Below are positions 1 to 64,000 of a DNA stretch of 64,000 nucleotides, one piece after another. The position numbers were made by a program, and so were the translations under genes. Location: IMG/VR virus record IMGVR_UViG_3300042398_001385, positions 62,001 through 126,000 of that record; one strand, given 5' to 3'. Every line of letters begins with the position of its first letter. Position 1 is the stretch's first letter. The notes under the pieces were generated by a model. That model did no database searches. It worked only from the letters and a program-made list of their open reading frames with translations, and was not told the origin of the DNA. The DNA comes from a virus.

Positions 1-539
1 AGATCCAGTGAAGAAAAAGTTTGTCCCCATGCACCAAATGCAAATATTTCAGCAAGATCTAAAAAAGAAGTCTCCCATGGTTTTTTATTCCATGTTTGTA
101 TAATAGGATCAGGAGTTATATTGTTTATTAACATTCTTTTACCCATATACGGAACATCGAAATTTTTTATATTTTGACCAGCTAATTTATACGATTTGGA
201 TCTTGAATTAGCCAATACTTTATTTGTTTTTTCTAGTATGTCTTTTTCATCCTCCCCGTAAAAGCTTGTTAATCTCTCAACTCCTTCAGGAGTAAAGACA
301 CCAAATGTAACACATACTATTCTACCAAATTCTGGGTGTAATGATGATCTGTTTATCCATAAATCGCTAGGATCTGTAGATTCTCCAGGCTCTACTTGCT
401 TTTGTAGCCATTTACATCTTTTAACCCATAGTTCTGCCAAATGAGGGTCATTGGATTTTAGTTCTTCTAGTGTTGGATATAATCCTGCGGTTTCAATATC
501 GAAAAAAATTGAACCATCTATTATTCCTTGGTGTAGCAT
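1..539 (-). CDS. PolB-type 3'-5' exonuclease (3' end outside window)
   Basis: The gene starts with ATG at 539 and stays open to the left edge, giving 179 residues of a longer protein. Residues 13-18 read FDIETA (D14 and E16, the ExoI acidic pair) and residues 121-128 read GQNIKNFD (ExoII, D128), followed by a KPWE block and a conserved Asp near 161. This is the DnaQ-like exonuclease of the DNA polymerase B proofreading family, which removes mispaired 3' nucleotides. It begins directly at the exonuclease domain, without the N-terminal domain of T4 gp43, so it may be a free-standing exonuclease or the exonuclease half of a split polymerase. Which of these holds cannot be seen here. It is divergent from the plus-strand gene at 554. 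Confidence 0.8.
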   Translation of the reverse strand, partial: MLHQGIIDGSIFFDIETAGLYPTLEELKSNDPHLAELWVKRCKWLQKQVEPGESTDPSDLWINRSSLHPEFGRIVCVTFGVFTPEGVERLTSFYGEDEKDILEKTNKVLANSRSKSYKLAGQNIKNFDVPYMGKRMLINNITPDPIIQTWNKKPWETSFLDLAEIFAFGAWGQTFSSLD

Positions 540-547
540 GATATATA
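540..547 (+). promoter_or_regulatory. GATATATA octamer, candidate late promoter
   Basis: Exact GATATATA ends 6 nt before the ATG of the isolated plus-strand gene at 554. The same octamer recurs before many units in this window. A promoter role is inferred from recurrence and position. Confidence 0.45.
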
Positions 548-553
548 GTTTAT

Positions 554-820
554 ATGGAAAAATACGGGTATAAAAACATAAGCTCTAGAAACGAATTCGA
601 AAAAGCATCTAAGAGAGACGGACGTGTTGATCACGGACCTGTAGTAGGAGACGAGCTTACCACATATGACTTCGTAGATCTTAAGAAAAAGGGAGACTGG
701 GGAATGCCAGGACAGACTAGATATTATGTAAAAACTATCGAAGATCTTATAAAGGCCAACGACAAGATGAGTAAGTCTATTACAAATGAAAGAAAGCCTA
801 AAGGATACGTTGCCTGGTAA
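554..820 (+). CDS. small hypothetical phage protein, 88 aa
   Basis: This is one of only three plus-strand genes. It encodes 88 charged residues with many Lys, Arg, Asp and Glu, no membrane segment, and a C-terminus ending in KGYVAW. No family is recognised. A GATATATA octamer lies just upstream, and the gene is divergent from the exonuclease gene and convergent with the UVDE-like gene, so it appears to be a single-gene transcription unit. A minus-strand frame covers the same bases but is low in complexity and has no leader, so I favour this strand. Confidence 0.65.
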   Translation: MEKYGYKNISSRNEFEKASKRDGRVDHGPVVGDELTTYDFVDLKKKGDWGMPGQTRYYVKTIEDLIKANDKMSKSITNERKPKGYVAW

Positions 821-830
821 AAATCCTTTC

Positions 831-1628
831 CTAGTTAGGCTCTGGCAAATTATTATCAAAAGCAACATCTATTATTAAATTATAAGGATTTAAATCTTGT
901 ATTGTTATTGTTTCCTCTTGACTGGAAGGACAGTAGAACATTATAGGATTAGATCTTTCTGCCCAAGTGGAAGCAGCCAAAAATAAGCTTTCTTTATATG
1001 TTAGTCCTCCTTGGTTGGTTCTGTGTGATCCTGTTCTAAATATTATTGGTATTTTTTTCTCTATGTAGGTTACAGATAATAGATCTTTTACGGAAAATAA
1101 ACTAGGCTTTTCGTCGTTTATTATTGCTATCTGCTTTTGTACTCTCCAAGGAAGTGTATCAAAGAACTTACAAAAGTCCATCATACTTTTTCTTCGGTTC
1201 CCATTAGCTCCTCCGATATGACATATTAATGGTATATCAAATCTTCCAGCATCTATTTCATTTATAAAATTACCTATCTTTAATATTTCTGATTTAGATT
1301 TTTTCTTTGAATCCGCATCTGTTGATATGACATGGTTTTTACTTTTTATATAAAAAGCTATTCTTATTTCTAAATCATCAATATAATGAAAAAATCTTTC
1401 CTTCTCAAATTCTGTAACGTCTGTTGATAAATCTATATCTTTTTCAGATAACTCAACTATAAACAATTTATATCCTATAGACAGATACATTTTTATCTGG
1501 TCACAAACTATACGGGACAAAGAATTGTCCCTGTGTTTTCCCTCTGGAATTCTTATTACAATACCATTTCTTATTGATTCCATAACTTTTTTAGTGTGAA
1601 AAGAAAATAAGTTTCTATAGGGAATCAA
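831..1628 (-). CDS. UV damage endonuclease (UVDE)-like TIM-barrel protein
   Basis: Residues from about 130 on follow the UVDE (UvsE/Uve1) pattern: a strand ending in CHIGG, a run like the family's LENDD site but reading IINDE, then IPIIFRTGSH and a TW pair near residue 225. UVDE nicks DNA 5' of UV photoproducts using several metal ions. Here the Glu of LENDD is Ile and the Asp of the D-x-x-H site is Arg, so the metal site looks altered. The longest frame uses TTG at 1628, overlapping the upstream gene by 14 nt; an ATG at 1583 gives a 250-residue product. T4 uses the unrelated DenV for the same task. Family membership is fairly likely; retained activity is doubtful. Confidence 0.55.
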   Translation of the reverse strand: MIPYRNLFSFHTKKVMESIRNGIVIRIPEGKHRDNSLSRIVCDQIKMYLSIGYKLFIVELSEKDIDLSTDVTEFEKERFFHYIDDLEIRIAFYIKSKNHVISTDADSKKKSKSEILKIGNFINEIDAGRFDIPLICHIGGANGNRRKSMMDFCKFFDTLPWRVQKQIAIINDEKPSLFSVKDLLSVTYIEKKIPIIFRTGSHRTNQGGLTYKESLFLAASTWAERSNPIMFYCPSSQEETITIQDLNPYNLIIDVAFDNNLPEPN

Positions 1629-2409
1629 ATTGATCCAAATCCATTTTGGGCCAGGATTCTAGTAAACTTATGGGCGAAAGGTTAGCAACCTTTACTCCTC
1701 TTTTTTCTAAATTATTTCTTAATACTGAATATTCTAAATCTATATTCCTTATGTGCTTAGATAATTTGTGAGATCCTGTATTTGAAAAGAAGTGATCGTT
1801 GGTAAAATCAACTCCAACCATTCCTATTTTTTTAGCTCCTAATTGATAAGCTATTATTATAGCCATATAAGGAGAGTTCATTGTATAATCTACTAGGCTT
1901 AAATTATCTAAATTTGGATTGTTTCTTGAGCCTATTTTAATTTTAGATATATTAGAAGATCTTGTTATAGGTCCAGGATTTTCTAAATGAGTAAATATTA
2001 CTGGACTTAATGTTTCTCTTACATACTCCCATCTTCCTCTCATGAAAGTACGATGGTCGTTTACAACAACTAAAAAATCGGGGGTTAATATTCTATCAAT
2101 ATCATTTACTCCTATAACATAGTATTTACTAAAATCACTATAATAGTTTAGAGATGTACCACATCCAGCAACTATAAAAGTCTCACCGTCGAATTTATTT
2201 ATATAATTAGGATATAGAGTGTTTCCTAGATGACTGCTTTTTACAGATGTTTTTATTCTGTTTATTTGAGTATCCGTATTTGGATCCTTTTTAATCTCTA
2301 TTTCTTTTTCATAGTTTTTAGGAAGCTCCGATGGTATGTTAATTTTATTATTGTTTATAGATTTTTCTCTACTTATTCTTAGTAAGCTTCTTTTTCTTTC
2401 TATTGACAT
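1615..2409 (-). CDS. DUF115/GT42-like Rossmann protein
   Basis: The 264-residue protein has a basic N-terminal 60 residues, then a Rossmann-like start reading FIVAGCGTSLN, followed by VIGVNDI, a run ending in DFLVVVND, and later KKIGMVGVDF and GSHKLSKH. This layout matches the DUF115 / sialyltransferase-like (GT42) families, which bind a nucleotide sugar or pterin and include flagellin-modification (Maf-type) proteins. In a phage it could modify host surface sugars or a virion protein, but substrate and activity are unknown. It starts directly after the next upstream gene (start at 2409 overlapping its stop), which points to one operon with the 290- and 180-residue genes. Confidence 0.5.
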   Translation of the reverse strand: MSIERKRSLLRISREKSINNNKINIPSELPKNYEKEIEIKKDPNTDTQINRIKTSVKSSHLGNTLYPNYINKFDGETFIVAGCGTSLNYYSDFSKYYVIGVNDIDRILTPDFLVVVNDHRTFMRGRWEYVRETLSPVIFTHLENPGPITRSSNISKIKIGSRNNPNLDNLSLVDYTMNSPYMAIIIAYQLGAKKIGMVGVDFTNDHFFSNTGSHKLSKHIRNIDLEYSVLRNNLEKRGVKVANLSPISLLESWPKMDLDQFDSL

Positions 2410-3281
2410 TACATAAATCGATTTATAATATTATTAGCTTTTTCTGTATGATCATCCTTAGATTCACCGTAAGATCTTTTACATATATCAGGAAAGTGCT
2501 GAATCATTTGTTTTTTTGACTCCATTTCATTTTTAATCTCTAAAAACAATATAGCAAGAATAGCTTTTAAATCTATTGGCTCTTCTAATAAATCTGGATG
2601 ATAACAGAAATAACAAAATGCCTCAGCTGCTTTTAAAATGTCCTTAAACGAACCATTAATAGATTTCCTTGAAAATGATATAAGGTTGTCGCTAGGATCA
2701 GCTAAAACTGAATTAAATATAAGATTGTCGGATGGTATATCATCAACAAATTTTATTTTCCATCCAGTCCCCATAGGGCCTTCAACTGAGTTTCCTTCGG
2801 TATCAATATAAGGATGATCTAGAATTTTATTTTCTAAAGATCCCCATACAATATTACCTCCGTTATATTTTAGATTTTGTGCGTTCTTCTCTCTTGAATC
2901 TATTCCCATACCCATAACATTTTTTGAATTACCTCTATCCTCGTAAAATTCTATTGATCCGGGGATTAAGGTATATGTTTTTTTATCTTGTAAGGATTGT
3001 ATCTTTACGATGTATGATTTACCGTCAGTTGATTTTGACGTTTCTATTATCTCGCCTTTTATTTTTTTAGATTTTCCTTTTACTTTTCCTTTTACTATGT
3101 CACCAACCTGAAAAACTGAATCCTTTACTAATAAACTAGGATCTGCATCTCTACCTACAGCAATAGAAAGATCTGAATATGCTTTATAGTTAACTTTAAA
3201 AACCCCATTAGAGCTATTAAATCCATCGCCGTTTATCGATTGAGCAAACTGTTCGTTTATTAATTTAATTCTTCTTTTCAT
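2409..3281 (-). CDS. hypothetical protein with capsid-targeting-like N-terminus
   Basis: This 290-residue protein is not recognised. Its N-terminus (MKRRIKLINEQF) resembles the short basic/amphipathic leader with a Glu near position 9 found on T4 internal head proteins. Residues about 55-110 alternate Lys and Gly (VGDIVKGKVKGKSKKIKGEI) and look like a small beta-barrel or KOW/SH3-like fold. The C-terminal third is helical. Its ATG overlaps the stop of the upstream gene as ATGA, so the two are probably translationally coupled. Confidence 0.6.
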   Translation of the reverse strand: MKRRIKLINEQFAQSINGDGFNSSNGVFKVNYKAYSDLSIAVGRDADPSLLVKDSVFQVGDIVKGKVKGKSKKIKGEIIETSKSTDGKSYIVKIQSLQDKKTYTLIPGSIEFYEDRGNSKNVMGMGIDSREKNAQNLKYNGGNIVWGSLENKILDHPYIDTEGNSVEGPMGTGWKIKFVDDIPSDNLIFNSVLADPSDNLISFSRKSINGSFKDILKAAEAFCYFCYHPDLLEEPIDLKAILAILFLEIKNEMESKKQMIQHFPDICKRSYGESKDDHTEKANNIINRFM

Positions 3282-3820
3282 TTTTGTTTTTTATATACTT
3301 CAATTAGATCTCTAAGTTTAGAAGCCAACTCGTAGTTTTCGTCGTTTAAAGCTTTATCTAATTGTTTTTGTAGGTCAGCAGTTTCTGGTTTTTCATCTAT
3401 TTCTTCGTCAGTTAAAACAGTTTCCCTAGAAACAACAACCATTGGTGAAAAATACACCTCTAACATAGATTCCATGATAGGTATAAATGTGCTTTCACCA
3501 TTTTCTATTTCCTTACCATTATCATCTGTTTCTGGTATCTCCATTTCCCATTCTCCATTAACCCATATTACATTCCATGGTCCATACATATATTGTGATA
3601 TATCGTTTTCAACCACATGATTTATAACATGAAGAACCTCCTCTTTTATGTGTTCGTCTGTTAATTTAGTCTTCTTATCAAGCTTTTTTATACCTGGTAT
3701 CTGTGTAGTTTCAGTACCTATTGTCCTCCCCACCAATTTATAAAACTTATGGATTAAAGGCCAATCAATGGTATCAATTACTCTGCTTATTAGTGTTTTA
3801 TTTTTTTCTGATATTACCAT
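3278..3820 (-). CDS. hypothetical protein with C-terminal UVR-like motif
   Basis: The 180-residue acidic protein begins with ATG at 3820. Its last 35 residues (LQKQLDKALNDENYELASKL and RDLIEVY) fit the UVR motif, a helical hairpin in UvrB, UvrC and McsA/ClpC partners that mediates protein contacts. The rest matches nothing I recognise. With the UVDE-like gene two positions downstream in the same operon, a link to DNA repair is possible but rests only on this motif and context. Confidence 0.6.
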   Translation of the reverse strand: MVISEKNKTLISRVIDTIDWPLIHKFYKLVGRTIGTETTQIPGIKKLDKKTKLTDEHIKEEVLHVINHVVENDISQYMYGPWNVIWVNGEWEMEIPETDDNGKEIENGESTFIPIMESMLEVYFSPMVVVSRETVLTDEEIDEKPETADLQKQLDKALNDENYELASKLRDLIEVYKKQK

Positions 3821-3878
3821 TGCCCTTTATTATTTTTACTCAAATCCTATAATTGTGTTCCAAAAAATAAAAATAAAA

Positions 3879-4502
3879 TTATGAAGTTGTTATACTTCTT
3901 ATTTTATACCATATTCTAAAGGTAACTAAATGATCTCCCACTGTAGCGTCATTTAATGGATTATCCCCATTATCTATTGCTACATTAAGAGGCTTATTAG
4001 TATTTATCGGTAAATTATATATTGATAAAGGGACGGATATAGCATATGACTCATCATTGCCTGTCCATAATGCACCAACAGAAAGAGAAATTGCAGATAT
4101 ATAATTAGTTGAAAATCCAGAAGTTTCTTGAGAAAAATAAATTCCTTTATATTCTGAATAATTGTAAGGAGTAGTTGCAGGTGAATCCCCAGGATAAGAT
4201 TCCGATATTATTCTAAATACGTCTATGTATTTTCCTAACCCTGGTGCTGGTATTAACTCGTAATATTGACTTGTTAGTACTCTAATATCAGATGGAGCTG
4301 GTTGAACTTCTATATAATTATAATCCCCTTGGAAAACGCCACTTATATTTCCATCTAGGTCTTTATAAAATATTTGGTTTAGATCTAATGAAAGAAAAAC
4401 CGTATCGTTTGGTATAGATACTGAATCGGCGGAAAAATCTGTAATAGTATATTTGTATTCTATACCAAATGAAGATTTTCTAGATAAAATTGATATTGCC
4501 AT
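3879..4502 (-). CDS. hypothetical virion-associated protein, 207 aa
   Basis: A beta-rich, Ser/Thr/Tyr-rich sequence with few charges, typical of tail fibre accessory or decoration proteins. It follows the collagen/beta-helix fibre gene by 2 nt, so it probably belongs with that fibre. No domain or signal peptide is recognised. A chaperone or a distal fibre subunit is equally possible. Confidence 0.6.
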   Translation of the reverse strand: MAISILSRKSSFGIEYKYTITDFSADSVSIPNDTVFLSLDLNQIFYKDLDGNISGVFQGDYNYIEVQPAPSDIRVLTSQYYELIPAPGLGKYIDVFRIISESYPGDSPATTPYNYSEYKGIYFSQETSGFSTNYISAISLSVGALWTGNDESYAISVPLSIYNLPINTNKPLNVAIDNGDNPLNDATVGDHLVTFRIWYKIRSITTS

Positions 4503-4504
4503 AA

Positions 4505-6277
<1,773 letters not shown>

Positions 6278-6296
6278 GCTAATATTTTTATTTACT

Positions 6297-6304
6297 TATA
6301 TATC
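6297..6304 (-). promoter_or_regulatory. GATATATA octamer, candidate late promoter
   Basis: Exact octamer on the minus strand, ending 19 nt before the ATG of the 590-residue fibre gene and just after the terminator of the upstream gene. Confidence 0.45.
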
Positions 6305-6343
6305 CGATTTTTTTATTATTAAGAACTAGATAGCACAAATAAA

Positions 6344-6369
6344 AAAAGGATCCCTTTCGAGATCCTTTT
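6344..6369 (-). terminator. intrinsic terminator
   Basis: A 9-bp perfect stem (AAAAGGATC / GATCCTTTT) with an 8-nt loop, followed on the minus strand by a T run. It lies about 25 nt past the stop of the 796-residue gene, separating it from the fibre gene. Confidence 0.8.
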
Positions 6370-6394
6370 AGAATTATGAAGATTTATTATTAAA

Positions 6395-8785
6395 TTATGC
6401 TTCAACTGTTTCTACTAGATTAAAATATTCAGTAGCTGTACTTGTAATATTTATTGTTCTAGTTGAATCCTCCCAACCAGAACTAACTGAAAATACCTCT
6501 ATTACATATTCATTATTATATGATGATGGAAGATCGTAGAAAGTAATACTTCTAAATCCATTATTTATAGATCCGCTTCCTATTGAAACTTGCTGAATAT
6601 TATCAGGACCAAATTCAAAAAGTCTATAGAGATTAATATTAGAATCTATAATTGTATCTGTTCCACCAACAACGTCTACATTTAAATTAATAACTCTATC
6701 TAGATTTATATCTACAGAAACATCCGAAGCTCCATCATATGATCCTGAAGCTCCTCTTTCTGGATAATTCGGAGATAATGCTGCATATACGTTGATCATC
6801 TGTGAATCGTTATTAGGTATAGTGAATTCATAATATCCATTGCTATCAGTGTTACCTGTATAATTCCAAGTATCTCCATCAGCAGATACTTCCGCTCCCT
6901 CTAGTGGATTATTGTTTTCGTCTCTAACATATCCATAAACAATATTATCTCCTGGATTTACATAATTTAGTTCGAAATTAATTTCTACGGAAGGAACCTC
7001 TTTTTCAACAACAATATTTGAATATTCGTATTCTTCATATCCTGCTGCTTCTACTGTTATTCTATCCAATCTTCCAAAAGGAACATCCAAGAAAATGTAA
7101 TTCCCGTTTTCGTCTGTTGAAACCGATATATTAAGAGGAGATAATCCAACTTTAGCCTTGCTTATTCCAACACCATTATCATCTGTAACTTTACCCCATA
7201 CTCTACCGTCTATCTCACTTATAGGAGTAACTTCACAAAGATCATTAAATGAAAGTGTTAATTGTATATTGGAAATAGAATCACAGAATATTCTATTCGC
7301 AAACTCTAAAGATTCTTTTTGCTCTGCTTGAATCTCTTTAAGGTTATCGTTACAATCTACATAAACTGAAATTTTATCAGCATTGAAAAGAACTCTAGAT
7401 CCTATTAGATGAAGTAATTTAATGAAATCATCATAAAACTTAACTCCAGTGGAGAATAAATCATTAAGCTTCTCTCTTCTTATATCACCATCTTCTAATA
7501 TACTTAATTCTTGATCAACTTTATTATGTAAATCCCTAGATATTCTAGTATCTATTGTATATTTTGGTGCTACGTTAGGTAATTTTGCCCAATTTTCTTC
7601 TTCATTTGCGCCTTCTAGATAAACTCCCAAAATACATCCTCCGTAAAGAAGTTCTTGATAAGTCTTATCTTTAGTTTCGTTCCATTTTTGATAAAACTCA
7701 TAAAGCTTATACCAAAGATCTGATCTCCCTTCAAAGAATTCTACAACATTTAATGGGCTTGGGTTGCAAAGATCTAAATATCTTCCTTGCCAATCTCCAC
7801 CAGGAAGGGGAATATAAAAACGTCTTTCTCCGTTACCCTCTATCCATAATCTATACGGTGAATATATTTCAGCATCTTTTGCAGCTGTTGCTCTTCCGTC
7901 TTTTATAGATGCTGATTGATAAGAAAGAGTTAATCCGCAAGCAGATTGAGCTCCTGTCACTAAGTATGGAGATATATTAGAAGAAACACCAAAATTATTG
8001 TATAGATAAGTATCACAAGCATCAGGAACGTTTGTACCAAAAACTATATTAGTTTTTTTACAATCATCCATACAAACATTTTTAAGGGATTTGCGGATAT
8101 AGCATATCTCTCCTTTTTTAAAATCCACATCTTTTATTTTAAAAATGTAATATTTCTCGGTTTTTCTGTCCAACATATAAAGAATAAGAGATTCAGGTCT
8201 AACTGGACCCACTGCTTCTAAAGCATTAGCTCTTTGCTGAAGATCTGAAATCCCTCCCCAACTTAAATGTTTTAAATAGTTTATTGATGGATTATAAGGA
8301 TCTACACCATCATGTTCATCCGGGTATGCAAACCAAACTCCTTTCGGTGTATCTTCGGAAGGTTCATTTTCTTGAAATACGTTATATAATAAGTATCCTT
8401 CATATTTTTCAGTATCCGCTAATTTAAGTCCAACATAGTCAGATATAGTATCTGTTAAGCATCCTGAAAGGCAAACGATTGCGATATCTTGAGATTCCTC
8501 AGTTCCGCTTTCTGTTAGATTTGTTTCCACATCACAAGGGTCCCATCCACCTATTTGATTTCCTTTAGTGTCCCAAGCCCATACGTCCCCGTTCCATATT
8601 TTTTCTGCTAGTGCTCTAGATTTTTTAATTTGCTCGACGTCGAATTTTTTTCCTAGATCGACGGTGGAATTTGCTTTCAATCTAATTCCACCAAGATCTG
8701 AAATAATAAGATCTCTTGAAAGTAGGTTAGTAACTTTAAAGATGTAATTCTCATTATCAGATTTTCTTGATGCTGATGCGTTCAT
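6395..8785 (-). CDS. large virion adhesin with CarboxypepD_reg-type repeats
   Basis: The 796-residue protein has a novel N-terminal region to about residue 520, with many Cys (for example CDVETN, CLSGCL, CMDDCKK). It then has two tandem beta-sandwich domains with the carboxypeptidase-regulatory-like pattern: GKVTDDNGVGISKAKV with TDENGNYIFLDVP, then GYVRDENNNPLEGAEV with TDSNGYYEFTIP. A third, diverged domain follows. Such Ig-like domains are common on phage tails and in Bacteroidota surface proteins, where they bind cell-surface sugars. Its position in the fibre island supports a tail adhesin. Its exact place in the virion is unknown. Confidence 0.65.
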   Translation of the reverse strand: MNASASRKSDNENYIFKVTNLLSRDLIISDLGGIRLKANSTVDLGKKFDVEQIKKSRALAEKIWNGDVWAWDTKGNQIGGWDPCDVETNLTESGTEESQDIAIVCLSGCLTDTISDYVGLKLADTEKYEGYLLYNVFQENEPSEDTPKGVWFAYPDEHDGVDPYNPSINYLKHLSWGGISDLQQRANALEAVGPVRPESLILYMLDRKTEKYYIFKIKDVDFKKGEICYIRKSLKNVCMDDCKKTNIVFGTNVPDACDTYLYNNFGVSSNISPYLVTGAQSACGLTLSYQSASIKDGRATAAKDAEIYSPYRLWIEGNGERRFYIPLPGGDWQGRYLDLCNPSPLNVVEFFEGRSDLWYKLYEFYQKWNETKDKTYQELLYGGCILGVYLEGANEEENWAKLPNVAPKYTIDTRISRDLHNKVDQELSILEDGDIRREKLNDLFSTGVKFYDDFIKLLHLIGSRVLFNADKISVYVDCNDNLKEIQAEQKESLEFANRIFCDSISNIQLTLSFNDLCEVTPISEIDGRVWGKVTDDNGVGISKAKVGLSPLNISVSTDENGNYIFLDVPFGRLDRITVEAAGYEEYEYSNIVVEKEVPSVEINFELNYVNPGDNIVYGYVRDENNNPLEGAEVSADGDTWNYTGNTDSNGYYEFTIPNNDSQMINVYAALSPNYPERGASGSYDGASDVSVDINLDRVINLNVDVVGGTDTIIDSNINLYRLFEFGPDNIQQVSIGSGSINNGFRSITFYDLPSSYNNEYVIEVFSVSSGWEDSTRTINITSTATEYFNLVETVEA

Positions 8786-8800
8786 AGTAGTTTTTATTCA

Positions 8801-8808
8801 TATATATT
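8801..8808 (-). promoter_or_regulatory. AATATATA octamer, candidate late promoter
   Basis: One-base variant of the GATATATA octamer, ending 15 nt before the ATG of the 796-residue adhesin gene at 8785. Confidence 0.35.
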
Positions 8809-8865
8809 CTAAAATTCCAATAAAATACTACTATACACAGAGGATCAACTAAAAAAAATAATTAT

Positions 8866-9411
8866 TTATTTATTTGGGGAAAGTATAGATGTAAATATAA
8901 GCTGCACGCCAGGATTTTGAACATTTTCTCCTTTTACAAATATTGAAATTTCAGATCCTTCTGAAATTTTATATTCATATCTACCACAAGCTATCTTGTT
9001 ACCTTCAGATTTTAATGATGCTATTATTTCATCATTAACATAAATTATAGCCTCCCAATCTTTTTCTTCCCTTGATGATAGAGATATACCCACAAGAACA
9101 CAATCATTCCAAGAAATAAAAGGTGTTATATTCGTATAATTTCCTCCCGCTCTCTTTATAAATCTATCTGTTACTCCCTCACATCCGCTCCAATCCTCAG
9201 AAGCATCAAATGTAAAAGTCATCTGATTTACAATTTCTGATGGATTCTTGTGATCTACATAATCAACAGGTATAGGCTTATCGTCATATTGTTCCCTGCT
9301 AATCTCTGTACCGCTATTGTCTAGATATATTATTTTTTTTCTTGTAACAGCATCTCCATTTGGTAGAGTTATCTGATATTCCTTTATTTGATATGATCCG
9401 CTATTAGACAT
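8866..9411 (-). CDS. hypothetical virion-associated protein, 181 aa
   Basis: A beta-rich 181-residue protein with no recognised domain. It overlaps the stop of the upstream gene (9404-9946) by 8 nt and is followed by the adhesin gene, so it belongs to the fibre operon. The central segment (ASEDWSGCEGVTDRFIKR) contains its first Cys; a second lies in VACGRYEY-like context. It may be a small baseplate or fibre decoration. Confidence 0.6.
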   Translation of the reverse strand: MSNSGSYQIKEYQITLPNGDAVTRKKIIYLDNSGTEISREQYDDKPIPVDYVDHKNPSEIVNQMTFTFDASEDWSGCEGVTDRFIKRAGGNYTNITPFISWNDCVLVGISLSSREEKDWEAIIYVNDEIIASLKSEGNKIACGRYEYKISEGSEISIFVKGENVQNPGVQLIFTSILSPNK

Positions 9412-9946
9412 TGGTTAGTTTAATTTTTATTTCTATTCTAGATCTAAGATTAGTAGGATTAGTTTCCCATGTAGGTGTAGTCCATTTTATGTATAACTTA
9501 TCTCCTCTAGATATAGATACAGGTGTATCTAGGTTTATACTTAAAGCTTCCACTGTATCTGTTGTGATATTAGTCTCAAATACGTTTAATTCTTTAGTTT
9601 CATTGTATAGTAAATAATTAGATAACTCTGAGGATCCTGTTACCATTCCTGGATATAAAAGAATAGAATATCCTGTTATCTCACCATCAAATAGTGATAA
9701 AACTTTAGAAGCATCAGATAATGTTGTTAGTGGTAATTGATCATTAAAATCGCCGAAGAAATATAACTGATTGTCTATGGGAGATATTGATGAGTGTCTA
9801 AATATAATAGAGCTATATGGCTGAACTGGTATAGCGCCAGCTGAATCCCAAGCATATCCGTTCCATATCCATGTTTTTCCGTTATCTGTATAGATGTATC
9901 CTATATCTAATCCCATTCTGGGCGGATTTGTTGGCCAGTTTGACAT
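9404..9946 (-). CDS. small fibre protein with WNGYAWD module
   Basis: This 180-residue protein opens with the same module as the 590-residue fibre (WPTNPP, then WIWNGYAWDS at about residues 27-36), here followed by a single compact beta-rich domain instead of collagen repeats. The shared module probably marks an attachment point to a common baseplate or fibre partner. That role is inferred only from repetition within this locus. Confidence 0.65.
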   Translation of the reverse strand: MSNWPTNPPRMGLDIGYIYTDNGKTWIWNGYAWDSAGAIPVQPYSSIIFRHSSISPIDNQLYFFGDFNDQLPLTTLSDASKVLSLFDGEITGYSILLYPGMVTGSSELSNYLLYNETKELNVFETNITTDTVEALSINLDTPVSISRGDKLYIKWTTPTWETNPTNLRSRIEIKIKLTNV

Positions 9947-9954
9947 AATTTATT

Positions 9955-11178
9955 CTATTTAATTATATTTTTTTTATACTTACCCTTCAATAAAATATCT
10001 AATATTTCATCACTATGGTCTTTTTTCCAGTATGATTTAATTAGGTAATTATCTGACCTTGTTAAAGATCCCGATGGAAATGTATTACTTTCTCTTTCGT
10101 TATATATTAATCTATATCTTTCGTTTACATCTGATCCTATAGCTCCAAGTAAATCATTTTTTATAGCACCTTTTTCTACATTATCTAATGGTAATTTACT
10201 TTCGTTTATTAACGGAAATAACGAATCAATAATATTTCCATCTACGTCTAATAATTCCACAATGTATCCAATCTCAGGATCTTTAGCTAACTCAATAGAT
10301 TCTTCAGGGTCTAAATATTTAGGTAAGTATTTACAAGTAAAATCTAAAGATGTTTCAAATTCCTCAGGACTAGCTCCATTTAGATCTGAGGTAAATTTAG
10401 ATATCGAATATCCATTAGGATCTATTTTTGATTCCAATACTTCAGTTTTTAATAGCTGATTTCCTTTGTTAATATATTGATAGATTTTGTAGCTATCTGT
10501 TTGTATGGGTCCTGTCTTTGTAATAGAGTATGTCCTTAGGTTTATATAAGAAAAATCACCATTTATCCAATCAACTATTCCGTCTATTTTATCCTTATTA
10601 TAGCTTTGAATGCCGTGATTTTTATAAAAGTCAAATAGAGATTGTGTACTTACTATAAAATCCTTAAAATTAAAGTCATCTACATTTCTTCTTAAATATC
10701 TAAAAACAGCTTCTTGTCTATCATCCCTACATTTTTTTATGCTGTTATTGAATTCGTCCCAATTGATTAGGATATCGTTCTCACTAAGTATTTTTTTTAT
10801 TATTTCTGAATCAGGTATAAAATGCTTACATAGGATATTTAATTCAATCTCAGTGAATGAATCAATATCCACTGAATCATTACCATTCTTTTCTTTGTAT
10901 TTTTTGGAAGAATATATTAGTTCAAGCTCATCTAAAAAATTTATATAATCCATTCCTGAAAATGTCCATAGATCATTTAGATTTGATATTGATAATATGT
11001 TTTCATATCCATCTATTTCTGAGTCTGAATATACCCAGGGAGCATTTCCTTTTAGATCTTTTATATCCCAATTAAAAATATCGACGTTAATTATTTTTCC
11101 GTCAATCTTAAAAGCCAGAAGTTTTCCTTGATCCTTAGAAATTGAATGTCTTCTATATGAATTGTTTTCTCTTATCAT
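9955..11178 (-). CDS. hypothetical protein of the fibre operon, 407 aa
   Basis: An acidic, Asn- and Ile-rich protein with no recognised family. The N-terminal half is predicted helical with many Asp/Asn; the C-terminal half has alternating strand-like segments around EEFETSLDFTCKYL. It starts 6 nt after the 1302-residue fibre gene and is 8 nt before the next gene, so it is co-transcribed with fibre genes. Structural protein or fibre-assembly factor are both possible. Confidence 0.6.
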   Translation of the reverse strand: MIRENNSYRRHSISKDQGKLLAFKIDGKIINVDIFNWDIKDLKGNAPWVYSDSEIDGYENILSISNLNDLWTFSGMDYINFLDELELIYSSKKYKEKNGNDSVDIDSFTEIELNILCKHFIPDSEIIKKILSENDILINWDEFNNSIKKCRDDRQEAVFRYLRRNVDDFNFKDFIVSTQSLFDFYKNHGIQSYNKDKIDGIVDWINGDFSYINLRTYSITKTGPIQTDSYKIYQYINKGNQLLKTEVLESKIDPNGYSISKFTSDLNGASPEEFETSLDFTCKYLPKYLDPEESIELAKDPEIGYIVELLDVDGNIIDSLFPLINESKLPLDNVEKGAIKNDLLGAIGSDVNERYRLIYNERESNTFPSGSLTRSDNYLIKSYWKKDHSDEILDILLKGKYKKNIIK

Positions 11179-11184
11179 TTGATA

Positions 11185-15102
<3,918 letters not shown>

Positions 15103-15114
15103 TTATGTTTAGAA

Positions 15115-15122
15115 TATATATC
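15115..15122 (-). promoter_or_regulatory. GATATATA octamer, candidate late promoter
   Basis: Exact octamer on the minus strand, 21 nt before the ATG of the giant fibre gene and just past the end of the gp62-like gene. Confidence 0.45.
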
Positions 15123-15139
15123 CGGATTTTAAATCTCAA

Positions 15140-15541
15140 TCAACTTATTAGAGTTTCAATCTCCTTATAAAAAGAATTAAATTTAGACGGAAAAAAAATT
15201 TTAAGCTCTTCTATCTCCCTATTAGATAGACTATACTTATCTTTTATGAAGTTTATAATTTCTTCTTTATACTCTTTTTTCTCCTTTTCCTTCTCTTTTT
15301 TTGATGTTTTTGTCCATACCCAAGATGGATTATTTTTGTGTTTGTGTGTTATAAATATCTTCCAAAAGTCTACTACTTTTTCAGGATTTATTTTTATATT
15401 ATTAAATGAATTAGCTTGAAGTGGATATGCTATAGAACATATACGATTAACCATAAATAGATTTCTAGCTTTATCTCTATCACTTATTTTATCCCAAGAT
15501 TTGGAATAAAATGATTTTATTATATCAAATGGATTATTCAT
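15140..15541 (-). CDS. 62: clamp loader small subunit (gp62-like), tentative
   Basis: The 133-residue protein begins PFDIIKSFYSKSWDKISDRD and continues with FMVNRICSIAYP, then a run of basic residues. The pattern of a WD-x-(I/L)S start followed by FM-x-NR and a hydrophobic Pro resembles the phage clamp loader A (gp62) family. In T4, gp62 pairs with gp44 to load the sliding clamp. It is smaller than T4 gp62 (187 residues). Location two genes downstream of gp44 supports the call. Its start overlaps the stop of the RNase H gene by one base. Confidence 0.45.
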   Translation of the reverse strand: MNNPFDIIKSFYSKSWDKISDRDKARNLFMVNRICSIAYPLQANSFNNIKINPEKVVDFWKIFITHKHKNNPSWVWTKTSKKEKEKEKKEYKEEIINFIKDKYSLSNREIEELKIFFPSKFNSFYKEIETLIS

Positions 15542-16671
15542 TAGTTAAATAGTTCGAATGGATCAAATCCCTTAGGGGGTTTAGCTTCGCTAGCCCATGG
15601 TGAATTTTCAATCATTTCTTTTTTATCTATATTTAATGTGATTTTTTCTTTGGAATCTAATTCCTGTACGTGATTCTTTAATCCTTCAACCATATTTTTT
15701 GGAAGAGTCCTAGAATTAAGCCAAACCAATCTAGCGTTTTCCTCGTAGAATTTTTTAAATTTATCTCTATTCTCAGAGTTGTCTGTTTGTGATATTAATC
15801 TTAATGAAAGACCAGCTATCCATCCGAGAAAATCTTCATTATCCCATAGATACTCCATCGAATAATCTTTCCATTTCGACTCCTGATAAAGCTCCCAAAT
15901 TTTATTAGATTTTCCTTCCGCTATATTAGAATTCTTTCCGCTTTTAGTTTGGTGAGGAAAAACTCCAGGAACGTCATCTTTTTTGTCACCCATTAGGATT
16001 TTTTTAAAAATGTATTCCTTAGTGTTAATTCTTTCTAAAGTACAAGAAGATAATAGCTTTTCCATCTTTGATGAATTAGCTCCGGAGATAGGATTAACGT
16101 CAAATATAGTTGTTTCTGATTCGGATTCTTCTTTCCAATTTTCAGAAACAATTAATTTGTTATTTTTAGAATTACTGTTCCATATTCCAACCCAAACATC
16201 TTCGTTGTATTTTACTAACTGGTGCATGTCTTTATCACCACTTATTACAATAACAGATTCTTTCTTATCTGTAAAATATTCAGACCAAGCCCAAATTAAA
16301 TCGTCTCCTTCCGCTCCTTGATATGAGCTATAAATAAATCCATTAGATTCTAGATATTCCGAAAACTCGTCCATTAATCTAAAAAAAGATCCCCAGTCTA
16401 CACCTTCTCCTTTTACCCTACTTTCCTTATAAACACTTCTTGTTATTTTGTAATCTTTTCTCCAAGATCTAGAATCCTTACAAAATATCACTTGTTTTAT
16501 TTCTGGTATTTGTTTAAGAGAATAGCAAAGATCCGTTATCACCTTTCTTATAAACATATTTCTTTCAGCCTCTGATGATAATACATCTCCAGGGTTCTTA
16601 CTTCCAAATCCAGAAAATATACCGAATGTCTTATGGAAGATATAATTACCGTCTACTACTACTGTTGTCAT
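15541..16671 (-). CDS. rnh: RNase H / 5'-3' flap exonuclease (T4 rnh-like)
   Basis: A PIN/FEN-type nuclease of 376 residues. Acidic metal sites are visible: D7 in VVVDGN, the CKDSRSWRK block at 64-72, E121/D123/D124 in GAEGDDLI, and D146/D148 in SGDKDMHQ. A later GDKKDDVPG block is the helix-hairpin-helix entry with conserved Asp. In T4 this enzyme removes RNA primers and trims 5' flaps before ligation. It is longer than T4 RNase H (305 residues), with extra C-terminal sequence. It overlaps the upstream guanylate-kinase-like gene by one base. Confidence 0.85.
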   Translation of the reverse strand: MTTVVVDGNYIFHKTFGIFSGFGSKNPGDVLSSEAERNMFIRKVITDLCYSLKQIPEIKQVIFCKDSRSWRKDYKITRSVYKESRVKGEGVDWGSFFRLMDEFSEYLESNGFIYSSYQGAEGDDLIWAWSEYFTDKKESVIVISGDKDMHQLVKYNEDVWVGIWNSNSKNNKLIVSENWKEESESETTIFDVNPISGANSSKMEKLLSSCTLERINTKEYIFKKILMGDKKDDVPGVFPHQTKSGKNSNIAEGKSNKIWELYQESKWKDYSMEYLWDNEDFLGWIAGLSLRLISQTDNSENRDKFKKFYEENARLVWLNSRTLPKNMVEGLKNHVQELDSKEKITLNIDKKEMIENSPWASEAKPPKGFDPFELFN

Positions 16672-17141
16672 TAAAAATCTTCATTTGTTATCATTATATC
16701 ATAGTCAAAAAAACCAGAAAAATCCCTCTCGTCTGCTAAAAATCTTCTCTTGACGTCGTCGGCGTCATTTCTTTCAGCGAGTCTTTTCATTCTTATATCT
16801 GATGGGGGATTTAGATATATTACGAAGCTTTTATCTCGGAGATCCTTAGGTAGGGACCTTAATCCTGCAGGACTTAGAATAAAAAGATCCTTTTCGTTAA
16901 ATTCACCTTTAGAGATTCCATATTTCCAGCCATTGAATTCCTGTAATTCTAAAAATAGATCCGAATTAGCCTCGAAGAAATCTGGATCTCTAAAAAAATA
17001 ATCCTTTCCCTCTTCCTCTCCTTTTCTAGGAGGTCTACTCGTAAAAGAAATCCCATAAGAAAATCCCTTCTCTACCATCTTCTTTCTTAAGAAATCTTTT
17101 CCGGATCCCCCTGGTCCTACTATTATAATTTTTCCTTTCAT
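16671..17141 (-). CDS. guanylate-kinase-like nucleotide kinase, short
   Basis: The P-loop is GPGGSGKD (residues 9-16), then FTSRPPRKGEEEGKDYFF and GWKYGIS, the GMP-binding signatures of guanylate kinase (S/T-R-x-P-R-x-G-E and YG). A later Arg-rich lid region (RMKRLAERN) follows. It would phosphorylate (d)GMP or a related NMP. At 156 residues it lacks roughly the last 40 of bacterial Gmk, and the P-loop has Asp where most kinases have Ser or Thr (T4 gp1 also has GKD). Substrate is therefore uncertain. It lies between gp44 and RNase H in a replication operon. Confidence 0.7.
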   Translation of the reverse strand: MKGKIIIVGPGGSGKDFLRKKMVEKGFSYGISFTSRPPRKGEEEGKDYFFRDPDFFEANSDLFLELQEFNGWKYGISKGEFNEKDLFILSPAGLRSLPKDLRDKSFVIYLNPPSDIRMKRLAERNDADDVKRRFLADERDFSGFFDYDIMITNEDF

Positions 17142-17156
17142 ATTATTTTTTCGTAT

Positions 17157-17205
17157 AGTATACTACTCATTATCATTGGTTTTCTGACATAACGAGTAGT
17201 ATACT
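17157..17205. repeat. 12-bp perfect inverted repeat
   Basis: AGTATACTACTC at 17157-17168 and its complement at 17194-17205 flank 25 nt between gp44 and the kinase gene. It lacks a terminal T run on either side, so it is not a standard terminator. It could be a protein-binding site or an mRNA hairpin in front of the kinase gene. Confidence 0.75.
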
Positions 17206-17207
17206 GG

Positions 17208-18155
17208 TCATTTATTGAACATCTGCTGAAGTTCAAATATTAAAGCTAGTAAACTAACTATTGGATCAATTACCTGGCTTCTTTGAGATTGATATCTAGC
17301 AACAGTAATAACTATTGATGGAATCAGATTTAATTTCTGTGGATTCTTTTCTTCTATCCATTTAATAAAGTCTGAGCTTAAAGAAGCCATAACCTCATCA
17401 ACCCTTCCGGAATATTGACCAACTACATATTGGTAGTTTCCGATTGGATCTGGTTTAGATAAAACCATATTAAAAACTTCTTCGTGGTCGAATGTTATTT
17501 CGTTTATTTTACTTTCTGTTAGATCTGTTACTCCATCTATTTGCCATCTCTGTATGGTATTAAGTGCAGATCTCATATCAGGAAAATACTTCTTTGTAAA
17601 TAACTCAAGACTTCTGTCGTCGTGATTTATTTCCATTAGATTAAGTATTTTAGAAACGCGATCTTGCCATTGGTTTTTTATTTCGCTTTCCTCCTCCTTA
17701 CTCATAGGATCAAAATCATAAACTTCGAATCTTGACCTAATAGCATCCGGAATTTTACTTAAATAGTTACACGTAGCAACAAATCTTGTTGTTCTAGCAT
17801 ATTTCTCTATTGTACCTCTTAAAGCTTTGTAGAACTGATCTGATGCACCGTCGAACTCATCTAGGACTACAATCTTAATCTGATTCTCTCCGTCTAGTAT
17901 AGAAACTGTAGAACAGAAATCGTGAACTTTAGTTCTAATTGTTTCTACTGAACTTTCATCTGATACATTTATAAAAATGTATGGATGGTTCTTTATTAGA
18001 ATTTTAGCCATACTTGTTTTACCAGATCCTGGAGAGCCAGCTAATAGAACATTCTGTTGAAGACCGCTTTCAAACGATCCCTTTATTCTTTGTGGAAGGA
18101 TCATATGTTTTAGTTCCTTCGGTCTTAATTTTTCTGTTAATAGTTCTTGTATCAT
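17208..18155 (-). CDS. 44: sliding clamp loader large subunit (gp44)
   Basis: An AAA+ ATPase of 315 residues (T4 gp44 has 319). Walker A is GSPGSGKT (40-47), Walker B is VLDEFDG (97-103), sensor 1 is CN (129-130) and the arginine-finger motif is AIRSRF (138-143). It loads the gp45 clamp on primed DNA for polymerase and, in T4, for late transcription. It overlaps the upstream zinc-finger gene by 4 nt. The clamp itself is not in this window. Confidence 0.9.
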   Translation of the reverse strand: MIQELLTEKLRPKELKHMILPQRIKGSFESGLQQNVLLAGSPGSGKTSMAKILIKNHPYIFINVSDESSVETIRTKVHDFCSTVSILDGENQIKIVVLDEFDGASDQFYKALRGTIEKYARTTRFVATCNYLSKIPDAIRSRFEVYDFDPMSKEEESEIKNQWQDRVSKILNLMEINHDDRSLELFTKKYFPDMRSALNTIQRWQIDGVTDLTESKINEITFDHEEVFNMVLSKPDPIGNYQYVVGQYSGRVDEVMASLSSDFIKWIEEKNPQKLNLIPSIVITVARYQSQRSQVIDPIVSLLALIFELQQMFNK

Positions 18156-18733
18156 TTAATATTTTTTAATATTCTTTCCATCTCAGCATCAACAACTTTC
18201 TTTGCTATTCTTTTATACTCATCTCTTATAATAGATTTCTGCTCTTCTGTTGCAGATCTCATATTAAGAGACTTAAGATGATTCCATTTAACCATTGTGG
18301 AAGCTCTATATCTCTCATAGTTGATTAATTGGGCTCTTTTAGATTTTATAAGGACTTTAAGTATTTTATCCTCTGTAGGATTATTCATTCCTTTAAATTT
18401 TTGACCACTAGGCATTTTTTTTAAAGAAATTTTAGATGCTATATCTTCTATGTAGGATCCAAATTTTTCATAAAAATCAGCTTGATCTTTCATTGTTTTT
18501 CTCCTACTTATTTCCTTGTGCCTATCGTTTAAGAGTTTTATTCTATCCAGATTTTCTTCCCTATATTTAATCGAATATTGTCTTTTGTAACTAGTGTTTT
18601 TTAAACTCCATTCTTTAGATTTTTTCTTAGTGCACTCAGCACACTTATGTGCTTTCTCTTTATAAATATAAAAATCAGTCTCCCCGTGAATTTTACATAC
18701 ATCTTTTAAAAATTTTGTTACCTTAACCTCCAT
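18152..18733 (-). CDS. small zinc-finger protein
   Basis: A basic 193-residue protein with an N-terminal Cys-x2-His...Cys-x2-Cys site (C13, H16, C31, C34) followed by a Lys/Arg-rich helical segment. This start is shared with many phage HNH endonucleases and recombination-associated proteins, but no HNH motif follows. It sits between ligase and gp44, where T4 has nothing equivalent. Nucleic-acid binding is likely; nuclease activity is not supported. Confidence 0.6.
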   Translation of the reverse strand: MEVKVTKFLKDVCKIHGETDFYIYKEKAHKCAECTKKKSKEWSLKNTSYKRQYSIKYREENLDRIKLLNDRHKEISRRKTMKDQADFYEKFGSYIEDIASKISLKKMPSGQKFKGMNNPTEDKILKVLIKSKRAQLINYERYRASTMVKWNHLKSLNMRSATEEQKSIIRDEYKRIAKKVVDAEMERILKNIK

Positions 18734-18748
18734 ATATTAAAATTTAAA

Positions 18749-20074
18749 TCATTTACATAAACCACTCATATTGTCACCTAAATCCTTATCGTTTCTTATT
18801 TCTATAAATCTTGGTAAGAACAAAGACCAATTATCATTCTTATCATTTATTATGACGTTGTATTGTATAGCACAAACCTTACCTATTTGAGAATCTGGAT
18901 TTTCACTAAGATCCTTAAGATCCTGATCTGTAAATCCTGCTCCTACTTTTACTTTAACTGTACCTGAAGAATCCTCACAGTAAAATCCTCCTATAAATCC
19001 CTCTCTCTTTCCTTCTCCTGGATACCATCCAGTAATTATTAGATCACAATCATTAACCTCTTTAAGTTTAATCCAATTCTTAGATCTTTTACATTCATAT
19101 ACATGTTCAGGATTTTTAAGAATTACTCCCTCTCCGCCACGAGCAACAATTTTGTTATAGTAAGCGTAGATGTCTTCTTTTTCTGTAGTCAAGAAAGAAT
19201 CTGCAAGAGTGAGTGAAGTTGTCTTATATGTACTAAAAACCCCCTCTAGCGTACTTCTTCTTACATCAAACGGAATTATACCTTTTCCAGATTTTAACGT
19301 GTCTGCATCTTCAAGATCAAAAACATTATAAAGAAGATCGTCACCTATAGAATCTAATGGTTTTCCTTTTAACATTTGTGTAACTTTACCCGATACACTT
19401 TTCCTGTTTAGATCAGTAAGTTCCCCGTCAAAAAACCATTCTCCTTTTAATCCTGAATTTTTAATAAGTATCAAACATTCATCTGCAATCTTTTTCAAGT
19501 ATTGATTAGGAATTTCGTTGAAAGCCCTTGTGTAAAATTTTACTTCACCACCGGAAATAAATGCTATTACTCTTACACCATCATATTTTTCCTCGCAAAC
19601 GATTAGATCCCATTTTTTTATTTCGTCCTCATCGTCTTGTGCAAGCATTAGACTTGGATCTGGTATAACTTCCTTATTGAAAGCTTTGTTTATTAACTTA
19701 GCTCCAATTCCTATGTTTAATCTTTTTGTTAAAACTTTAGACAAAATCTTTCTTTCATCAATAGAAAGGGGATAACAGTTAACAACTTCAAATGCTTCCT
19801 CTCTTAATTTATCATTTGCTGCAGGTGCAAAAAATAATTTTTCAGTAAGATCCTTAAATCTTTCAAATAGATCTCCATCCTCTATGATATAGGGTGATTC
19901 TTCTAAAACTGGAAGCTTGTGTAGTTTTGTTGTTAAAAATGGATCTAGAGCAACTTTTAAAAGATATTCTAATTCCTTAGAGTAATTATTTTTTATTAGA
20001 TCCTGTTTAATTTTTTGTGACCCGTTGCCTGTTGAATTTTCAATCTCTAATAAAATTCTAAGTTCTTTCTGCAT
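18749..20074 (-). CDS. 30: ATP-dependent DNA ligase (gp30-like)
   Basis: The adenylation motif I is EEKYDGVR, with the catalytic Lys at position 163 of the 441-residue product that starts with ATG at 20074. Motif III-like FDGELTD, motif IV EGVILKNP and motif V WIKLK follow, then an OB domain. The frame is open further to a TTG at 20104, but the ATG start aligns with the T4 ligase N-terminus. It joins Okazaki fragments after RNase H action. It lies downstream of the portal genes, which is unlike T4 order. Confidence 0.9.
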   Translation of the reverse strand: MQKELRILLEIENSTGNGSQKIKQDLIKNNYSKELEYLLKVALDPFLTTKLHKLPVLEESPYIIEDGDLFERFKDLTEKLFFAPAANDKLREEAFEVVNCYPLSIDERKILSKVLTKRLNIGIGAKLINKAFNKEVIPDPSLMLAQDDEDEIKKWDLIVCEEKYDGVRVIAFISGGEVKFYTRAFNEIPNQYLKKIADECLILIKNSGLKGEWFFDGELTDLNRKSVSGKVTQMLKGKPLDSIGDDLLYNVFDLEDADTLKSGKGIIPFDVRRSTLEGVFSTYKTTSLTLADSFLTTEKEDIYAYYNKIVARGGEGVILKNPEHVYECKRSKNWIKLKEVNDCDLIITGWYPGEGKREGFIGGFYCEDSSGTVKVKVGAGFTDQDLKDLSENPDSQIGKVCAIQYNVIINDKNDNWSLFLPRFIEIRNDKDLGDNMSGLCK

Positions 20075-20170
20075 GAATTGGTTTTTAGCTAATATAGAAA
20101 TCAAATCTAAATAATAAAAATGATTTAAATATTATACTAAAAAAATAAGTAAGTTTTCGGTTTATTGGTT

Positions 20171-21814
20171 TTAAATAGCAGGTTCTGCTCCTGTTGCTTC
20201 GCCTCCAGTAGCTTCAGCTTCTGCTCCAGTAGCTCCAGCTTCTGCTCCAGTAGCTCCAGTAGCCCCAGCTTTACCTTCTTCCTCGGATTTTTTAACGTAG
20301 GATTTATTTAACTGTATATCCTCATAGTTAAGATCTAACCATCTCTCTATCATAAAATCTTGATCAAAAAATTGAACCTCTTCTTCGTTTACTGTTTCTT
20401 TTATTTCTCCCATTGCAGTAATGAAATCAATTTTTTTGATCAGTTGTTCTATTTCTCTAGATTCACCAAATAAATTATCACTTTCAAATTTAACACCTAT
20501 TTGACTTCTAAATTCAGCATCGTTTTTAAGATCCGGAAATTCTAAGCACATTTGTATCCATAGAGGTTTTACTATAATCTCTTGGAATATAGATCTCAAT
20601 CTTGTTATAAATTTAGCAAATCTAACCTCATCCCTTTCTGCTCCTTCCGCCCCTGTTTTAAAAGTATTATTTGAGCCCATACCAAATCTTGAAGAGAATC
20701 TGTTATAAGGTATTTTGGAATCTTGTCTTAATTTATTATAGAAATAAACAACCGAGTCCATTATATTTAAATTAGGACCTTGAGCATTAAGTGTTTCTAC
20801 TTTTACTGATTCGCCTCCTTGCTGAGGGAAAAGATAGTTTTTATAGAATTGAAGATCAGGTCTTCCGTTTATAGCTAATTCTCCTGAGCTTGTATCTAGT
20901 TTAATATCCTCTTTATATACGGACATAAGTTCTCCAAGTGTCTCTTTAGCCTTTTGAGGAGCTTTACTTCCAATAGGAACTGTCATTTTAATCCTATACT
21001 GAGCATTCATAACATTCCATATTATTCTGGAGTGTTCCATAATCTTTAATAAGTTATAAGACCTTATTAATCTTTCAGTGTAAGATACTCTTGAAACAAC
21101 GTTGGCTTTAGCATATGAAATATAAATAACCTGAGCGTCTAATAATTTTCTTTGTCTAACAGTTTCTCCGTAATACTGCCACCATATAGTTTCTCTTGTT
21201 CCGTCAGGCTTTTTTTCGATAGCTGGAGTTAAACTAACAGCATCCAATTCTTTAAAACCAACTATTTCTTTACCGTCGTTTGAATATATTATCTCGAATG
21301 CTAAAAAACCTTCTACGATTAGTTGTCTAAAGTATTGCCATCCGGTTAATCCATTTGCAAAATTGTGGAGAACATATAGTTTTCTGAAATTCTTCCTCAT
21401 GGATTTTATAACATCATCCTTTAGATCCATATTCATTAAAGCTGGATGACAGAAAAAATTCTTCTCATCATATACTACTGCTTCGTCACATATAGTATCT
21501 AAAATGTATTCTATCTCAGCATTTAAAGCAAAGGTTCTTAGAAAATCCCTTTTGAATGGATAATCTTTATCAAAATATGCTATGTACTTTCTGTTTGATG
21601 TGTCTTGGGCTGCTATACTATAGATAAAGTCTTCGTCGCTATCAGTAAATCCAAATCTTTCTCTCATGCTGGCTTCAGATGCACCTATAGCCATGGAGTC
21701 TTGAATAACCATATCCTTATACTCCATCCCAAAAGATCCAAGACCACTAATAGTTTTTAATATCCTAGAGATATTCGGATTTATCTTTCCTAAATTATCT
21801 AAAAAGCCCGCCAT
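20171..21814 (-). CDS. 20: portal protein (gp20), copy 2
   Basis: A 547-residue portal vertex protein close in length to T4 gp20 (524). It contains the conserved EYILDTICDEAVVYD, an R(V/L)SYTERLIRSYN block and a long C-terminal helical region. It aligns along its whole length with the next gene upstream (21818-23437), which is clearly a paralogue. The C-terminus is a collagen-like tail (GATGATGAE and similar, about 35 residues). The portal is the dodecameric ring through which DNA is packaged and ejected, and it nucleates the prohead. Confidence 0.85.
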   Translation of the reverse strand: MAGFLDNLGKINPNISRILKTISGLGSFGMEYKDMVIQDSMAIGASEASMRERFGFTDSDEDFIYSIAAQDTSNRKYIAYFDKDYPFKRDFLRTFALNAEIEYILDTICDEAVVYDEKNFFCHPALMNMDLKDDVIKSMRKNFRKLYVLHNFANGLTGWQYFRQLIVEGFLAFEIIYSNDGKEIVGFKELDAVSLTPAIEKKPDGTRETIWWQYYGETVRQRKLLDAQVIYISYAKANVVSRVSYTERLIRSYNLLKIMEHSRIIWNVMNAQYRIKMTVPIGSKAPQKAKETLGELMSVYKEDIKLDTSSGELAINGRPDLQFYKNYLFPQQGGESVKVETLNAQGPNLNIMDSVVYFYNKLRQDSKIPYNRFSSRFGMGSNNTFKTGAEGAERDEVRFAKFITRLRSIFQEIIVKPLWIQMCLEFPDLKNDAEFRSQIGVKFESDNLFGESREIEQLIKKIDFITAMGEIKETVNEEEVQFFDQDFMIERWLDLNYEDIQLNKSYVKKSEEEGKAGATGATGAEAGATGAEAEATGGEATGAEPAI

Positions 21815-21817
21815 ATT

Positions 21818-23437
21818 TTATATTGTAATTTCTCCTCCTTCAGATCCAGCTTCACCTCCTGTTGCTCCTTCAGCTCCTGTTGCTCCTGCTTCAGCTGCTG
21901 CCGCTTCTTTCTTTTTCTCTGCTGCTTTTTCTTTGAATTTTTTATTTGTAACTAAATCCTGTCCTTTCACTCCTAAAAATCTATCAACTAAAAAGTCCAT
22001 ATTAAAATATTTTTTACCCTCTGAGTTCATTAGGGCGGATATTTTTATAACCTGGTCTTTTCTAGCAGCTAATACCTCCATTTCTTTTGCTTCCCTAAAT
22101 ATATTTTCTTTTACATAATCTAAACCAAATTCGGATTTAATTATGTAATCTTTCTTAAGATGCGGAAAGTCTAAGCAGAATTGTACCCATAGTGGCTTCA
22201 TTAATATCTCTTGATATATTGACCTTAATCTGTTAATAAATTTAGCAAATCTTATTTCCTCCTGATCCAATCCTTCTGCTGTAAAAGTAATTGTTCCTTC
22301 AGATCCTGCTTCTTCTCTACCAAATCTAGTTGCTGGTATTTTAGAGTCCATTCTTAATTTATTTGCAAAATATTTAAGAACTGTTGTATCCGAAAATGCA
22401 GTTGCGTCTCCTCCCCCAGGAAGTGGCTGTATATCAGGAGTTCCATTAGGAGATGATGGCATTAAGTAATTTTTAAAGAATTGTATCTTTGGTTTTCCGT
22501 CGATTGTTAATTCTCCACTGCTATTATCTAATCTTATATCTTCTTTATAGATTGACATTAGTTCACCTAATGTTTGTTTTGCTTTTTGTGGTGATCTAGT
22601 ACCTATAGGAACTGTCATTGCCATCCTATATGAAGAGTTCATTACGTTCCAGATGATTCTTGTGTGCTCCATTATTCTTAGGAGATTAAATGACCGTATC
22701 ATTCTTTCACAGTAACTAACTCTTGAAGATGTTCCACCTCCCTTAGCATAACTTATATAAATTATCTGGGAGTCATATAGTTTTCTAGTCAAAGATGGGT
22801 TATCTGGATATTGTATCCATATATCAATAAAAGATCCATCTGGCTGTGCCTCTACTGTTGGTATTAGTGACCATGGATCCAATTCTTTGAATCCAACAAT
22901 ATTCTTACCTTTTTTATCAAATACGATTTCAAAAGCTAGAATACCATCAACTAGAAATTTTCTGAATAAATGCCAAGCTGATATATCTTGATTAAATCCA
23001 AAAAGATTATATACCTCTTTATACCTCTTTTGTACTTTTTCGTAAGTTTCCTCATTAACATCATCATGTTGCATGAAAGAGAAATAAGCCCAAAAGTTTT
23101 TGTCATCATATACTATTGATTCGTCGCATATAGTATCAAGAATAAATTCTATTTCTGGATTCTGAGAAAATCCTTGTAGATAATGTCTTTTGTTTTTATA
23201 GTCCTTATCAAAATAAGCTATGTATTGTTTAGTGGTAGTATCTGCTCTTCTTAATCCAAAAAGAAAAGATTCATCCTTTATCCCTCCCTTTTGTAGAAAT
23301 TGAGCTTCTGTTATACCTACTGCTTGAGAATTTTTAACTACAAGATCTTCGTAGGCCATACCGAAACTACCCACTTTCTTTATACTATCTAAAATAGAAC
23401 TAAAGAATGATTTTTTATCGTCAGTAAATCCAGCCAT
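21818..23437 (-). CDS. 20: portal protein (gp20), copy 1
   Basis: A 539-residue portal paralogue, 3 nt upstream of the second copy. The same landmarks appear: KQYIAYFDKDY, EFILDTICDESIVYD, RVSYCERMIRSFN and MTVPIGTRSPQKAKQTLGEL. It also ends in a Gly-X-Y-like tail (EAGATGAEGATGGEAG). The two copies differ throughout, so the duplication is old. T4 has one portal gene. They could form a mixed ring, or one could act at another site such as a neck or an assembly step. Confidence 0.85.
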   Translation of the reverse strand: MAGFTDDKKSFFSSILDSIKKVGSFGMAYEDLVVKNSQAVGITEAQFLQKGGIKDESFLFGLRRADTTTKQYIAYFDKDYKNKRHYLQGFSQNPEIEFILDTICDESIVYDDKNFWAYFSFMQHDDVNEETYEKVQKRYKEVYNLFGFNQDISAWHLFRKFLVDGILAFEIVFDKKGKNIVGFKELDPWSLIPTVEAQPDGSFIDIWIQYPDNPSLTRKLYDSQIIYISYAKGGGTSSRVSYCERMIRSFNLLRIMEHTRIIWNVMNSSYRMAMTVPIGTRSPQKAKQTLGELMSIYKEDIRLDNSSGELTIDGKPKIQFFKNYLMPSSPNGTPDIQPLPGGGDATAFSDTTVLKYFANKLRMDSKIPATRFGREEAGSEGTITFTAEGLDQEEIRFAKFINRLRSIYQEILMKPLWVQFCLDFPHLKKDYIIKSEFGLDYVKENIFREAKEMEVLAARKDQVIKISALMNSEGKKYFNMDFLVDRFLGVKGQDLVTNKKFKEKAAEKKKEAAAAEAGATGAEGATGGEAGSEGGEITI

Positions 23438-24033
23438 TAGACTTGTGAGTTTTTATTATATATCTCATTTAACTGGGTCCCTTCAATAGACCTAGTATTT
23501 AGATATACTATTCTAGTCCAATCTTCCAAAGGAATTTCCACTACATCACGAACTTTTTTTAAATCCCAAGCTCTATAAGCATGTTTATAAGGTATTCCTT
23601 TTAAAATTATATCCATAGTTTGGTAGTCAGTTTTAAGAGGAGCTTGTCCTCTTCCTTCCCCCATTTCTATTTTTTTTAAGTTTCCTTCTATCTGATCCTT
23701 GAATACGCTTTGTACTCTTTCAAAGAATGCTATTCTAAATATCGGTGAAATTAAAATTAGATCAAGACCTTTAAAAAGGTTCTTTTTTTCGTAATTATCG
23801 TATTCAGTAAAAAAAATAACTGGTCTTTTGTTTATAAAAGGTTTCCCTTTTTCTAATTGATCATTGTATTGAAAAGAATAAACTTTCCCAGATAAAAAAT
23901 TTAAAGGGCTAAATTCAGATTTTTTATTCACATAATTATTTGCCCAATACGTAAATGATTCTTCAGGTAATGAGGTTAGACCTGAGACTGAAAGTTTGTA
24001 ATCATTAAATTGTTGTTTAAAGGAAGAAATCAT
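23437..24033 (-). CDS. T4-type structural protein of unknown role
   Basis: A 198-residue protein located between gp4 and the portals. It contains GKVYSFQYND, a KRPVIFF strand, a LFKGLDLILISP segment and IFRIAFFERV, a pattern I associate with small T4-like virion proteins whose role I cannot name. It is in the place where T4 has 53 or 2 near gene 4, but the sequence does not let me assign either. It overlaps gp4 by 4 nt and the portal by 1 nt, so the three genes are coupled. Confidence 0.6.
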   Translation of the reverse strand: MISSFKQQFNDYKLSVSGLTSLPEESFTYWANNYVNKKSEFSPLNFLSGKVYSFQYNDQLEKGKPFINKRPVIFFTEYDNYEKKNLFKGLDLILISPIFRIAFFERVQSVFKDQIEGNLKKIEMGEGRGQAPLKTDYQTMDIILKGIPYKHAYRAWDLKKVRDVVEIPLEDWTRIVYLNTRSIEGTQLNEIYNKNSQV

Positions 24034-24515
24034 CTCATTATAAAGCTTTCATTTATAGCACCGAATTTATATCCTCTAGATTCAGCAAATCTAGTTGCTG
24101 CTTCAAATTTAGCTCTATTGGTTATCCATATTTTAAGTTTCTCATTATAGGATCTTATCTTTTTTTCAGTTAAATTTCCTACAGGTTCTTTGGGCCTTTT
24201 ATTAAGTGCATATTGATCCTCGGGTTTTATTTCTATAAACCAATTTTCAAATACATCTCCCTTTTGTACTTGTATATAGTAATCTACAAAATACTTATGT
24301 TCCTTTTTGTCTATTGGAGACCAATATGGTATATCTGTTGGTTCTGAGCTCCATTTGGTTATATTGGGATTTATATCACAATATTGACAAAATTTTCTTT
24401 CCCATGAGCTTCGGTATATTATATTGTTAATATCCCCAATGTACTTTAATGGATTAACTGGATTATATTTTCCAGATTTCCACTTTCCATTGGGCTTTAA
24501 CTTTTTTATATCCAC
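24030..24515 (-). CDS. 4: head completion nuclease (gp4)
   Basis: The 161-residue protein has the gp4 core: YRSSWERKFCQYCD, NITKWSSEPTDIPYWSP and KYFVDYYI with a later FIEIKP. These are the spaced Glu, Asp and E-x-K residues of the endonuclease-like head completion family. T4 gp4 (150 residues) is needed to finish DNA-filled heads before tail joining. The start is GTG at 24515, overlapping nothing but 2 nt past the sigma gene's stop. Confidence 0.85.
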   Translation of the reverse strand: MDIKKLKPNGKWKSGKYNPVNPLKYIGDINNIIYRSSWERKFCQYCDINPNITKWSSEPTDIPYWSPIDKKEHKYFVDYYIQVQKGDVFENWFIEIKPEDQYALNKRPKEPVGNLTEKKIRSYNEKLKIWITNRAKFEAATRFAESRGYKFGAINESFIMR

Positions 24516-24517
24516 CT

Positions 24518-24874
24518 TTATACATTATAGTTGGAATTTTCCTCCCTTACTATTCTAGAAAAAGGAATAGTTTTCGGTGACTTAGGTGGATGAATTTTTT
24601 TCCATCCTTTTTTCATTCCGTTATGTGCTATTTGGGATATAAAGGCAAAAGGATTATCAGACTTTGCTGGATCGTATCTATTCCAATACTTAACTAGATC
24701 TTCAAGACCAGATGATATGCAATCTTCTTTGTCTTCGTTATCTCTATAAGAATGTGTCTTAGACATTCCGTTTACTATAAGAGTAAACATTTTAACGGTC
24801 TCATCAGTTAGTTGACCTTTTTCTTTACTTTCGAGGAGAGCTCTTTTTAGCTCTTTGTTTTTTACGTATATCAT
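24518..24874 (-). CDS. 55: late-transcription sigma factor (gp55-like)
   Basis: A 118-residue protein that matches region 2 of gp55-type sigma factors: EDCISSGLEDLVKYWNRYDP then NPFAFISQIAHNGMKKGW. In T4, gp55 directs RNA polymerase to TATAAATA promoters late in infection. It is shorter than T4 gp55 (185 residues) and shows no region 4, as expected of the family. The ATG overlaps the TGA of the upstream frame (ATGA), so translation is coupled to the frame at 24871-25125. The candidate GATATATA promoters in this window are plausible targets. Confidence 0.8.
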   Translation of the reverse strand: MIYVKNKELKRALLESKEKGQLTDETVKMFTLIVNGMSKTHSYRDNEDKEDCISSGLEDLVKYWNRYDPAKSDNPFAFISQIAHNGMKKGWKKIHPPKSPKTIPFSRIVREENSNYNV

Positions 24875-25125
24875 TCTTCTTGCGGTGGAATATTATTTTG
24901 GAGCTTTTCTATTTGTTTTTCTAAATTAACCCTTAATTCTTCCAAATTTTTCCTCGAATTTCTAATTGTGTCTATACCTATCTTACCATTTTCTTCACTA
25001 GAAGTTTCTAATTCTTTTATTTTTTCTAGACAATTTTTCAAATCGTCTAAAACAAAATTGAGTCTGTTACCAATTCCCTCATCCGGGTCATTAGCAACAG
25101 ACTCATTTATTCCTTTTGTATTTAC
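24871..25125 (-). CDS. 84-residue frame, probable -1 frameshift extension of the 778-residue protein
   Basis: The frame runs for 85 codons without a stop, ending in TGA at 24871 overlapping the sigma gene's ATG. It encodes an acidic coiled coil (VLDDLKNCLEKIKELE, then LEELRVNLEKQIEKLQ). It has no in-frame ATG or GTG start. The upstream gene ends ACA-AAA-AAA-AAG-TAA, and a -1 slip on A-AAA-AAG leads exactly into this frame at GTA 25125. A TTG at 25041 could instead start a 56-residue protein. A homopolymer sequencing error in the A9 run would give the same picture. Confidence 0.6.
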   Translation of the reverse strand, partial: VNTKGINESVANDPDEGIGNRLNFVLDDLKNCLEKIKELETSSEENGKIGIDTIRNSRKNLEELRVNLEKQIEKLQNNIPPQEE

Positions 25126-27458
25126 TTTTTTTTTGTTTTTGGAGCGGAAGAAAAATTAGACACTTTGTCATTTTCAGCAAATCTTCTTCCATTTTTTTTG
25201 CTGTTTCCGTGTGCATCAGCAAAATTAAAATCGTCCTCGTCTTCCATGAATTTTTTAGACTTTTCGGATTTTCCTTTAGGAGCTTTCTCTATGTGAGAAT
25301 TTTTTTGATTCTCCTTAAGTGTAGCTAGATTCATGTTTTTAAGATCCTGTATAAATTTAGAAGATCCTTTAATAGAAGCGCTAGGAGCTTTAGCTAAATC
25401 TAGATTATCTAGAGTATCTATAAACTTTTTACCACTTCCGACTTTTCCTTTGGTAGGAAGATCTGCCATATTAGCAGATTTTGATTTAACACCTCTACCA
25501 GTTAAAGGTGCTGATTTACCGCTCTTTGGTAAACCTGCCATAGTTCCTTTTTCATTGTTTATAAACTTAGAAGAAGATCCTGTTTTTTTATCTGGTGCTT
25601 GAGCCATGTGTTTTTTAGAAAGATTCTCTATTCTAGAATCTTTGTGTGATCCTCCTCTGTTTCCTGGAGCATTAGCAAAATTCTGATTTGATTCATTAGC
25701 AAAATCTTCAGTATATTCGATATCTAACTGAGGTGCTTTAATATCATATCTGTCTATTTCGTCATCCAGATCTTCAACATCAGAGAAGAAGTATTCCCCT
25801 GTTTTACCCTCTTTAAAAAGAATAGTATAAGTTTTAGAGCTTCCGTCTACTCCAATAACTCTTCCTTTAACGCCATTTCTTTTTATTCTAACCTCAGTAT
25901 CAATAGGATATCCAAGGTCTTCATTCATTGAAGGAAGTTCTTTAGCTTTACTTTCAAATCTTGAAATCTCTAGGTTGATTTGATTCCATCTGTCTTTTAG
26001 GGATTCGATTTCATTTTCAATGCTTTCTTCTAAAGTTACAAGTTCATCAGATTTAGCGATAAGAGGATTTTCTTTTTTAGCAACATCCAATTTTCTTAGT
26101 TCGCCTTCTAATACATCGATATTTTTGATAATCTCTTTTTTATCATTCTTCATTATACTCAAGAATGCTTGTTCTCCTTCTAAAAATTCTGTAAGAGATT
26201 CAGTGATATCATATTTAATAAAGTCTTTAACTATATTAATAGCTTGAGTTGCATTAGCTTCGTATATTTTATTTAATCTCATAGCTGGATTAACTGTTTG
26301 TACATAAATACCAGCTTCTGTTTTAAATATATTAGCCTCTACGTTTTCAAAAACTCTAGATTTTATTTTTTTACCAAAATCAAGATCTATAATTTCCTCA
26401 GCATTACTAGCTACAAATACTGCTTTAGCTATTTTGTGGTTTGAACTTTCTAAAAGATTGTTTGTACTTACACTAACTGCAAGTGGAAGATCATCTTCGT
26501 TAATTCTTTTTCCGTCAAAATAAACCTCCTTAGATTCGTTTGTAAATACTATCTCTACCTTATTATTTCCAATATTTAATGATATCTTATTGTTATCTAT
26601 TTTAACGTCTCTATCGCTTATAATTTGAGCCTGATCAGCTAGTTCTTGTGGAACTTCATCCATGCTACATTCTTGAATAACTTGTGTGTTCTGATCTATC
26701 TTTAAAAATTTACCAGATGAGTAAAATACTGTCTCTTCATTTTCGTTTAAATAGATAGGTGAATAAAGATTGCTTATTTCACAAACGTTATTATCAAATC
26801 CAACATTGAATTTTCCTGTATTTTCATTTTCGTATATAGATAAGAAACTAACAAGATTTCTAACCATTGGATTAAATCCAAATCTTTTAAGACCATGCAC
26901 AAGAGATTCTGTTGATTTAGTTTCAGAAACTAACCATCCTTTCATTTGATCTGTAGCATCGGAAAATAAATCCCTTCCTGGACTATTTCTCATAGTTTCG
27001 TAAGTCTTAATAACCTCAATCTCTCTTTTTCTGTTTTCTAATATTCTATTTAAGTTCTCTAGAACTGGAGTTACTGCATTTTCCCAAGAAAACGATTTAA
27101 GATCGTTTATAAATCCTTCAATTACAAATGATTCAGATATTCCTTTCCCAACCAATATATGATCATATTTTTCTAACATAATCTTACCAGCTGGTATCTC
27201 ATTTAAAGTTGAATTTTTTAAAGCCGAAACTGTATTTATTAGACCAAAGCTAAAAGAAATACCTTTATTAGAAGGTCTAGATGAAGAACCATGTGATTGT
27301 GATTCCTTAAGCATTTGAGCAGTTGAGCCTCCAAGGAAAGTAGAAGCAACAGGTTTTTTTGTTGCTCCTAATCCAGCCCATTCTCTTAAAGAATCTGCAG
27401 CATTTTTAGAAGTCTCCATATTTAGTCTATTGATCTCTGGATTAATATTTTTTTCCAT
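25122..27458 (-). CDS. large virion-type protein with repetitive AP/KFI tail
   Basis: The 778-residue protein is not recognised. It has a helical N-terminal half, a coiled-coil region near residues 430-520 (ESIENEIESLKDRW) and a KOW/SH3-like barrel around EVRIKRNGVKGRVIGVDG (530-580). The last 170 residues are low-complexity and basic. They contain about nine short boxes of the form hydrophobic-A-x-AP (NFANAP, HMAQAP, DLAKAP, HIEKAP) alternating with boxes like GSSSKFI, GSGKKFI and KSKKFM. The gene ends at an A9G slippery run. GATATATA lies 19 nt upstream of the ATG. A scaffold or internal head role is a guess from context. Confidence 0.75.
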   Translation of the reverse strand: MEKNINPEINRLNMETSKNAADSLREWAGLGATKKPVASTFLGGSTAQMLKESQSHGSSSRPSNKGISFSFGLINTVSALKNSTLNEIPAGKIMLEKYDHILVGKGISESFVIEGFINDLKSFSWENAVTPVLENLNRILENRKREIEVIKTYETMRNSPGRDLFSDATDQMKGWLVSETKSTESLVHGLKRFGFNPMVRNLVSFLSIYENENTGKFNVGFDNNVCEISNLYSPIYLNENEETVFYSSGKFLKIDQNTQVIQECSMDEVPQELADQAQIISDRDVKIDNNKISLNIGNNKVEIVFTNESKEVYFDGKRINEDDLPLAVSVSTNNLLESSNHKIAKAVFVASNAEEIIDLDFGKKIKSRVFENVEANIFKTEAGIYVQTVNPAMRLNKIYEANATQAINIVKDFIKYDITESLTEFLEGEQAFLSIMKNDKKEIIKNIDVLEGELRKLDVAKKENPLIAKSDELVTLEESIENEIESLKDRWNQINLEISRFESKAKELPSMNEDLGYPIDTEVRIKRNGVKGRVIGVDGSSKTYTILFKEGKTGEYFFSDVEDLDDEIDRYDIKAPQLDIEYTEDFANESNQNFANAPGNRGGSHKDSRIENLSKKHMAQAPDKKTGSSSKFINNEKGTMAGLPKSGKSAPLTGRGVKSKSANMADLPTKGKVGSGKKFIDTLDNLDLAKAPSASIKGSSKFIQDLKNMNLATLKENQKNSHIEKAPKGKSEKSKKFMEDEDDFNFADAHGNSKKNGRRFAENDKVSNFSSAPKTKKK
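25125..25134 (-). other. slippery site A9G (possible -1 programmed frameshift)
   Basis: Read on the minus strand this is nine A followed by G immediately before TAA. It contains the heptamer A-AAA-AAG in the correct phase for a -1 slip, as used by bacterial dnaX and some insertion sequences. The new frame stays open for 84 codons. Confidence 0.55.
25135..25690 (-). repeat. coding repeats of short AP and KFI boxes
   Basis: About nine degenerate boxes spaced roughly 20 residues apart in the tail of the 778-residue protein. The repetition is at protein level; the DNA copies have diverged. Confidence 0.65.
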
Positions 27459-27477
27459 TTGTAATTCGCTTTTTTAG

Positions 27478-27485
27478 TATATATC
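27478..27485 (-). promoter_or_regulatory. GATATATA octamer, candidate late promoter
   Basis: Exact octamer on the minus strand, 19 nt before the ATG of the 778-residue gene. Confidence 0.45.
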
Positions 27486-27545
27486 TAATCTTTTATAGAT
27501 TCCCTTTTGTTATTTATTTCCGATCGAAAGTATTTTTCAATTCTT

Positions 27546-30431
<2,886 letters not shown>

Positions 30432-30444
30432 TTAATTTATTTAT

Positions 30445-30999
30445 TTAAAAAATTATAAAGTCGCCATCCTCGTTAACTAAGATGTTTCCATTTTGATCTG
30501 TAAGATATTCTGTAATTTCGCTATCTACTAATCCCTCTCCTATTATAACCTCGACATTAACTCTAACTGAATGAGGATTATATAATAGCATACCTCCTTG
30601 TTCAAAATAAGGAGATTCTATATCGCTTCCATTAGGATCTAAATCCCATCCACCAAATATATAGTTGCTATTCCCTGTTAATATGGTTAGATTTGCCATA
30701 GGCAAATAGTTACCGTTGTATAGTATATTTATAAATCTGTTGGAAACGGGTAATGATGTTGGGTATGTTGCCTTAATCATTACAAAGTCAACATTATTTA
30801 ATCCTTCGGCACTAAGTAGTAAAGATGAGTTTCCATAAACACATCCACTGAATGATGAGTAGTTATTAAGTACTATATCAGTGTCACAAAAGCTTATTTC
30901 TCTAACAACTTTAGTCCCATTGACTATTTGAAGATTGCATCTTTGAAAGATAGCACCTTCAAATTGTATTGTATCACATACTAGAGGTGGTGTAGCCAT
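30445..30999 (-). CDS. small virion-type protein, paralogue A
   Basis: The 184-residue protein shares a pattern with the next gene upstream: F-x-CNL near the start, ISFCD, a region ending LTILTG, GWDLDPNG, and GGMLLYNP near the end. The two are distant paralogues. They sit just upstream of the 961-residue fibre, so they may be fibre collars or assembly partners. No family is recognised. The start overlaps the upstream stop by one base. Confidence 0.65.
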   Translation of the reverse strand: MATPPLVCDTIQFEGAIFQRCNLQIVNGTKVVREISFCDTDIVLNNYSSFSGCVYGNSSLLLSAEGLNNVDFVMIKATYPTSLPVSNRFINILYNGNYLPMANLTILTGNSNYIFGGWDLDPNGSDIESPYFEQGGMLLYNPHSVRVNVEVIIGEGLVDSEITEYLTDQNGNILVNEDGDFIIF

Positions 31000-31583
31000 T
31001 AGTTAAAAACAAATATTTCTAATTCCATACTATATGTATCGTTAATGTTACTAAACATAATACCACCAAACGAGAGATTCGGAGAGGCGGGAGTTGGATA
31101 TATGTGTGGACTAAAACCAGGATTCGGAGGATTATTGGAATAATAGCTAAGATCCCATCCCTGCCAAGGTATTTCTGGTTCAGTTCTACCTGTTAAAATC
31201 ATCAGGCTTCTTATTGGATATGTTTGTCCTTTATATTCCCATGTTAGAAATCTTTGTTCCTCTGGACAATTCTTTTCATATTTAACCTTAACAACTATCA
31301 TCTGAACTTCTCCTTGAGCTTGTCCAATTTCTGGAGCATTAAGTGTATAGCTAATATTTGGTCCTAGTGTTATGCTTTTTTTAAGAGATCCTCCACATCC
31401 TCCCATCTCAGAGCTTCCTAAAGATTCCAATTTAAAATCACAGAGAGATACACTAGAAAGTATATTTGCACCCTCTTTTACATCCAAATTACACGACTGA
31501 AAATATACCCTCTTATAAACACCAGGATTACAATCCAAGTTTTCTATATACTTTGGATCGGTTGTATAAACTTTTTTGATCAT
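30999..31583 (-). CDS. small virion-type protein, paralogue B
   Basis: The 194-residue protein has FQSCNLDV, VSLCDF, SLMILTGR, WQGWDLSYY and FGGIMFSN at positions matching paralogue A, plus a Gly/Cys-rich stretch (EMGGCGGS). It is coupled to the membrane protein gene by a 4-nt overlap. A virion decoration or fibre-associated role fits the neighbourhood but is not shown. Confidence 0.65.
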   Translation of the reverse strand: MIKKVYTTDPKYIENLDCNPGVYKRVYFQSCNLDVKEGANILSSVSLCDFKLESLGSSEMGGCGGSLKKSITLGPNISYTLNAPEIGQAQGEVQMIVVKVKYEKNCPEEQRFLTWEYKGQTYPIRSLMILTGRTEPEIPWQGWDLSYYSNNPPNPGFSPHIYPTPASPNLSFGGIMFSNINDTYSMELEIFVFN

Positions 31584-32836
31584 TTTAAATTTAAAGGGTT
31601 ATCTTCACCCCCTGGATTATTTCTAAAATTTTTTCTAGATGCAGAATAATCGGGATTGCTTCTAAATCTTTCCCTTTCGATTCTTTTTTTTCCTAGCATT
31701 ATCTCATCATTATATTTATCAGAATTTTCTTCTTTATTCTCATCTTTTTCTGTATCTTTTTCTACATTTTCGTTATGAGTATCCGGATCTTCTGAAATTT
31801 TTAAATCCTCTTCATTTTCTATAGGATCTAGCTCGGACGATTCTTCCGTCTTTTCATTATCTAATTCAGCTATATGGTCAATCACTGACTCTTCAATAAT
31901 ATCTTCTTGATAAGGCTCTTCAATAATTTTTTTGGAATTATCTTCGTTATTTTTAACTCTTATTTTTTTTATTCTATTCCATATATTTTTTATAGAATTT
32001 TCTTTATTTTCGTTTTTCATTTCTTCCTCTTCCTCTTTTTTTTCACTCATTTCAAATGCAAAATTTGCAGCTATAACTAAAGCAATAGCCAAAGGATCAA
32101 AAACTAGCATCAAAATTATTATGTACCAGTTAACTACACTGTCTATATCGCTTCCCGTTAGTTTTGCAATATATTTTAAAGGTCCTACCTCTTTTGCAAG
32201 ATCTGCATTAGAGGAAACACCAAACTTTTCTTGTTCTATTGATGATATCCTAGTATTTTTAGATGATATTGAATCATTTAATATTGATATTTCAGAATCC
32301 ATTCTTTTTATTTCTCCGTCGACATCTTTTATCTGTTGGCGTACTGCATTTGTTGATTTTGATTTCTCTATAAGGACATCCTGTGTTGATTGTAGATTTG
32401 TCCTTATAGTAGTTAATTGACCTAGACGATCATTCTTTTGTTTTATCTGAGATTCATAATTGACGATCTCTGTTTTTATTATCGAGATATTTTTATCAAG
32501 AATCTGAATATTTTTATCTTGATTCTGAACTTTAAAAGATGTTTCTTGATAAGCAGATGATAGGAATCCATATATTCCTGCAGATGTTATAATTATTAAT
32601 ATAAGGGTTGCTATTGATAGGTATAGTTTCAAACCTAGATTAAGCTTTTTCCAATATTGATATAACAAAGAAGCAGTAACAAGTTTAGCAAATTCTAAGC
32701 TTCCTGCTAAAACCATTACTTGTAATGATGCACCAGCAAACATTTTACCAAGTCCTGTAACCGAATAAAAAGCAGCTGATCCTGAAACGGATAATGCGGA
32801 TAAGGCTATTATCCACGGTAATAATTTCTTTTTCAT
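31580..32836 (-). CDS. four-helix membrane protein with central coiled coil
   Basis: The 418-residue protein (ATG at 32836) has three membrane helices in its first 90 residues, a coiled coil from about 95 to 205 (NIQILDKNISIIKTEIVNYE), a fourth helix near 225-250 (WYIIILMLVFDPLAIALVIA) and a long acidic, Lys-rich tail. The longest frame uses GTG at 32854 but that covers the GATATATA octamer, so I chose the ATG. Topology resembles DUF4407-type bacterial proteins and inner-membrane scaffolds. A role in host membrane remodelling or lysis control is conceivable, without direct support. Confidence 0.7.
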   Translation of the reverse strand: MKKKLLPWIIALSALSVSGSAAFYSVTGLGKMFAGASLQVMVLAGSLEFAKLVTASLLYQYWKKLNLGLKLYLSIATLILIIITSAGIYGFLSSAYQETSFKVQNQDKNIQILDKNISIIKTEIVNYESQIKQKNDRLGQLTTIRTNLQSTQDVLIEKSKSTNAVRQQIKDVDGEIKRMDSEISILNDSISSKNTRISSIEQEKFGVSSNADLAKEVGPLKYIAKLTGSDIDSVVNWYIIILMLVFDPLAIALVIAANFAFEMSEKKEEEEEMKNENKENSIKNIWNRIKKIRVKNNEDNSKKIIEEPYQEDIIEESVIDHIAELDNEKTEESSELDPIENEEDLKISEDPDTHNENVEKDTEKDENKEENSDKYNDEIMLGKKRIERERFRSNPDYSASRKNFRNNPGGEDNPLNLK

Positions 32837-32843
32837 ACTTAAG

Positions 32844-32851
32844 TATATATC
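32844..32851 (-). promoter_or_regulatory. GATATATA octamer, candidate late promoter
   Basis: Exact octamer on the minus strand, 7 nt before the chosen ATG at 32836 and just past the terminator of the upstream gene. Confidence 0.45.
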
Positions 32852-32857
32852 CACAAA

Positions 32858-32885
32858 AAAAGACTGGCATTAATACCAGTCTTTT
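32858..32885 (-). terminator. intrinsic terminator
   Basis: A 10-bp perfect stem (AAAAGACTGG / CCAGTCTTTT) with an 8-nt loop, followed by T residues on the minus strand. It lies about 25 nt past the 166-residue gene. Confidence 0.85.
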
Positions 32886-32909
32886 GTATTATAATTTATG
32901 TAGTAACTA

Positions 32910-33410
32910 TTATTCTAGTTCTATTCCTTGTTCAGCAGCTGCAAGCTGTTGCTCAAGATCTTTAACTACCATATTGTCTTGTTGAATTAACATCAATGTT
33001 TCTTCTAATGTTTTCCAAAGAGTTACAAAAGATTCAATTTCTTTTTCTCCTTTCCCTTCCATTCTTAGAACGAAATAATGTGAAGCCTCAACCTCTAGAT
33101 TTGTAAAATAAACTACTCCGTCTTTAATTCCTTCAGATTTTACCTCTTCAATTCTTTTTAGAATTTCTTTAACGCCAAGAGCTTCTTTAGATCTCCATTG
33201 AACTTCTTCTCTCATATAGATTTCAAATCTATGTAAAAGTGAATCCGACATTGATACTGCATACTCTTTGTCTTTAAGACTTGCCTTATAATTTTCTAAA
33301 TCTTTCTTAATTGATTCTACTTTTTCAGTATCAACTTTACTGATGTATTTTTCAAGTTTAGCTTCATTTTGAGCTACTAACTCTTCCTCTAATTGTGGTT
33401 TATTTGCCAT
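32910..33410 (-). CDS. hypothetical coiled-coil protein, 166 aa
   Basis: A highly charged, helical protein: an N-terminal coiled coil (VESIKKDLENYKASLKDK) and a C-terminal Gln-rich coil (VVKDLEQQLAAAEQGIELE). No family is recognised. It has its own A-rich leader and ends at a strong terminator, so it may be a separate, well-expressed unit. Confidence 0.65.
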   Translation of the reverse strand: MANKPQLEEELVAQNEAKLEKYISKVDTEKVESIKKDLENYKASLKDKEYAVSMSDSLLHRFEIYMREEVQWRSKEALGVKEILKRIEEVKSEGIKDGVVYFTNLEVEASHYFVLRMEGKGEKEIESFVTLWKTLEETLMLIQQDNMVVKDLEQQLAAAEQGIELE

Positions 33411-33451
33411 TTTGTTTTTATTTTTATATCTGTTATTGTCACAGAAGTTTC

Positions 33452-34207
33452 TTATATTCCGTGTATTTCTCTGAATTTTTTAGCAAGATCTATAAATTGT
33501 TCCAAATAATATTTCAATTCGTAGTCATGAACTATAAAAGTTTGTATATCTGATGTTTGTTCGTTTGCTATTCTTATTCTTCCACATTTAGGTACTTCCT
33601 GATATTTTTCAGCACACATAAACATATAAGCGGCTATCTGCAATTTATAGCTTAAGATATCATCTTCATCTTTTAAAGATGTTGAAGATTTAAAGTCGTC
33701 AACTATTAAATATTGTTCTTTGTTTCTATAAACAAAGTCACAAGCTCCTGCCCATCCACCTTTAAAGGTAGTATATAAGAATGCTTCGTTATCTACTACT
33801 TCTTCTATATCTTCCCAAAAATTAGTGTGATAAAAATTCCAAAATAGATCCCTTCCTTTATTTACATACTTAGCATATTTTCCTTCGTCCCTACTAGATT
33901 CCTCTATTGCAAAGATCTGTGCTTTTTTTAATGATCTATCTACATCTTTTTCTTTTGCCCATTCTAATAAGAAGAGTTCAAGCATCCTGTGCATAACAGT
34001 TCCTCTTTCTGCAGCATCGTGTAATATTTTATCCCATCGAGCTTCTCCAAATTGAATTTTTAAAGCTTCATATTTTTCATTCTTTACTAGCTTTAATATA
34101 GTAGTAACAGAAGGCAAAATTAAAGGAGCTTCACCAGCTCCTTCTACTACGTAAGCTCTTCCCCAAGGAAATGCTTGTCTATTTATTTGTATGTCAGAAG
34201 ATAACAT
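33452..34207 (-). CDS. PD-(D/E)XK exonuclease (RecB/Cas4-like)
   Basis: From the ATG at 34207 the 251-residue protein shows GTVMHRMLELFL (the conserved His), GWAGACDFVYR (motif Asp), IVDDFKSS (the D-x-K pair) and KLQIAAYMFM (the Q-x-x-x-Y helix). These are the RecB-family nuclease signatures. The frame is open to TTG at 34252, which would overlap the upstream gene by 59 nt; the ATG leaves 14 nt. It probably degrades or trims DNA ends. T4 has no close counterpart at this place. Confidence 0.75.
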   Translation of the reverse strand: MLSSDIQINRQAFPWGRAYVVEGAGEAPLILPSVTTILKLVKNEKYEALKIQFGEARWDKILHDAAERGTVMHRMLELFLLEWAKEKDVDRSLKKAQIFAIEESSRDEGKYAKYVNKGRDLFWNFYHTNFWEDIEEVVDNEAFLYTTFKGGWAGACDFVYRNKEQYLIVDDFKSSTSLKDEDDILSYKLQIAAYMFMCAEKYQEVPKCGRIRIANEQTSDIQTFIVHDYELKYYLEQFIDLAKKFREIHGI

Positions 34208-34655
34208 TCCACAGGTATTTAATTCCTCCCAAAATCCATGATATAAATCCAAACTTATATTGAAGCCACATCAGAAGTAAAATTAATATTATTCTGTAGA
34301 TGATCCATCTTATAGATAATCTCTGGAAGTATGGTGTATAAACTATAAGATAAGAAATCGAACTATCTATAGGAGATATTTTAGGAATTATAACCTCTTG
34401 AAGATTTAATCTAGTTAAATATTCATTAAGGGGTCTAGACTCTTCTAAAACATAAGCAGGTCTTATCTCATCAGGAGAATCTGGGGAATAAATAACCTCA
34501 GGTGGTAAATTTACTACGGTGTATATTCTACCTATCCAATCTACCCTGAGCTTAAATTTTTCCCACTCGATTGTTCCTTTATTTTTCTTTATCGTTTTCT
34601 TTATAAAGAAATAGTTATTAATGTCAGTTATAACTCTTTTAAAGGGATAATTCAT
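34194..34655 (-). CDS. hypothetical membrane-anchored protein, 153 aa
   Basis: A soluble basic N-terminal part of about 110 residues is followed by two adjacent hydrophobic stretches (IIYRIILILLLMWL and FISWILGGIKYLW) at the C-terminus, giving a tail anchor or hairpin in the membrane. No family is recognised. It precedes and overlaps the nuclease gene by 14 nt. Confidence 0.6.
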   Translation of the reverse strand: MNYPFKRVITDINNYFFIKKTIKKNKGTIEWEKFKLRVDWIGRIYTVVNLPPEVIYSPDSPDEIRPAYVLEESRPLNEYLTRLNLQEVIIPKISPIDSSISYLIVYTPYFQRLSIRWIIYRIILILLLMWLQYKFGFISWILGGIKYLWNVIF

Positions 34656-34689
34656 ATCAATTATATCTATCTATTAGAAAAAGTTACGA

Positions 34690-35313
34690 TCAATCATTAA
34701 AAGTCAAATTAACACCAGGAAACATATCCCTAACTTTTAATCTCGCTCTTCTAATTCTTGTAGCAATGGCTCTTTTCTTCATACCATACTTATCTGCTAT
34801 TTCCTGATATTTCATTCTAAGGATCTCCCTATCAAATAATATATCTTTGTATATTTCTGGGAGATCATTCATTCTTTCTATAACATTGTCGTATAAATCC
34901 TCCATTTCGTCATTTTCTACAGAAATAAAATCGAAATCAGATTCGAATGTTACCGGGGATCTTCTTATTGATGCTGTATTATATTCTTCAGAGTCATCAT
35001 TATTTTTTACTACCTCTTGTATAATAGGCATGTATCTGTCCTCGTTCTTTTTTATAACTAATGATTCGTTTTTAGCTATATTATAGATCCACGTGGAAAA
35101 GTTCCCTCTTGCTGAATCATATTGGGATATCTTTGTCCATATTTTAGCCATTGTATTAGACACTGCATCTTCTGCTGATTCTTGCTCTATTAATATAGAT
35201 CTACAATGTTTTAATAACCCCGGTTTAATTCTTTTATATAATTCAACAAAATCTTTCTCTGATGATGTTCTCATAAAACTTTCTGCCAATTCCTGAATAT
35301 TCTTTGCCGCCAT
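34690..35313 (-). CDS. ECF-type sigma factor
   Basis: The 207-residue protein has sigma-70 region 2 (ILIEQESAEDAVSNTMAKIW then FSTWIYNIAKNES) and region 4 as a helix-turn-helix (LRMKYQEIADKYGMKKRAI then RIRRARLKVRD), joined by an acidic linker. This is the two-domain layout of extracytoplasmic-function sigma factors, common in Bacteroidota. It would redirect host RNA polymerase. It is distinct from the gp55-like factor at 24518, so the phage carries two sigma factors. The gene has no strong Shine-Dalgarno site and no octamer, so it may be expressed earlier. Confidence 0.85.
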   Translation of the reverse strand: MAAKNIQELAESFMRTSSEKDFVELYKRIKPGLLKHCRSILIEQESAEDAVSNTMAKIWTKISQYDSARGNFSTWIYNIAKNESLVIKKNEDRYMPIIQEVVKNNDDSEEYNTASIRRSPVTFESDFDFISVENDEMEDLYDNVIERMNDLPEIYKDILFDREILRMKYQEIADKYGMKKRAIATRIRRARLKVRDMFPGVNLTFND

Positions 35314-35343
35314 AATTTTTTAATTTTTTTCTAGTTTTTTAGT

Positions 35344-35781
35344 TTATAGGTTTACTTTTTTTATTTCTATTCCTGCCTCCTCGAAAAGTTTAAAAGAATC
35401 CGTATTTCTATAGACTTCTAAGTAAACTATTCTTTTTATTCCTGCTTGTATAATAATCTTAGCACAATCAAAGCAGGGGGAAAGAGTAACGTAAAGTGTA
35501 GCTCCTTCCGCGCTGTTGGTACTTTTAGCTATTTTAGTAATGGCATTTGCTTCAGCATGTAAAACTGTAGGCAAGGTATTATTATCACAGTCCTCACACT
35601 CGTTTGGAAATCCAGATGGTGTTCCGTTATATCCGTCAGATATTATTTGTCTATCTTTTACTATTAGACAACCTACCTGACTTCTTTTACAGTGAGAGTT
35701 CTCTGACCAAACTTTGGCCATTCTTAAATAGAGTACGTCTAGCTTATTCTGCTTGTTCTGTGGTAGGCTCTGATTGTTCAT
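35344..35781 (-). CDS. cd: dCMP deaminase
   Basis: Zinc-dependent cytidine/deoxycytidylate deaminase of 145 residues. The catalytic HAE is at 75-77 and the PCFDC zinc pair at 102-106 (C103, C106). Additional Cys at 62 and 65 (CEDC) may hold a structural zinc as in T4 Cd. It converts dCMP to dUMP, feeding dTTP synthesis. The start overlaps the upstream gene by 38 nt, unusually long, so a later start is possible but would cut into the fold. Confidence 0.9.
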   Translation of the reverse strand: MNNQSLPQNKQNKLDVLYLRMAKVWSENSHCKRSQVGCLIVKDRQIISDGYNGTPSGFPNECEDCDNNTLPTVLHAEANAITKIAKSTNSAEGATLYVTLSPCFDCAKIIIQAGIKRIVYLEVYRNTDSFKLFEEAGIEIKKVNL

Positions 35782-36019
35782 CAGATTGGGCTGTTTTTAA
35801 AGGTGTAACTTCTATTTTGAATCTTTCAACCATATGGAAAGTTTCCATAAGTCTAAAAACGCCCAGGAGATTTAGGACTTGATTAATTTCATCCTCAGTA
35901 AATTCAATTTTTTCTTCATTTTCCAAAAGTTCCAAACATTCCTTGTAGCCTGCATAGTTTTTTAAAAACTCAAGAACTGTTTCTCTTAGCTCTTTCGTAA
36001 TTTCATAGTTTTTACTCAT
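35744..36019 (-). CDS. hypothetical acidic protein, 91 aa
   Basis: A small, acidic, helical protein ending in a Glu/Thr/Gln-rich tail (SDEQSEPTTEQAE). It precedes dCMP deaminase in the same operon and overlaps it. No family is recognised. Confidence 0.6.
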   Translation of the reverse strand: MSKNYEITKELRETVLEFLKNYAGYKECLELLENEEKIEFTEDEINQVLNLLGVFRLMETFHMVERFKIEVTPLKTAQSDEQSEPTTEQAE

Positions 36020-36079
36020 AATTTATTATTTAGGTTTATTTTTTACAAATATATTAATTCTTACTTAAAAAGTAAACCC

Positions 36080-37879
36080 CTAATTGAAATTTTTCTTATT
36101 AGGGATAACAATAAGAGGATTCTGTAATGTAGTATTTAATTGAGATAATAATCTCACCATACTTTTTATATCATCAGACATATCTTTGCTCATCTTATCA
36201 GATTCCTCTTTACTTTTAGTTTCTTCTGCTTTTTTACTGTCTTCTTTTTGTTTATCTGCACTCGTAGATGCGGTATTCATATCGGAGCTAGATGTGCTTG
36301 TAGCCGTACTAGTACTTGTGTTTGTATTAGCAGTTGAACCCGTCGTTGTTGTATTCGTTTGTGTTGTATTGGTTTCAGTCTTAGCAGGTTCACTAACACT
36401 ATTTAAATTTTGTACTTGTGTTTCTTTTATAGAAGTACTACTTGAAGAAGTTTCAGACTTTTGTTGATTTGTTTCTGGTTTTTTGTCTTCTATTTTGGTT
36501 TCTTTGGTTTCTTTCTTTGCTTTTTCTGTTGTTCCTTTAGAATCCCCATCTTTTTTATCCTCAGCTTTCTTCGAGAGTCCTAAATCTTGTAATATTTTAT
36601 CCTGTGCAGCTTCTACCTCAGCATTTCCTTTTCCTTTTTTAGATTTAGATTTATCATCCTCTCCGCCTCCTTCACCCTCTTTTTTATCTCCTCCTATTTT
36701 TATTCCTAGAGATTCTAAAATTGCATCTTGTGCTTTCTCTGTATTTGATTTCTCACCCTTTTTAGTCTTCTCATTACCTTTTTTTGTATCCTCAACTTTT
36801 GTTGCTCCTGTTGCTCCTGTTCCTCCAGTTGTACTCTTATTTGTTAAATTTTCTACTGACGTCGAAGAAGCGGGACCTGTAGGACCAGTAGATGATTTTT
36901 CAACATTGGATGTAGTGGAAGATCCCTCAACAGGTTTTACGTCTCCTGTTGTTCCTGCTGTTCCTGTGGGGGTATTTGTAGAAGCAGGTCCAGTAGCAGA
37001 TGGAGATTTCTTCTCCTCAATTTTTGTCTCATCCGTTTTTGTCTTCGGTTCTTCCTTTTTAGCCTCCTGTGCAGCTTCTTTTATTACATCCTCCGCTTTT
37101 TTTCCTTCTTTTTTTTCTATTAGTTTTTTTATGTTATCATCATATGCTTTTGACATTTTGGTAATACTCTCATTAGTAAATCCTTCAGCTTCTAGAACTT
37201 TTGCTAAAGCAGAAATTATAGCCATATTTTCAGGAGTATATAAAATAGGAGCATATTGGCTAGCTGCAGGTTGAGACTTTACCCCAAAATAGTCTAGTAC
37301 CTCAGAAAACTTATCGAGTAGTGGATCGAATTTAAGTTTTTCGTCCTTTATTTTACTGTCAAAATCGCTTTGTACGTCCTCATATGAATCGAATTCCATT
37401 ACATCTCTTAGTCCCAGATTTTCTACTATATCAGTAACCCTACCGTCTTTAAGAAGTTTAGCATTTCCTATTTTATTTTCTGCAGCTTGCTTAGACATTT
37501 CAAAAATCTCCTTCCCGTCTATAGTTTCCCCTTTATCTATTTTTCTGCCTATTGTACTCCTGTCCGAATCTGCACCTGAATAAGCTTCTGTAAAATATAT
37601 AGCTTTGGTGTCTATTCCCTCCCCTAATTCTTTTAAATTCTTCTCAAAGGATTCATTATAGAACTTTCTGGCATTTTTTATAACCTCGTCTGCAGATTTT
37701 TTTTTAACCTTAAGATCCTCGTCAATTTCTTTACCAGTCAATCTGACATTTACTCCATCAGATACAACTCTTGCTTTGTCTTGTTCTTCGTATTTAGCTC
37801 TATCAAAAGCACCTTCACCTGCTTTAAAAACAGGAAATTCCGATCCTGCTGCTCCTGATGTTCCTGTTTCTCCTGCCAA
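36080..37879 (-). CDS. low-complexity protein with collagen-like and Lys/Ser/Thr-rich tracts
   Basis: The 599-residue product starts with TTG at 37879 (no ATG is available nearby); a GGTATATA octamer lies 14 nt upstream. Residues 1-250 are charged and helical. The middle contains Gly-X-Y-like pieces (TGPTGPASST, GGTGATGATK) and two similar units (KAQDAILESLG and AAQDKILQDLG). The last 150 residues are Ser/Thr/Asn-rich and end in a helix with VRLLSQLNTTLQN. No family is recognised. A virion core or linker protein seems likely from position after the tail genes. Confidence 0.6.
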   Translation of the reverse strand: MAGETGTSGAAGSEFPVFKAGEGAFDRAKYEEQDKARVVSDGVNVRLTGKEIDEDLKVKKKSADEVIKNARKFYNESFEKNLKELGEGIDTKAIYFTEAYSGADSDRSTIGRKIDKGETIDGKEIFEMSKQAAENKIGNAKLLKDGRVTDIVENLGLRDVMEFDSYEDVQSDFDSKIKDEKLKFDPLLDKFSEVLDYFGVKSQPAASQYAPILYTPENMAIISALAKVLEAEGFTNESITKMSKAYDDNIKKLIEKKEGKKAEDVIKEAAQEAKKEEPKTKTDETKIEEKKSPSATGPASTNTPTGTAGTTGDVKPVEGSSTTSNVEKSSTGPTGPASSTSVENLTNKSTTGGTGATGATKVEDTKKGNEKTKKGEKSNTEKAQDAILESLGIKIGGDKKEGEGGGEDDKSKSKKGKGNAEVEAAQDKILQDLGLSKKAEDKKDGDSKGTTEKAKKETKETKIEDKKPETNQQKSETSSSSTSIKETQVQNLNSVSEPAKTETNTTQTNTTTTGSTANTNTSTSTATSTSSSDMNTASTSADKQKEDSKKAEETKSKEESDKMSKDMSDDIKSMVRLLSQLNTTLQNPLIVIPNKKNFN

Positions 37880-37893
37880 AATTGTTTTTTATT

Positions 37894-37901
37894 TATATAC
37901 C
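37894..37901 (-). promoter_or_regulatory. GGTATATA octamer, promoter variant
   Basis: One-base variant of GATATATA, 14 nt before the TTG start at 37879, right after the terminator of the gp51-like gene. Confidence 0.35.
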
Positions 37902-37904
37902 TAA

Positions 37905-37932
37905 AAAGCCAAAAAGTTATCTTTTTGGCTTT
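37905..37932 (-). terminator. intrinsic terminator overlapping the gp51-like stop
   Basis: An 11-bp perfect stem (AAAGCCAAAAA / TTTTTGGCTTT) with a 6-nt loop. Its first arm covers the last codons (SKPKR) and the loop covers the stop codon of the gene ending at 37917. Confidence 0.8.
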
Positions 37933-38180
37933 GAAAATGCAAATGCTTCTACTAATTCGCCTTGCTCGTTTTTCTTATTTTCTCTTTCTATTCTTTCGTT
38001 AAGCTTATCTATAAACAGTTGATATTCGTAGAAAGGTAAATCCTCCAAATAATCTATTGATAATTTAAATTCTTCCCAGAGTCTAAATTTAATATCAAAG
38101 TAGTTGGCTAAAGATATCTGAAATAACGAAAAGAGATCTGTACCCTCCGGGAAAGGAAATCTCTGCTGTGACCTCCCCAT
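37917..38180 (-). CDS. gp51-like baseplate hub assembly protein, tentative
   Basis: The frame is open to TTG at 38222, but I take the ATG at 38180, giving 87 residues. The product has a hydrophobic core with ANYFDIKFRLWEEF then LPFYEYQLFIDKLNERIE, typical of small tail/baseplate assembly chaperones. It overlaps the 3' end of the gp26-like gene by 86 nt in the +1 frame. In T4, gp26 and gp51 act together in hub assembly, so a gp51-like role is suggested by position only. Confidence 0.5.
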   Translation of the reverse strand: MGRSQQRFPFPEGTDLFSLFQISLANYFDIKFRLWEEFKLSIDYLEDLPFYEYQLFIDKLNERIERENKKNEQGELVEAFAFSKPKR

Positions 38181-39147
38181 CACAGCTTTCACATTTACTA
38201 TTGATTCTTGATTTTGTAGCAAAGTTTATCTTCTCTGTTATTTGATCTGCAATAGAGAATTGCAGGGGTGACCATTCTCCAGAAGCTCTCTCGTATTGGT
38301 CATATAACCTCTCATCTAGTCCTCTCCAATCTGGAATAATAAAAGAAGCGACTTTAGCAAAACTTTCATCAAAAGTTTTTCCTTTTCTTCTTTTTTCTGA
38401 TAATATTTTTCTACATACTGTGGTTACTCCAACAGTAGGAATGTAAAGATTCATTTCTTCAGATCCATCCTTTGGTACAAACTTAAATGAATAGCTATCT
38501 CTGCTATATCTTTTTAATATTTCATCATCAACAACAAAGCTATCTAAGATGTTGGATCTTAGCTCTATCATATCGGGTATATTGCAATCTTCTTTTTTAC
38601 AATTTTTAGTTACTGGTAGAAGTATTTTATTTTCACCCCTAATAAAAGTAAAATCTCTAATTGCCATTATAATATAAAATCTATCCTCATACCATAAATC
38701 ATAAGATTCTAGAATACCTCCATTCCATCTTATCTTCATACATTTAGAAATTATGGTATTTAATTTATCGTCTAGATCTAATCTGTCGTCTTCATCTACT
38801 GTTGAGTAGTGTCTTATTTCTTTTACTCCCGCGGCTCTTATAGCAATCTCAAATCCGTCAGGATATCCAAATCCCTTAGAAGGAAGATTGGAAACTGGAA
38901 TATTTTTCCATTCTGATTCCATTCCTAAAGGATTCCTATTCATATTTACTTTCCCTAAATTACTATTTTGTGGTGTAATTGATTGGTTCCCAATAGGTTG
39001 CGTATCTTTTGTTGTATCTGATTCTTTATCTATCCAATTGGGTATTTCATATGATCCTACGTCCGGATCATTGTCATATTGGAATTTAGATTGCGCTTCT
39101 CTTTTATTGAGCTCATTAAGCAATTCGTCATTTGTATTATCTGCCAT
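38095..39147 (-). CDS. 26: baseplate hub protein (gp26-like) with zinc-finger C-terminus
   Basis: The 350-residue protein has a disordered N-terminal 70 residues, then the core of the T4 gp26-type baseplate hub assembly family (VSNLPSKGFGYPDG, DDKLNTIISKCMKIRWNGG). A Cys-x2-Cys pair near the end (KCESCDG) may pair with the earlier CKKEDC to bind zinc. It is longer than T4 gp26 (208 residues). The C-terminal codons overlap the next gene by 86 nt. It follows the tail tube genes. Confidence 0.65.
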   Translation of the reverse strand: MADNTNDELLNELNKREAQSKFQYDNDPDVGSYEIPNWIDKESDTTKDTQPIGNQSITPQNSNLGKVNMNRNPLGMESEWKNIPVSNLPSKGFGYPDGFEIAIRAAGVKEIRHYSTVDEDDRLDLDDKLNTIISKCMKIRWNGGILESYDLWYEDRFYIIMAIRDFTFIRGENKILLPVTKNCKKEDCNIPDMIELRSNILDSFVVDDEILKRYSRDSYSFKFVPKDGSEEMNLYIPTVGVTTVCRKILSEKRRKGKTFDESFAKVASFIIPDWRGLDERLYDQYERASGEWSPLQFSIADQITEKINFATKSRINSKCESCDGEVTAEISFPGGYRSLFVISDIFSQLL

Positions 39148-39162
39148 AACTTATCTTATATC

Positions 39163-39384
39163 TTATTCTACTTTTTTTCCGGGTTTTAGTTTCTTATTTG
39201 ATGACAAAAAGAAATAAAATCCAAAGAAAAGAGCCGAAAGGAAGTAAAAAATCGCTACTGTATGCCAGTAGGAATTTGTCCATTTCATTATCGTTGCAAA
39301 AAGGATATCGAATCCGAAGGGATTGAAGAAAGTTGCTAAGACCAAACATACTGATGATATTCTTGTTCTGTTTTTCTGATTCAC
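39163..39384 (-). CDS. small two-helix membrane protein, 73 aa
   Basis: The sequence has two membrane helices (VCLVLATFFNPFGFDILFA and VAIFYFLSALFFGFYFFL) with a basic C-terminal tail. It starts with GTG at 39384. An overlapping frame from ATG 39397 gives a less protein-like sequence. The gene lies between tail tube and hub genes; possible roles include superinfection exclusion or lysis, without direct evidence. Confidence 0.5.
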   Translation of the reverse strand: MNQKNRTRISSVCLVLATFFNPFGFDILFATIMKWTNSYWHTVAIFYFLSALFFGFYFFLSSNKKLKPGKKVE

Positions 39385-39438
39385 AATCGTCGTCCATATT
39401 ATTTTAATATCTACATTTTTGATTTCTATGAAAACAAA

Positions 39439-39466
39439 AAATGGAGACTTTGTAGAGCCTCCATTT
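39439..39466 (-). terminator. intrinsic terminator
   Basis: An 8-bp stem (AAATGGAG / CTCCATTT) with a 12-nt loop and a T run on the minus strand, 20 nt past the second tail tube gene. Confidence 0.75.
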
Positions 39467-39486
39467 ATATATTTGTTTTATTTTTA

Positions 39487-40065
39487 TTAGTTAAAAATGT
39501 CCTCGAAATAGTCAGCTCTAAAAGATAAAGCTATCTTATAAGGTGTTGTACCGTTAGTGTAATCAAGATCTAAAGCTTTTATTTGATCTACTGGGAAGCA
39601 ATTAATTAGTTTAACTCTTCTAAATACATCACCTTGCTTATTAAATACTGATATTAAAATATAAGTTCCTCCTGCATAAGTAGATTTTATACCAGTAGCA
39701 CCAGTTAAAGGATTGTAAATAAGATCTGACCACTGTCTAAGTGTTTTAAACACATAGTTACTGTTATTATCATTAAGGTTAGTCTCAAATTCAATTCTTA
39801 CTTTAACTCCTGTATCATCAACTGCACCTGCAGCATATCTTCTTTTAGAGAACTTATATCTTTGTTCTGCTATACCTGGGTTTTTATCAACTGTTAAACC
39901 AGCAACAGATAAAACGTTTTCCACTAACAAGCTTCTTCCGTTGTTTCCTTGCTCTAATGCAACTCCAGCGGGTGGTTGAATAATAACCTCAAACTGATTA
40001 AGGTATACTGGTTCGTATAATTGTACCGCTGCTTTTGACGATGTAAAATGTGGTAATCCTGCCAT
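39487..40065 (-). CDS. 19: tail tube protein (gp19), copy 2
   Basis: The 192-residue protein has the gp19 layout: an N-terminal PVYLNQFEVII strand, a YKFSKRRYA block, FETLRQWSDLIYNPLTGA-like and FRRVKLINCFPVDQIKALDLDY. It aligns over its length with copy 1, with which it shares the MAGLPH start. In T4, gp19 hexamers stack to form the inner tail tube through which DNA passes. One copy probably has a special position or forms a mixed tube. Confidence 0.85.
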   Translation of the reverse strand: MAGLPHFTSSKAAVQLYEPVYLNQFEVIIQPPAGVALEQGNNGRSLLVENVLSVAGLTVDKNPGIAEQRYKFSKRRYAAGAVDDTGVKVRIEFETNLNDNNSNYVFKTLRQWSDLIYNPLTGATGIKSTYAGGTYILISVFNKQGDVFRRVKLINCFPVDQIKALDLDYTNGTTPYKIALSFRADYFEDIFN

Positions 40066-40076
40066 TTTTTAATTAT

Positions 40077-40649
40077 TTATATAAATATATCATCGAAATA
40101 GTCAACTGCCCATTGCATAGTCAATTTGTAAATTGATGTTTGTGTATAGTTTAGACCCATTTCAGTGATAGGAGACATAGGGAAACAATCTCTAAGATTA
40201 ATTTTTCTGAAAATATCACCTTGCTTGTTAAAAACATTTATTAATATATTTCCTGTGTAATCCTTTTTAAGACCCATTGCACCCGTTAAAGGATTATAAA
40301 TAAGATCAGACCATTGACGAAGAACTTTAAATACGTACATAGAATTGCTGTCATTAAGGTTAACCTCAAATTCTATATCAACATCTAAACCAGTTCTTTG
40401 AGGAGCTGCACCAGCGTAATATCTTTTAGCAAATTTATATTGCTGTGTGATTTCCGATGGTGTCTGATCTACCTGTAATCCAGAAACTCTAGTTACTTGC
40501 TCAAGCAATATATTAGAACTCTGAGGGTTTCCCTGTGGAGTAGATATACCTGTTGGCGGAGTAATCTGTACTTCGAATTGGTTAAGAAAAACCGGTTCGT
40601 ATTTATTAACTGACGCCTTGGAGCTTGTATAATGTGGTAATCCTGCCAT
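40077..40649 (-). CDS. 19: tail tube protein (gp19), copy 1
   Basis: The 190-residue paralogue has the same landmarks (PVFLNQFEVQI, FAKRYYAGA, LRQWSDLIYNPLTGAMG, FRKINLRDCFP). It follows the sheath gene as in T4 and precedes copy 2 by 11 nt. An AATATATA octamer lies 10 nt before its ATG. Which copy makes most of the tube cannot be told from sequence. Confidence 0.85.
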   Translation of the reverse strand: MAGLPHYTSSKASVNKYEPVFLNQFEVQITPPTGISTPQGNPQSSNILLEQVTRVSGLQVDQTPSEITQQYKFAKRYYAGAAPQRTGLDVDIEFEVNLNDSNSMYVFKVLRQWSDLIYNPLTGAMGLKKDYTGNILINVFNKQGDIFRKINLRDCFPMSPITEMGLNYTQTSIYKLTMQWAVDYFDDIFI

Positions 40650-40659
40650 ATTTTTATTT

Positions 40660-40667
40660 TATATATT
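40660..40667 (-). promoter_or_regulatory. AATATATA octamer, promoter variant
   Basis: One-base variant of GATATATA, 10 nt before the first tail tube ATG, between sheath and tube genes. Confidence 0.3.
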
Positions 40668-40693
40668 TATCTTAGATAATTCTATACAAATTA

Positions 40694-43600
40694 TTAACTA
40701 AATTGGATGAATCCTCCAGAAGCTATACCTCCTGTTCTAGTAACCGTCATTCTATTAATGAATTTATGAATACCTCTTGCTGGTTCGATTATAACATCGA
40801 TGATTCCGATGTTCTGATCTATAATAGCAGGTGTATTATTAGAAGAATCCATAATAGTTAAGAAGTTATAAATACCACCTACTGATCTTACTCCTGATAA
40901 GTAGTTATCAACTAGAGTTTTAATCTCAAGTCTTACGTTATCTTCGTTGAAATCAAATACGTAGTTTGATAGTATATCCTCTACTGCACTTTCTACAGTA
41001 ATTAATAAGTCTCTTACGTGTAGGTTATTAAATGCAGAGTTTGTTCTTTGGTAGCTTGTTTGGTTACCATATATTACTATACCAACACCTCTTTTACGAA
41101 TGATAGGGTTAATTCCGAAAGGCTCTAAGAATTCTCTATCTTGAATATCAAAATCATATTCAAGACCAACTAGATTACCAGCTGATATAATACCTCTCTT
41201 AAGACCTGCCACGATAGAATAAGGTTCTCCAGTAATGAACTTACGTATAAAGTTGTTAGAAACGTAAGGAGATGGCGGAACGTTTAGATTCTTATTGTTT
41301 TCTCTGATTGTTAAGAAAGGAGCAAAGAATCCTGAGAATTTAGCACCTAGATCTTCATCAGGTAAAGAGAAAGTAAATGAAGGATTTAAACTTAAATTAC
41401 CTCCATCTGCAATATATCTAGCTTGTAAAAGTGGAGCTGGATCTGTTGCAGTAGGTGCAGAAGTAAATCTAGGATCAATAGATTCAGAGAACTTCTTCAT
41501 TGAAGGTAAGTTACAAATTGCTAAACATTTTTGTCTGTTTTTAGCAAGTTTAGTAAGTTGGTATTTACAGTTTGGCTGTATACCTCCGTCAAATGTATCT
41601 ACGATGTATCTGAATGTTATTACGTCAGTATCAGCTAATGTTCTAGCAAGATTTGTATTGTATAAAACATCTAGAATCTCATTCATTCTTGTATCTGTTC
41701 CGTTAGGCATAGAAGCAGCTTTAATATCAGAACCAGGAAGATAAGTAAAGTTGAACGTTTTAACAAATTCTTGGATATTCTTAAACTTCCAAACTCTTGT
41801 TGTAGTACCAGGATAAAGTTTAATAGGTCTTTCAGTTTTAACCTGTACTGTGTAAAGTCCAGGAGAAGACGCAGAAGCTACTGTTTTAACCTCCAATACT
41901 CTTGTTAATCTTGATTGTAGATTTTCAGTCAAAGGATTATCATATATCTGAACATCCGTTGATACTAATAGATCTCCAACTTTTATTTTAGAAGCTGTTG
42001 CTTCAGCAGTACTTAATTCTATAATATTAGGTTGTAACTGTGTTATGATGTCTACGAAATCACTAATATTACCAGCAGTTGAAACTATGTTAAAGCTTTC
42101 TCCTGATGCTTGGTTAGCTCCTATAGGTAAAGAACTAATATAAGTAGAATCCCAAGTAGCAATAGATTCAGGGGTTGATAATGTATCATCAGCATAAGCT
42201 CGGCAAACTAGGATATTGTATCCGTCTCTATCTACATTTACTTCGAATTTTAAATATTGTAATAAAGTACCTGTATCATCTTTCCAGTCAATGTCGCCAT
42301 CGCCTATATTCCCTTTAACCCAGTCTCTATACATAGCAGAGTTCTCGTAAGCTAAATAGCTATCCAATCCTACTGGAATATCTGGTGAGAAGTATACGTC
42401 ATCATTATCAAAGTAATCAGGATTACCTATTTGGTAAGCTGAAACTGAGCTCTTATTTGTTATATCATAAGGTTCAACATATGTTGTAGATGCAGTAGAA
42501 CCAATTAGTGGGTGGTTAAGCCTCAATCTCAACTGTTGCTTAAGTCCAACAGGTAAAGTGTTATTTGTTATAAATTTATTCTCTACTACTCTTAATTTAA
42601 CAAGATCACCCTCATAGAATCCTAAATATCCAGGAGTTGGAAGATTGGAAGTAACTTTACCAACTACCCATTTTACTGCTGGTGCATTGCTAGAAGTATC
42701 TAGGAAACTTTCTAGTGTTGTTATTTGATCGTCATGTAATGTTGGAGACGTAAATAATGTATCTAGATAAATTGCTCCACCATCTCTAGCAGTAGGATTA
42801 TAAGTATCCCATAATGTTGTAGGGATACCTGCATCACCAGTTGTATTGTATAAAATATCCTCTACAAGAGTACCAGTTTCAGGAAGAATATCCATACCAG
42901 GACCAGGAGAAACAGCATCCTGTAACTCAGTTCCTCCAGTAGAACCTGCTAAATTCTTATAGTAAGTATAATCAGCAAATAAATTTTGACTATAAGATAA
43001 GAAATTAAGGTTCTTAGGAATAGCTGTGATATCTGCATCAGGACCTATTTCGTCTACTATATGGTGACCAACTAAGTCAAAAACTGATGAGTTATCTAAT
43101 AGATCGTCTAAAGCTTCCTCATTAACAGCACAGAATATACCAGTTGTAGCTGTTTGATTATTAATTAGCGTCTGGATGTATCTTAATGTACCGTTTTGGT
43201 CTGTAAAGTTAGGTATAATTGTACCAGTAGTGGTTAGAACTATATTAACTCCATTAAGGGATAAGAAATTATCTATTTGAGATTTAATAAACCCTTTAGA
43301 TGTAAAATATTGACTGTAAACTGGGTCGTTAGCTAAAGCTTGATAATCCGTCCAGTTTCCACTTACAACTATAACATCTACAAACCAATCTGAAAGATAA
43401 TCATACTGATTCATGTAAGATGGAACGTTATCCGATCCAAAATATTCTCTAGCTGTAATATCAAATCCTTTTAAAGGGAATTTAGAATCTAGAGATTTTC
43501 TTACTATGATACTTACGGGGTTTTGCCCAAGATTAACTAAGCTAAATAATTTTCTAGAATCTGGTTGAGATCCAGAATTATCCTCAGTTGCTAAGAAATA

Positions 43601-44092
43601 TGTCGTATCTGGGAACCAAAATTTCTCCTTATTGTAGTATGAAGATAATAATTTATCCTGTTTTGTTAGTGGATCTGAGTACCCTCCTGTCGCATTAGCT
43701 CCGTTTTGCTCCTCAGTGTCCATAGAGAAAGCTCTATATCTAGCTACATCAGCTCCTGCAGAATATTCAGGATCTCCATTTTCATCAACAGAATTATTTA
43801 ATAATCTTAGATTTAGTGCAAAGATAGGTCCGCTCTGAAGACATACTAAAGAAGATCTGTGGAAAAATGATCCTTTTTTCTCTAAAGCCTTATCTATACC
43901 GCCAAATACAGATTGGAATGTCGTGATATCTGGACAATAAACCGGGGTATTGAAGTTACCAATATTAGAATAACCAACTACCAATCTAATCGTAGAAGGA
44001 TTTATAATAATGTTTTCACTAGCATCAAATTCTAAAGTATAAACCCCAGATGCTTTAAATTGGGATAAATCAAGTTTGACTTGTCTTGCCAT
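40694..44092 (-). CDS. 18: tail sheath protein (gp18), enlarged
   Basis: At 1132 residues this is far longer than T4 gp18 (659). The N-terminal 100 residues (VVGYSNIGNFNTPVYCPDI) and the C-terminal 200 residues (FLTIMDSSNNTPAIIDQNIGI then IEPARGIHKFINRMTV) fit the sheath core that contacts the tube and neighbours. The middle is expanded by extra beta-rich domains that probably face outwards. The sheath contracts to drive the tube through the host envelope. A GATATATA octamer lies 52 nt upstream. Confidence 0.85.
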   Translation of the reverse strand: MARQVKLDLSQFKASGVYTLEFDASENIIINPSTIRLVVGYSNIGNFNTPVYCPDITTFQSVFGGIDKALEKKGSFFHRSSLVCLQSGPIFALNLRLLNNSVDENGDPEYSAGADVARYRAFSMDTEEQNGANATGGYSDPLTKQDKLLSSYYNKEKFWFPDTTYFLATEDNSGSQPDSRKLFSLVNLGQNPVSIIVRKSLDSKFPLKGFDITAREYFGSDNVPSYMNQYDYLSDWFVDVIVVSGNWTDYQALANDPVYSQYFTSKGFIKSQIDNFLSLNGVNIVLTTTGTIIPNFTDQNGTLRYIQTLINNQTATTGIFCAVNEEALDDLLDNSSVFDLVGHHIVDEIGPDADITAIPKNLNFLSYSQNLFADYTYYKNLAGSTGGTELQDAVSPGPGMDILPETGTLVEDILYNTTGDAGIPTTLWDTYNPTARDGGAIYLDTLFTSPTLHDDQITTLESFLDTSSNAPAVKWVVGKVTSNLPTPGYLGFYEGDLVKLRVVENKFITNNTLPVGLKQQLRLRLNHPLIGSTASTTYVEPYDITNKSSVSAYQIGNPDYFDNDDVYFSPDIPVGLDSYLAYENSAMYRDWVKGNIGDGDIDWKDDTGTLLQYLKFEVNVDRDGYNILVCRAYADDTLSTPESIATWDSTYISSLPIGANQASGESFNIVSTAGNISDFVDIITQLQPNIIELSTAEATASKIKVGDLLVSTDVQIYDNPLTENLQSRLTRVLEVKTVASASSPGLYTVQVKTERPIKLYPGTTTRVWKFKNIQEFVKTFNFTYLPGSDIKAASMPNGTDTRMNEILDVLYNTNLARTLADTDVITFRYIVDTFDGGIQPNCKYQLTKLAKNRQKCLAICNLPSMKKFSESIDPRFTSAPTATDPAPLLQARYIADGGNLSLNPSFTFSLPDEDLGAKFSGFFAPFLTIRENNKNLNVPPSPYVSNNFIRKFITGEPYSIVAGLKRGIISAGNLVGLEYDFDIQDREFLEPFGINPIIRKRGVGIVIYGNQTSYQRTNSAFNNLHVRDLLITVESAVEDILSNYVFDFNEDNVRLEIKTLVDNYLSGVRSVGGIYNFLTIMDSSNNTPAIIDQNIGIIDVIIEPARGIHKFINRMTVTRTGGIASGGFIQFS

Positions 44093-44144
44093 TTTTAAAT
44101 TTTATTTTATATTCTAAGAAGTTCTGTATACTTCTTTTTCTATG

Positions 44145-44152
44145 TATATATC
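44145..44152 (-). promoter_or_regulatory. GATATATA octamer, candidate late promoter
   Basis: Exact octamer on the minus strand between terminase and sheath genes, 52 nt before the sheath ATG. Confidence 0.4.
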
Positions 44153-44161
44153 ATTCTTCCT

Positions 44162-45967
44162 TCAAGAATCAAGGAGACCGTTTAAGAAAGTATAATTTGA
44201 AATGTCGCTATTTTTGTTTTGAGCGGATTCATTAGCTTCTGATAGCCTTTCTTCTATCATTTTTTTGAATTTTTCTGGGATAATATCGTAAATATCCATC
44301 ACAGTCTCTTGAAAATCGCCATTATCGAATACACAATTTATGTTTACGAGGGTCATAGCTTCGTCATCTTTACCTATTTGACTGGAGAAACTACCATTAG
44401 GATTTATACCAAAATTTGCCAATTCGTGTATACCGTTTTTATTAGAAGGGATTATTTTATATGATCTTGTGTTTATTTTTAGATCGTAGCAAAATTTTTC
44501 TTTGTTTTTTACTGTGAGTTTAACTCCAGGCTTTAATTTGGTGCTTGCTTCAGAGTGTTTAGTATAAACAAACATTTCATCAAAGAAATCTTCTGAATCT
44601 AGTAGCTTGTCCATTAACATTTCACCCTTATGATCTAATTCTAATACTACTCTTGTATTATCTACTCCTAGTATATCTAATATTAAAATCTCGAGAAAAA
44701 CTTTAAACTCTTCTATCTCTATAATATTAGATCTAAATATTCCAACCTGAAGCAAGCAGAAAAAATCACTTTCGTCCTCAAAAAATCTCTTACTTTTTAT
44801 CACACTGCTAGGCATGGGTGCTACTTTGAAAATATTAGCTACAGAATAGTCTCCGCCACCACCACTAGCTGTATCTATAGAAATATAAAATTTTTGACCA
44901 TCCTTTTCAAATATTGAAGCTGGATCGAATTTTGGGTGCCATAAAAGATTAGAATAATCTATGGTACTTCTTTCAAATGATGATAGTTCGTGGTATCTAA
45001 ATTGCTCCTCTGATGTTTTTAATCTTTTTAACGTATTAGAATCCAATAGCAATCTAGATGAAGAAAGGAATTGACACCCATACTCCTGGTTAAAATCCTC
45101 TTCAGACCCTAAAGCAGCTATTTCTTTTCTTTTCCATTCTTCGTCTCTTCCAGGGACCTGCCACCATTCAACCCTTATTGGATTAAATTCATTTTCACCT
45201 TCAACCGCTCCTTTATAAATTTCAAAAAATTTATTCATACCGTTAGGAGTAGAAGTTATAATAACCCTTGCAATTTGTGATGATGATATGGTAGGATAAA
45301 CCGATTTAAAGAATTGGTTTATGAAGTTAGGGTTAATGTGAGCAAACTCATCCATGTATAACATATGGATTGTATAACCGATAGAAGATGTTTTAGTTGT
45401 TGTTTTAGCCATTATACGACATCCATTATCAAACTTCATAGTCATTACGTTATAAACAACTAAACCTGGCTTTAGGAAGAAAGGTAATCCTTTCATAATT
45501 ACCTTGATCTTATCCATTAACTCTGCTGCGGTATCTCCAATATTCGCCATAATCATGGCATTTTTTTCAAAATTAAATAGAAGATACCATAATAAAAATA
45601 TAGATGATGTAATGGTTTTACCAGATTGTCTAGGAGATACGAAGACGTTTTTTCTGTGGTGTTGGTATTGATTTAATATTTGTATCTGATAATCTCTCAG
45701 TAATATCTGTCTAATGCCCTCGTCGGTCATTACGTGACAATATTTATTAGCAAAATAAACTACATCCTCCGCACATTTTTTAATCTCCTCTAACTCGAAT
45801 TCAGTATATTCAAAAAGAATATTTCCTTTTCTTAACTCTGGATCGTTCTCATGGAAGGGATTATCCACATCCTTGTAGTCTACTCCATTTTCCTCTGCAT
45901 CGTATACTAGTTTATCAACTTTTGCAGTAGACCAAAAATTACTGGATTTTTCTTCCTTCATAAGCAT
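44162..45967 (-). CDS. 17: terminase large subunit (gp17)
   Basis: The 601-residue protein (T4: 610) has Walker A SPRQSGKT (111-118), Walker B MLYMDE (203-207), coupling motif ITSTPNG and the RNase-H-like nuclease core beginning at D365 in SIDTASGGGG, with a second acidic site in VLELDHKG. It is the packaging motor that pumps DNA through the portal and cuts the concatemer. It follows the gp16-like gene by 3 nt, as in T4. Confidence 0.95.
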   Translation of the reverse strand: MLMKEEKSSNFWSTAKVDKLVYDAEENGVDYKDVDNPFHENDPELRKGNILFEYTEFELEEIKKCAEDVVYFANKYCHVMTDEGIRQILLRDYQIQILNQYQHHRKNVFVSPRQSGKTITSSIFLLWYLLFNFEKNAMIMANIGDTAAELMDKIKVIMKGLPFFLKPGLVVYNVMTMKFDNGCRIMAKTTTKTSSIGYTIHMLYMDEFAHINPNFINQFFKSVYPTISSSQIARVIITSTPNGMNKFFEIYKGAVEGENEFNPIRVEWWQVPGRDEEWKRKEIAALGSEEDFNQEYGCQFLSSSRLLLDSNTLKRLKTSEEQFRYHELSSFERSTIDYSNLLWHPKFDPASIFEKDGQKFYISIDTASGGGGDYSVANIFKVAPMPSSVIKSKRFFEDESDFFCLLQVGIFRSNIIEIEEFKVFLEILILDILGVDNTRVVLELDHKGEMLMDKLLDSEDFFDEMFVYTKHSEASTKLKPGVKLTVKNKEKFCYDLKINTRSYKIIPSNKNGIHELANFGINPNGSFSSQIGKDDEAMTLVNINCVFDNGDFQETVMDIYDIIPEKFKKMIEERLSEANESAQNKNSDISNYTFLNGLLDS

Positions 45968-45970
45968 ATA

Positions 45971-46741
45971 TTAAAATATATCGTCGTCTAGTTCAAAATC
46001 TATTTCGTCGTCACCTCCTAAAAGATCTGTTGTTCCTCCGAATTTTGTCCTAGGATTTATAAGGCTATCGTCAGGTGGATCATTGTTTACTATTTCTGCA
46101 TCTTTTACTATACTACCGTTTTTCATAACATTCTGAAGATTTTCCATAAGACTTCTAGTTCCTCTTGCTTTCAATAAATCTTCATTTTCTTTAGATTGTA
46201 TAATATTTCCGTTTTCGTCAAATTGTATATCTCCGCCTTTATTAACCTCCTCTGATTCTATTTTTAATTGTTTATAGTTTTTCTCCATTTGTGTCATATA
46301 TGAAGAAAAGTTTTTAGGCATCTGCATTATTTGATTTTGTAGCTGTGCTAAAACCTCGAATAATCTTGGCTCTACTCTTCCTGAATCAATTTCTTCTATA
46401 AGCTTAGCTATAGCATGCTGTGCAGTTCTTATTTGAAATGCCATAGTAGATATACTCATGGCATCTATTTTTTGTTTGTGCTTTATGTATGAATCTTCAG
46501 AAAGATTATCCATATCATTATAAAATTTTGAAAGAGAATCTAATATAGCTCTTGCTTCTATTTCAACCTCAGTTTTTACCCCATCTATATTAAGCTCTCT
46601 GTGTTGCTTAATTGGTGGTATATCTGGTGTACTTAATCCGGATAGCATTTCATCTGCTAAAATTATACTATCAAGCCTATCTTTAAGATTAAGCTCTTGT
46701 TCTTTAGAAAGATTCTGCGTTTTTGGTTTTCTTCTTGGCAT
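45971..46741 (-). CDS. 16: terminase small subunit (gp16-like)
   Basis: A 256-residue helical protein directly upstream of gp17. It has a basic N-terminus, a central coiled-coil region (FQIRTAQHAIAKLIEEIDSG, EVLAQLQNQIMQMPKNF) and an acidic C-terminal tail ending in DDEIDFELDDDIF. This is the layout of T4 gp16 (164 residues), which recognises DNA and stimulates the large subunit, with extensions at both ends. The call rests mostly on position and coiled-coil content. Confidence 0.7.
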   Translation of the reverse strand: MPRRKPKTQNLSKEQELNLKDRLDSIILADEMLSGLSTPDIPPIKQHRELNIDGVKTEVEIEARAILDSLSKFYNDMDNLSEDSYIKHKQKIDAMSISTMAFQIRTAQHAIAKLIEEIDSGRVEPRLFEVLAQLQNQIMQMPKNFSSYMTQMEKNYKQLKIESEEVNKGGDIQFDENGNIIQSKENEDLLKARGTRSLMENLQNVMKNGSIVKDAEIVNNDPPDDSLINPRTKFGGTTDLLGGDDEIDFELDDDIF

Positions 46742-46744
46742 AAA

Positions 46745-48934
46745 TTATCTGTTTCTGGCAACTTTTGGAAGTTTCAAGATAGGCTTAGCATTATCTATTA
46801 TTATAGCTAATTGAGCATCTCCGACTATATTCTGATTTAATAAAGTCGATTGTTTTTCCTCTTCTACCATTTGTTTAAAAAATCTATAATTAGTTACCCA
46901 TAATGGGCAAGATCTTGTTTTATATGAATAATTATTTGTTCCATAAAAAGGACTATCGTAACTTTCCTCTATAACAGGAGGAATGTCGAAAGTGTATACT
47001 TGACTTGTTACCCCATCTAAAGAATGTACTAAGCTAAGATCCGATGTTTGTGTGGAGGGATTATCTGGATCATATGTCAATCTCCATACATTTATAGAAT
47101 ATTGTCTGAATATATTAGAGAAATTAAAAACAAATCCATACCAATCATCAGTAGTAGGTATAAATTCTCCTATTGTACTTGGTATACCTGCTCCAAAAGG
47201 TGAGATTATCTCTAGGTTGTTTATTTTAATTCTAAAACTTCCAGTTTGTAAATAATTGTTATCCGATGGGCTATTAACTGAATTTGATCCACTCCATATA
47301 AAATCTATCAATATTCCCTGGCCGTTATAATATCCATCGAATAAAATCCTGGATTGAGCCTTTTGCATTTTCCAACCAGCTGTATTAGCTGGTGAAGGAG
47401 CTCCGTTATCTTTTATTTTAAATCTAAACTGGTCTAAGATCTCTATTAATTCAAATCCTCCAGATCTAGTCCCGTCTGCTAATATTGAAACAAACCCATT
47501 AGGATTCCCGCCCATTACTAATTTATGTGGAATAGGATAAGTGCTGTAAGTTATTTCATCAGTCCCTATATTATCTATAGTAATAGAAAGCTTAGAAGCG
47601 GGCTTAGGAACTAACTTAGACCTGTCTAAATAGTTTCTATTCCTAAACCAGCAAAGAAAAGATCTTTCTTCGTTTTCTGTTAATATAGGATCAGCTTTCC
47701 ATCTAACTGCGTCTCTTTCTATTTGTAAAATTTCAGGAGATGATGGATCTACTTGATTTTGTGAATCAACAAATATTTTATCTAGATCATAATAATTATT
47801 AAATACTATGGTCCAATTATTATTAAGATCATATTCTATTATAGGAAGATCCTTATTTATATATGATCTTATAGGATCCTCGAATCTTCTTTGGGATGTA
47901 ATAGCATATTGCTGTGGCTTTGTTAATTCTATCTCCTCATTTTTTATTTCCTCACCAAATAGGTCTTTAGTATTAACCGTGTAATCTAAAAGTTCCGTTT
48001 CTGCCTCTGTATTTAAAAATGTAGTATTTTTCTTAACCTCGTATTTAGCTAATTGTATTTTAAAATATACTGGATAATTATTAATGTCTCTAAAAACGTA
48101 CATAGAATCTATTTGGTAGATCCTATTGGTTATAGGAAAGTATATTATATCTCTTTTTCTTGGTTGTGACCCTTTACCAAATATTCCTTCGAAATACTTT
48201 CTATCTATATGAATTTCAAAAGGCTGGGCAAAGTTTAACCCCCATGAATCAAATGTTAATGCTGCATCTGGGAATTGGTTGTTTGGAACCATAACCTTAA
48301 TACATTTTTCATCTACAACATTAAATAAATTATATTCCTTTAGTACTACATCCTTTCCCCTTCCTTGTGGTTGTACTGAATAATAAACAACCTCATGGCC
48401 AAATACATTATTAACGATCTTACTTAGATCCTGGTACATATTTATTGACCTGTTTATATCATAAGGTCTAAAAGTAAAATCACAGTCAGAAAAAACTATA
48501 GGATAATTTGTTAGCTCCTTACTACATAAGGGTGCTGGAGGATTACTCATCAAGCTCCTAGGATCTACAGTTTTATATGTTAGATTAAGCTCAAAGTCTA
48601 ATAATACTATAGGAGGGCTCAAAGGAGTTCCTGGCGGATAATATGGACTAGAATTTTCATCAGATGAAGCAGTCATCCTTATCTCTATCCATAGTGGATT
48701 ATCAGGGGATATTAATATGCTTTGTATTGAAGATTCTGTAAGCTCTGTCCACAAAGACCAATTGGAACCGTTTATACTCCATCTATACTCTAGATATAGA
48801 TATATGTGTGGAGGATCTTCTCCGCTAGTATCTATGGTCCATCCAGTAAATGATTCTACATTTTTGAATGGTTCTGACCAGGATATGATCCTATAGTTTC
48901 CTATACCTGAAAATTCTATTAAGCTTTCTGCCAT
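46745..48934 (-). CDS. 14: neck protein (gp14-like) fused to extra domains
   Basis: The 729-residue protein contains in residues about 165-330 the pattern of T4 gp14: NNVFGHEVVYYSV, a helix with FDSWGLNFAQPFEIHID, then RDIIYFPITNRIYQIDSM and FKIQLAKYEVKK. T4 gp14 has 256 residues and closes the head after packaging. Here an N-terminal Ig-like region (residues 1-130) and a C-terminal lectin-like region (430-640, with RILFDGYYNGQGILIDF) are added. It precedes gp16 as in T4. An exact octamer lies 19 nt upstream. Confidence 0.65.
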   Translation of the reverse strand: MAESLIEFSGIGNYRIISWSEPFKNVESFTGWTIDTSGEDPPHIYLYLEYRWSINGSNWSLWTELTESSIQSILISPDNPLWIEIRMTASSDENSSPYYPPGTPLSPPIVLLDFELNLTYKTVDPRSLMSNPPAPLCSKELTNYPIVFSDCDFTFRPYDINRSINMYQDLSKIVNNVFGHEVVYYSVQPQGRGKDVVLKEYNLFNVVDEKCIKVMVPNNQFPDAALTFDSWGLNFAQPFEIHIDRKYFEGIFGKGSQPRKRDIIYFPITNRIYQIDSMYVFRDINNYPVYFKIQLAKYEVKKNTTFLNTEAETELLDYTVNTKDLFGEEIKNEEIELTKPQQYAITSQRRFEDPIRSYINKDLPIIEYDLNNNWTIVFNNYYDLDKIFVDSQNQVDPSSPEILQIERDAVRWKADPILTENEERSFLCWFRNRNYLDRSKLVPKPASKLSITIDNIGTDEITYSTYPIPHKLVMGGNPNGFVSILADGTRSGGFELIEILDQFRFKIKDNGAPSPANTAGWKMQKAQSRILFDGYYNGQGILIDFIWSGSNSVNSPSDNNYLQTGSFRIKINNLEIISPFGAGIPSTIGEFIPTTDDWYGFVFNFSNIFRQYSINVWRLTYDPDNPSTQTSDLSLVHSLDGVTSQVYTFDIPPVIEESYDSPFYGTNNYSYKTRSCPLWVTNYRFFKQMVEEEKQSTLLNQNIVGDAQLAIIIDNAKPILKLPKVARNR

Positions 48935-48951
48935 TTTTGGCTTTTGTTTCT

Positions 48952-48959
48952 AATATATA
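48952..48959 (+). promoter_or_regulatory. AATATATA octamer on the plus strand
   Basis: It overlaps the minus-strand octamer at 48954-48961, so a nearly palindromic 10-nt element can serve both divergent genes. It ends 14 nt before the ATG at 48974. Confidence 0.35.
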
Positions 48960-48961
48960 TC
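48954..48961 (-). promoter_or_regulatory. GATATATA octamer, candidate late promoter
   Basis: Exact octamer on the minus strand, 19 nt before the ATG of the gp14-like gene. Confidence 0.45.
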
Positions 48962-48973
48962 AGTAAAAACTAT

Positions 48974-49294
48974 ATGAAAAAATTTAGAGCGCAAATGGAG
49001 AGGTTTAGTTTCGCACAGCTTACTTCAAATTCTGACGGTAAAACATCCGGTAGCGGTACAGCAGGACTTTACATAGTTTTCATTGGGGGAATATGCTTTT
49101 TTCTTGGCTGTATAGATAAAATGTTTTTAGATAAGAGTGTTGATATTCTTACTCAATCTATAATCCTAGTATCATTAGGAGCAGCACTTCTTGGATATAG
49201 AAAATCAAAAGATTCTGGAGTATCCGATTTAGAAGGTGAAGTTAAAGAGGAAACTTCTAGCGAAGGATCAGCTGAAGAGCCACTAAATTCTTAA
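48974..49294 (+). CDS. small two-helix membrane protein on the plus strand
   Basis: The 106-residue protein starts with ATG at 48974 (the frame extends to a TTG at 48944, which would overlap the octamer). It has a polar N-terminal 30 residues, two membrane helices (AGLYIVFIGGICFFLGCID and TQSIILVSLGAALLGY) and an acidic tail (EVKEETSSEGSAEE). It is an isolated gene inserted against the structural operon and overlaps the stop of the gp15-like gene by 4 nt. Function is unknown. Confidence 0.65.
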   Translation: MKKFRAQMERFSFAQLTSNSDGKTSGSGTAGLYIVFIGGICFFLGCIDKMFLDKSVDILTQSIILVSLGAALLGYRKSKDSGVSDLEGEVKEETSSEGSAEEPLNS

Positions 49295-50127
49295 GGATTA
49301 GAAGGAGCTTCTCCAGTTGCACCAGTTGCACCAGTGATATCTTTTTTGATATCATATATTCCTAGTCCAGATATTATTGTGCTGTTATCAGGAGGAGCTG
49401 TACCTAATTCAACATTAAGTCTTATTCCACCTTGCATTAGATTTCCTCTAAATCTTTCGGTTGTTTGATCTATATCAGGTAAATAAGTTTCTAACTCCAT
49501 AGAAAAACTTAATGTTATTGCTTCTCCTCTTTGAGATCCATATGATAATTGAAAATTATTAGGTTGTTTATCTGGCGGAGCATCTCCTAGACTAACCTGT
49601 ACAGGTATTCTGAATCCTTTGTAATAGAAATAATAAACGAATCTTTTGTAAAGTATCTCTAAAACACTTTGCTGTATTTTAAAAGCATCTAGTGTAGTAT
49701 CAGCTTTTATCTTAGCATTTATCGATATGCCTAGAGGAATTGGGTAGAAATAAGATGAATATGTAACCATTTCGCTACCTGTATCTTTTTCTACTTCCTT
49801 AGCATATGAACCACGAACGAATTTAGTTGTAGCAGATCCGGTGTCTATTCTAGTAGCACCTAGCTCTAAAATACCTCTAGGAATTACGTCATAATTACCT
49901 TCTGCAAATGCTGGTTTACCGTCGCAGTCTTCATAAGATAGATAAAAATCCTGAAGGAATGGTTCGTCACCAACCATCGAATAAAAGAAAGGTATGTATA
50001 TAGTTGTAACATTCTGATCACTATCAGTTTGTTCGTATGTTACAGCTTCATTAAGCTTACTTAAAAGTCCTATTATAATACCTCTAAAAAATACATCGTC
50101 TGTATTATATTTTTCTAAAAAATTCAT
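49291..50127 (-). CDS. 15: tail sheath stabiliser (gp15-like)
   Basis: The 278-residue protein matches T4 gp15 (272) in length and layout: an N-terminal helix with FFRGIIIGLLSKL, IYIPFFYS, PRGILELGATRID, YPIPLGISINAKIK, DAFKIQQSVLEILYKR and a late SMELETYLPD. T4 gp15 caps the tail tube and sheath and joins them to the head. The C-terminus carries a short collagen-like ending ([12 protein letters not shown]). It lies upstream of gp14/16/17, close to T4 order. Confidence 0.75.
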   Translation of the reverse strand: MNFLEKYNTDDVFFRGIIIGLLSKLNEAVTYEQTDSDQNVTTIYIPFFYSMVGDEPFLQDFYLSYEDCDGKPAFAEGNYDVIPRGILELGATRIDTGSATTKFVRGSYAKEVEKDTGSEMVTYSSYFYPIPLGISINAKIKADTTLDAFKIQQSVLEILYKRFVYYFYYKGFRIPVQVSLGDAPPDKQPNNFQLSYGSQRGEAITLSFSMELETYLPDIDQTTERFRGNLMQGGIRLNVELGTAPPDNSTIISGLGIYDIKKDITGATGATGEAPSNP

Positions 50128-50567
50128 ATAGTATTATTTAAATCGTTATCCAGAATAGCGGACGTTTTATCTCTAATTATTGGTTTACTACCGTATTGAT
50201 AAGGATCCTTCTCTAAATCTATAACCCTTATTTTTGATTGTAAATAGATTGGAATTTCTCTCATCTTAAATCTTAAAGGCTGTTTATTTGAATTTTTGTA
50301 ATCCGGGTGGTAAAAATCACCTGTTGCATATTCTAGATCCGTAAGTTCTCTACATTCATAAACTGTTGACGTTTCAACAAATTTAAAGTATCTTTTAAGT
50401 TGGGATATTCCGTCATTCTTGTTAACAGGAACTATAAATCTGTAAACAAAATATTCTTTCTGTGGGATGTCATCTGCTAAAGAGTCTGATTTAACAACAA
50501 GAAAATAGTTAAAAGTGGGATTAAGATTCCTTATTGATTCCGTTCCCGCGGGATATAATTCTGCCAT
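50124..50567 (-). CDS. hypothetical virion assembly protein, 147 aa
   Basis: The protein has a Tyr/Phe-rich strand pattern and overlaps the gp15-like gene by 4 nt, so the two are coupled. No family is recognised; in T4 gene 13 or 14 would be nearby, but nothing here supports either. A GATATATA octamer lies 4 nt before the ATG, so this is the first gene of the head-tail unit. Confidence 0.6.
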   Translation of the reverse strand: MAELYPAGTESIRNLNPTFNYFLVVKSDSLADDIPQKEYFVYRFIVPVNKNDGISQLKRYFKFVETSTVYECRELTDLEYATGDFYHPDYKNSNKQPLRFKMREIPIYLQSKIRVIDLEKDPYQYGSKPIIRDKTSAILDNDLNNTI

Positions 50568-50571
50568 GTTT

Positions 50572-50579
50572 TATATATC
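50572..50579 (-). promoter_or_regulatory. GATATATA octamer, candidate late promoter
   Basis: Exact octamer on the minus strand, 4 nt before the ATG at 50567, at the boundary between the replication and the head-tail units. The very short leader would give an almost leaderless mRNA. Confidence 0.4.
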
Positions 50580-52247
50580 CTATGATATCTTATCGAAAGA
50601 AATATCGGAGAAGTTATTTTTCTTAGCGATTTCTATTTTATAATCAAATATTTCAGTAGGCATAGGTGCATGGTTTATTACAAAAATGTTCATACCTAAA
50701 TCATCAGATAATTTTCTAAGTGTGTTTAGAATACTATGAACTCCATCTGGATCTACTGAACTAAATATCTCATCCAGGAAAAGTATATTTACTGAAGAGA
50801 ACCTTATTTTCATCAATTTTATAACGGCAATTAAAACAGCAAAATCAACTTTTTTCATTTCCCCAGTAGATAATGTACCGTGTGATATCTCCTCCCCTAG
50901 ATGAAATATCTGTGCATTAAACTCTTCGTTAAATACCACCTTATATGGTAAATGTAGAGAAAGCAATGTATTTAATATCTCGTTATTTAAAGAGGGCAGT
51001 ATCGATTTTATTGCTAATTGTTTTACTCCCTTTTCACTGAGCACCTCGTCTAGTGTTTTTACCCAAGATTGTTTTTCTTCAAATGTAACTTTCTCTTGAT
51101 TAAAAGATGTGAGATCCTCGTTTGCCTGGTTTAAAAGTTTTCTTATAGAATTAGCTTCGTCATTGTTTTTAGCTGTTTTAAGAGACTTTAATTTATCTTT
51201 TAGGGTTTTAATTCCATTTTCGATTTTACTTCCCTTAGAGAAAAGATCATTCTTGACATCAACTAAATCATTTTGTGATTTTTTTGAACTTTCATAATTC
51301 TTTTTTAAATCTTTAAGATCCTCGTCAGATTTTTCTTTTAATCTACATAGATCATCAAATATACTCTTATGAAAATCTGTTGATAAATCTGATGAACATG
51401 TTGGGCATTTATCTTGATTGTAAAGATTTATTTTGGAATTAATTTCTTTTATTTTAGATGCTAGGTCACTGTATTTCTCGTATGCTTTAGTTACTGCTCT
51501 GTTTATTTCGCTCTCACTAGTTTTAAAAGATTTAATCCTGTCAGTATGTAAAGATAAAAGATTCTTATAATTTTCTAACTGGTCCTCCGTCTTTTCTATC
51601 TCTGATCCAGAATTTTCAATTATTTTTTTCTGAAGCTCTTCCAATTCCTTCTGTGATGCTGATATAGATCTACCTGTAGCAAATATTTCACCAGTTAATC
51701 TATCAATGGAAGATTTTATATTTTTACTTTCCTCTTTTAGAATATCTCTCATATCGTTTAAGATATAGAATCCAAAGATCTTGTCTATAATAAGCTTCTT
51801 GTCAGCTGTACTCATTTTTAAGAAGCTTTTGAAGTCGTTTATCGAAAGAGATATTGTGTTATTGAAAACATAATAAGGTATTTTTAGAATATCATCGCTG
51901 AGATAATCCTGAACATTATTTTTTCCAGCTTGGTCATATATTTTTCCGTCTATAGAAAGTTGAAAGTGTGCGGGTTCTAATCCCCTTTCAACCTCATATA
52001 TTTTACCGTCCTGTTCGAATTCTATTTTCATCCATGCAGATTTATTAGATCTGTTAGGAATATCTTTTAATTTTTTACCCTCTAACTTCCCGTATAGACC
52101 AAAAGTTATAACATCAGATATGGTTGACTTACCTACACCATTCTCACCAAATACTTGAATTAAACCAGTATTCTCCGGCAATTCTAGCTTTTGTACTTTA
52201 TTTCCGTAAGAGGCAACGTTCCTCCATTCAATCTTCTTGATCTTCAT
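50580..52247 (-). CDS. 46: recombination endonuclease subunit gp46 (Rad50/SbcC-like)
   Basis: The 555-residue protein (T4: 560) has Walker A GENGVGKS (34-41), two long coiled coils, a zinc hook CPTC at 281-284, the ABC signature LSTGEMKK and Walker B ILFLDEIFSSVDP. With gp47 it resects double-strand ends to start recombination-dependent replication. It overlaps the gp47 gene by 20 nt, so they are coupled. Confidence 0.95.
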   Translation of the reverse strand: MKIKKIEWRNVASYGNKVQKLELPENTGLIQVFGENGVGKSTISDVITFGLYGKLEGKKLKDIPNRSNKSAWMKIEFEQDGKIYEVERGLEPAHFQLSIDGKIYDQAGKNNVQDYLSDDILKIPYYVFNNTISLSINDFKSFLKMSTADKKLIIDKIFGFYILNDMRDILKEESKNIKSSIDRLTGEIFATGRSISASQKELEELQKKIIENSGSEIEKTEDQLENYKNLLSLHTDRIKSFKTSESEINRAVTKAYEKYSDLASKIKEINSKINLYNQDKCPTCSSDLSTDFHKSIFDDLCRLKEKSDEDLKDLKKNYESSKKSQNDLVDVKNDLFSKGSKIENGIKTLKDKLKSLKTAKNNDEANSIRKLLNQANEDLTSFNQEKVTFEEKQSWVKTLDEVLSEKGVKQLAIKSILPSLNNEILNTLLSLHLPYKVVFNEEFNAQIFHLGEEISHGTLSTGEMKKVDFAVLIAVIKLMKIRFSSVNILFLDEIFSSVDPDGVHSILNTLRKLSDDLGMNIFVINHAPMPTEIFDYKIEIAKKNNFSDISFDKIS

Positions 52248-53340
52248 CTTCTTTAATTTGTACCGAGACCTTATGTAATAGTTTTTCTATTGCAGAATAT
52301 ATTTTTGTTTTTTTGTCATCCTCATAGTTACATTTATCTAAATACAATTTAGTTAAGTCAAGGATGGAGAAGCTTTTACCCTCTAAATCGTGAAATCCTT
52401 CGTCTATTATTTCTTCCCCTGGATTTGTTATAGGAGTAAAAGATATCTTAAGTGGAGGATCAACGTATTCTGTTAAAAGTCCCAAAGGAGCTTTTACTGC
52501 TAATTCTGGATCTACAAGGATATCTATAAAATTGTTTTTAAATATTTTATTTAATTCCTCTGGGGTTGAATTTATTACCTTGTCGAATGTTATTCTTACA
52601 AATTTGGGAGAATAATTGTTATCATAATAGTCCTCATATCCTGTTTCAAGGTCAAGAACTGTTATTCCCTTAGGATTATCAGTATCAGATCTTGTTAGCT
52701 GATACGGAGATCCAAGCATTCTCATTTTACCAAAAGTCTGAGAATAATGGATATGTCCAGAATAAACTCTTTCAAATTTATCTATATCGCTATATTCTAA
52801 TCCCTCATCTATCCTAACAAATTTATTAAACATTAATCCCTTAAGATCTGTGTGACAAAACATATAATCATGAGGCACAGCTACAGATTTTAATGTCTCT
52901 CTTTCAGCATCGTGATCTTTTCTCCATGGCATTAGAAAAACTTTTCTGTCTCCCATGATAATAGATTCGGGCTGTTCGTATATTTTTATTCTAGGAATCC
53001 ATTTTAAAGATTTAAGTGAGTTAACATCATTTGTGTTTTTACCGTAAATGTCATGGTTACCACATATTATGAATATTCCATCTTTAAAAATATCGGAGAG
53101 AGATTCAAATATTTCTATTCCTAAATTAAGAACCCTTAGATTTAAAGATTGTCTACTGTCATAAACATCTCCTAAATGAACTAAGCAGTCTCCAGGTTTA
53201 TAGATCTTTTTACAGAAAGGTATAAACCAATTTTTAAAATAGTCCTCGTGTATTTCTATCCAATCGTTGGAATTATTTCTTACACCTAGGTGAGTATCTG
53301 TTATAAATATTATTCTTTTAATGTTTGGGAATTTGTCCAT
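52228..53340 (-). CDS. 47: recombination nuclease subunit gp47 (Mre11/SbcD-like)
   Basis: The 370-residue metallophosphatase has the five Mre11 motifs: DTHLG (15-19), HLGDVYDSRQ, CGNHDIYG, a CHTD site and GHIHYSQ. It forms the nuclease half of the gp46/47 complex. It overlaps the upstream acidic protein gene by one base and gp46 by 20 nt. Confidence 0.95.
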   Translation of the reverse strand: MDKFPNIKRIIFITDTHLGVRNNSNDWIEIHEDYFKNWFIPFCKKIYKPGDCLVHLGDVYDSRQSLNLRVLNLGIEIFESLSDIFKDGIFIICGNHDIYGKNTNDVNSLKSLKWIPRIKIYEQPESIIMGDRKVFLMPWRKDHDAERETLKSVAVPHDYMFCHTDLKGLMFNKFVRIDEGLEYSDIDKFERVYSGHIHYSQTFGKMRMLGSPYQLTRSDTDNPKGITVLDLETGYEDYYDNNYSPKFVRITFDKVINSTPEELNKIFKNNFIDILVDPELAVKAPLGLLTEYVDPPLKISFTPITNPGEEIIDEGFHDLEGKSFSILDLTKLYLDKCNYEDDKKTKIYSAIEKLLHKVSVQIKEDEDQED

Positions 53341-53813
53341 TAAAATATTTTTTTAATTCCTTTTTTTCCTAATATCCCGTATTTCTGATCCATTTCTTGT
53401 ACTATAAGTTCTTTATATTTCATATGGATAGATTCATAAGCCTTCTGATAATTTATTGCTGTATAATCACAAATAGCTACAAATTTTTCAACCATGCTGT
53501 ATTCAGTGCTTTCTAGTTCTTTCAGTATATCCTGAAATATTAATGGTATAAGATCCTTTGGTATTTTCTTACTTGGATTTATAATTGTCCATCTAGATTC
53601 TTGGAATATTTCGTCTATTTTATCATTTAGGTTACATGAATATATGTAGTCTTCATCCTCGTAAGTTACGACAGATTGAAGGCTTCTATAGTCTAGATTA
53701 GGATCGGATTCCATCTCTTCCTCCGATGATTCTTCCTCTTTTTCCTGCTCTAGCTCTTGGTCTATATTTAGGTCGTCTTTTTCATCTTCAATTAATTTTC
53801 TTTGCTTTTTCAT
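53340..53813 (-). CDS. hypothetical acidic protein in the replication operon
   Basis: The 157-residue protein has a very acidic first 40 residues (EQEKEEESSEEEMES) and a helical C-terminal domain with AICDYTAINYQKAYESIHM. It sits between gp41 and gp47, overlapping both, so it is probably a replication or recombination accessory. The acidic tail could mimic DNA or bind a basic partner. No family is recognised; T4 has no obvious equivalent at this place. Confidence 0.65.
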   Translation of the reverse strand: MKKQRKLIEDEKDDLNIDQELEQEKEEESSEEEMESDPNLDYRSLQSVVTYEDEDYIYSCNLNDKIDEIFQESRWTIINPSKKIPKDLIPLIFQDILKELESTEYSMVEKFVAICDYTAINYQKAYESIHMKYKELIVQEMDQKYGILGKKGIKKIF

Positions 53814-55114
53814 TGATCATTCATTATTTGAGAATTGGGATCCTCAGAAATTCTCATATGGTTATAATCAACCAAAAATTTCTTATAAGAGTTTTTATAC
53901 CCTTCGTCCCTATTTGCTAATAGCTTTAGCTTATATTCGTTATTCGTGTACATCATCGGATCTTGTATAATCCCAAACATACCATCTACCGTAGCAACTA
54001 ATCCTGATGATTCAGAAGCTGAATTCATACTTAAATCAGTAGCATCAAATTCACTTTGTTTAGTTTGTGTTGCTGTAACAATAGCCCATTGGTTTCTTTG
54101 AGCAGCTGCTCTTAAATCCTCTGCTATTTGTTTGATCTTCATATATGTATTTTCGGAGTTAGGATTTCTCCAGTTCTTCATAATGTTGATATAGTCAATT
54201 ATTACAATCTTAAATTTTATACCCAATATCTGTTCAACTTTAGTTAACCAGTTTTCCACGTCTATTGCAGATGCTTGAGAAGTTGGGAATTCCTTAACTA
54301 CTAATTCTCCAGGAGTTCTAAGATTTTCAAAAGCTAAATTTGTAATCTTCTTTTTTATTAAAACATCGTTCTCTGCACTATCTTTATATTCAGACATTCG
54401 TATACCTAATAGATTAGATCCTAGCCTTTTCATATATTTCCTGTCTCCTAATTCTAGTGTAATAATAGCTACATTATTAGAAGCTCTGATCGCCTGTGTT
54501 GCTATATTACCAAGCCATAATGTTTTACCAACTTTAGGTTGGCCTAATAAAACATATAATCCTTTGGCAGAAAATCCACCTCCTAAGCAAAAATCGATAT
54601 AATCATATCCACTGGAGAAGGTTAAATTGCTAGGCTGTTTATGAGATTCGGGATCTCTAAAGTTAAGCCCCATATCAAAAGAAAAGTCGACTTTATTTCG
54701 GTCGACTACTATAGATTTATAGGTGTTTATTACATCCTTAATGTTATCGGGTGTTACATCAGTACTTCTTATATAGTTTATAGAATCAACTGCACTTTTC
54801 TCTAGAGTTTTCCATTCAATCCATGATTCTACATTTTGTTCTAACCAATCTATATCATAGTCCTCCAGATTTATCATCCACATTGAATCTAATAAAGAAT
54901 CGTGTAGCTTATCGTCTATCTTTAAGAGCTTAGCAGATTCCCTTACTTGTATCTTACTTGGTATCTGTTGATATTTTTTCCAAAAAGACTTTATTACTTT
55001 AAATGCTTCCTGATAGTCAGTGTTTTTAAAAAAACTAACATCAGTAGCATCTATATAAGCAGGGTTTTCTATTACTGCTCTAAACCAAATATTTTCTAAG
55101 TGTTGATTCTGCAT
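53810..55114 (-). CDS. 41: replicative DNA helicase gp41 (DnaB-like)
   Basis: The 434-residue protein (T4: 475) has an N-terminal helical domain, then the RecA-like core: Walker A GQPKVGKT (191-198), a TLELGDRKYMKRLGSN block, Walker B IVIIDYINIM and a Q-rich ATATQTKQSEFD motif. It unwinds the fork as a hexamer. It is three nt downstream of a small gene that separates it from uvsX, the order of T4 (uvsX-40-41). Confidence 0.92.
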   Translation of the reverse strand: MQNQHLENIWFRAVIENPAYIDATDVSFFKNTDYQEAFKVIKSFWKKYQQIPSKIQVRESAKLLKIDDKLHDSLLDSMWMINLEDYDIDWLEQNVESWIEWKTLEKSAVDSINYIRSTDVTPDNIKDVINTYKSIVVDRNKVDFSFDMGLNFRDPESHKQPSNLTFSSGYDYIDFCLGGGFSAKGLYVLLGQPKVGKTLWLGNIATQAIRASNNVAIITLELGDRKYMKRLGSNLLGIRMSEYKDSAENDVLIKKKITNLAFENLRTPGELVVKEFPTSQASAIDVENWLTKVEQILGIKFKIVIIDYINIMKNWRNPNSENTYMKIKQIAEDLRAAAQRNQWAIVTATQTKQSEFDATDLSMNSASESSGLVATVDGMFGIIQDPMMYTNNEYKLKLLANRDEGYKNSYKKFLVDYNHMRISEDPNSQIMNDQ

Positions 55115-55117
55115 TTT

Positions 55118-55411
55118 TTAATAATGTGGATTATCCTTTATTTTGTACCAATTTTTATTCCCTATACTTTTCTCTGTTTTTTCAAATACTTCAGATTCTA
55201 TTAATTCTTTTACTAATTTTCCATGATTAGTTTTCTCCCAACCTGGATTTAAAAAAGAATTAAAAGTTTGATCTGAAAATTCTCCATCTGGCCTTCCGTC
55301 TCTAACTAGATACGAATTTAGCTCATAGATTATATCTTCTTTTGTTGGATATTCAGGAAGATCTTTCCATATTCCTAGAAGATATTTTAATTTAAGCTTG
55401 TTCTTCTCCAT
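55118..55411 (-). CDS. small protein between uvsX and gp41
   Basis: The 97-residue protein has a winged-helix-like pattern (YPTKEDIIYELNSYLV, GKLVKELIESEVFEKTE). It occupies the position of T4 gene 40 but I see no sequence basis to call it gp40. It overlaps uvsX by 20 nt. A DNA-binding or helicase-loading role is possible. Confidence 0.6.
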   Translation of the reverse strand: MEKNKLKLKYLLGIWKDLPEYPTKEDIIYELNSYLVRDGRPDGEFSDQTFNSFLNPGWEKTNHGKLVKELIESEVFEKTEKSIGNKNWYKIKDNPHY

Positions 55412-56573
55412 TTTCTTCTACTTCTGATTCTTCATTTTCAGGATTAGCTAATTCTTCTAATTCTGTTTCATCAAAAAGATCTGGCAATAAGAAATGAGGT
55501 TTAATAGCTTTTTCGTCAATCATATGCAGTACTTCGTCTGTAAATATTTCCGAACTAAATAATTGAGAGGATGTAACGGTTTTGCCCAAATGCTTAATTG
55601 CCCATCTGGTAGAAGAAGCATTGGGTGTAAATTCCATTTCTCCTGTTTTCTTGTCAACCTCCAATTTACCTCTTTCAATTCCGCAAATTTCCCAAGAAAC
55701 AAAATCTTGTAATCCAACATAAGCATTCATACCATTCATAAATGAGATATGAAACTTAACTGGATAAGGTCTAGTAAATCTTGCTTTCTTTGGAGTAGAA
55801 GTTACAACAATACCAGTTCTTGTATTATCACTTCCTTCTTTTAATTGTGCTTTAGAAAGCATAATAACATTACTCATTGAGAAGATTGGTCCATCACCAC
55901 CTGCAGCTTCTTTTGTTGGCATAAATCCTCCAATGTTACCAGTAGTTGTGTGGTTAGTACAAATCAATGGAATTTTAACTGCTGTAAGATCTAATGTAAT
56001 AACTCTGAATAAAGATCTTAATTCCTTAGATCTAATACCCATATCCATTACACTTTTACCTTTTAGTGCATCCCCTGATTCTTTATCAGTAGATAACATT
56101 CCTAATGAATCCAAGATAATAGCAATCTTAGGATCTGCTCCTTCTTTTCTATAAGTTTTAACCTTATCAACTAAATTAGCTACAAAAACTTTAAAATCTG
56201 AAATAGTCTTAATCGGTTGATATCTCACTCTATTAGTATCGATACCGAATTTTTTTGCTCCTGTCTTATCAATAGCACCTTCAGTATCACAATAGATTAC
56301 GTTGTAATCTTTTTTCTGTGCCTCTCTTACTATATTCATACATAAGAAAGATTTACCTGTTTGTGGATCTCCTGCAATACCCATTGATCTATTGTTTGCA
56401 ATACCACCAAATAGAGTACCTGATAACTGTGCATTTAATAAATAGTTACCTGTAGGAATCCAATCTCCGACCTCGGAGAAATCGTTAGTTTCTAAAATTG
56501 ATCCCATTTCAAATCCTTCTATTTTAGATAGGGATTTGTCTAATTCTGCGAATGAAAATTCTTTTTTTGCCAT
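55392..56573 (-). CDS. uvsX: UvsX recombinase (RecA-like)
   Basis: The 393-residue protein (T4 UvsX: 391) has Walker A GDPQTGKS (68-75), YCDTEGAID, Walker B IAIILDSLG and the L1/L2 region from CTNHTTTGNIGG to KEAAGGDGPIFSMSN. It forms filaments on single-stranded DNA for strand exchange and origin-independent replication start. The C-terminal tail is acidic, as in RecA proteins. Confidence 0.95.
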   Translation of the reverse strand: MAKKEFSFAELDKSLSKIEGFEMGSILETNDFSEVGDWIPTGNYLLNAQLSGTLFGGIANNRSMGIAGDPQTGKSFLCMNIVREAQKKDYNVIYCDTEGAIDKTGAKKFGIDTNRVRYQPIKTISDFKVFVANLVDKVKTYRKEGADPKIAIILDSLGMLSTDKESGDALKGKSVMDMGIRSKELRSLFRVITLDLTAVKIPLICTNHTTTGNIGGFMPTKEAAGGDGPIFSMSNVIMLSKAQLKEGSDNTRTGIVVTSTPKKARFTRPYPVKFHISFMNGMNAYVGLQDFVSWEICGIERGKLEVDKKTGEMEFTPNASSTRWAIKHLGKTVTSSQLFSSEIFTDEVLHMIDEKAIKPHFLLPDLFDETELEELANPENEESEVEENGEEQA

Positions 56574-56584
56574 CTTTATTTTTC

Positions 56585-56890
56585 TTATTTAGTTATTTTA
56601 CACATTGCCCTAGTAATAATTTCAGAATCCTTTAATTCTTCATTTCCAAATCTTCCGTCCATTTCTCTAAGAATGTACAGATCTTTTCCAATTTCTCTTG
56701 CTACATTTTCTAATTGTTCTTTTTCTTTAGTGACATCAATATCACCATACCAAATTTTACCCTCCCCTAAAACAAAAATGTTTGCATTGAAATAAACCTC
56801 GTTGTCTGGGAATCGATCTCTATATCCAGATTTAGAGAAAGAAAGCATTCTACCAGAAAATAATTTTTCATTTTCAAAAATCGATTCCAT
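56585..56890 (-). CDS. conserved small phage protein, 101 aa
   Basis: The protein contains VYFNANIFVLGEGKIWYGDIDVT and IGKDLYILREMDGRF, a pattern I have the impression is common in small phage and bacterial proteins of unknown role. It starts the uvsX operon, 11 nt before uvsX. No function is assigned. Confidence 0.6.
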   Translation of the reverse strand: MESIFENEKLFSGRMLSFSKSGYRDRFPDNEVYFNANIFVLGEGKIWYGDIDVTKEKEQLENVAREIGKDLYILREMDGRFGNEELKDSEIITRAMCKITK

Positions 56891-56948
56891 AATTCCTTAT
56901 ATTTTAATAATCTTATATTATAGAGGAAAAATTAAAAAAGATTCGTAT

Positions 56949-57203
56949 TTAGATATTATTTCTTAAATACAAAAGTCGTGAGCAAGATTCGAAATTTTGA
57001 TTCGTTTCGTTCCACTCTATTAAATAGTCTAGGATTTTTATTGTTTTGTCCTTATCCTCACTCAGAGATTCTTCGAGCAAATAAGGGGAGGAAAGCCAGA
57101 GCTTTGTTTTTTTATCTGGGTCTATGGAGTATACAGGTTTCTCTATATACAAAAAAAATCTGCCATCAGCAGATTTTTTGATATATCGTTTTCCTTTTTC
57201 CAT
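56949..57203 (-). CDS. small protein with an internal terminator-like hairpin
   Basis: The 84-residue protein (MEKGKRYIKKS...) is not recognised. Codons 9-17 encode a perfect 11-bp hairpin with a T8 end, so most transcripts entering from upstream would be expected to stop there unless ribosomes or another factor prevent it. The palindrome CCATAT-N7-ATATGG overlaps its start codon. Whether the frame is a regulated gene or a chance open frame under a terminator cannot be settled here. Confidence 0.45.
   Translation of the reverse strand: MEKGKRYIKKSADGRFFLYIEKPVYSIDPDKKTKLWLSSPYLLEESLSEDKDKTIKILDYLIEWNETNQNFESCSRLLYLRNNI
57153..57179 (-). terminator. intrinsic terminator-like hairpin inside a coding start
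   Basis: A perfect 11-bp stem (AAAAAATCTGC / GCAGATTTTTT) with a 5-nt loop, the strongest in the window, about 60 nt past the 94-residue gene and inside the first codons of the 84-residue gene. The T run is present on both strands. Confidence 0.65.
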
Positions 57204-57240
57204 ATTTATATTATATGGAAAAACTTGGAAAAAGTTTCTT

Positions 57241-57525
57241 TTATTTTACAAGATCTTTAAAAGAATTTTTTATGTAATCATTCTTTATTTTTCTTGATAA
57301 TTTAAGAACGTAATCGCACTTTTCGTATTCCTCTGTAGATTCAAAATGTGATATAAGTCTTTCAAAAAGATCCGTTCCTAAGAATTTATTTAAAGGATTT
57401 CCTTCTTCAAAAGCTTTATCTCCCTCCAATAACATATAATCATACAGTTTTCTTGTTTGAGCGTCATACATTCTATCTATATCACTCTCTAATTTTTCTA
57501 ATCTGTTTATTTCTTCTGGTTCCAT
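57241..57525 (-). CDS. hypothetical helical protein, 94 aa
   Basis: A charged helical protein (INRLEKLESDIDRMYDAQTR). The frame is open to TTG at 57549, but I choose the ATG at 57525 because the octamer GGTATATA at 57540-57547 would otherwise be coding. No family is recognised. Confidence 0.6.
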   Translation of the reverse strand: MEPEEINRLEKLESDIDRMYDAQTRKLYDYMLLEGDKAFEEGNPLNKFLGTDLFERLISHFESTEEYEKCDYVLKLSRKIKNDYIKNSFKDLVK

Positions 57526-57539
57526 TTTGCTTATTTTTT

Positions 57540-57547
57540 TATATACC
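57540..57547 (-). promoter_or_regulatory. GGTATATA octamer, promoter variant
   Basis: One-base variant of GATATATA, 14 nt before the ATG at 57525. Confidence 0.3.
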
Positions 57548-57584
57548 AAATGTAGAGTAATTTGAATCTTTAAAAAAATGATTC

Positions 57585-57938
57585 CTATAAATAACTTTTA
57601 TAATTTATAAATATTTCTTCTCCGGGATCTATATCCCTAGTTGTAAAGAATATTATCTTGTTTTTGGATTTATCTGTATTCCAATCAGCATTATAAGATT
57701 CCTCAGAATGATTAAATATACTACCGTATCCTAAACATATAACTATACCATCTATCTCTCCCTTAGGCCAACTAAAGAAATAGTCATTTAATATTTGGGG
57801 ATATTCAAAATCCGGTGGTACTTTTATAAAATGACATTCTTCTAAAAGTTCACCCTTTTTAATCCTATCGGAAGAAAAAACCCCTCTACCATGTACCAAG
57901 GATTCTTCTACATAAATTTTATTTGATCTATAAAGCAT
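57585..57938 (-). CDS. SET-domain protein (putative lysine methyltransferase)
   Basis: A minimal SET domain of 117 residues. Visible motifs are HGRGVFS (16-22) with the following IKKGELLEE, SIFNHS (73-78, the N-H pair that binds S-adenosylmethionine) and RDIDPGEEIFINY (101-113, with the catalytic Tyr113). No pre- or post-SET cysteines are present. SET enzymes methylate lysines on proteins using SAM. The target is unknown; host RNA polymerase, ribosomal or virion proteins are all conceivable. The gene is alone, with ATG at 57938, divergent from the plus-strand gene at 58008. Confidence 0.8.
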   Translation of the reverse strand: MLYRSNKIYVEESLVHGRGVFSSDRIKKGELLEECHFIKVPPDFEYPQILNDYFFSWPKGEIDGIVICLGYGSIFNHSEESYNADWNTDKSKNKIIFFTTRDIDPGEEIFINYKSYL

Positions 57939-57983
57939 GTTTTTTATATTGTATAGATGAAAAAGATTTCAGATGTAAAATAT

Positions 57984-57991
57984 GATATATA
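57984..57991 (+). promoter_or_regulatory. GATATATA octamer, candidate late promoter
   Basis: Exact octamer on the plus strand, 16 nt before the ATG of the isolated gene at 58008, in the divergent gap. Confidence 0.45.
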
Positions 57992-58007
57992 ATAGAAAAC
58001 CTTCTTA

Positions 58008-58808
58008 ATGAACAATATTCTTACCATAGAGAACTATTTATTAGAGAATAGACAACCAATATTTTTTACAGAGGAACAAATCAAAGAATCCCTCGAATAT
58101 CTAAACTCTGAGGATCCAGCATTAATGGAAGCTTGGTATAATACTGTACTAGACTTTGCAGCTCTTATACCAGGAGTAGGATCAGTAGCAGAGGGTATAA
58201 ATTTAGTATCTTACGCAAAACAAGGAGAATATCTTCTAGCAGGTTTATGTGCTATAGGATTAATTCCAATTTTTGGTCAATATGTAGGAGCTGGGGGATC
58301 ACTATTAGTTAAAGCACTAGGAAAAGGAGCTTCATTAGGATCGTCTATACTTAAACCTTTAATTAATGTTGTAGCTAAATTTTTTCCTAAAATAGTAGCA
58401 TTTTTAAAAAGTTCTAAGTTTTTAACTAAGTTTTCTGGAATTGCACCTTTTGTTGGAAAAATCATTGGCTCTCTTAAAAATTTCATATTAAAAGGAGGAT
58501 CTAAATTAACTGCATTAGCTACTAATGCTTCTAAAATTAAAGCACTAAGATCAACTACAAGAGAAGTTAAAACTGGTTATAAAGCTTATAATTGGTTATT
58601 CGGTCCTAAAGATACACCACAGGTTTCAACTACTCCAAGTATTGCTGGGTATTCAGGAAATTCTTCAGTTTCTCCTGAATATCAAATACCAGTTCCTAAA
58701 GATGCTTATATGGCTTATCAAGGAACTCCGCTTAAAAATATTAGACCATATACAGATATGGAAATATCTCAAGCAGAAATGGCTCAGGATTGGGAAAAAT
58801 ATCTATAA
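58008..58808 (+). CDS. hydrophobic virion or pore-like protein with pretoxin-type segment
   Basis: The 266-residue protein has an N-terminal ILTIENYLLEN leader like those of T4 internal head proteins. Residues about 45-130 hold ALIPGVGSVAEGINL, a long Gly/Ala/Leu stretch and IPIFGQYVGAGGSLLVKAL, resembling the pre-toxin (PT-TG) segments of polymorphic toxins and other membrane-active proteins. A basic amphipathic middle (LKKF/FLKSSKFLTKF-type) and a Pro/Ser-rich tail follow. It is a single-gene unit with an octamer promoter and a clean terminator. It could be an injected internal protein; toxicity is not shown. Confidence 0.7.
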   Translation: MNNILTIENYLLENRQPIFFTEEQIKESLEYLNSEDPALMEAWYNTVLDFAALIPGVGSVAEGINLVSYAKQGEYLLAGLCAIGLIPIFGQYVGAGGSLLVKALGKGASLGSSILKPLINVVAKFFPKIVAFLKSSKFLTKFSGIAPFVGKIIGSLKNFILKGGSKLTALATNASKIKALRSTTREVKTGYKAYNWLFGPKDTPQVSTTPSIAGYSGNSSVSPEYQIPVPKDAYMAYQGTPLKNIRPYTDMEISQAEMAQDWEKYL

Positions 58809-58815
58809 AAAATAC

Positions 58816-58842
58816 AAACCCAGGATCTCTCCTGGGTTTTTT
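58816..58842 (+). terminator. intrinsic terminator
   Basis: A 10-bp perfect stem (AAACCCAGGA / TCCTGGGTTT) with a 4-nt loop and T run, 8 nt past the stop of the plus-strand gene. It may also end the convergent zinc-ribbon gene's transcript from the other side. Confidence 0.9.
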
Positions 58843-58854
58843 GTGTAGCATGGT

Positions 58855-59652
58855 TTAGATCTTAGATCCGCAATTAGGACAGAATTTCCAAGTTTGTTTT
58901 TTCATTCTAGTTCCACAGTCGGTGCAATAGTTTCTTATAGAAGAAGTCTCTAATGGTTTTTGAGATTCCGGTAATATTCTGTATTTAATAATTGTTTCTG
59001 CTATATCCATAAAATTTGCAGAAACACTTATAAATTCTTGATTACTAGATTCGCCCATTTCAACCCTTCCAGTTTCTAAGCTATTGCTAGCATTTGATCC
59101 TTTAACTGAATCGTTAGTCATACTGGTAGTAGTAAATAAATTGTTTATTGTTGATCCACCTACCGATAAGCTTGAGTCCGAACAATAAGATCCCAAGACA
59201 TCAGAGCTGTAATAAATCCCAGTAGATCCTCCAATATTAATTGTTGGATTGTAAAGAGATCCTTTAAAATAACCGCTTCCGGTATAATTAGTTAAAGGTA
59301 GTGATTCTTTATAGAAAGAAACCTCTAACATACCATTATCAATTATAGCTTTAAGAGCCTCATCAGATTTATCAACCTCATATGTTTCAAAAAGAAACTT
59401 ATTATTAGTATCAATAAATCTTTCTAGATAGATTCTTTCTCCTGGTCTTAAAATAATACCAGATTCGGAAATACTCTTACCGTTTAGATTGATCTTTGCA
59501 AGGACCCTTGCTGTTGTGGGATTGAATAATTCAATCTCGAAATTTTCTCCGTCTTTAAGGTAGACTGAATCACCATAGATCTTAGATCTATTTCTGTTTC
59601 TTGTGATGTGTGCAGTACAGCCCACATTCACGCTTGGCGTTGAATAATACAT
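58855..59652 (-). CDS. virion-type protein with C-terminal zinc ribbon
   Basis: The 265-residue protein has a beta-rich N-terminal domain (ITRNRNRSKIYGDSVYLKDGE, VLAKINLNG, LRPGERIYLERFI), a Gly/Ser/Thr-rich linker and a C-terminal zinc ribbon with two Cys-x2-Cys pairs (YCTDCGTR, FCPNCGSKI). I associate the N-terminal pattern with virion structural proteins of large phages. The zinc ribbon may bind DNA or RNA polymerase. It is convergent with the plus-strand gene. Confidence 0.65.
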   Translation of the reverse strand: MYYSTPSVNVGCTAHITRNRNRSKIYGDSVYLKDGENFEIELFNPTTARVLAKINLNGKSISESGIILRPGERIYLERFIDTNNKFLFETYEVDKSDEALKAIIDNGMLEVSFYKESLPLTNYTGSGYFKGSLYNPTINIGGSTGIYYSSDVLGSYCSDSSLSVGGSTINNLFTTTSMTNDSVKGSNASNSLETGRVEMGESSNQEFISVSANFMDIAETIIKYRILPESQKPLETSSIRNYCTDCGTRMKKQTWKFCPNCGSKI

Positions 59653-59760
59653 AAAGATTATTTTATTTGGCCCCTTCCTTTGCGTCCATTTCTGAAAACT
59701 CTACGGTTCGTTGACCGGGAAGTGACTAGAAACCTCTAGTTCTATTATTATATAACTCTA
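59653..59760. other. 108-bp non-coding pocket with small hairpins
   Basis: No coding frame of its own is supported. It contains ACTAGA-AACC-TCTAGT at 59725-59740 and a 4-bp GC stem at 59704-59717, and is richer in G+C than its neighbours. No T run follows either, so it is not a typical terminator. Confidence 0.5.
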
Positions 59761-60042
59761 TTAATAAAAGTTCCCGAATTTAGCTACAGGAATATACTCT
59801 TTTACAAGCTCCGAATGTATTAGTTGAGGAATTCTCTTGTATTCTTTATACCATTTATTACATACGTAAATCTCGCTACCTCTAGGATCTTCTATTATTT
59901 CTACCACATCATATTCTGCTTCCTCGAAAGGACCTATAGGTTTTGTTATAACTTTTCCTATGACTGGCATTCTAGTTACATCCTCTCCACTGTACTCTAT
60001 ATTTTCTTTTATGTGGAATTCTTTTAATTTCTTTATTTTCAT
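59761..60042 (-). CDS. hypothetical protein, 93 aa, targeting-like N-terminus
   Basis: The protein starts MKIKKLKEFHIKEN, again a basic amphipathic leader with Glu near position 13, followed by a beta-rich domain (IGKVITKPIGPFEEAEYDVVEII). It overlaps the transglycosylase gene by 4 nt. No family is recognised. Confidence 0.6.
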   Translation of the reverse strand: MKIKKLKEFHIKENIEYSGEDVTRMPVIGKVITKPIGPFEEAEYDVVEIIEDPRGSEIYVCNKWYKEYKRIPQLIHSELVKEYIPVAKFGNFY

Positions 60043-60878
60043 TTCGTAGTATTTATTCCTAAGGGCACAGTGTTAGCATTAGACTGCTTAGATTTTTCTG
60101 TGTTTGCTAAATCTTGTTGTTGTATTTCTTGATTGAGATACGGGTCTTCTATTGAATCTAATAATCCTCTATAATATTCCAAAGGTTTTTTTTCTCTATA
60201 AGATTCAGGATCTGCAAATGCTCCGGAGAAATTACCCAATATATAATTATTGTTATCGTCTTGCTCTATATCGCTATTAAATACCTGGTCTATGTATTCA
60301 TAGTAGTTTTTCTTTGATTTTCCCCCTGAAGGAAATTTCTTAAAAGTTTCCATGTTTTTGTCGACAACATATTCTGGAAATTCCCATTTCCAATCTTTTC
60401 TTATAGTCTCTGGATAAAAAGTTAATGAAGCAAAATCTCCAGGAGACATTTCACCTTTTAAATTCATTTCAGAAAGCCAGGATTTATAAAATGCTCTAAC
60501 TAGATCTAGCTGATCAACATTTGACATTTGTATAACATCGTTAGGTGTATAATACTTACCGCTATCTGGATTTATAAATGTTTTTAATAAAGAAGGCATA
60601 AAAGATAATAAACCAACTTGTCCAGATACAGGATCCTTATACTTAGGATCGAATCTACTCTCGTGAAATATAGTATGTAGTAACCATTGTGGTTTTATTC
60701 CAATTTCCTCTGATATTTTTATTAATTTCTTAAGGAATGAATTTCTGTTTTCTTCTATAAGATTAGTATAAGGTAATTCAGTAACGGTTTCCATCTTATA
60801 CGAAGATGGATCCATTTTTTCTATCTTATTGCTTTCTAATAAATAAAAACTTTTAAAATCTTTTAGATGTCTTAGCAT
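60039..60878 (-). CDS. lytic transglycosylase (SLT-like) with targeting-like N-terminus
   Basis: The 279-residue protein has a leader (MLRHLKDFKSFYLLES) and a lysozyme-fold SLT domain: WLLHTIFHESRFDPKYKDP with catalytic Glu73, then SGQVGLLSFMPS and later Asp/Trp-rich helices. It cleaves peptidoglycan, either from the virion during entry or at lysis. The leader suggests virion packaging. A GATATATA octamer lies 4 nt before the ATG. The C-terminal 70 residues are Gln/Asn-rich and disordered. Confidence 0.75.
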   Translation of the reverse strand: MLRHLKDFKSFYLLESNKIEKMDPSSYKMETVTELPYTNLIEENRNSFLKKLIKISEEIGIKPQWLLHTIFHESRFDPKYKDPVSGQVGLLSFMPSLLKTFINPDSGKYYTPNDVIQMSNVDQLDLVRAFYKSWLSEMNLKGEMSPGDFASLTFYPETIRKDWKWEFPEYVVDKNMETFKKFPSGGKSKKNYYEYIDQVFNSDIEQDDNNNYILGNFSGAFADPESYREKKPLEYYRGLLDSIEDPYLNQEIQQQDLANTEKSKQSNANTVPLGINTTK

Positions 60879-60882
60879 CTAA

Positions 60883-60890
60883 TATATATC
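60883..60890 (-). promoter_or_regulatory. GATATATA octamer, candidate late promoter
   Basis: Exact octamer on the minus strand, 4 nt before the transglycosylase ATG at 60878. Confidence 0.4.
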
Positions 60891-60891
60891 C

Positions 60892-61677
60892 TCAGATTAA
60901 ATTCTTTAGCATAGGTTTTTCAGAAGCCCATGCGTGTAGTGAAGTTATGTGCATTGTTAGCATTCCAGGCTTAACGTCTTTCCAATTTTCTGGGTCTATT
61001 TCTTTTAATCTTTCTATAAGCCAAAATACCTTTCTAGCACATAAATAGATATCATCCCTGAAGTGTCTAAAGAAGTCACATGATCTAATATAATAAACTA
61101 CATGAACCCATTCTGCTCTTCTTATGAAATGATATCCTATTGTACAAGGAACTCTTTCTCCGTGAGCAGATCCAGTATCCTCTGGAAACCAAATAGGTAA
61201 AAATGCCTGTCTAGTAAAAGGCTCTCTAGCCATTAAAGAAACAACGTCATTGAAATCTCCATAGTCATATCTTATACCGGACATCTTACTATTAGGTATT
61301 TCTGATGCAAATTTAGGCCAGATTCTTTCTGGATATGTATGAGAGAATTTTTCATTACCGCCAAACTCTTCATTATTCTTTTGAGCATAAGGCCAACGAA
61401 CATGGGAAGGAGGTGGATTTAGGGGTAAACCACTTACTCTTTCTTCAAAGTGTTCGTCAGCCCATGCAAAATTTGGTTTTATCTGATCCCCTATAACTTT
61501 TAAATCTGTATCCATCTGACAAGAGAAGGATAAATTTAGTGTCTCTATCATAGCATATCTAGGATCATGTTTAATCTCTTTTCCTTGCCACCTTTCTGTG
61601 TGGACAATATAAGAATAATCATACATTTGTTCAGCGGTCCATCTAATGACATCACTGAATCTCCCAAATTTTTTCAT
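60892..61677 (-). CDS. 42: thymidylate-synthase-fold enzyme, probable dCMP hydroxymethylase
   Basis: The 261-residue protein (T4 gp42: 246) has the nucleophile Cys178 in RVPCTIGYHF, then R198-S199-C-D201 in YIRSCDFF, exactly 20-23 residues later as in thymidylate synthase. Position +31 from the Cys is Asp209 where thymidylate synthases have the Asn that selects dUMP; T4 dCMP hydroxymethylase has Asp there. A late GML-T-MHITSLH block matches the His pair region. It would add a hydroxymethyl or methyl group to dCMP using methylene-tetrahydrofolate. Modified cytosines would protect phage DNA from restriction. The specific product is inferred. Confidence 0.7.
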   Translation of the reverse strand: MKKFGRFSDVIRWTAEQMYDYSYIVHTERWQGKEIKHDPRYAMIETLNLSFSCQMDTDLKVIGDQIKPNFAWADEHFEERVSGLPLNPPPSHVRWPYAQKNNEEFGGNEKFSHTYPERIWPKFASEIPNSKMSGIRYDYGDFNDVVSLMAREPFTRQAFLPIWFPEDTGSAHGERVPCTIGYHFIRRAEWVHVVYYIRSCDFFRHFRDDIYLCARKVFWLIERLKEIDPENWKDVKPGMLTMHITSLHAWASEKPMLKNLI

Positions 61678-61721
61678 TTATGCTATTTTCTTTATTATAT
61701 GATAGTTTTTATAAAGGTTTC

Positions 61722-62789
61722 TTATTTATGAAATCTATCGAAAGAATTTTTAGATATTTTATTGAACCGTACTTTGCCAATAAATTCTCCTATTGTTAAA
61801 CAGTCGGTATAACTCATTGCAGACCTTAGATAATCATTAAAATTTTCACACCATCCAGATAGTGTATATTCAACCTGTTGCATTTTAGATATTCCCTCGG
61901 ATGTTTTAATCTCCCCCCTTCCTAAACTTTTTTGAGCCTCTTTAGTAGACATTCCTCTAAACTTTTTAAAGAATTTTCTTCCAGCTTCAAATTGTAAAAG
62001 TACATCTATTGAATATTGATCTACCTTATCTCCTGGCTCTGTCCAAGAATCGTATTTTTTATTTCCTTCGAATGTTTCACCGCAGCTTTCTAAAGCTTTA
62101 TTAAAGATACTTCCTAGCATCACATAATCAGCTCCTAAACCTAATGCTTTTATAACGTCAGCATATTTTTTAAATCCTCCATCAGCAACGATTTTAGTTG
62201 AAAGATTTCTTTCTTTTTGTATTTTAGCAGTATCATGTATTAGAGAAGCCATTGGATATCCAACACCTGTTTGCACAGTGGTTAAACATCCAGCACCGTT
62301 ACCTATACCCATTCTAACATAGTCTGCACCAGCATTTGATAAGGAAAGAAAGGTATGGGGGTTAGCACAATTACCAACCATGATAACAAGAGAAGGCCCG
62401 TATATTTTTTTTGACTCCTGTACTAGTTCCTTAACTATTTCCATGTGTCCATTGGCTATGTCTATTAAGGCGTACATTCTTTTTCCTAAAGGAATACTTA
62501 TATTATTTTCTATAAATACTCTCCTAAAGTCATCTAATCCGTATGAATACCATACTTTGTAATCAGTAGAAAAATAGTCTAATGGGTAATTTACAGGAAG
62601 TCTTGGTATTATTCCGTATATCTTATTATCATTGAATATTGTAAAATTGTTTTTGTCTATTACTGTATCCATAGGAGCAGTAAAAATCGGGAGCATTTGT
62701 TTTTCGTCGAAGGGATCTACTTTTTTTCTAGATCTAATACTAGTATGGATTTCCGGCTCTATAAGAATATCATCAAAATCGAATAACAT
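61722..62789 (-). CDS. guaC: GMP reductase / IMP dehydrogenase family protein
   Basis: The 355-residue TIM barrel has the family start (FDDILIEP), PIFTAPMDTV, ALIDIANGH, the active-site loop GIGNGAGCLTTVQTGVGYP with Cys168, ADGGFKKYADVIKALGLGA and YVMLGSIF. Length near 345 residues, absence of CBS domains and the TGVGYP run favour GMP reductase over IMP dehydrogenase. It would turn GMP into IMP, feeding adenine nucleotides. Phage copies are rare in my experience. The gene has its own leader and follows a terminator. Confidence 0.75.
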   Translation of the reverse strand: MLFDFDDILIEPEIHTSIRSRKKVDPFDEKQMLPIFTAPMDTVIDKNNFTIFNDNKIYGIIPRLPVNYPLDYFSTDYKVWYSYGLDDFRRVFIENNISIPLGKRMYALIDIANGHMEIVKELVQESKKIYGPSLVIMVGNCANPHTFLSLSNAGADYVRMGIGNGAGCLTTVQTGVGYPMASLIHDTAKIQKERNLSTKIVADGGFKKYADVIKALGLGADYVMLGSIFNKALESCGETFEGNKKYDSWTEPGDKVDQYSIDVLLQFEAGRKFFKKFRGMSTKEAQKSLGRGEIKTSEGISKMQQVEYTLSGWCENFNDYLRSAMSYTDCLTIGEFIGKVRFNKISKNSFDRFHK

Positions 62790-62842
62790 GTTTTTATTTT
62801 TTATAGAGTATAATACTATAAAAATTTCCTAATAAAACAAAA

Positions 62843-62864
62843 AAGTCCGGATTAAACCGGACTT
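62843..62864 (-). terminator. intrinsic terminator
   Basis: An 8-bp perfect stem (AAGTCCGG / CCGGACTT) with a 6-nt loop and T run on the minus strand, 20 nt past the gene ending at 62884. Confidence 0.85.
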
Positions 62865-62883
62865 CCTAAAAACATATTTTTTA

Positions 62884-64000
62884 TTAATTTAATCCGAATC
62901 CACTGAATCCACCGAATCCTGAAGGACCACCGAATCCTGAAGGACCATTTGATCCTCCTTGATCTGTATCAGAAGATCCCTCTTGTGAACCTCCGTACTT
63001 ATCCTTCCAGTCTTGGTATTCTCTCTCAGCATCCATATCGTCTAGACATTGGTTAATAATAACATCAACCTCTCTTCTATCCATATTTTTACCTATCTCA
63101 GAAATAGGCTTTAACCTGTTTCCTGTAGGATCAAAAGCTTGAGCAAGTATAGAATTTGTTATCTCTAAGCATTTTTTAGCTGGAGTAATTTTAGCTAACT
63201 TTCCGTAAAACAACCAATGTAGCTGTTCCATAAAAGCAGCAGCTCCTTCGTAATCCTCGTTATTATTAAGATCTTTTAATATAGCTTCTGCTCTAGAGTT
63301 ACTATTTATAACAAGTCCAAATACTCTTTGTAGAGTCTTTCCGATAGCTTGTTCTTCGATTTCGTCAAACATAGTTTCAGTGTTAGCTTTAACTATGTCT
63401 GCAGCCTCTAAACCTAATGTATCTCCTACCTGCATAAGAAGAGTTTGTGTTATTAACTTATAAACTCCCTTAACTGATTCGTGGATTAATAAACCAAAAT
63501 CCAATGCTCTAGCTATAACTGTTGACTGAGTTCCCTCTAAAGCTTGAGCCATATCAGGATTTATCTCGCCATCTTTCTGTATATCGTCTAATAGATCCTC
63601 AGGATTTATTTCTTCATCTTCCTCTTTTTTCTTAGGTTTTTCGATATCTATGTCACATGCTCCTGGAGGTGCATCTCTAAACATTGAAGATTTCTGAGCT
63701 GGTGTTAGAGTTAAGTCGTAATAGTGAGCTCCTGCTGCTATTTTATTTGCGAGTCTTCTGTATTCCTCACCCTCATTTTCCCCTAATATTTGTTTTAATC
63801 TTTTAGAAACCATTGGCAAGTTTATGATCTCCTTTACATTTAATCCCTTTCCTTGTTGTACGGTTCTTATTATTTTTCTTCTGTTTATTTCATCTATGAT
63901 TTCTTGATCCTCTAATTCTACAACGTTAGGAAGTCCACAATTTTTACATTCCTTCATTTTATCTTTTAGAGATTGATCCGGTCTAGTAACTATTTTAAGA
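62884..64000 (-). CDS. unrecognised large virion-type protein, probably 5'-partial
   Basis: An internal ATG at 63957 gives 357 residues, but the frame stays open to the window edge and the extra codons (IVTRPDQSLKDKM) read like protein, so the true start is probably outside. It has a CKNCG pair near the visible start, an acidic Lys-rich middle (EKPKKKEEDEEINPEDLL), helical regions with ARALDFGLLIHESVKGVYKLI and a Gly/Phe/Ser-rich C-terminus (GFGGPSGFGGFSGFG). No family is recognised. It ends at a strong terminator. Confidence 0.7.
   Translation of the reverse strand, partial: LKIVTRPDQSLKDKMKECKNCGLPNVVELEDQEIIDEINRRKIIRTVQQGKGLNVKEIINLPMVSKRLKQILGENEGEEYRRLANKIAAGAHYYDLTLTPAQKSSMFRDAPPGACDIDIEKPKKKEEDEEINPEDLLDDIQKDGEINPDMAQALEGTQSTVIARALDFGLLIHESVKGVYKLITQTLLMQVGDTLGLEAADIVKANTETMFDEIEEQAIGKTLQRVFGLVINSNSRAEAILKDLNNNEDYEGAAAFMEQLHWLFYGKLAKITPAKKCLEITNSILAQAFDPTGNRLKPISEIGKNMDRREVDVIINQCLDDMDAEREYQDWKDKYGGSQEGSSDTDQGGSNGPSGFGGPSGFGGFSGFGLN

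Follow-up and report, generated by a model that had tools for sequence, protein, structure and literature searches.

Two tandem paralogous portal genes in a clade of T4-type phages and the mixed portal ring that they may build

We analysed a window of 64,000 nucleotides (bases 62001-126000 of the 153,314-base IMG/VR virus record IMGVR_UViG_3300042398_001385), in which positions 20171-23437 are exactly filled by two adjacent minus-strand open reading frames, the upstream copy A and the downstream copy B (Table 1). Both encode full-length gp20-type portal proteins, which are 48% identical across 510 residues, in agreement with the tandem paralogous portals that an earlier note had proposed for this interval. 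The TAA stop codon of A is followed by 3 nt and then by the start of B, and the stop codon of the gp2-like gene overlaps the start of A in the sequence TAATG. From upstream to downstream, the gene order is sigma factor, gp4-like, gp2-like, A and B, so that the pair sits within a string of head genes. A and B are the only gp20 matches in the 153-kb record, which contains one gp23-type major capsid gene, and the window also carries large terminase, tail sheath and tube genes. The tail sheath protein (40694-44092, minus) has 1132 residues, compared with 659 in T4 gp18, and only its C-terminal part matches known sheaths well. Long proteins with GxTGATG collagen-like repeats, probably fibres, are encoded at 4505-6277, 11185-15093 and 27546-30431 (minus), and both portals of the window have similar GATG runs in their C-terminal tails.

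Table 1. Portal, head and tail tube genes and portal loops in the window
Feature	Position	Strand	Description	Matches or alignment
Portal copy A (P0002)	21818..23437	minus	upstream gene, 539 aa	PF07230, PHROG 213, T4 gp20 6uzc, AF2 model
Portal copy B (P0001)	20171..21814	minus	downstream gene, 547 aa	PF07230, PHROG 213, T4 gp20 6uzc
T4 gp2-like DNA end protector	23437..24033	minus	directly upstream of A	PHROG 429 E 1.6e-9
gp4-like head completion/closure protein	24030..24515	minus		PHROG 218 E 2.3e-44
A channel loop	22385..22423	minus	A residues 339-351	T4 gp20 350-359
B channel loop	20759..20791	minus	B residues 342-352	
A tunnel loop	22262..22342	minus	A residues 366-392	T4 374-398
B tunnel loop	20633..20716	minus	B residues 367-394	
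Tail tube paralogue C	39487..40065	minus		PHROG 32623 and tail tube PHROGs
Tail tube paralogue D	40077..40649	minus		PHROG 45 tail tube E 6.4e-11

Both copies match the Pfam profile PF07230, Portal_T4 (B, E 1.5e-59; A, E 5.1e-60), over profile positions 9-431 and 9-429 of 433; their scores of 202.4 and 203.9 bits exceed the curated cut-off of 22.9 about ninefold. The matches to PHROG 213, "portal protein", extend across nearly the whole profile, and the solved T4 portal (6uzc/3ja7) was matched by sequence with E values of 1.6e-18 for B and 8.2e-15 for A. In the alignment with T4 gp20, wing, stem, clip, tunnel loop and crown are all present in this order in both proteins; no portal domain has been lost from either, and the docking helix and the wing are kept in both. 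The Pfam, PHROG and T4 gp20 alignments thus bear out the full-length gp20 landmarks described previously for the two genes. The AF2 model of A has a pTM of 0.48 and is weak in the clip and stem; a fold search with it is supportive but of low confidence, T4 gp20 chains making up the best 13 PDB matches (TM ~0.45, E 1.3e-17 to 2.4e-13). The one-gene rule of the T4-type portal family, which is no sequence criterion for it, is broken here by two intact genes.

Using A, B and one divergent A as queries, we retrieved from IMG/VR 168 loci of a tandem-portal clade, 157 of which contain both genes; each of the remaining 11 has one copy and is cut by a contig end at the expected site of the other. In part, the loci are overlapping pieces of the same contig, and removal of identical pairs left 62 distinct pairs, the least similar being about 70% identical to the window copies. 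A and B are 2-11 nt apart in all 62, the stop codon of A is TAA in 61, and loss of either copy was not seen among these pairs or the intact loci. The sole broken copy seen is a copy A that a stop codon divides into two in-frame pieces (locus L051, 1527-3161), through either sequencing error or decay. Since the pair recurs across dozens of separate assemblies, a split gene or an assembly artefact is ruled out. A read-through fusion of A and B is not a conserved feature either, because the two genes are out of frame in 18 of the 62 pairs (in frame in 44). From the spacing, A and B are almost certainly carried on one mRNA.

Outside this clade, no phage with two full portals was found among the 2,036 INPHARED records with a gp20 match (query B). 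Only two records, both of one 735-kb phage, gave gp20 matches at two places, and a second portal in this phage (LR756501) is ruled out, as the second match is a 101-aa fragment. This stand-alone fragment (LR756501.1, 15166-15351; locus L143) resembles the C-terminal wing of gp20 and lies far from the full portal gene of this phage. Our search of the open-access literature revealed no T4-type phage described as having paired portal genes. The expectation that such a pair would be new for this group therefore holds as far as the databases reach.

In the portal tree, A, B and A+B each form one clade with 100/100 support, the branching order within A, where well supported, is mirrored by that within B, and the stem branches leading to A and B are of near equal length (0.61 and 0.59). 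The nearest single-portal phages that we found are the uncultured LR756500 (462 kb) and its relatives, whose portals are 43-45% identical to both copies and have the same upstream neighbours as those of the tandem-portal clade. A single portal is present in 93 of 93 outgroup loci (the LR756500 group, Lak, the 636-735-kb phages, PAU and PTm1), 60 of which have more than 1.7 kb on both sides. A and B are the product of one tandem duplication that occurred in place on the stem of the clade, and they have been inherited jointly ever since, without loss or visible exchange. Because all pairs descend from this one duplication, the pair counts are not independent events. Over 44 comparisons, A has a dN/dS of 0.018 and B one of 0.025, indicating strong purifying selection on both (dN/dS ~0.02). 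Together with the equal stem branches and the retention of both genes in all intact loci, this supports the view of the earlier note that neither is a decayed copy. Its statement that the two differ throughout was wrong in detail, as the differences are concentrated in particular parts of the protein.

Domain boundaries in T4 gp20, as given by Sun and others (PMC4493910), were transferred by remote alignment; the differences among A, B and single portals are independent of T4 numbering. Within one phage, the identity between A and B reaches 85% in stem helix 1 and 81% in the docking helix of the clip (T4 291-312). It falls to ~50% in the wing, to 36% in the tunnel loop and to 23% in the segment of the inner clip and channel loop, even though sequences of one copy type are 77-83% identical there. 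Copy-type-specific sites cluster at T4 331-357, in 12 of 29 columns versus 41 of 566 (p 9e-8; p 3e-5 on 14 representatives). With the 14 representatives and strict 99% conservation, p is 0.02 and the scan is not significant, and the clustering reaches significance when the threshold is set at 70-92%.

In 63 of 63 A sequences, the channel loop is 13 residues long with a net charge of -2, and in 63 of 63 B sequences it is 11 residues long with a net charge of 0; in single portals, it has 11 residues and a charge of -3 to -1 (n=25). The tunnel loop has a net charge of -2 or -1 in all 63 A sequences and of +2 or +3 in all 63 B sequences, single portals ranging from -2 to +1. A and B do not overlap in loop length or charge. 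B retains the old channel-loop length and motif, and the basic tunnel loop of B and the two-residue channel-loop insertion of A are new features. Among 18 copy-specific sites that could be polarised, B keeps the ancestral residue at 11 and A at 4. The last five residues of A (window 21821-21835) are mostly [DE][EG]F[TK]L across 62 relatives and are hydrophobic, like the ends of single portals; this peptide, possibly a docking peptide, is missing from most B copies. We also considered per-site opposite charges as a sign of contact between A and B, and rejected them: they occur at four A/B columns, which is not above the 2-5 found between other similarly distant portal clades, so that any argument from charge is based on the totals per loop.

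Two strong paralogue pairs and one weak pair emerged when ~124 kb of the record, made up of the window and bases 2001-62000, was compared with itself. The strong pairs are the portals and the adjacent tail tube genes C and D, which are 59% identical. The weak pair (30445-30999 and 30999-31583, minus; 27% identity) is uncharacterised and adjoins a long collagen-like repeat protein. All 14 tandem-portal genomes in which the region is complete carry the tail tube pair, the fifteenth, G006, being cut inside the pair; all 16 single-portal records with a match have one tail tube gene. Copy C evolves faster than D, and the tail tube tree places the duplication no more precisely than at the clade's base or close to it, because the topology with D as one clade and C as its sister is narrowly rejected (p-AU 0.036). 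The gene content thus shows that both proteins lining the DNA path were doubled in the tandem-portal lineage. The doubling of tube and portal in the same clade is one coincidence, or one branch of history, and not fourteen events.

We propose, with a probability of roughly 0.55, that after one tandem duplication both copies are working subunits, made from one mRNA, that co-assemble as a single mixed 12-mer. An ancestral single gp20-type gene would have been duplicated in tandem, and A and B would be co-translated and enter one dodecamer, perhaps alternating as A6B6. Two features point this way: A and B differ most in the lining of the DNA channel, which makes a mixed ring probable, and entry into the same ring is to be expected of close paralogues with near-unchanged stem and docking surfaces that are encoded by adjacent, coupled genes. 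As the outer clip helix and the stem are the same in A and B, the motor and the neck would meet the ring as before. The loops lining the channel would have split into two types: in A, the channel and tunnel loops are both acidic and the channel loop is longer, and in B, the channel loop keeps its old short form and the tunnel loop is basic. In the T4 ring, adjacent subunits are in contact through their tunnel loops, which help to set the 12-mer (PMC4493910). Given acidic loops in A and basic ones in B, neighbouring tunnel loops could pair, which may yield two kinds of gate around the DNA. AlphaFold modelling of the A-B read-through fusion as a pseudo-dimer gave a pTM of 0.28, probably on account of a too shallow alignment. 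In T4, the portal ring meets a 12-mer of gp13 and a 6-mer of gp14 (PMC12270204). An A6B6 ring would be six-fold, not twelve-fold, and so would match the six-fold neck and tail. Tentatively, and with considerable doubt, the whole DNA conduit might be heteromeric, with an alternating A6B6 portal joined to a tail tube of two paralogues.

The earlier note had offered a mixed ring, a special second ring and stage-specific use as readings of the pair. The mixed ring fits best, by inference, and stage-specific use fits poorly because of the 2-11 nt spacing in every distinct pair and the almost certainly shared mRNA. Alternatively, A and B might form two separate homododecamers, an all-A or an all-B portal starting each procapsid, with two kinds of virion or a main and a minor form as the outcome. 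This would suit two proteins that each keep every portal domain and the docking helix and are each self-consistent within their own clade. However, paralogues with near-identical stems and clip helices that come from one mRNA would be expected to mix, no insulating feature is seen in the sequence, and an all-B ring would, from the loop charges, bear about +36 on its tunnel loops; we consider separate rings fairly unlikely. A second stacked ring is one form of a division of labour in which one copy is the vertex portal and the other serves as that ring, as an assembly starter or as a chaperone-like partner. The single-portal-like hydrophobic C-terminal peptide, found in A and mostly not in B, and the old channel loop kept by B could both reflect split duties, but the helix that docks to the motor and neck and the wing are present in both copies and neither has lost a domain, so that we judge this to be unlikely.

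Avs4-type bacterial sensors recognise portal or tail tube proteins. Sensors of the DSR2 type also recognise such proteins (PMC10981675). Portal and tail tube are both among the few virion parts known to be sensed by defence systems, and an extra copy could act as a decoy for such sensors or simply boost the portal supply. Yet the 12 subunits per virion call for little protein, a copy kept for dosage would not have diverged to 48% identity and acquired fixed loop differences, and a decoy would not be expected to show the low dN/dS and the invariant loop length and charge seen here, all of which makes dosage or escape from immunity very improbable. A drift into mutual dependence without gain, as proposed for the fungal V-ATPase ring, would give a mixed ring because each copy lost what the other kept. 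The retention of ancestral residues at 11 of the 18 polarised sites by B and at four by A, and the equal branch lengths, are compatible with such drift; the basic tunnel loop of B and the channel-loop insertion of A are gains, not losses, and we hold this explanation to be quite improbable.

No relative of the portal pair was found in GTDB genomes, where we looked for a host. The cultured or assigned relatives infect Prevotella, Tenacibaculum and Chryseobacterium, and on this basis the host of the tandem-portal clade is probably, as a guess, a member of the Bacteroidota. The clade is probably a freshwater one, judging from the IMG datasets and from related lake phages. Its identity with the bS21-phage clades of freshwater Bacteroidetes (PMC9723584) is unsupported, as no S21 gene was found in the records tested.

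T4 gp20 (PF07230; PDB 3ja7, 6uzc, 9mkb) has the same domain order, docking helix, stem and tunnel loop position as A and B, but it is encoded by one gene and forms a homododecamer, whereas the tandem-portal clade has two diverged genes, with a longer channel loop in one and opposite tunnel-loop charges. The LR756500 group likewise has one portal and one tail tube gene, both of which are doubled in the tandem-portal clade. In known T4 phages, the portal is a single 12-mer per capsid, and to our knowledge it consists of twelve identical subunits in the solved phage structures. T4 itself has a duplicated ring-forming head protein with divided labour, the paralogues gp23 and gp24, which form the capsid hexamer and the vertex pentamer; these occupy different places in the shell, whereas A and B would both occupy the single portal vertex. 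A duplicated ring subunit with two obligate paralogues in one ring is found in the fungal V-ATPase c-ring, an unrelated protein, for which the mixed ring is proven, whereas that of A and B is our inference.

The portal, the ring by which DNA passes into and out of the virus head, is among the most conserved machines of tailed viruses, and a mixed portal ring, if true, would be new for T4-type phages. The loop differences between A and B are fixed and so lead to clear predictions for in vitro tests on the two proteins once expressed. A stable two-gene portal would provide a natural experiment on whether portal loops grip the DNA or merely line it, and would bear on the junction of a twelve-fold ring with a six-fold tail and on how ring machines shift from one subunit type to two.
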